Virus record (IMG/VR): IMGVR_UViG_3300027704_000183
Location: 1-22,221 of that record
DNA length: 22,221 bases
Direction: 5' to 3' (one strand)
DNA from: a virus
Made by a program: the position numbers and the translations under genes. Each line of letters begins with the position of its first letter. Positions within the stretch are counted from its first letter, which is position 1. The notes beneath the pieces were generated by a model. The model was not told the origin of the DNA, did not search any database, and worked only from the letters and a program-made list of their open reading frames with translations. This document shows positions 1-22,221 of the stretch, piece by piece.

Positions 1-1570
1 TAAACTGAGCATCTGTGAAAGCATTAGTCTCTGCTTGATAAGCAGTCTTAATCTGAGCGCCAGTTTGATCTGCGGTTGCACTGGCTTCTATACCGTCTAG
101 CTTTGTGCCGTCTGTAGCTACATCTCGCCCATCCACAGTGCCTGAAACTAGTAAATTACCCACAATACTAGCACCAGTGCCACTCGTTTTTATACGAGCC
201 ACATTGTTACAATAAATCTGTACTATGCCGTCTTGGGTGGCATTGAAATATTGCTCACCTGTAGAGCTTAAAAGTTCTAAATTACTACCGTATATTTTTA
301 AGTTACCGCTGCCACTCTCTTTAATAATAGAAGCACCGCCTCCGGCACTTTCATGGCTGATTTCTAAGTCTTGAGAAGCTCCTAGCCTAATTTTAATGTT
401 GTCTGGTAAATCCAAATTCCCTGATAAGCTACCTCCGGCCAGAGGTAATTTAGTACCAATCGAGTTAGCTGTGGTTGTGGCAAAGTTGGGGTCATCGCCC
501 AAAGCAGCCGCTAGTTCATTTAGCGTGTTTAGGGTTGCAGGAGATGAATCAACGAGGGCAGTTATCTGTGTACCCACGTAAGTCTCTGTCGCGTAACCAC
601 TGGGTAGTACATAGTTGTTAGCACTAGCCGCTATACCGTTTAGTTTAGTGTGGTCAGCATCTGTAAAGACATTGGAGTCACTGGCAGCTTCTAAGGCTGT
701 GCGAATCTCTGCGTTTGTTTGGTCTGCTGTAGCACTAGCTTCTATACCATCTAGCTTCGTACCATCGGTAGCGACATCGCGTCCATCGACTGTGCCTGTG
801 ACAGCGATATTACCTGATATGCTTGCGCCAGAACTTGTAGTTGCAATCTTGGGGCTAGGTGAGCCTGCACTGTTGTCATATAGAGTGACTGCACCACCTG
901 AGAGTGCTTGGACATAGTTATTATTAGAGGCATCTTGTAGTGCTAAATTAGTACCTCTAAGCAATAGACTGCCTGCGGAACTCTCAGTAATAATAGAGTT
1001 AGAACCATCGTTAAAAATCTGTAGAGAGTTACTGGTACTACTTCCTAGAATGAGTTTGCCATTCACTGGTAGCCCAAGATTCCCTGTCAAATTTCCACCG
1101 CTCAGAGGCAGTGATGAAGACGCAACACTTTGGGCATTCGCAGCAGAAGTTGCAGCCGCTGCTTGGGAGATACTGGCAGAAGCAGCTTTGGTTGTAGCAG
1201 TTGTAGCACTAGTGGCTGCACTTGCAGACGAGGCTGTCGCTGAAGTCTGTGCTGCAACCGAAGTGACTTTGGATGCTTCACTTGCCGCAGCTGAAGTAGA
1301 GGCATTATTAGCACTTGTTAGTGCGGCAGCTTGGGAAGCAACCGCTGTGACTTTGGCTGCAACCGCTGTGACTTTGGCTGCTTCAGAGGCTGCGGCAGAC
1401 GCTTGGTTAGCCACAATATTGGCACTCGCTGACGTAGCACTTGTTGCTGCTGAAGTGGCCGATGTGGACGCTGCGGTCGCTGAACTGGCTGCGGAAGCAA
1501 CTGAGTTTTCTATCGCATTAGTATTTGTAGTAGAGACACCGTTGTCACTAAAGAAGGATGATTTTGGCAT
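1..1570 (-). CDS. Large tail fibre protein, N-terminal part, cut by left window edge
   Basis: The frame is open from an ATG at 1570 to base 1 (523 codons) with no stop, so the C-terminus lies outside. An AAGGAG at 1582-1587 overlaps the stop of the upstream adaptor gene and sets the start. Residues about 18-150 are almost pure Ala/Ser/Thr with Lys-Val-Thr-Ala-Val repeats, a likely coiled-coil or extended shaft. Two copies of a module of about 220 residues follow, each opening with a LPL(S/A)GG(N/S)L(T/S)GNL motif and closing with VDGRDVATDGTKLDGI and EASATADQT. This motif pair is common in fibre and tail proteins of marine phages. The likely role is host attachment. The attachment N-terminus (MPKSSFFSDNGVSTTN) is short, and its neighbour, the tail adaptor, suggests it is a tail-attached fibre. 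The gene lacks the CCWGG sites abundant in the head genes. Function is inferred from motifs and position. Confidence 0.85.
   Translation of the reverse strand, partial: MPKSSFFSDNGVSTTNTNAIENSVASAASSATAASTSATSAATSATSASANIVANQASAAASEAAKVTAVAAKVTAVASQAAALTSANNASTSAAASEASKVTSVAAQTSATASSASAATSATTATTKAASASISQAAAATSAANAQSVASSSLPLSGGNLTGNLGLPVNGKLILGSSTSNSLQIFNDGSNSIITESSAGSLLLRGTNLALQDASNNNYVQALSGGAVTLYDNSAGSPSPKIATTSSGASISGNIAVTGTVDGRDVATDGTKLDGIEASATADQTNAEIRTALEAASDSNVFTDADHTKLNGIAASANNYVLPSGYATETYVGTQITALVDSSPATLNTLNELAAALGDDPNFATTTANSIGTKLPLAGGSLSGNLDLPDNIKIRLGASQDLEISHESAGGGASIIKESGSGNLKIYGSNLELLSSTGEQYFNATQDGIVQIYCNNVARIKTSGTGASIVGNLLVSGTVDGRDVATDGTKLDGIEASATADQTGAQIKTAYQAETNAFTDAQF
1338..1379 (-). 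repeat. Perfect 21-bp tandem duplication in fibre shaft
   Basis: Two identical 21-bp units (1338-1358 and 1359-1379) encode two copies of KVTAVAA in frame within the Ala/Ser-rich shaft of the left fibre. Identity at DNA level suggests a recent slippage duplication that lengthened the shaft by seven residues, one heptad. Confidence 0.85.
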
Positions 1571-1585
1571 TTGTAAAGTAGCTCC

Positions 1586-2188
1586 TTAGAGTCTGTATGA
1601 AGGGCGTATGCTTTGGATAGAGCCAGTCATTTCTTGCTCATTGGCTTGCTCTTGAATTTCTGACATGAAAGTCATGTACTTAGTGTCAAACACAGCCGAA
1701 CGCTCATCTAAGTAATAATCAGACGCATACGTAAGTGCAGCATAGATAATTAGGTCAGGAGCTATCTGACTAAGGATATTCTCTGACGAGTCTGTGGCCA
1801 TATCTTCAAAAGATGCATAGTAGTTAATAACTAACTTGCCACTAGAGGGCTGTGGGTACAGTAGAAGACTACTGCCCTCTCTCGTGAAATAATAAGGGGC
1901 ACCACTTTCCGCACCTTTCAAGTGTTCCTGGATATCCCTCATTGGGAGCCTGGTTAACGCCCTGTTAGCGTAGTACACATCAATGGCTTCAAGGAAATCA
2001 CTGGGTAGAGTCACTTTGGTGGTTTGTGCTGAAAAGTTATAAGTGTTCTGAGTCTCCATAGAAGGGATTCTCAATGACCTTTGTATCCTGGCAATGCCTT
2101 GGTCTATGAAGGTGTCTGCAAGGGCATCAGTGATATCGCTGCGATTCAAGACAGCTTTGAAATGGGTTCTTAAGTTACCCTTGTTCAT
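1586..2188 (-). CDS. Head-to-tail adaptor protein (T7 gp11 / P22 gp4 / SU10-adaptor-like)
   Basis: This 200-residue protein has the look of podovirus head-tail adaptors that ring the portal and receive the tail nozzle. It starts with a helical segment (residues 1-45) of the form LRTHFKAVLNR..ALADTFIDQGIARIQRSLRIPS. A beta-rich middle with a TLPSDFLEAIDVYY motif follows, then YPQPSSGKLVINYYASF, and a helical tail rich in Tyr, Glu and Gln. The LPxDFLExxxVYY pattern is typical of this family as I know it. It lies downstream of the capsid gene, as adaptors do in T7 and SU10. The ATG at 2188 follows an AAGAAGGT Shine-Dalgarno sequence, and the gene starts 3 bases after the stop of the 105-residue gene. 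The fibre start signal overlaps its stop, implying translational coupling. An alternative is another head-completion protein. Confidence 0.62.
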   Translation of the reverse strand: MNKGNLRTHFKAVLNRSDITDALADTFIDQGIARIQRSLRIPSMETQNTYNFSAQTTKVTLPSDFLEAIDVYYANRALTRLPMRDIQEHLKGAESGAPYYFTREGSSLLLYPQPSSGKLVINYYASFEDMATDSSENILSQIAPDLIIYAALTYASDYYLDERSAVFDTKYMTFMSEIQEQANEQEMTGSIQSIRPSYRL

Positions 2189-2191
2189 TGG

Positions 2192-2509
2192 TTATACCTT
2201 CTTTTTCGTGGTGATGAATGCGTCGAGGTCCTCTTGGCGCAACCGGGCAAGTATCTTAAACGCAGGTTCTTTGAGCATGTCGAAACCTTCGCGGAGCCAC
2301 TTTTCGTGGACAGACACAGGGACTGAAGCGACAGTCATGTAGTCTTTCTCTTTGTGGTCTAATGAACTTTCTCGCTGCTTTCGCACTCTGTCGAGAAACT
2401 CCTGGGGAATGTGTTGACTATGTTTAATAGTGAAATTATTGTCATCATTGTCACGCAGAACATTTGTCTGTAGGTCGTGAAATGGTGTTGTTGTGTCTAT
2501 GAGAGACAT
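2192..2509 (-). CDS. Conserved-looking small protein between capsid and adaptor genes
   Basis: This 105-residue soluble protein has no signal peptide or membrane segment. The first 60 residues are polar and Asp/Asn/Gln-rich. The second half carries the segment MTVASVPVSVHEKWLREGFD followed by a helical, Lys/Arg-ending tail. Small proteins at this position, with a motif of a hydrophobic strand followed by a helix and REG, occur in other podoviruses as far as I remember, but I cannot name the family. The start at 2509 has a strong AAGGAG five bases upstream. It is the first gene after the hairpin that follows the capsid gene, so its expression may be lower than that of the capsid protein. A decoration or head-completion role is possible, but nothing in the sequence proves it. 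Confidence 0.75.
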   Translation of the reverse strand: MSLIDTTTPFHDLQTNVLRDNDDNNFTIKHSQHIPQEFLDRVRKQRESSLDHKEKDYMTVASVPVSVHEKWLREGFDMLKEPAFKILARLRQEDLDAFITTKKKV

Positions 2510-2530
2510 GGCTTCTCCTTTTAAATAAAT

Positions 2531-2592
2531 AAAATGCAGTGGGACCCAGGGTCACAGTAAGGAGAGCAGAACCTGGTTACCCAGGTCCCACC
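2531..2592 (-). terminator. Hairpin after capsid gene, likely attenuating terminator or processing site
   Basis: On the transcribed strand GTGGGACC (2584-2591) can pair with GGTCCCAC (2539-2546), and a further GGGT/ACCC pairing lies inside the stem. The stem is followed by TGCATTTTATTTATTT, a T-rich stretch like that of an intrinsic terminator. An alternative inner hairpin also fits: ACCTGG, loop GTAA (a GNRA tetraloop), CCAGGT at 2571-2586. The two structures share bases and would compete. The position directly downstream of the capsid gene matches where T7 places its late terminator. Partial readthrough is needed, because the adaptor and fibre genes follow with no obvious new promoter. Confidence 0.6.
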
Positions 2593-2626
2593 GCAAGTAC
2601 TACAAGTTACTAGCTATCTATGAAAC

Positions 2627-3508
2627 TCAAGACAGGCCAGTAATCATTCCAGAATCGGAATAGTTCACATGTTTATTTGAAATTTCTCCTACCACAAAAT
2701 GGGAATCTGCATCTCCGTTTCTGGATAAAAGTGTACGAGTAAACGGACGCAGTACACACTGCTTAAACATGGATGGGTCAACCAAGAATGCGTGAGTTGA
2801 CAATTGACTTCTGTTAATTACAGTTCGTAATTCACCAAATGGCGTAAGAATTACGTCGATAACATTAATCAATGTTTTAGCATCAACTTCACGGTTACGA
2901 CCAGTGGCTGTAGCAAACCCGGCGACAATAGTGGCATCTGCAGGTTTAATCATGAGCACTGTAGGTTCCGAACCATTGGTATAACAGGTCTGATGTAGAG
3001 ATACCAATTTTGCCTCTGTAAGAGCGTCAGTTGAGTTGGAACCTGCATCTATAGTAGTGGAGATTTGCTGAGAGACAGAAGCCATCTTACGAGCAGCACT
3101 TGCACTACCTGCAACAGCAGCCTGGTCAACACCGATTAGCGCCTTTTCTACATCGAGCTTGAGGGCCTTCAGTGTCTTGGCGAGAGCGTAGGCTGTCTCC
3201 TTAGCGCGGCCGTGAGTCTTAACCGCGTCAACAGTCCCGGCAACTTTAAATGCTTCACCGATGATTTGGGTCGTGTTAGAACGGACCGTAGGCTGACCAA
3301 TAGCAGTAGTTGCAGCATCAGCTCCTTCTACAAGCGCATTGACTCCTGCTGCACGAATTTCATCTTGTAAAAATTCGAATGTACGTGCAGATACTTTTTC
3401 AGTCTTAATCATTGACTGGAATGGTGTGGCTGTAGGTGAAATATTAGCAATTGTCTGACTAACGTCCTCCGCGAGACCAATAACTTGATACGATTGTAAT
3501 AAACTCAT
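2627..3508 (-). CDS. Major capsid protein, SU10-like (DUF5309 type, HK97 fold)
   Basis: This 293-residue protein builds the icosahedral shell. The start MSLLQSYQVIGLAEDVSQTI, the ISPTATPFQSMI motif, and the segment FEFLQDEIRAAG..ALVEGADA are typical of DUF5309 capsid proteins such as that of phage SU10. The helical stretch with TNxTQIIGEAFKVAGT and KTHGRAKETAYALAKTLKALKLDVE at residues 75-125 corresponds to the family's conserved central region (the spine helix in an HK97 fold). The C-terminus, with VDPSMFKQCVLRPFTRTLLSR, also fits the family. The length is slightly short for the family. The gene lies directly after the acidic scaffold gene. AAGGTAATTAAC before the ATG gives the ribosome site. 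A hairpin follows the gene, consistent with very high capsid expression. Confidence 0.88.
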   Translation of the reverse strand: MSLLQSYQVIGLAEDVSQTIANISPTATPFQSMIKTEKVSARTFEFLQDEIRAAGVNALVEGADAATTAIGQPTVRSNTTQIIGEAFKVAGTVDAVKTHGRAKETAYALAKTLKALKLDVEKALIGVDQAAVAGSASAARKMASVSQQISTTIDAGSNSTDALTEAKLVSLHQTCYTNGSEPTVLMIKPADATIVAGFATATGRNREVDAKTLINVIDVILTPFGELRTVINRSQLSTHAFLVDPSMFKQCVLRPFTRTLLSRNGDADSHFVVGEISNKHVNYSDSGMITGLS

Positions 3509-3546
3509 TGTTAATTACCTTTTAAAAAATTGAGATTTAGGAAGCA

Positions 3547-4572
3547 TCATTCCCAATTTGACATAATGGTTTCTGCAATATTATCCAGGTCACCACCACT
3601 ACTTCTTAGGCGGTCCACATTCTGCTGCTGACGGTCACGTTTGATGTCAGTTTTAGACGGTGGTGCCTTCTTAGTACGTAGGACCTTTTTCGCTGCTTTG
3701 GCTTTTTTAACGGTAGCTACCTTGGTAGTTTGGTCAAACATACGCGCCTTGTTTAATAACATAAGGACATTTGGGTCAACGTATTGATTGACGGCTTCTT
3801 CTGGTAAACCGTTGGAGATGGCGTACTGGCGAATATCGTTATACATACTATTGTTCCAATCAGGGATTTCTCTCTGCAGAACTTTGACACATTCCTTGGC
3901 TTGTTCTTGCTGAGCCTGGGACTGTTGAGTTTTAACGTATCCGTAGAAGCCATCAGCCTCTTCAGTGAGGAACTTCAGGTCATCTTCGGCTTGCTTAGCT
4001 TCTACCCGGAGCTGAGTAAAATCCTCTGAACTCATGTTTTTAGACGCGACTAGCATGTCTACTTCAGAGTAAGGTTTGTACCGTTCCTGGGCTCGACTAA
4101 TCATAGCCTGTAATGACGCATCAGCTTTTTGCAGCTGCTCATCAGCCATCTTGCGCTGTGATGCTGTTTCTTGAGACTTACGAGTTAAAGATGCTTCTTG
4201 ACCATACAATCGTTTAAGGTCTTTGATGGATGCCTGTTTAGATTCACCATCGACACTGATTTCTACCAGGGTGTCATCGTCAAACTCAACTAGCTCAACT
4301 TCTGTATCTTCCTGGTCTTCTTCTGTGTCTTCCTGGGAATCGTCTTCTTCAGGGTCCTCATCGTCCTCATCGGATTCTAAGTCTTCCGTATCTTCAGTTT
4401 CTTCAGCGTCATCTACATCTGTCTCTTCAGTAGATTCTTCTGTTGCCTCCTCGTCATCTTCGGATACCGTTTCCGGGTCCACCCAATTTCCTAGTATGGC
4501 TTCTGCAGCATCGTCTAACGTGAGTGCTGCTTGCGAGTTGGAATCGTTTTCGACGTTATCAATAACTGACAT
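3547..4572 (-). CDS. Capsid scaffolding protein
   Basis: This 341-residue, highly charged protein directs shell assembly and is expelled before or during DNA packaging. Residues 38-99 are an almost unbroken Asp/Glu run. Residues 110-235 are helical with coiled-coil character (Gln/Glu/Lys/Ala-rich). Residues 285-320 are strongly basic (KKAKAAKKVLRTKK and DIKRDRQQQ), matching the basic C-terminal coat-binding region known in T7 and P22 scaffolds. A short motif of the form AExIxxNW occurs near both ends (residues 23-30 and 333-340). The position between portal and capsid genes is diagnostic. The start at 4572 has GAGGAA upstream, and the preceding gene stops 4 bases before it. No protease motif is seen, so it is unlikely to be a self-cleaving scaffold-protease. 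Confidence 0.83.
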   Translation of the reverse strand: MSVIDNVENDSNSQAALTLDDAAEAILGNWVDPETVSEDDEEATEESTEETDVDDAEETEDTEDLESDEDDEDPEEDDSQEDTEEDQEDTEVELVEFDDDTLVEISVDGESKQASIKDLKRLYGQEASLTRKSQETASQRKMADEQLQKADASLQAMISRAQERYKPYSEVDMLVASKNMSSEDFTQLRVEAKQAEDDLKFLTEEADGFYGYVKTQQSQAQQEQAKECVKVLQREIPDWNNSMYNDIRQYAISNGLPEEAVNQYVDPNVLMLLNKARMFDQTTKVATVKKAKAAKKVLRTKKAPPSKTDIKRDRQQQNVDRLRSSGGDLDNIAETIMSNWE

Positions 4573-4576
4573 GGTC

Positions 4577-4843
4577 TTATTCCTCTTCAGTAGTTTCTTC
4601 TTCGTTTAACTTGGCATCGATTTGGTCACGTACTTCAACCTGCTGACGCAGTGTGTTAATAATGTCCACCAGGGCTCGATAGTGTCCATAAGCTTCAGTT
4701 CTTTTGTCTGCCTCATCGGGGGCAGAACCTAAGAATGCCTGGATAGTAGCATCGACCATCGTGTTCATTGTTTTAGTAAAAGCTTCTGTTTTTAACAGTG
4801 CTTCCGCGTCATTACCAAGTAATGTTAGTTGCTCTTCGTTCAT
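4577..4843 (-). CDS. Small protein between portal and scaffold genes, unknown role
   Basis: This 88-residue acidic protein is predicted to be all helical: NDAEALLKTEAFTKTMNTM, then DEADKRTEAYGHYRALVDII and a final coiled-coil-like stretch ending in a Glu/Thr-rich tail. Small helical proteins with a similar pattern (LLKxEAF then KRExAYxxYRAL) sit between portal and scaffold in other marine podoviruses as I recall, but no function is established that I can cite. The start at 4843 has AAGGAG upstream. A role in assembly of the procapsid at the portal vertex is suggested only by location. Confidence 0.8.
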   Translation of the reverse strand: MNEEQLTLLGNDAEALLKTEAFTKTMNTMVDATIQAFLGSAPDEADKRTEAYGHYRALVDIINTLRQQVEVRDQIDAKLNEEETTEEE

Positions 4844-4882
4844 GCTTTACTCTCCTTTAAGAGTGGGGTTGTTTTAAACGGT

Positions 4883-6916
4883 TTATCCGTTCGGGGATGC
4901 AATAGCAGTAATCTCGTCAGCTTGTTGTGCTAGTACTAGCTCAGCTGCATCGATTATCTTCTTATGCTTCAATTGCTCTTCTTTCAGGTCAAGATTATCT
5001 GACTGAATAGCATGTTGGTTTTCTGCTTTGGCTTTCTCTAGCTCAAGTTTCATCTGAGAAATCTGTATATCCATCTTGGCCTTCATTTCACCCAGGGCAG
5101 TCTGACGCTCTTGGACTTCAATCTGCTTCTTCATAAGTTCAAGCTGCAGTTCTTGAGCCGGATCTGGTTGCTCTGGTGGTAGGCTTTCGGGATTCGTGAG
5201 ATAAGCACTGACTTCTTTGATGCCTGTCAGCTCCATAATCTTAGATGCCAGGGCATACTGATTGGGTGCCTGGTACATCTTTGATAGGTTCGGGTCAGAA
5301 GTCATCATGGTGTGGAGTGCCAGGTACTTTTGAGACTCTTTCTCTTGCTCTCCGTAACCTAGGTTCAGCTCAATAACAACATCGCGCTTTTCTTTCCAGT
5401 CGCGTGGGTTACAAGGAACATAGTTACCCGACAGCTCAACAATGCGTTCCTGAGACTCGTTTTCACATACAAGCTGATAGACCTCTTGGAATAGAGGCTT
5501 AACGAATTGTGTAGCAAAGTTCCTGGCGATTATCTTCTGACGCTGCTGAGACATAGTTGCAAGCTGCTCAACCAGAGCAGCTGAGTTTTGCTTTGATATA
5601 GCGTCTTTATTTAGGCCCTGAGACATCTTAGAGACACCAGTAGTGTCTTCTTTGTCTTCGTCCAACATTTGAATAGTCTGATAGACATAAGGGTTCAAAG
5701 GAGCCTGTAGGAGCGGTGCAATGGCATCGGGTCTGGACACATTCACCAGGCCACCGACTCTATTATCAATCAGCTCCCTGGGGTTCGTTAGACCGCCTTT
5801 AACTACCGTATACCGTGGGTTATTAGTAATCATGGCGTGGTCTAGGATAGACCTGGTCAAGATGGTCCTGGCGTTCTGAGTAGCAACCACCTTGTCAGCG
5901 TAGTTGTTACCATAGAAACTGTGAGGGACCGGGAGAGGAACGAATGTCACAAAGGGTTTGCGATTGGTTTTCTCTTTGAGCAGTAGGACATTACCTGCTT
6001 TGATAACCCGGTGTAACTCAGCGACACCTGAACCATCAACGTCTAGCATGATGTATGCTTCATGGACCATCACACTACGTACTTGTTCCTGGTAATCACC
6101 GCTCTTAGTTCCACGGAAGTTACCCACGCTGTCGAACCTTGCAAGGACCTCTGGCGAGGTATCTAGGTCAACATCACTGTGTTCACCTATCTTTGCTATA
6201 AGCTTTTCACTGTAACCTTCCAGGCGCAGCTCAGACAAAGTCTTCTTTGTTCGGTGGGCACAGAAGTTTACGTCTTTAAGACTCTTGGCTTGGGTCTCAA
6301 TGAGGAACTCTTCGGGTGCTACGTTTTCAATTACAACCTGGCTAGTGTCCTGCTCAATACTTATAGTTCCTGAGATAAGACCTAGCTCATCAGTAGAGCT
6401 TTCAGTTAACTCTACGTTATCCTGGGCAAGCAGCATATTAAGCTCACCATCGGTGATGTCAGTAAACTCTTCGTAGTCATACTCGACAGACTCTTCCCAA
6501 AATACTTTGACAACTCCTGCCCTGGCGATAAGTCCGTCATGAATAACTGTAGACATGACTGAGTAGATGTCGTTCTGACGATGAACCACGTAATCAGTGT
6601 ATTCAGTGCAGACCTTTGCTTTGGGAACATCATCTTCATTCTGTGCAGCAAAACGTACTGTCTTGTTACCTGCACTAAAGGTCTCTAGCAAAGCAGCTTT
6701 AAGGCTTTCTACTGCATCGTAGCAATCAAGAGAAACATACTTACTGTTACCGTCATGTAGGGGCTTGGGCAGCGTTCCGTTGTAGTAGTCAATTATCTTA
6801 GCTCTCTCAGTCGCTAACTCTGAGTCTGCGTATCCAACAGATAAGCCTACCTGCTCGTCTACCAGTGCAACGATGTTGTCATCCGATAGTTTTTTTTCTT
6901 TAAGCTTTTTTGCCAT
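4883..6916 (-). CDS. Portal protein (P22 gp1-like family)
   Basis: This 677-residue protein forms the dodecameric ring through which DNA enters and leaves the head and onto which terminase docks. Family features include the N-terminal region with DYYNGTLPKPLHDGNSKYVS and VESLKAALLETF. A helix-rich core holds DYVVHRQNDIYSVMSTVIHDGLIARAGVVKVFW at about residues 108-140. TRSILDHAMITNNPRY lies near residue 360, and the GVSKMSQGLNKDAISKQNS segment with QQRQKIIARNFATQFVKPLFQEVY around 420-480 matches the stem and clip of portals. Residues 575-670 form a long Gln/Glu/Lys coiled coil, like the C-terminal barrel of P22 portal that extends into the head. It begins 5 bases after the terminase stop. The start at 6916 has only a weak ribosome site, so coupling to terminase translation is likely. 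Confidence 0.92.
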   Translation of the reverse strand: MAKKLKEKKLSDDNIVALVDEQVGLSVGYADSELATERAKIIDYYNGTLPKPLHDGNSKYVSLDCYDAVESLKAALLETFSAGNKTVRFAAQNEDDVPKAKVCTEYTDYVVHRQNDIYSVMSTVIHDGLIARAGVVKVFWEESVEYDYEEFTDITDGELNMLLAQDNVELTESSTDELGLISGTISIEQDTSQVVIENVAPEEFLIETQAKSLKDVNFCAHRTKKTLSELRLEGYSEKLIAKIGEHSDVDLDTSPEVLARFDSVGNFRGTKSGDYQEQVRSVMVHEAYIMLDVDGSGVAELHRVIKAGNVLLLKEKTNRKPFVTFVPLPVPHSFYGNNYADKVVATQNARTILTRSILDHAMITNNPRYTVVKGGLTNPRELIDNRVGGLVNVSRPDAIAPLLQAPLNPYVYQTIQMLDEDKEDTTGVSKMSQGLNKDAISKQNSAALVEQLATMSQQRQKIIARNFATQFVKPLFQEVYQLVCENESQERIVELSGNYVPCNPRDWKEKRDVVIELNLGYGEQEKESQKYLALHTMMTSDPNLSKMYQAPNQYALASKIMELTGIKEVSAYLTNPESLPPEQPDPAQELQLELMKKQIEVQERQTALGEMKAKMDIQISQMKLELEKAKAENQHAIQSDNLDLKEEQLKHKKIIDAAELVLAQQADEITAIASPNG

Positions 6917-6921
6917 TTGTT

Positions 6922-8493
6922 TTATACCATTTCAATATAGTAAGAGTCTGAAGATTCAATTGGGTCCCAGGCACCCTCATGTACATAGTTAGCCAGGGCC
7001 AGAGACATCACGCAGTCATCAAAACAACCAGATTCAGCTTGCATGGCTCCAGATTCAGTAACTATGTAAGAGAGCATTTCTCTTAAAGTGACCTTGTCGT
7101 TAAGCTCAATTTCTTCTTCACGCATTGCTGCTCTTAGTTGATCGATTATTAGAGGTTTAGTTTTTGAGGTTGTAGTGAAACCTAGTTTTACGGTCTCTCT
7201 GTCAGTCACAGAATCGTGCTGTACAGTCGTGTAAAAGTTCGGGTACGCCATGTCTTTACCTAGGCGAGTACAAGTCAAAATCCCATGACTGTTGTTCTCA
7301 ACACAGATATGTGCAAAGTTGTAATACTCCCCCAGTTTATAAAGTACCTGGGCAAAGTAATCAGGGTGAACGTGGCCTCTCCAGACAGCTACTTGGCGTT
7401 TCTTTGAGTCCAGGACCTGGGCAACTGAGTAGTCACCGTTCCTAACGCCCATAGCAACATCGGCCCCGATAACAAAGTTCTCACCAGGAACATGTGGCCT
7501 AAAGGTAAACAGTTCGCCACGATGGTTGTTCTCCCAGTCATCTCCCTCCAGGGCAAGACGAGATTCCAGGTCCCTGGTTTCATCAAGCTGCTTAACTAAC
7601 TGCTGCGGATTAAACACAGGCCGACCAGTAGTCAACCAGGCATCTTCAGGGACACCTGGATACTCCTGGTTCCATAAATCCAAACCATTCTGAGCAACCT
7701 TGCGTCTTCTGAACATAAGCTGCTCATTGTCCAGGTCAAACTTTTCTACCAGGTCATCTTCTTCTGGAGTTCTCTCAAAGTCTTCTTTGACCTTTTCGCG
7801 GTAGCTTGAGTCCGTGAACCACGGAATAAAGACTGGGATGTAACCATTTGAACCATCAACAGCACCACGCCAGAGGTCATAGAAAATACCATTGACACCA
7901 TTGGCAGTAGACTCTACAAAAATCGCAGTACCGGGGGTGTTAGGCACTGCTTGTACCAGGCCGTTCCAGTTGTCCAGGGCTGTAGACTTTTGCCAGAACG
8001 CCAATTCGGAAGCATGGACATGGCTTAAAGTTTCTCCACGCCCTATCGATGTTCCCCCTGCTGTAGCAACAACAAAAGAGCTATCAAGAACATCGAAACT
8101 AATCTCCCTTCGTGAGCTGTATTCGGTGTGAGGCTTAAGTATCTCTGGGCAATGTTCGTGGAATCTCTTGGTCATATCAAAGAGAGCCCTGGTCGAATCA
8201 GCGTGGTGTGTAATAACCATTGCCTTACGAGCTGCTTTCTGACTGACTGAGTAGTAAAGGTATCCACCAGTGTAGGTACTAAGACCCTGCTGCCTGGCTT
8301 TCAAAATGATAATACGAATCTTACCTTCTGTAGCCAGTTGACCTTCTACGGCTTCGTTAAGTATTGTCTGTGCAGCGTTAAGTTTGAGAGGATGTATCTT
8401 GCCCTCTTTTGTTCTTATTTTAAGGGCAGACTTAGAGTAGAAATCAAAATCAGTCAGTAGTCTCTTCCGAACTTCCTTCATCTGCTTGTTCAT
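6922..8493 (-). CDS. terL: Terminase large subunit (packaging ATPase and nuclease)
   Basis: This 523-residue motor pumps DNA into the procapsid and cuts the concatemer. The ATPase domain shows Walker A KARQQGLST (65-73), Walker B-like LSHVHASELAFW (156-167, with Glu163 as the catalytic carboxylate) and the coupling motif VESTANG (193-199). The RNase H-like nuclease domain shows VIGADVAMG with Asp345, ICVENNSHG with Glu399, and FDDCVMSLALA with Asp492/Asp493. All key residues are present, so the enzyme looks intact. Its start overlaps the small terminase by 44 bases, typical of paired terS-terL expression. No good ribosome site precedes the ATG at 8493, and Met5 at 8481 is a possible alternative start. 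This gene has one of the highest densities of CCWGG sites in the window (about 18). Confidence 0.96.
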   Translation of the reverse strand: MNKQMKEVRKRLLTDFDFYSKSALKIRTKEGKIHPLKLNAAQTILNEAVEGQLATEGKIRIIILKARQQGLSTYTGGYLYYSVSQKAARKAMVITHHADSTRALFDMTKRFHEHCPEILKPHTEYSSRREISFDVLDSSFVVATAGGTSIGRGETLSHVHASELAFWQKSTALDNWNGLVQAVPNTPGTAIFVESTANGVNGIFYDLWRGAVDGSNGYIPVFIPWFTDSSYREKVKEDFERTPEEDDLVEKFDLDNEQLMFRRRKVAQNGLDLWNQEYPGVPEDAWLTTGRPVFNPQQLVKQLDETRDLESRLALEGDDWENNHRGELFTFRPHVPGENFVIGADVAMGVRNGDYSVAQVLDSKKRQVAVWRGHVHPDYFAQVLYKLGEYYNFAHICVENNSHGILTCTRLGKDMAYPNFYTTVQHDSVTDRETVKLGFTTTSKTKPLIIDQLRAAMREEEIELNDKVTLREMLSYIVTESGAMQAESGCFDDCVMSLALANYVHEGAWDPIESSDSYYIEMV

Positions 8494-8947
8494 GCGGCTG
8501 CTCTTCTTCAGTTAACAATGATGCAAGAAAATCTTCTGCTCTAGAGATAGATACATCAGATTTAGAAGCAGGCTTACTTTTAGTAAAATCCAGGACTAAC
8601 CTGGCAGCTGCGAGGCGTTCTCGCGACTGACCATCCAGACGCATGACTTCAACTGCAGTGGTAAGGGCTTCTTTCTGATATTCGTCTTCAATATTAAATT
8701 TCTCTGACATAATTTTTACTACCTTTTTAGCGTCTTGTTTAGCTTGCTCTCGAACTGGGACAATGGTTTTTGCTGTATGACCATCGGGGACCCCAAAAGG
8801 TCTACCAGGATTCTTACGAGGTTTAGTAGACCATTCTTTTCTGAGTGCCCGGCCTTCTGGCGTGGACATCAGTGTCTTGAAGTAATTATTTTTTCTCGCC
8901 ATGTTTGGGTTTTTTACTTTTGGGGGCGACTTTTTTCTTGGGCTCAT
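8450..8947 (-). CDS. terS: Putative terminase small subunit
   Basis: This 165-residue protein would recognise the packaging site and hand DNA to the large subunit. It has a Lys/Arg/Pro-rich N-terminus (1-60), including GRPFGVPDGHTAKT, that could bind DNA. A helical middle holds REQAKQDAKKVVKIMSEKF and RERLAAARLVLDFTKSKP (about 65-130), and the tail is very acidic. The helical region resembles small terminases of other marine phages, and the gene overlaps terL. The identity rests on position and general character, since small terminases are poorly conserved. The start at 8947 is supported by AAGGAG 10 bases upstream. This makes a 62-base overlap with the preceding gene. Met16 at 8902 would shorten the overlap but has no ribosome site. 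Confidence 0.68.
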   Translation of the reverse strand: MSPRKKSPPKVKNPNMARKNNYFKTLMSTPEGRALRKEWSTKPRKNPGRPFGVPDGHTAKTIVPVREQAKQDAKKVVKIMSEKFNIEDEYQKEALTTAVEVMRLDGQSRERLAAARLVLDFTKSKPASKSDVSISRAEDFLASLLTEEEQPHEQADEGSSEETTD

Positions 8948-9146
8948 CCTTTGTAATCTCCTTGCTTAATACATCAACCAATGCAGCGCGTGTATTCTTT
9001 TGACCGCTGCAGAACATGTCCATCGGAAGGTCAGTCAGCATCTCTTTAAAGACATCCTGTTTTTGTTCCTGGGACAATAGTTTTGACGATTTAACTAGGT
9101 CTACCTGGCTCAAAATGTTGACCAGGTCATATGCTCTCACTTTCAT
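8886..9146 (-). CDS. Small protein between ejection and terminase genes, unknown role
   Basis: This 86-residue protein is helical over residues 1-65 (with KVRAYDLVNILSQVDLVKSS and QEQKQDVFKEMLTDLPMDMF) and ends in a very basic Lys/Pro tail (KKKVAPKSKKPKHGEKK). The basic tail suggests binding to nucleic acid or an acidic partner. An AAAGGAA precedes the ATG at 9146. Its last 62 bases are shared in another frame with the small terminase N-terminus, so both proteins have Lys-rich ends encoded by the same A-rich DNA. I do not recognise the family. Its place next to terS makes a packaging accessory possible but unproven. Confidence 0.78.
   Translation of the reverse strand: MKVRAYDLVNILSQVDLVKSSKLLSQEQKQDVFKEMLTDLPMDMFCSGQKNTRAALVDVLSKEITKDEPKKKVAPKSKKPKHGEKK
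8958..8963 (-). promoter_or_regulatory. Ribosome binding site deciding the small terminase start
   Basis: AAGGAG lies 10 bases before the ATG at 8947, inside the upstream 86-residue gene. No comparable site precedes the internal Met16 codon at 8902, so the longer start with a 62-base gene overlap is favoured. Confidence 0.65.
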
Positions 9147-9158
9147 GGGGGTTTTCCT

Positions 9159-12100
9159 TTAGGCTGTTAACATCCCAGGTCCTGGTGTCAGGACTCCTGG
9201 GTTTTCTTCTTCTTCTTCACCGCCTATCATTCCTGCCATCAAGATAGCCATGATGGTCGCTAGTGGACTAGCGTATATTTTTATTGGAATGTTACTTTCG
9301 TTAAAATGCTTCTGCATAAACTTGAAGGTATTAGGCATATCCTTTTTCATAGCTTTAGGATTTATTAGGTAAAACATAACAGGGTCAACGGCAAACTCAC
9401 CGTCACCTTTTATGTAACCTTGGTAAGCAGGGAATTGATTCTGGACATCTAAGAACGCCTGACCTTTCGAGCCTTGGGGATTTTCTTCCCGAAACTTATC
9501 GTAGACTTGGCCAATATTAAGGCGAATAGGTGTTCCCGGTAAGTCAGGGCGATTTGCGATAGAAATAACAGTACCATCCTGAAGCTTGTCTATCTCAGCT
9601 TGTATTACAGGGTCGCTACCATATTTACCACGTAGTTTTGCCCTTAGACTGTTTGTATAAACATTCCTTTTGACATTCTCTGATTTTGGGTGCCTTCCTG
9701 ATACTTTTCTACCGAACAGTAGCTCAGCTTCTTCATTACTCGCAGGTCGAGACTCTAAAGGGTGGGCACTTTCGTGGGCTGTTGTGTAAAGTAAGTCTGA
9801 CTCTATACCATTCGCAAGTATCGCAATCTGTCCACTGACACCGCCTTTGTTAGAACCATATAAACCGCGAGTGCCTTCAGTCACTGAGTATTTTTCCATG
9901 AATTCTTTTTGAGAATCAAAGATACCCATAGAGACATTTAACATGTCTGCAAGCTGCTTAAAGTCTTCCATACTGGACAGACCATTTTCAAACTGAGTGC
10001 CAGGCTTACCAATGACCATCTGCACTGCACCCTTGGCATCCTCAAGTTTATCCTTGATTTGACCAACGGTAGGTGTAGTGAAGTCGAATGGTATTTGTGG
10101 TGACTCAGGCTGCGTTAATGCTCCTGAACCTGGTGCTGCAGATAGGTTTACTTCTGCTGCACTTTCTTCTCGTTGTAGAGGGCTACCAGAGCGTCCGTCT
10201 GGGTTTCCATTTGGGCTTTGGTCAGAGATTCCTGGGCCTTGTCGAACTTGTCCTGGTCCTGGTTCTCCGCTGCTCCGAATCCTGGCTGCTGCGTTGTCGA
10301 TGTCTTGCTCATTGTATCCTTCCTCTAATAAAAGGCGTTTTGTACTACTAGCGTAATCTTGCCTAGTAGACTTTAAAGTAACGCCTAATTTCTTGTATAA
10401 ATCCTGTTCAGGATACCATATTAGAGCCTGGAATGATGCCGGGGGAATGTCTATCCCAGTCTGAACTTTAAATTTTTCTACGGCTCTGTTTACAATATCC
10501 CTAAGATTCTTTCTTTCTCCTCCACTGCTAGGAACATCGCGAGTTCCTTTTAAGGATATTACGATCTGTTCAGCTGCGTTAGTAGCCTCTGACTTTTTCC
10601 GCTCCTTAGAGTCATATTTCGCACGGTTAACTTTGTAGTCTTTTTCGTGTTTCTTTTTTATTTCAGTAGCTTCACTGATTAGGGCCTCTCTAGAGATACG
10701 CTTCCGTCCAATAGCTTTTTTTAGGCGTTCTAACTGACCTTGGAACTTCTTCTCGTCAAAAGCTAAGACACGGCCTTGAAGTCTACCCACAGTTCGCATG
10801 AACCACATGTCGATAGTTACCGGGGAAAAGTCTCCACGTAAATTAGTATAGAAACCGTTGCCAATTTTTGGACCAAATACCTGGGAACCATAAACTTCAG
10901 TTTCCATGTTTTCGCCTGAAATTTGCTTACTCTTTTTATCCAAGTGGTTTTGTAAGATGGGCTCCAACTCTTTTACAGTAAACTTAGTCTGCAAGAAGTC
11001 AGTTAATGCATCCATAGAACCAAGCTTTTCAAGCAGTAGATTTGCTTTTTCAAGATTCTTCTTGATAGCAGGACCTTTGCTGCCATATTTCTTCTCCAGG
11101 AACTTGCCATTTTTCTTATAAAACGAGTAGACCTCTTCGCCATACTTCAAGTTATCGGGAACAGCCAGGTTCTGAGAAGTGATTGCGATAGACACAAGAA
11201 GTGCTGTCTTAGCATTAGGGTCAGTATTTAACTCAGGATGCTTTATAGACATCATTTCAGTCATCTTAGCAATCACTGAGTCGTACCACTCCATTGCACT
11301 ATCTGTAGATTCCATTTCGTGTATAGCTTCAGCAACCATGTCATTAGCGATTGCTTCACGGTCTGCTTCACTTTCCAGGTCTCTTGGTTTACCACCAAGC
11401 TTAGCTAAAGCTCTTTCTTGTAGAAACTTAGCTACTTCAGTCTTACCCTTAAGCTTAGGAGGAGTCTCGCTTCCGTCCATCAGTGCAATTACATTAGGAC
11501 TTGTATCAAAAGCTAGAGCAGGGCCGTCTGTAAACGAGGGTGCCCTAGATTCATCGATTTCCATCGCATCATCCTGGGCTGCATCGCGTTCTTCTTTAGC
11601 TCCCTGCTGCTGACCAACTCTCTGCAAGTATTGGCCGAGGTATTTCTCTACGGTTGGACCAGGTACACCTTTCTCTTCCAGGCGCTTCTGCATTGCTTCT
11701 AGTCTACCCACTGGGTTAAGACCCAGGTCTAACTGCATTTCTTCTAAAGTAGCTAGTAAGTGAGCCTTGTGTTGCACTTCTATAGTGTTGTCCTGGCTAA
11801 CTGCCTCACTAATACGAGCTGCTTCTGCACGATTGTTGTCTATGCCGCGCTGATAGTTCTGTTCTTTTTGTGAGAGCTGCTGCTGAGCTGCTTGTTGTAC
11901 TACGCCTTGGTTGCGAACACGGTTACCCATGAGCCCCTTGTAGACTGAGTTTCTATCTACGAACCCATTGATTTTACGGATAAGTGCAAAGTCTACTTGA
12001 CCACCTGTAGCTACACTTGTCTCATAAGCTTCTATCATGCGGAGGGTTGCAGCTTGTGTAGATGGATTGCGCTTCATGATTCTAATAATCTGAGCAATAC

Positions 12101-13853
12101 CATTACGGTCTAAGGCTGTACCTAACTCAAAGATTCCTTGAGGAGACTCTGGGTTCGCAGGGTCGTTATTCTGTGCAGATTCAAGAGAGGCTTCTCGCTC
12201 TTCCTGTGCCATTTGTTCCTGGCGTAGACGAGCTTCTTCTACTGCAGCTTCTTCGGCTGCCATGTTTGCAATGTTAGTCTCACGGAGACTTGCCGAATTA
12301 GAACCTGGGATGCCCTGGTTACCTGAGTTTTCTTTGACGTAATTGGCAACTTTAGAACGCTTGCCTGTGACTTTGTCTATAAGACGGCCAGTACCTTGCG
12401 CTGCAGCCTGGGCTAACAGTGAGCTTCCTCCAGTGGTAATAGCAGCACTTCCAGAGGCTAAGGGTCTTAGGAGCCTCTCTGTAGCTACGGCACCCTTGTC
12501 ATAACCAACAGAAGCACCAAACGGAGCGAACTGGTCTGTGACCTGGGATACACCACCCTGGTAACCATTGTTGTGTACTTCAGTCAGTTGGTTCAGCTGC
12601 CTAAGAATAGACATTGCTTCCTGACCTTCACGCGTGTCCCCGGTTAATCTTTCCAGGGCAGCCATCTCTTGGGTACCAACAGTGTTCTTTGTTTTGTTAC
12701 GACCTTCTCTGTAAGCCGCTGCAGTCATAATTTTGTCTGCTACTTCTGTAAGACTGTCCTGGTCAGTCACTTTGACGCGAGACTTTAAGTCTGCAAACTT
12801 TTGCTTGAGTTCTTCTGTGTACTGAACGTGCGCTTTGTCTATTGTCTCTCTGGCACCTTTTGTAGACATCTTGTCAATGTCTTTGAGGTCGTATTCATTC
12901 GCATTTGCAATAGTCGTAATACGCTGTGCAAAACTAGCTGCTGCTTCTACATCGCCTTCGCTCTTTATGCTCTTACTGTTACCACGGACCAGGTTGGCTG
13001 CAGCTTTAACTGTACCGACAGAAGTATCAACCATACCTGCTGAGGTACCACCGATGAGTCCTTCTGCTACTGCCTGGCGTGGGTCAACTTCAAGTCCTTT
13101 GTCAGTGTTAACCGTAGAACCAACCTGCTCACCGACACTCTGTGTGCCTTCAGTCACGCCCTCTATAAGCATTCTCTTGATTTTTCCAGTTGCACCTGGA
13201 GCGATAGCGTTAAGCGCACCAACTCCTGCCGATGTACCTGTAGCGTAGGTCCAGTCCTCTTTGTTTGGAGTCTCTCTGCCATTGTTCTTCGCTCTCTCTA
13301 GAGCAATAGGACCAAGCTGCTGAGTAAACTCAAACAACATAGGACCTGCAAGTCCTCCTGCAATTGCTCCAGGGACATTACCTACGGCACCACCTACTGC
13401 AGCACCCCCTGCTCTAGCTAACAGTGAACCTGCAAACTGACCTGCTTGTTCAACGGCTGCTTTTGGTAAGTATCTGTAAGCAAAAGTACCGTCTTTATCA
13501 GCATTCATGAATTGACCAGAAGCACTTTGCCCTGGGCGCTCATCAACAGCACCTTTTAAAGACTCACCAAGACCTTTAGCACCTAGAGCCTCCGCAGTTA
13601 CACCCATGTTTTCTAAAGGTTGGTCTATACCACGCATAAATGCGTTACCGTAACCTTCAAATGCACCGTCTTTAGCTTTAGGCTGAGTAGCCTGATTAAG
13701 TCGATGAGGAGGAACTCCTGAAGGACTAGCAGCTTGTGGAGCAACTTGGGAACTTTGTCGTTCACGTTTTAGCATCTGACCTAAGCGTTGGGCTGCAGCA
13801 ACATCACCTGCGTTATGGGCGTTAATAATGGCTTGTTGCAGCTGTGCAGACAT
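9159..13853 (-). CDS. Giant internal virion / ejection protein with zincin-like and glycosylase-like segments
   Basis: At 1564 residues this is the largest gene and occupies the T7 gp16 position as last of the ejection set. It is probably packed in the head and injected ahead of the DNA. The N-terminus (1-30, AHNAGDVAAAQRLGQMLKRE) is helical. Residues 131-184 are Gly/Ala-rich and hydrophobic, possibly membrane-active. Gln/Glu-rich helices span about 500-800. Residues about 850-1130 form a coherent alpha-helical domain containing LLVSIAITSQN, NGFYTNLRGDFSPVTIDMWF (Asp1015) and QALIWYPEQDLYKKLG. A Pro/Gly/Ser linker follows near 1190-1250. HESAH at 1360-1364, in the context LLYTTAHESAHPLES followed by NEEAELLFGR, fits a zinc metalloprotease-like site. 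A hydrophobic segment and an acidic tail close the protein. No transglycosylase motif is seen. Ejection role is inferred; enzymatic roles are speculative. Confidence 0.8.
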   Translation of the reverse strand: MSAQLQQAIINAHNAGDVAAAQRLGQMLKRERQSSQVAPQAASPSGVPPHRLNQATQPKAKDGAFEGYGNAFMRGIDQPLENMGVTAEALGAKGLGESLKGAVDERPGQSASGQFMNADKDGTFAYRYLPKAAVEQAGQFAGSLLARAGGAAVGGAVGNVPGAIAGGLAGPMLFEFTQQLGPIALERAKNNGRETPNKEDWTYATGTSAGVGALNAIAPGATGKIKRMLIEGVTEGTQSVGEQVGSTVNTDKGLEVDPRQAVAEGLIGGTSAGMVDTSVGTVKAAANLVRGNSKSIKSEGDVEAAASFAQRITTIANANEYDLKDIDKMSTKGARETIDKAHVQYTEELKQKFADLKSRVKVTDQDSLTEVADKIMTAAAYREGRNKTKNTVGTQEMAALERLTGDTREGQEAMSILRQLNQLTEVHNNGYQGGVSQVTDQFAPFGASVGYDKGAVATERLLRPLASGSAAITTGGSSLLAQAAAQGTGRLIDKVTGKRSKVANYVKENSGNQGIPGSNSASLRETNIANMAAEEAAVEEARLRQEQMAQEEREASLESAQNNDPANPESPQGIFELGTALDRNGIAQIIRIMKRNPSTQAATLRMIEAYETSVATGGQVDFALIRKINGFVDRNSVYKGLMGNRVRNQGVVQQAAQQQLSQKEQNYQRGIDNNRAEAARISEAVSQDNTIEVQHKAHLLATLEEMQLDLGLNPVGRLEAMQKRLEEKGVPGPTVEKYLGQYLQRVGQQQGAKEERDAAQDDAMEIDESRAPSFTDGPALAFDTSPNVIALMDGSETPPKLKGKTEVAKFLQERALAKLGGKPRDLESEADREAIANDMVAEAIHEMESTDSAMEWYDSVIAKMTEMMSIKHPELNTDPNAKTALLVSIAITSQNLAVPDNLKYGEEVYSFYKKNGKFLEKKYGSKGPAIKKNLEKANLLLEKLGSMDALTDFLQTKFTVKELEPILQNHLDKKSKQISGENMETEVYGSQVFGPKIGNGFYTNLRGDFSPVTIDMWFMRTVGRLQGRVLAFDEKKFQGQLERLKKAIGRKRISREALISEATEIKKKHEKDYKVNRAKYDSKERKKSEATNAAEQIVISLKGTRDVPSSGGERKNLRDIVNRAVEKFKVQTGIDIPPASFQALIWYPEQDLYKKLGVTLKSTRQDYASSTKRLLLEEGYNEQDIDNAAARIRSSGEPGPGQVRQGPGISDQSPNGNPDGRSGSPLQREESAAEVNLSAAPGSGALTQPESPQIPFDFTTPTVGQIKDKLEDAKGAVQMVIGKPGTQFENGLSSMEDFKQLADMLNVSMGIFDSQKEFMEKYSVTEGTRGLYGSNKGGVSGQIAILANGIESDLLYTTAHESAHPLESRPASNEEAELLFGRKVSGRHPKSENVKRNVYTNSLRAKLRGKYGSDPVIQAEIDKLQDGTVISIANRPDLPGTPIRLNIGQVYDKFREENPQGSKGQAFLDVQNQFPAYQGYIKGDGEFAVDPVMFYLINPKAMKKDMPNTFKFMQKHFNESNIPIKIYASPLATIMAILMAGMIGGEEEEENPGVLTPGPGMLTA

Positions 13854-13889
13854 AGAGTTACCTTAAAATTAAGAGGACTAGGGACGTAC

Positions 13890-15143
13890 TTACTGTGAGT
13901 ATTGGTCTAAAACGGCTTGGTCTTCAGGACTATAATTAGATGCACTACCGCCACCTTGTTTGGCTCGTAATTTATTTCTTACACTGATTGCAGCTGCTCT
14001 TTTCTCATAAATCCAGTCTAACCAGACTTTTTCGTCAGCAGCCATGCTTGGCATGGGACGTTCAAAGGTAGCCATTTCCCTGTCAGAGATTGCACCCTTG
14101 GTCTTTGCCACGTTCTTGAGAATTTCATCGACCTTAAATTGGTCCATAGCTAATCTGGTGTAGGCTTCGGGATTACCTCTTAGGTTGTCAACCCACTTGC
14201 CCATGAAACCATCATAGGGGCCAGTTAACTCGTCCCCTGCTGCGAATACATCCGCATATAACCTGTCCATTTCAGCTATTGAAGAGTCGTAAGTTCCAAT
14301 GATTTCATCGAACTCAGCTGACTGTTTCTGTTGAGCTTGCTGAACCTTTTGTTGTTCCTGGAGGCGTAAGTTCTCTTGCTCTCTTTCTATATCTTTGATT
14401 TCACCAGTAACAGTACCCATCGCTCCAACTTGAGCCATACCACCTTGGGAACCTGCGTTCATAATGGCACCACCGTAGCGACCCATTTTCTCTGCAAAAG
14501 ACATACCTGAATTTTTCTTAGCTGAAGCTAGTGCAGTTGAGTCTCTGCGTCCACCAGTCTGAGCTTCCGGGTCTCCGGTAACGGCCTGGCTTGCTGCTGC
14601 CAATCTTTGACCTGCAGGAGTCTGAGCAAAAACTGCGCGTTCCTGGTCAGTCATTGGGTCCATACCTACACTCTCTCTTACAGGAGCAGGTACATAGCGT
14701 TCTGACTGCGGTCGGGCCAACATACCGGGACCACTAAAAGTATCTTCATGAGTCGCACCAGGCATTACTGTGCCATCAGGCATAGTGTGAGTCGGAGCTG
14801 CTTGTTGGGTAGCGGATTCTACTGGAGACTGCTGCTGCCCATACTGCTCAGAAATATACTGGCTAGGACCATTTCCACCACTGGTCATTTGACCTAAGAT
14901 ACCCTTAGCTCCGTCCATGAACCGTTGACCAGGCGTACCACCTTGTCTTGGGTTTACCTGGGTGCCTGGAGGGATAGCTGTGGTTGGCAAAGGGTTAGCT
15001 GCTGAAAGTGCCGGGGGCTGTGCTGCGGCTATCTGCTGCTGCGCTAGTATCGGGTCAGGGCTTTTGTGTGCGTTTTTGAGTCTGTCCATCTTCTCAAAGT
15101 AGGCAGGAGTACCGTAAGGGGGATTGTTATAATCTGGATACAT
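13890..15143 (-). CDS. Ejection / internal virion protein (T7 gp15 position)
   Basis: This is a 417-residue protein when started at the ATG at 15143. That start has AGGAGG 8 bases upstream (15152-15157); the in-frame GTG at 15152 overlaps this site and is unlikely. The first 130 residues are Pro/Gln/Gly-rich and probably disordered, with many PPG, QPP and QQ runs. The middle holds MSFAEKMGRYGGAIMNAGSQ (Gly/Ala-rich), followed by a strong coiled coil (EIKDIEREQENLRLQEQQ, about 250-280). The C-terminal 130 residues are helical with FMGKWVDNLRGNPEAYTRLA, VAKTKGAISDREMATFERP and WLDWIYEKRAAA. The GAISDREMATFExPMP motif appears in ejection-type virion proteins of other podoviruses as I recall. It lies one base after the previous gene's stop, so translation is coupled. 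Confidence 0.78.
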   Translation of the reverse strand: MYPDYNNPPYGTPAYFEKMDRLKNAHKSPDPILAQQQIAAAQPPALSAANPLPTTAIPPGTQVNPRQGGTPGQRFMDGAKGILGQMTSGGNGPSQYISEQYGQQQSPVESATQQAAPTHTMPDGTVMPGATHEDTFSGPGMLARPQSERYVPAPVRESVGMDPMTDQERAVFAQTPAGQRLAAASQAVTGDPEAQTGGRRDSTALASAKKNSGMSFAEKMGRYGGAIMNAGSQGGMAQVGAMGTVTGEIKDIEREQENLRLQEQQKVQQAQQKQSAEFDEIIGTYDSSIAEMDRLYADVFAAGDELTGPYDGFMGKWVDNLRGNPEAYTRLAMDQFKVDEILKNVAKTKGAISDREMATFERPMPSMAADEKVWLDWIYEKRAAAISVRNKLRAKQGGGSASNYSPEDQAVLDQYSQ

Positions 15144-15144
15144 T

Positions 15145-16098
15145 TTAGCCACCTCCTAAGTTCATACCGGCAGAGAAACCAGAACTCATGCCACCTAGGG
15201 TTGACATTAAGGTATTGGGCTTCTCAGGAGTATTCCCTGGCGTAGTGTTGTAGACAGCATTACCTAACATACCTCTTTGGTACTTTATGTTTTGGTCAAG
15301 ACCAAAGTCTCTCTGGTTTTCATAGCGGTTACGTTGGTCATTCATGTAACCCTGCTCATAATTCATAAAGTTGTTTCCTGCACCTGTCATCATGTTGCCA
15401 AAGGAGTTCATGGCGTTGATGCCTTGTCCATAACCTTGCTGTAGGCCTTGGTTAGCTCTCATTTGGTCACTGAACTGTTGGTTCTGCTGATTTATGGACT
15501 GACTCATTAAGTTCTGGTTGATGCCTGCGGTGACATCGGCTTTTCTATCGTCATAACCACGATTAGCAACAGCTTCTGCTATCCCTGCGCGGCTAGAGTT
15601 CATGTTCCCAGAGCCACTTGCACCCTGGTTGATGCCTGGCATAGTGTTTTCTTCAAGATTACGCCTATCATCACGCATGGCAGCATTTACAAGGCCACCG
15701 CTGTTTTCAATAGCGTAATCCTGTGCCGTCTGCATACGGTCTGCTCCACCTTGTTGGTAAAGGTCAGCATAATTGTTAGCAAAGCCTTGGCCTTGCTGCA
15801 TGACATCAAAAGCACCCTGGCCACCCATCGCTCCCATACCACCCATGTAGTGGTTTCCTGCTTGGAAGTATGGATTTTGGTCTGCGTAGGTTTGCCCTTC
15901 ATATGCTCCTTGCTCAAGAGAATCGTTTAAGGCACCTTCAGCTCTGTCATAACTTCTTTCAATGTAAGGCTTGGAGAAGTTGTATCCTTCCATCCTATCT
16001 GTGCGGTCTTGTTCAATACTCGCCCTGCGCTCTTTTGCTGACTTCCGTCCTGAAATACCGCCTATTGCAGAGCCTATGATTGCTGCTTCGATGCCCAT
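15145..16098 (-). CDS. Gly/Asn/Gln/Met-rich internal virion (ejection) protein (T7 gp14 position)
   Basis: This 317-residue protein opens with a hydrophobic Gly-rich segment (MGIEAAIIGSAIGGISGRK) followed by a basic stretch, an arrangement seen in DNA-ejection proteins such as P22 gp7 and T7 gp14-like proteins. The rest is rich in Gly, Asn, Gln, Met and Tyr, with repeats such as YMGGMGAMGGQGAF and NQNLMSQSINQQNQQFSDQM. The C-terminus again has MSTLGGMSSGFSAGMNLGGG. Such low-complexity, membrane-compatible proteins may form the trans-envelope channel during infection. AGGAAAAATAAC precedes the ATG at 16098. Part of a block in T7 gp13-16 order. Function is inferred from composition and position. 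Confidence 0.78.
   Translation of the reverse strand: MGIEAAIIGSAIGGISGRKSAKERRASIEQDRTDRMEGYNFSKPYIERSYDRAEGALNDSLEQGAYEGQTYADQNPYFQAGNHYMGGMGAMGGQGAFDVMQQGQGFANNYADLYQQGGADRMQTAQDYAIENSGGLVNAAMRDDRRNLEENTMPGINQGASGSGNMNSSRAGIAEAVANRGYDDRKADVTAGINQNLMSQSINQQNQQFSDQMRANQGLQQGYGQGINAMNSFGNMMTGAGNNFMNYEQGYMNDQRNRYENQRDFGLDQNIKYQRGMLGNAVYNTTPGNTPEKPNTLMSTLGGMSSGFSAGMNLGGG
15152..15157 (-). promoter_or_regulatory. Ribosome binding site fixing the start of the 417-residue ejection protein
   Basis: AGGAGG lies 8 bases before the ATG at 15143, within the last codons of the upstream 317-residue gene. It excludes the overlapping GTG at 15152 as start and gives a TAA-A-ATG junction between the two genes. 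Confidence 0.85.
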
Positions 16099-16099
16099 G

Positions 16100-16390
16100 T
16101 TATTTTTCCTGTGTTGTGTAGATGTCTCTTTTACAATTGTCGAGACAAAGCCTGGTCTCTAAGTACTTAAAACCTAGCATGGTTATAAATTTGAGGTGTT
16201 TACTGTCGTGGCGTTCATGGATAGCAAACAGGGGTGATTGACGCATTGCTAATAAGACCTTTAAACCTTGCTGTAGGTCTGCTTTTACTGACTTGTTGTA
16301 ATGGTAGACATCACAATGTAAGAACGTGGTGTCTCCGTGTTGGTCGTAATACGCTGTGAAATCATCGGTTTCTATGACTGGTGTTTTCAT
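16100..16390 (-). CDS. Small GNAT-like protein (T7 gp13-like)
   Basis: This 96-residue protein contains LFAIHERHDSKHLKFITMLGFKYLETRL, which resembles the last helix-strand of GNAT acetyltransferases and the C-terminus of T7 gp13 (an H-x-x-FLKTIGA-type segment). It is too short for a full GNAT fold (about 140-150 residues) and lacks a visible acetyl-CoA P-loop (R/Q-x-x-G-x-G/A), so enzymatic activity is unlikely. It precedes the gp14- and gp15-like genes, as gp13 does in T7, and may help virion assembly of the ejection proteins. GAGG precedes the ATG at 16390. The gene stops one base before the next start. Confidence 0.65.
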   Translation of the reverse strand: MKTPVIETDDFTAYYDQHGDTTFLHCDVYHYNKSVKADLQQGLKVLLAMRQSPLFAIHERHDSKHLKFITMLGFKYLETRLCLDNCKRDIYTTQEK

Positions 16391-16404
16391 TACAAGCCTC
16401 GTTT

Positions 16405-19137
16405 TTAATTAGAAGCCTGTGCGCTTAACTGAGTCTCTAACTCAAAATTTGAAATATTGTAAGTAGTAGCACTCAAAGTGTAAGTAGTAGACCCCGACCC
16501 AGTATCTGAGTCATACCAATTTGCACTGACATGACCGAATGCTAAAAAGGGTTCACCATGCTGAGAACTGCCGTTGATAAAAGTCCCAGTAATTGTCCAC
16601 GTTTTTATTGTAGTAGAGCCTCTTTTTAACGTCACTGTCGCAGGAAATGGATTTCCTGGCTCATAGGACGCTGCATTAGACTTTCTAGCTAAAGACCAGT
16701 TGACACCAATGAGTACATTACCATTACTTACTCTAGTTACAGTGACGGTAGCATCCGTATTACCTGTAGCGTTATTAACTACCGCAGAATTGGGAACTCC
16801 AGGAGCGCCAGTTACAACTAGTTCTCCATTATTGACAGATAGGTATTGACCATCTAGTTTAATCCTGTCGGCACTTAGTTCCCCTGCGATTATTGAGTCA
16901 GCAGTTAGCTTTACACCGCTACCAAGACTTACAACATTGTTAGAGTAGGTGAAAGCGGCAAGTCCAGACTGATTGGCACCTCCAGTTGGGTCTATGAGTT
17001 TGAACTCATTAGCCATAATTTTAAAAGAGCCTGTAGTACCATCATTGTTCTGCTCAAAGCCAGTGACATAGCCATTAACATTTAGCTTCACGCCATACTT
17101 GGCTTCTAAAGTTGCGATTCCGTTAGCCGCAGTAGTATCGGCAGAGGCTCTTGTGGATGCTTCAGTTGTAACCGCTGCGGATACACCGCTTACTGTAGAT
17201 GTAAGGTTTGTAATATCGGTTGCTACTGAATCAACAGCCGTTGTTCTGGCCGATGTCTCAGCAGTAATAGCAGTAGTATTGGTTCCTACGGTCGTAACCA
17301 GTGAAGAAATACTAGACGCTAGAGAACTGTCAGAAGTAGCCCTAGCTGTAGATTCAGCTTGTATTGCCGCAGTGTTTCCACTAACTGAAGTCGCTAATGA
17401 TGTGACATCTGAGGCAATCGCTGTGTCTGCTGTAGATCGTGCCGTGGTTTCAGCTACTACAGCCGCAACATTTTCATTTACAGTTGTAAGCATTGCCGCT
17501 ATGGCAGACGCATTGGAGGAGTCTGCTGTTGTTCTAGCCGATGTCTCAGCAACTATTGCAGCAGAGTTAGTTCCTACAGTAGCTACTAGAGCAGTCAAAT
17601 CCGTAGCTATACTAGTGTCGGCTGTAGTACGTGCTGTAGTCTCGCTTAAGATGGCAGCAGTGTTGTTTCCAACAGTAGTAGCCAAAGCAGTTACGTCACT
17701 TGCTATAGAAGTATCTGCACTGGTTCTTGCCGATGCCTCAGAAATGACAGCAGCAGCATTATTACCCACTGTTGTAGTCAGAGCAGTTACGTCATTTGCT
17801 ATAGAAGTATCTGCTGTTGTTCTAGCTGAAGCTTCGCTAACGATAGCCGCAGCATTCGTCCCTACCGTTGCAGTCAAAGCCGTGATATCTGAGGCCAAAG
17901 ATGCATCTGCTGTGGAACGTGCAGTAGTCTCTGAAAGTACGGCAGCAGTGTTAGTGCCTACAGTAGCTGCTAGGGATGTAATGTCAGAAGCCAGTGAACT
18001 GTCTGCTGTAGATCGTGCTGATGTCTCCGCAACCACAGCCGCTGTGTTCGTCCCGACTACTGCTGTCAGAGCAGTTACGTCAGAAGCTATAGAGGTATCG
18101 GCAGTGGAACGTGTAGATGCTTCAGAAACAATGGCGGCAGTGTTAGTACCGACAGTAGTAGTTAAAGCCGTAATGTCAGAGGCTATAGAGGTATCTGCCG
18201 TAGACCTAGCCGTGGTTTCAGAGGTAATTGCCGCAGTGTTTCCACTAACTGTAGTTGCCAAAGATGTCACGGTTGCTGCAATAGCCGTGTCTTGGGTAGC
18301 TCTGACTGAAGATTCTGTAGCAATAGCTGCCGCATTGACTTGGGTAGCGTTGTTTCCTGCCGCATTATTGACTGTGGCAATCATGTTAGTAACTTGAGTA
18401 CTCAAAGCTGCAATATCTGAAGTTCTAGCTACAGTCTCTGTGGCTATAGACGCAGTATTAGCTCCAGTAGTTGTTTGTATGGCAGTTAAGCGAGTACCAA
18501 GAGATTCTGTTGCGCTTACTTTAGCCGTAGAGGTGTCCAGTACAAACGCATCTCCTGCACCATTGGTTGCCCCAAGTAGCGACAAGGTTGTGGTTATTGC
18601 AGTATCACCTGAAATTCTCTGGGAAGATTCATTGGTAAACAAAGTCTCTAGACCAGTACCAGTGAATGAGCCTGCCAATATACTTGCTATGGCAGCAGCC
18701 CTAGATGATGCCTCCGCAAGGATATCTACGGCTAAACCATCAGTCACAGAGGTTATAGATAGCGCATTGGCTGTAATAGTTGCCGCTAAGCCATCAGTCA
18801 CAGAAGTAATAGAATTAGCATTAGCCAGGATAGTGGCTGCTAGACCATCAGTAACTGAAGTTATGTCTGTCGCGTTAGCTATTATCGTGGCGGCAAGAGC
18901 ATCAGAACTGGTAGTAATTGCTGCTGTTGTCGAGTCACTGACAGTATTACCTGCAGCCTCTACCGCTGCATTGTTAAAATCACTGGCTTCCTTTTGAGTA
19001 ACCAAAGTATTTTCTATACGCTGCAATTCGTCACTTAGGTATTTTTCACTGGGTTCTGATAAGTAGCTTCTTCTAGGGTTACTTTTTAAGACAGGATTAA
19101 CGTGCCGTTTATAGCCAAGGATGGGTAGCTGAGACAT
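16405..19137 (-). CDS. Repeat-rich tail fibre with lambda J-like (DUF1983-like) core
   Basis: This 910-residue fibre has a short polar N-terminus (1-60) that probably anchors it to the tail. Residues 73-144 hold four 18-residue repeats around ITSVTDGLAATI. Residues 297-680 hold twelve 32-residue repeats in perfect register (VGTNTAAIVSEASARSTADT is typical), a trimeric shaft-like pattern. Residues about 681-765 (YGVKLNVNGYVTGFEQNNDG, then SFKIMANEFKLIDP and LTADSIIAGELSADRIKLDG) match the DUF1983-like region of lambda J-type host-specificity proteins. The last 130 residues are beta-rich and probably form the receptor-binding tip. Strong AGGAGATAGATAAA precedes the ATG at 19137. The long open frames on the opposite strand across the repeats are compositional shadows. 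Host attachment is inferred from the architecture. Confidence 0.85.
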   Translation of the reverse strand: MSQLPILGYKRHVNPVLKSNPRRSYLSEPSEKYLSDELQRIENTLVTQKEASDFNNAAVEAAGNTVSDSTTAAITTSSDALAATIIANATDITSVTDGLAATILANANSITSVTDGLAATITANALSITSVTDGLAVDILAEASSRAAAIASILAGSFTGTGLETLFTNESSQRISGDTAITTTLSLLGATNGAGDAFVLDTSTAKVSATESLGTRLTAIQTTTGANTASIATETVARTSDIAALSTQVTNMIATVNNAAGNNATQVNAAAIATESSVRATQDTAIAATVTSLATTVSGNTAAITSETTARSTADTSIASDITALTTTVGTNTAAIVSEASTRSTADTSIASDVTALTAVVGTNTAAVVAETSARSTADSSLASDITSLAATVGTNTAAVLSETTARSTADASLASDITALTATVGTNAAAIVSEASARTTADTSIANDVTALTTTVGNNAAAVISEASARTSADTSIASDVTALATTVGNNTAAILSETTARTTADTSIATDLTALVATVGTNSAAIVAETSARTTADSSNASAIAAMLTTVNENVAAVVAETTARSTADTAIASDVTSLATSVSGNTAAIQAESTARATSDSSLASSISSLVTTVGTNTTAITAETSARTTAVDSVATDITNLTSTVSGVSAAVTTEASTRASADTTAANGIATLEAKYGVKLNVNGYVTGFEQNNDGTTGSFKIMANEFKLIDPTGGANQSGLAAFTYSNNVVSLGSGVKLTADSIIAGELSADRIKLDGQYLSVNNGELVVTGAPGVPNSAVVNNATGNTDATVTVTRVSNGNVLIGVNWSLARKSNAASYEPGNPFPATVTLKRGSTTIKTWTITGTFINGSSQHGEPFLAFGHVSANWYDSDTGSGSTTYTLSATTYNISNFELETQLSAQASN
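17098..18249 (-). repeat. Twelve in-register 96-bp units encoding 32-residue fibre repeats
   Basis: The VGTN/VSGN-type anchor recurs at residues 297, 329, 361, 393, 425, 457, 489, 521, 553, 585, 617 and 649 of the 910-residue fibre, exactly 32 apart each time. Consensus parts are VGTNTAAIxxE, ARSTADTSIASD and (V/I)TAL. The DNA units differ at many synonymous positions while the protein pattern is kept. Confidence 0.92.
18706..18921 (-). repeat. Four 54-bp units encoding 18-residue fibre repeats
   Basis: Residues 73-90, 91-108, 109-126 and 127-144 of the 910-residue fibre share the pattern SITSVTDGLAATILANA; the first unit is the most diverged and the last drifts at its end. This forms a second, shorter shaft element N-terminal to the 32-residue repeats. 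Confidence 0.85.
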
Positions 19138-19142
19138 TTTAT

Positions 19143-20759
19143 CTATCTCCTACCAGTTGTTAATACATCTACGTCAAAGCCTAGGAAGCTAAAGTCCTTT
19201 GTATCTGCCACAGACATCTTGTAAGACAGGTAGCGACCAGAGGTTCTAGTGTCTATCTTGTAATCTGTAGCACCATTAAATGTAATGCTAGAGCCGTATA
19301 CAGGAGGGTCACCTATCAGGTCTGAAGATCCAAACGTAAAGTTAAATTCTTTGTTAGAGTTCTGTGTATCTACCTGGGGCACTATCTTAGAGATGACTTT
19401 ATAGCCACTCAGAGGAGACATATCATCTAGGTCTATACCTGTACGCTCTAGGTAAGGATTCTTATTGGCTTGAGCGTCCAAAGGGAAAGATAGCTTACCT
19501 GAGTCACTTAAGTCTAAGCCATATAGCTTATCTGTGGTGATACCATCTGAACTAGAAGATTCACCTACAAAAAGACTGTGGCTGTCATAGCCTGCTTCTT
19601 GGGTGTAGTAACTACCACCAATGTCGTAACTAGAGGTGCTGCTTGCGTAGGTAGCTGTAGAACTAATAGTTCCTACAGTAGCACTTGATACATTCGGTAA
19701 ATCCATGAATGACCATGTTTGGCTTTTGTAGTTAAATACTGCGGCTCTGTTACATCTGTCACCGTTGGTGTATTCAGACATATCATCACCAGATATATAG
19801 CAGAACATAACCTCATCTAAGTCAGGGTTATGGTGTACGAAGCACCTGTTAGTTTTGGCTGTGTTTAAACCACCAAAGATGTAAGACTTAACTCGCTCAT
19901 CAACAATAGATTGACGAGTGTGTGTATCGTGGATATAGATATCATCGTGGTCAAAGACATAGTGTGCGCCCTCAACCTCGGCAATACAGTTCTGGCTGAT
20001 AACACCACAGTCACTAAATAGCTTTCTAAAGTTGTGTATGAACGTACCACCTACAAACTCCATCAGCCACACTTGGTCTTTAGAGTACACAATGAAGTTA
20101 GTACCCAAAGTTAGGCCATCTACGATGCCTGTTTTCATTTGTACCAGGTCGTTGAATCCTGCTGACTTGGTTAAGTCTGAGGCATCCCAACTGTCAGGGA
20201 CTGAGTTAGCTAAAGCTAAGTTACTGTAGCGTATTCTGGAAGGAAAGTTAGTTCCGTTTTCAACGGTATTAAGAGCAATGAGAAAATCACCATAAGCTCT
20301 AAGGGATTCTGTGCGGTGATTAGAAGGCCAGTTAGGTAGAGTAGCAAAAGATGTCCCACCATTAGCCATATAAACAGGGACTGCATCCACACGATTCAAG
20401 TAGGCTATATCAGCCAAGTTAGTACCTGTGAAAGGGTTCTGCTTAGTACTAGTAGTAGAAAGAGTGCCTATCCTGGAGACTATACTACCATTGGAATATG
20501 CCTTGATATCGTAGGTGTCAGACACAATAACAATAGACGCAAAGCTACCACTAGAATTAGAAGGTACGCCATAGGTAAACCTTGGGCTAAAACTTAAAGA
20601 ATCTTTAATCTTCCTAAAGACAGGTGACCGCCCTACTTTACCCTCATCAAATCTTACGTTCTTAGCTTTAGTGAACGCATTGATAGGGAGGGACGCAGGA
20701 CGTATGTCTGTGACTACGCCTACGCCACCAACATCTCTGACCGGGAGTATCTGTCCCAT
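19143..20759 (-). CDS. Putative tail nozzle / stabilisation protein (T7 gp12-like, P22 gp10-like)
   Basis: This 538-residue protein is nearly all beta. It starts MGQILPVRDVGGVGVVTDIR followed by AFTKAKNVRFDEGKVGRSP, a start I associate with podovirus nozzle proteins. Repeated strand motifs follow: FLIALNTVENGT, NDLVQMKTGIVDGL, FIVYSKDQVWLMEFVGG, HYVFDHDDIYIHD and CFVHHNPDLDEVMFCYIS. Short strands spaced about 40-50 residues apart suggest a beta-propeller, as in T7 gp12 and P22 gp10. It would plug or extend the tail below the adaptor. AAGGAACACAAT precedes the ATG at 20759. It sits among fibre genes, far from the adaptor gene in this genome. An alternative is another tail-hub protein, but the propeller-like pattern and the absence of any other nozzle candidate favour this call. 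Confidence 0.6.
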   Translation of the reverse strand: MGQILPVRDVGGVGVVTDIRPASLPINAFTKAKNVRFDEGKVGRSPVFRKIKDSLSFSPRFTYGVPSNSSGSFASIVIVSDTYDIKAYSNGSIVSRIGTLSTTSTKQNPFTGTNLADIAYLNRVDAVPVYMANGGTSFATLPNWPSNHRTESLRAYGDFLIALNTVENGTNFPSRIRYSNLALANSVPDSWDASDLTKSAGFNDLVQMKTGIVDGLTLGTNFIVYSKDQVWLMEFVGGTFIHNFRKLFSDCGVISQNCIAEVEGAHYVFDHDDIYIHDTHTRQSIVDERVKSYIFGGLNTAKTNRCFVHHNPDLDEVMFCYISGDDMSEYTNGDRCNRAAVFNYKSQTWSFMDLPNVSSATVGTISSTATYASSTSSYDIGGSYYTQEAGYDSHSLFVGESSSSDGITTDKLYGLDLSDSGKLSFPLDAQANKNPYLERTGIDLDDMSPLSGYKVISKIVPQVDTQNSNKEFNFTFGSSDLIGDPPVYGSSITFNGATDYKIDTRTSGRYLSYKMSVADTKDFSFLGFDVDVLTTGRR

Positions 20760-20788
20760 ATTGTGTTCCTTAAGTTATACATTGTTTC

Positions 20789-21559
20789 TTATGCTGTACG
20801 TTTCCACATATAGACAACTACATAGGGCTGTAAGTTATTGTGGGCAGTACCACCCCCAGTAGCCGCTGTAGTACCAGAAGCACTTGCAGATAATTCACCA
20901 CCGCCTGTGCGGTTGTTAGAACCAGAGGTTGTCAAGTGGGCAGTAAAGCCGTGTGTATGACTAGGGATTTCATCTATAGATAAGGTGTGGGTCTTAGCGC
21001 CACCTAACAGAACAGAACTACCGTCACCCGATGGAGCAACAAAGTCCGTATCTGGTTCAGCTGCATCATCATGTCCTACTAAGACTCTACCTTGTCCAAA
21101 GGATACCCAAGTACCACCAAAGACTGTTTGAGGACTCCCACTAGTAATAGCCGTATAGATAGCCCCTACCGGATAAATAGAGTCAAGAGCCGCAGATTTC
21201 ACTAAGGTCCATACCTCTAAAGCAGTAATGCCTGTAGCTAACACAGGAGTAACTTCACCCTCACTATCTGTAAAAGCAGTGATAGCAGATGCTACAGGTG
21301 TAGTGATACCAATGAGTGTCTTTACTTTGTCTGCTGTCATGCCTGTGTTAAAGGTGACATTGGTGCCATCAGAAACTAGTGCAGTCTTCTTGTTTAACTC
21401 AGCAGCTGACAAAGTCACTGGACCAGTAAGGCCTGGCCAAGTAGCTTTAACAGTAGACTTAATAAGACGTAAATGTTCGTCAGCCTGAGAGAGTGCGTCT
21501 GTAGCCGCAGGGTTAGCTGCATTGAGGCTATCAATGTAGGTGCCTGTTTCAAGTGCCAT
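20789..21559 (-). CDS. Tail-collar-type fibre tip protein
   Basis: This 256-residue protein has an N-terminal module (1-60, TGTYIDSLNAANPAATDALSQ then ADEHLRLIKSTVKATWPGLTG) that in other marine phage proteins precedes collar domains. Residues 128-170 (SIYPVGAIYTAITSGSPQTV, then GGTWVSFGQGRVLVGHDD) match the phage tail collar pattern. A SHTHG motif (200-204), as in metal-binding HxH motifs of T4 gp37-type tips, is followed by a Gly/Ser/Thr-rich loop and the ending AHNNLQPYVVVYMWKRTA, which is common in such proteins. It is likely a receptor-binding or baseplate tip. It is the first gene of the operon, with CAGGA before the ATG at 21559. Confidence 0.85.
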   Translation of the reverse strand: MALETGTYIDSLNAANPAATDALSQADEHLRLIKSTVKATWPGLTGPVTLSAAELNKKTALVSDGTNVTFNTGMTADKVKTLIGITTPVASAITAFTDSEGEVTPVLATGITALEVWTLVKSAALDSIYPVGAIYTAITSGSPQTVFGGTWVSFGQGRVLVGHDDAAEPDTDFVAPSGDGSSVLLGGAKTHTLSIDEIPSHTHGFTAHLTTSGSNNRTGGGELSASASGTTAATGGGTAHNNLQPYVVVYMWKRTA

Positions 21560-21584
21560 TGGGGGAAATCCTGTGTGTGTTCGG

Positions 21585-21610
21585 TAGAGTTAACTAGAGT
21601 TAACTAGAGT
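21585..21610. repeat. 10-bp tandem repeat TAGAGTTAAC, 2.6 copies
   Basis: TAGAGTTAAC occurs at 21585-21594 and 21595-21604, followed by TAGAGT at 21605-21610. It lies about 25 bases upstream of the first gene of the operon and includes GTTAAC palindromes, so it could be a protein-binding or leader element. Confidence 0.85.
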
Positions 21611-21630
21611 GGTCCTGGGTGGGACCCTGG
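21611..21630. repeat. GTGGGACCCWGG element shared with capsid-gene hairpin
   Basis: GTGGGACCCTGG at 21619-21630 matches GTGGGACCCAGG at 2539-2550 except at the W position. Here GGTCC (21611-21615) and GGACC (21622-21626) can also form a 5-bp stem. Both copies lie in the two largest non-coding stretches of the window. Confidence 0.6.
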
Positions 21631-21725
21631 TCAAAGAAGGCAGACAACAACAACAACAAGTCTACCCTTTACCCTTGTTTTTGAAGTCCATATACCATTA
21701 GACCCATTGGGGGTCATTTAGATAG

Positions 21726-21739
21726 CCAGGAGTCCCTGG
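21726..21739. repeat. CCAGG-AGTC-CCTGG inverted repeat
   Basis: A perfect 5-bp stem with a 4-base loop is formed by two CCWGG sites, the same design as the CCTGG-GTAA-CCAGG hairpin downstream of the capsid gene. Confidence 0.6.
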
Positions 21740-21790
21740 AATCATAGACATTTATCCATATAGGCTCTGTGTCTCAGGTACTAAGGGCGA

Positions 21791-21805
21791 TCGATATGTT
21801 ATCGA
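21791..21805. promoter_or_regulatory. TCGATA-TGT-TATCGA dyad, operator-like
   Basis: A perfect 6-bp inverted repeat with a 3-base spacer. The size suits a binding site for a small dimeric repressor, but no partner gene is in the window. One of the few GATC sites of the window lies directly beside it (21789-21792). Confidence 0.4.
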
Positions 21806-21909
21806 CCTCCATAAGATGTGTTCGGTACCTGTCACATAGGACATTTGTGACTTATAGAAAAATATATTGGATTAAGGGTCTTTCTTTTGGTTGAAAATAG
21901 GGATGTAAA

Positions 21910-22020
21910 CCCAAGTCCACCCAAGCTCCCTCAAGTCCTCTCAAGTCCACCCTAAGCTCACCTAAGCTATCCCAGGTCAACCCAGGTAATCCCAGGTCAA
22001 CCCAGATAAACTCAGGCAGC
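21910..22020. repeat. Array of eleven YCHARG units spaced one helical turn apart
   Basis: CCCAAG/CTCAAG/CCTAAG/CCCAGG-type cores start at 21910, 21920, 21930, 21940, about 21951, 21961, 21971, 21981, 21991, 22001 and 22011. The spacing is 10 bp except for a single base inserted at the fifth unit. Units fall into a CAAG group, a TAAG group and a CAGG group. One-turn spacing places all cores on one face of the helix, as in iteron or cooperative protein-binding arrays. Sequence outside the cores varies. Confidence 0.85.
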
Positions 22021-22036
22021 AAGTGTGTACATAAGA

Positions 22037-22096
22037 CTCAGAAGTCCACCAGGTTACGATTGAGGGGAGACCGATGTCACCCGGTGGACTACTGAG
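22037..22096. repeat. Imperfect 17-bp inverted repeat with 26-base loop
   Basis: The left arm 22037-22053 (CTCAG-A-AGTCCACC-A-GG) and right arm 22080-22096 pair at 15 of 17 positions. Its AGTCCACC core also occurs in two units of the neighbouring array (21913-21921 and 21943-21951), and GGTGGAC recurs at 22180-22186. It could be a cruciform, a dimer-binding site or an RNA stem. Confidence 0.75.
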
Positions 22097-22100
22097 AACT

Positions 22101-22124
22101 AATAGGTATTACAATAGGTATTAC
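22101..22124. repeat. Perfect 12-bp tandem repeat AATAGGTATTAC, two copies
   Basis: Units at 22101-22112 and 22113-22124 are identical. On the minus strand each reads GTAATACCTATT, which contains TAATAC as in the left half of T7-type promoters; the right half does not match, so a promoter role is only a possibility. Confidence 0.85.
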
Positions 22125-22221
22125 AGTGTATACATATGAAGCACACTGCGACGGTAGAACCCCACTGGTATCTCTAAAGGGTGGACACAATAGAATTAGT
22201 GTTACTTACAGTATCTATAAG

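Follow-up and report, generated by a model that had tools for sequence, protein, structure and literature searches.

A phased short-repeat array in the late leader of an uncultured group of marine podoviruses

The window, the whole 22,221-base virus record, is a fragment of a marine podovirus genome. Its structural genes all run leftward and encode the collar, a virion protein, the tail fiber, an ejection protein, a 1564-aa protein, TerL, portal, scaffold, capsid, and tail. The first late gene encodes a tail collar-like protein of 256 aa (minus strand, 20789-21559). Longer contigs of relatives extend beyond the window end and harbor genes for an integrase, a T7-like RNA polymerase (RNAP), a T7-type SSB, endonuclease I, a primase-helicase, DNA polymerase A (family A), and a 5'-3' exonuclease. 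These replication-side genes share one direction and run up to the intergenic region in which a short-repeat array is located. Pfam searches place the main replication proteins in a T7-type module, and among cultured phages the DNA polymerase gene is closest to those of T7-like phages of Roseobacter, Pelagibacter, and Pseudomonas. Venkman and LUZ24-like phages carry relatives of the portal, capsid, and virion proteins. The family genome is a mosaic in which T7-like replication, RNA polymerase, and an integrase are joined to a Venkman/LUZ24-like virion module. A close isolate of the window phage was not found in the phage collection, nor were prophages of the family found in sequenced species.

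The presence of an integrase gene next to a tRNA-like sequence is suggestive of a temperate phage. The tRNA-like sequence contains a CAT anticodon region and lies upstream of the integrase (L197 15139-15170 in G001; L198 3816-3847 in G002; also L200, L209, and L210), where it probably represents attP. A 48-base pattern derived from this sequence occurs mostly in the marine gammaproteobacterial groups OM60/NOR5 (Halieaceae, Luminiphilus) and SAR92/Porticoccaceae, and these sequence matches suggest both groups as hosts. The repeat array was also considered as attP and rejected; it is the tRNA-like sequence that adjoins the integrase, about 11 kb off in G001. Several near-full-length contigs of the family start or stop in the same tail-fiber gene region (window 1-1570 and the ends of G001, G002, G005, and G007), probably because fiber genes vary within populations.

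The predicted late promoter of a phage T7-like RNA polymerase, TCTATTGTGTCCACCCTTTAGAGATA, lies on the minus strand at 22169-22194, and its assignment is based on recurrence of the motif in G001 and a changed motif in G002. The motif TCTATTGTGTCCACCC has one exact occurrence in the window, at 22194 on the minus strand. In G001, the exact motif precedes the RNAP gene, the SSB gene, and the late genes, and a variant precedes the integrase; in G002, the corresponding sites carry a different motif, AACTTCTGTCGTCCTA. Repetition at transcription units combined with change between phages is the behavior expected of a phage RNA polymerase promoter. No second late promoter was seen in the structural half of G001, and the array has the one late promoter detected on its upstream side and the first late gene (collar) on its downstream side. 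Since the sole detected late promoter is upstream, the array would be transcribed leader DNA of a single late transcript, starting about 150 bp past the presumed start. Neither host sigma-70 promoters nor intrinsic terminators were found in the leader. The window leader RNA folds far better than its shuffles (z -6.2), probably for the most part due to one long hairpin. RNAalifold retains just one stem as the consensus structure of the whole leader, Rfam gives no credible match, and a known RNA or tRNA in the leader was rejected for want of any match.

The array spans 21909-22017 on the minus strand and consists of eleven 10-bp units that read (G/A)(A/G)C(T/C)T(G/A)(G/A)G(T/G) on the late-coding strand. 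On the plus strand, the eleven units at 21910-22016 take the form C-Y-Y-A-R-R and lie 10 bp apart with a single 11-bp step, the steps being, in order, 10, 10, 10, 11, 10, 10, 10, 10, 10, and 10. Units 1-4 are CCCAAG at 21910 and 21920 and CTCAAG at 21930 and 21940; units 5-6 are CCTAAG at 21951 and 21961; units 7-11 are CCCAGG at 21971, 21981, and 21991, CCCAGA at 22001, and CTCAGG at 22011. The eleven units, 10-bp spacing, and one 1-bp phase shift described in the initial annotation can thus be read directly, the shift being the lone 11-bp step, and its three core classes (CAAG, TAAG, CAGG) occur in blocks as claimed. The motif YCHARG fits 7 of the 11 units as written and needs correction; the repeat itself stands, with CYYARR fitting all 11. 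The identity of the array at a lag of 10 is 73 of 110 bp, against a maximum of 52 over lags of 7-15 when the whole window was shuffled 100 times with dinucleotides preserved, and TRF likewise calls the array. No second comparable chain of phased units is present in the window. On the minus strand, 21971-22016 displays a G-quadruplex-type pattern of four GGG runs with 7 bases between them. Within the window the GGG triplets are spaced at 10-nt steps, but in many relatives GTG or GAG takes their place; the pattern is therefore not conserved, and a G-quadruplex was rejected.

The leaders of relatives were searched with a unit model that was seeded with the observed consensus and built from 24 relatives. 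The model reads G-R-C-T-T-G-G-G-T-K on the late-coding strand, and its C3 and G8 are nearly invariant. At least four phased units are present in 24 of 40 distinct relatives' leaders, 7 of these 24 lying outside the training set of the model, compared with 1 of 704 background windows of the same contigs and 2 of 40 leaders on the opposite strand. The relatives are metagenome contigs held distinct at a threshold of 6% difference, and sister lineages are therefore still counted separately. Unit steps of 10 bp predominate (106), followed by 11 (30), 12 (21), 13 (10), and 9 bp (9); the mean of these short steps is about 10.5 over the range of 9-13. The core varies among CTTGGGT, CTTAGGT, CTTGTGT, CTAAGGT, CTGAGGT, CTATGGT, and CTCTGGT, and the orientation of the array is constant while these letters drift. 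The initial annotation had looked to related phages for the same spacing with changed bases, and had regarded their absence as decisive against the array; the 10-bp spacing persists and the bases change. Since many relatives carry the array at the equivalent position despite altered bases, it represents a real control element, a cis-acting piece of phage DNA and neither a chance nor a coding repeat.

The number of units ranges from 2 to 14 among relatives, with gain or loss of single units or dimers. Four leaders (L085-L088) carry the window array minus exactly one unit, L105 and L266 have unequal numbers of 21-bp dimers, and the arrays of L118 and L182 consist largely of 20-bp dimers. Growth by local duplication, proposed earlier from the block structure, is borne out by the near-identical relatives that lack one 10-bp unit and by the 21-bp dimer present two or three times in sister phages. 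In the AT-rich lineage G005/G006, the array is absent, and the promoter and most of the downstream block are kept. The downstream edge of the array lies 229-253 bp before a conserved (TTG)n tract in 20 of 24 leaders, usually at about 240 bp, while the upstream edge and the distance to the promoter vary widely. A fixed downstream edge combined with variable promoter distance and unit number indicates that the array goes with the downstream block and not with the promoter. Copy-number differences between close relatives and absence from some lineages are also what a neutral or selfish slippage product would display, namely a short satellite that grows and shrinks without serving any purpose. Such a satellite is a very improbable explanation, as orientation and downstream edge are fixed and the spacing and the C and G core positions persist while other letters change.

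The array is part of a composite region, with a C-loop hairpin upstream and a compensatorily changing GAT-N5-ATC downstream. The long hairpin lies on the minus strand at 22037-22096 (arms 22037-22057/22076-22096) and has the C-rich apical loop CTCCCCTC. Long hairpins are present upstream of the array in about 27 of 44 leaders, with a C-rich apical loop such as CTCCCCT that is conserved among relatives and a stem sequence that differs between lineages. Nearly all of the leader hairpins fold below -27 kcal/mol per 100 nt, compared with 27 of 479 background sites at which a fold of at most -25 kcal/mol leaves such a C-rich motif unpaired, a contrast that is somewhat inflated because the best site per leader is set against single sites. 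By eye, the C-rich loop could pair with the G-rich units in some relatives.

The downstream block begins at the edge of the array with a junction box (21891-21902, minus strand; coding strand CCCTATTTTCAA), for which the family consensus is CCC(N)ATTTgt. An AT-rich tract follows at 21857-21868 on the minus strand (coding strand AATATATTTTTC; family AATAAATTT). The inverted repeat GGTCGAT-AACAT-ATCGATC is located at 21789-21807, within a longer pair of arms at 21781-21796/21800-21815, and takes the form GAT-N5-ATC, with compensatory changes, in the family. Almost all of 50 leaders contain GAT-N5-ATC at a position that hardly varies, and C-G, G-C, and T-A exchange at pairs 4 and 5. The search took the best-pairing site in a 60-base range, which favors pairing; the constant distance and core speak independently for the inverted repeat. 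Further along the minus strand are a short inverted repeat that is variable among relatives (CCAGGGACTCCTGG, 21726-21739), another that is present in part of the family (GACCCCCAATGGGTC, 21701-21715), a conserved TTCAAAAACAAGGGTAAAGGGT at 21664-21685 (the TTCAAAA box), and the (TTG)n tract before the first late gene (21645-21660), which serves as the distance anchor. The initial annotation had reported much of this layout correctly from the window: an AT-rich patch beside the array (84% A+T over 25 bp from about 21851), inverted repeats on both flanks, and a position upstream of the late operon, every structural gene running leftward from 21559. It had included neither the phage-RNAP promoter just upstream, nor the conservation of the hairpin loop, nor the probable status of the array as transcribed leader.

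The layout had earlier been compared with an iteron-type origin, a cooperative regulator array, or a packaging array; the layout holds, and the present evidence gives no clean choice among these functions. Cooperative regulator arrays with direct repeats of about 10-11 bp include the OmpR/PhoB boxes and the P2 Cox boxes, and the window array resembles them in its directional half-sites about one helical turn apart and its variable copy number. It differs from them in lying downstream of a single-subunit RNAP promoter, in having up to 14 units, and in that no regulator was found. Whereas a cooperative regulator would call for sites at a fixed distance close to or overlapping the promoter, the array lies ~150 bp downstream, and the distance varies. 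A roadblock or leader element is compatible with variable promoter distance, and control of the late operon is a real, if doubtful, possibility: the array and the downstream inverted repeat would be regulator sites, in DNA or nascent RNA, that block or meter phage-RNAP transcription, for example to keep late genes silent in lysogeny. The array always lies between the sole late promoter found and the first late gene, GAT-N5-ATC combines constant spacing with compensatory changes as in an operator or hairpin, the leader RNA is predicted to fold strongly, and the integrase and adjacent tRNA-like sequence suggest a temperate phage. Against this, no regulator gene was identified, the consensus fold is reduced to a single stem, and a simple operator would not need a leader that extends over several hundred bases and whose array some lineages lack.

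Iteron origins, such as those of the plasmid RepA type, lambda O, and the P4 decamers, combine tandem direct repeats with an adjacent AT-rich tract and inverted repeats. The same elements adjoin one another here, in the longest non-coding stretch seen between G001 genes, and an initiator could bind the array and open the adjoining AT-rich tract. The resemblance is limited by the degeneracy of the units, the loss of the array in a lineage that survives, and the T7-type replisome, which to our knowledge needs no iteron-binding initiator; no initiator gene was recognized by Pfam among the main replication proteins. A raw GC-skew peak near the array vanishes at fourfold sites and therefore reflects protein composition, and fourfold-site skew displays no sign change or inflection at the array. 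An origin called from skew was rejected accordingly, and an iteron-type origin is unlikely. The T7 primary origin, with the phi1.1A/B promoters and an AT-rich tract, likewise places a phage-RNAP promoter before a non-coding region with an AT tract; the window region has in addition an array and hairpins that this T7 site lacks.

Genome ends provide a further comparison, as an array for packaging or at a concatemer junction could mark fixed ends. Similar repeats occur near T7-like ends, and contig ends occur more often ahead of the late genes than in the vicinity of TerL. These ends are scattered, and contigs read through the array or break inside it, with no DTR, fixed terminus, or common break point detected. 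In sample 3300009505, one contig ends inside the array and another begins inside it, so the repeats can explain much of the excess of contig ends without a physical end. The GATATC end site of phage tf resembles the inverted repeat, and a terminase shared with tf was considered and rejected; the portal is related to that of this DTR phage, but TerL is unrelated to its counterpart. The data thus lend no support to a fixed genome terminus within the array, and a packaging or concatemer-junction array that marks fixed ends is quite improbable.

A close analog in layout is found in the short-repeat arrays at T7-like ends. The T7 SRL and SRR arrays consist of CCTAAAG at 13-bp spacing adjoining the T7 terminal repeat, compared with 10-bp steps here. 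In both systems, short direct elements recur roughly once per helical turn along some 100-170 bp of non-coding DNA beside phage-RNAP promoters (phiOL/phiOR in T7), in a phage with a T7-type replication system. They differ in consensus and strand; the T7 arrays flank a known terminal repeat, and the virion module here is not T7-like. By eye, the first 240 bp of KP32 contain a CCTGAGG series, and the region between the maturase/lysozyme and early genes of Eistla contains five CTTAGG elements. In the terminal repeats of thirteen phages, the unit model is enriched most strongly in T7 and weakly in SP6, KP32, and LUZ100, and displays no enrichment on either strand in 9 of the 13. Direct homology to T7 terminal repeats, suggested by eye, was not upheld across the thirteen phages; as enrichment is not general, the T7 link is one of analogy. 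In the literature searched, the earlier statement that no array of this exact type has been described holds, and no experiments on this phage family were found.

Similar arrays with 10-12 bp steps lie upstream of packaging genes in L215 (1-300, reverse strand), L228 (about 970-1150), and L238 (about 3450-4040). L215 and L228 have a LUZ24-like late gene order, and their arrays are near the position where tf, with the same order, has its terminal repeat. All three represent other phage types, in which packaging genes open the late operon.

We tentatively favor a protein-loading array in a replication/maturation control region, with a layout analogous to the short-repeat arrays of T7 ends. A protein would load cooperatively along one face of the helix, starting from the junction end. 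The array, C-loop hairpin, AT tract, and downstream inverted repeat would together form the control region, in which transcription by the phage polymerase may serve to initiate DNA synthesis or the processing of replicated DNA. The excess of arrays in leaders over background, the downstream edge that stays fixed while promoter distance varies, the T7-like replication module, and the short repeats of T7, Eistla, KP32, L215, and L228 argue for this reading. The lack of a DTR or fixed terminus, a TerL unrelated to that of tf, a T7 link that is an analogy, flat fourfold GC skew, and the missing array of G005/G006 argue against it. Late-operon control is nearly as likely, and what probability remains falls to an iteron origin, a packaging junction, a neutral satellite, or readings yet unconceived. 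A new composite control element is also conceivable, though with low probability. Its hairpin with a free stem and fixed C-rich loop, its expanding and contracting G-rich phased array, and its compensating inverted repeat would act in nascent RNA or as an RNA-DNA hybrid, converting transcription by the phage RNAP into priming of replication or processing of DNA.

A broad group of uncultured marine phages shares this unannotated, highly organized leader of about 500-600 bases. The family provides dozens of natural variants, in which the letters or unit counts of an analogous array differ or the array is even lost. These variants sit at a defined spot beside a single late promoter, which makes the role of short-repeat arrays directly testable. 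A second small tandem repeat, TAGAGTTAAC in 2.6 copies, is present just ahead of the collar gene (window 21585-21610). In the leaders of one clade (L089-L093 and L113), an ORF of ~50-60 codons with a TTG start and a GAGGAG ribosome site follows (TTG)n, and would be the first late gene there.
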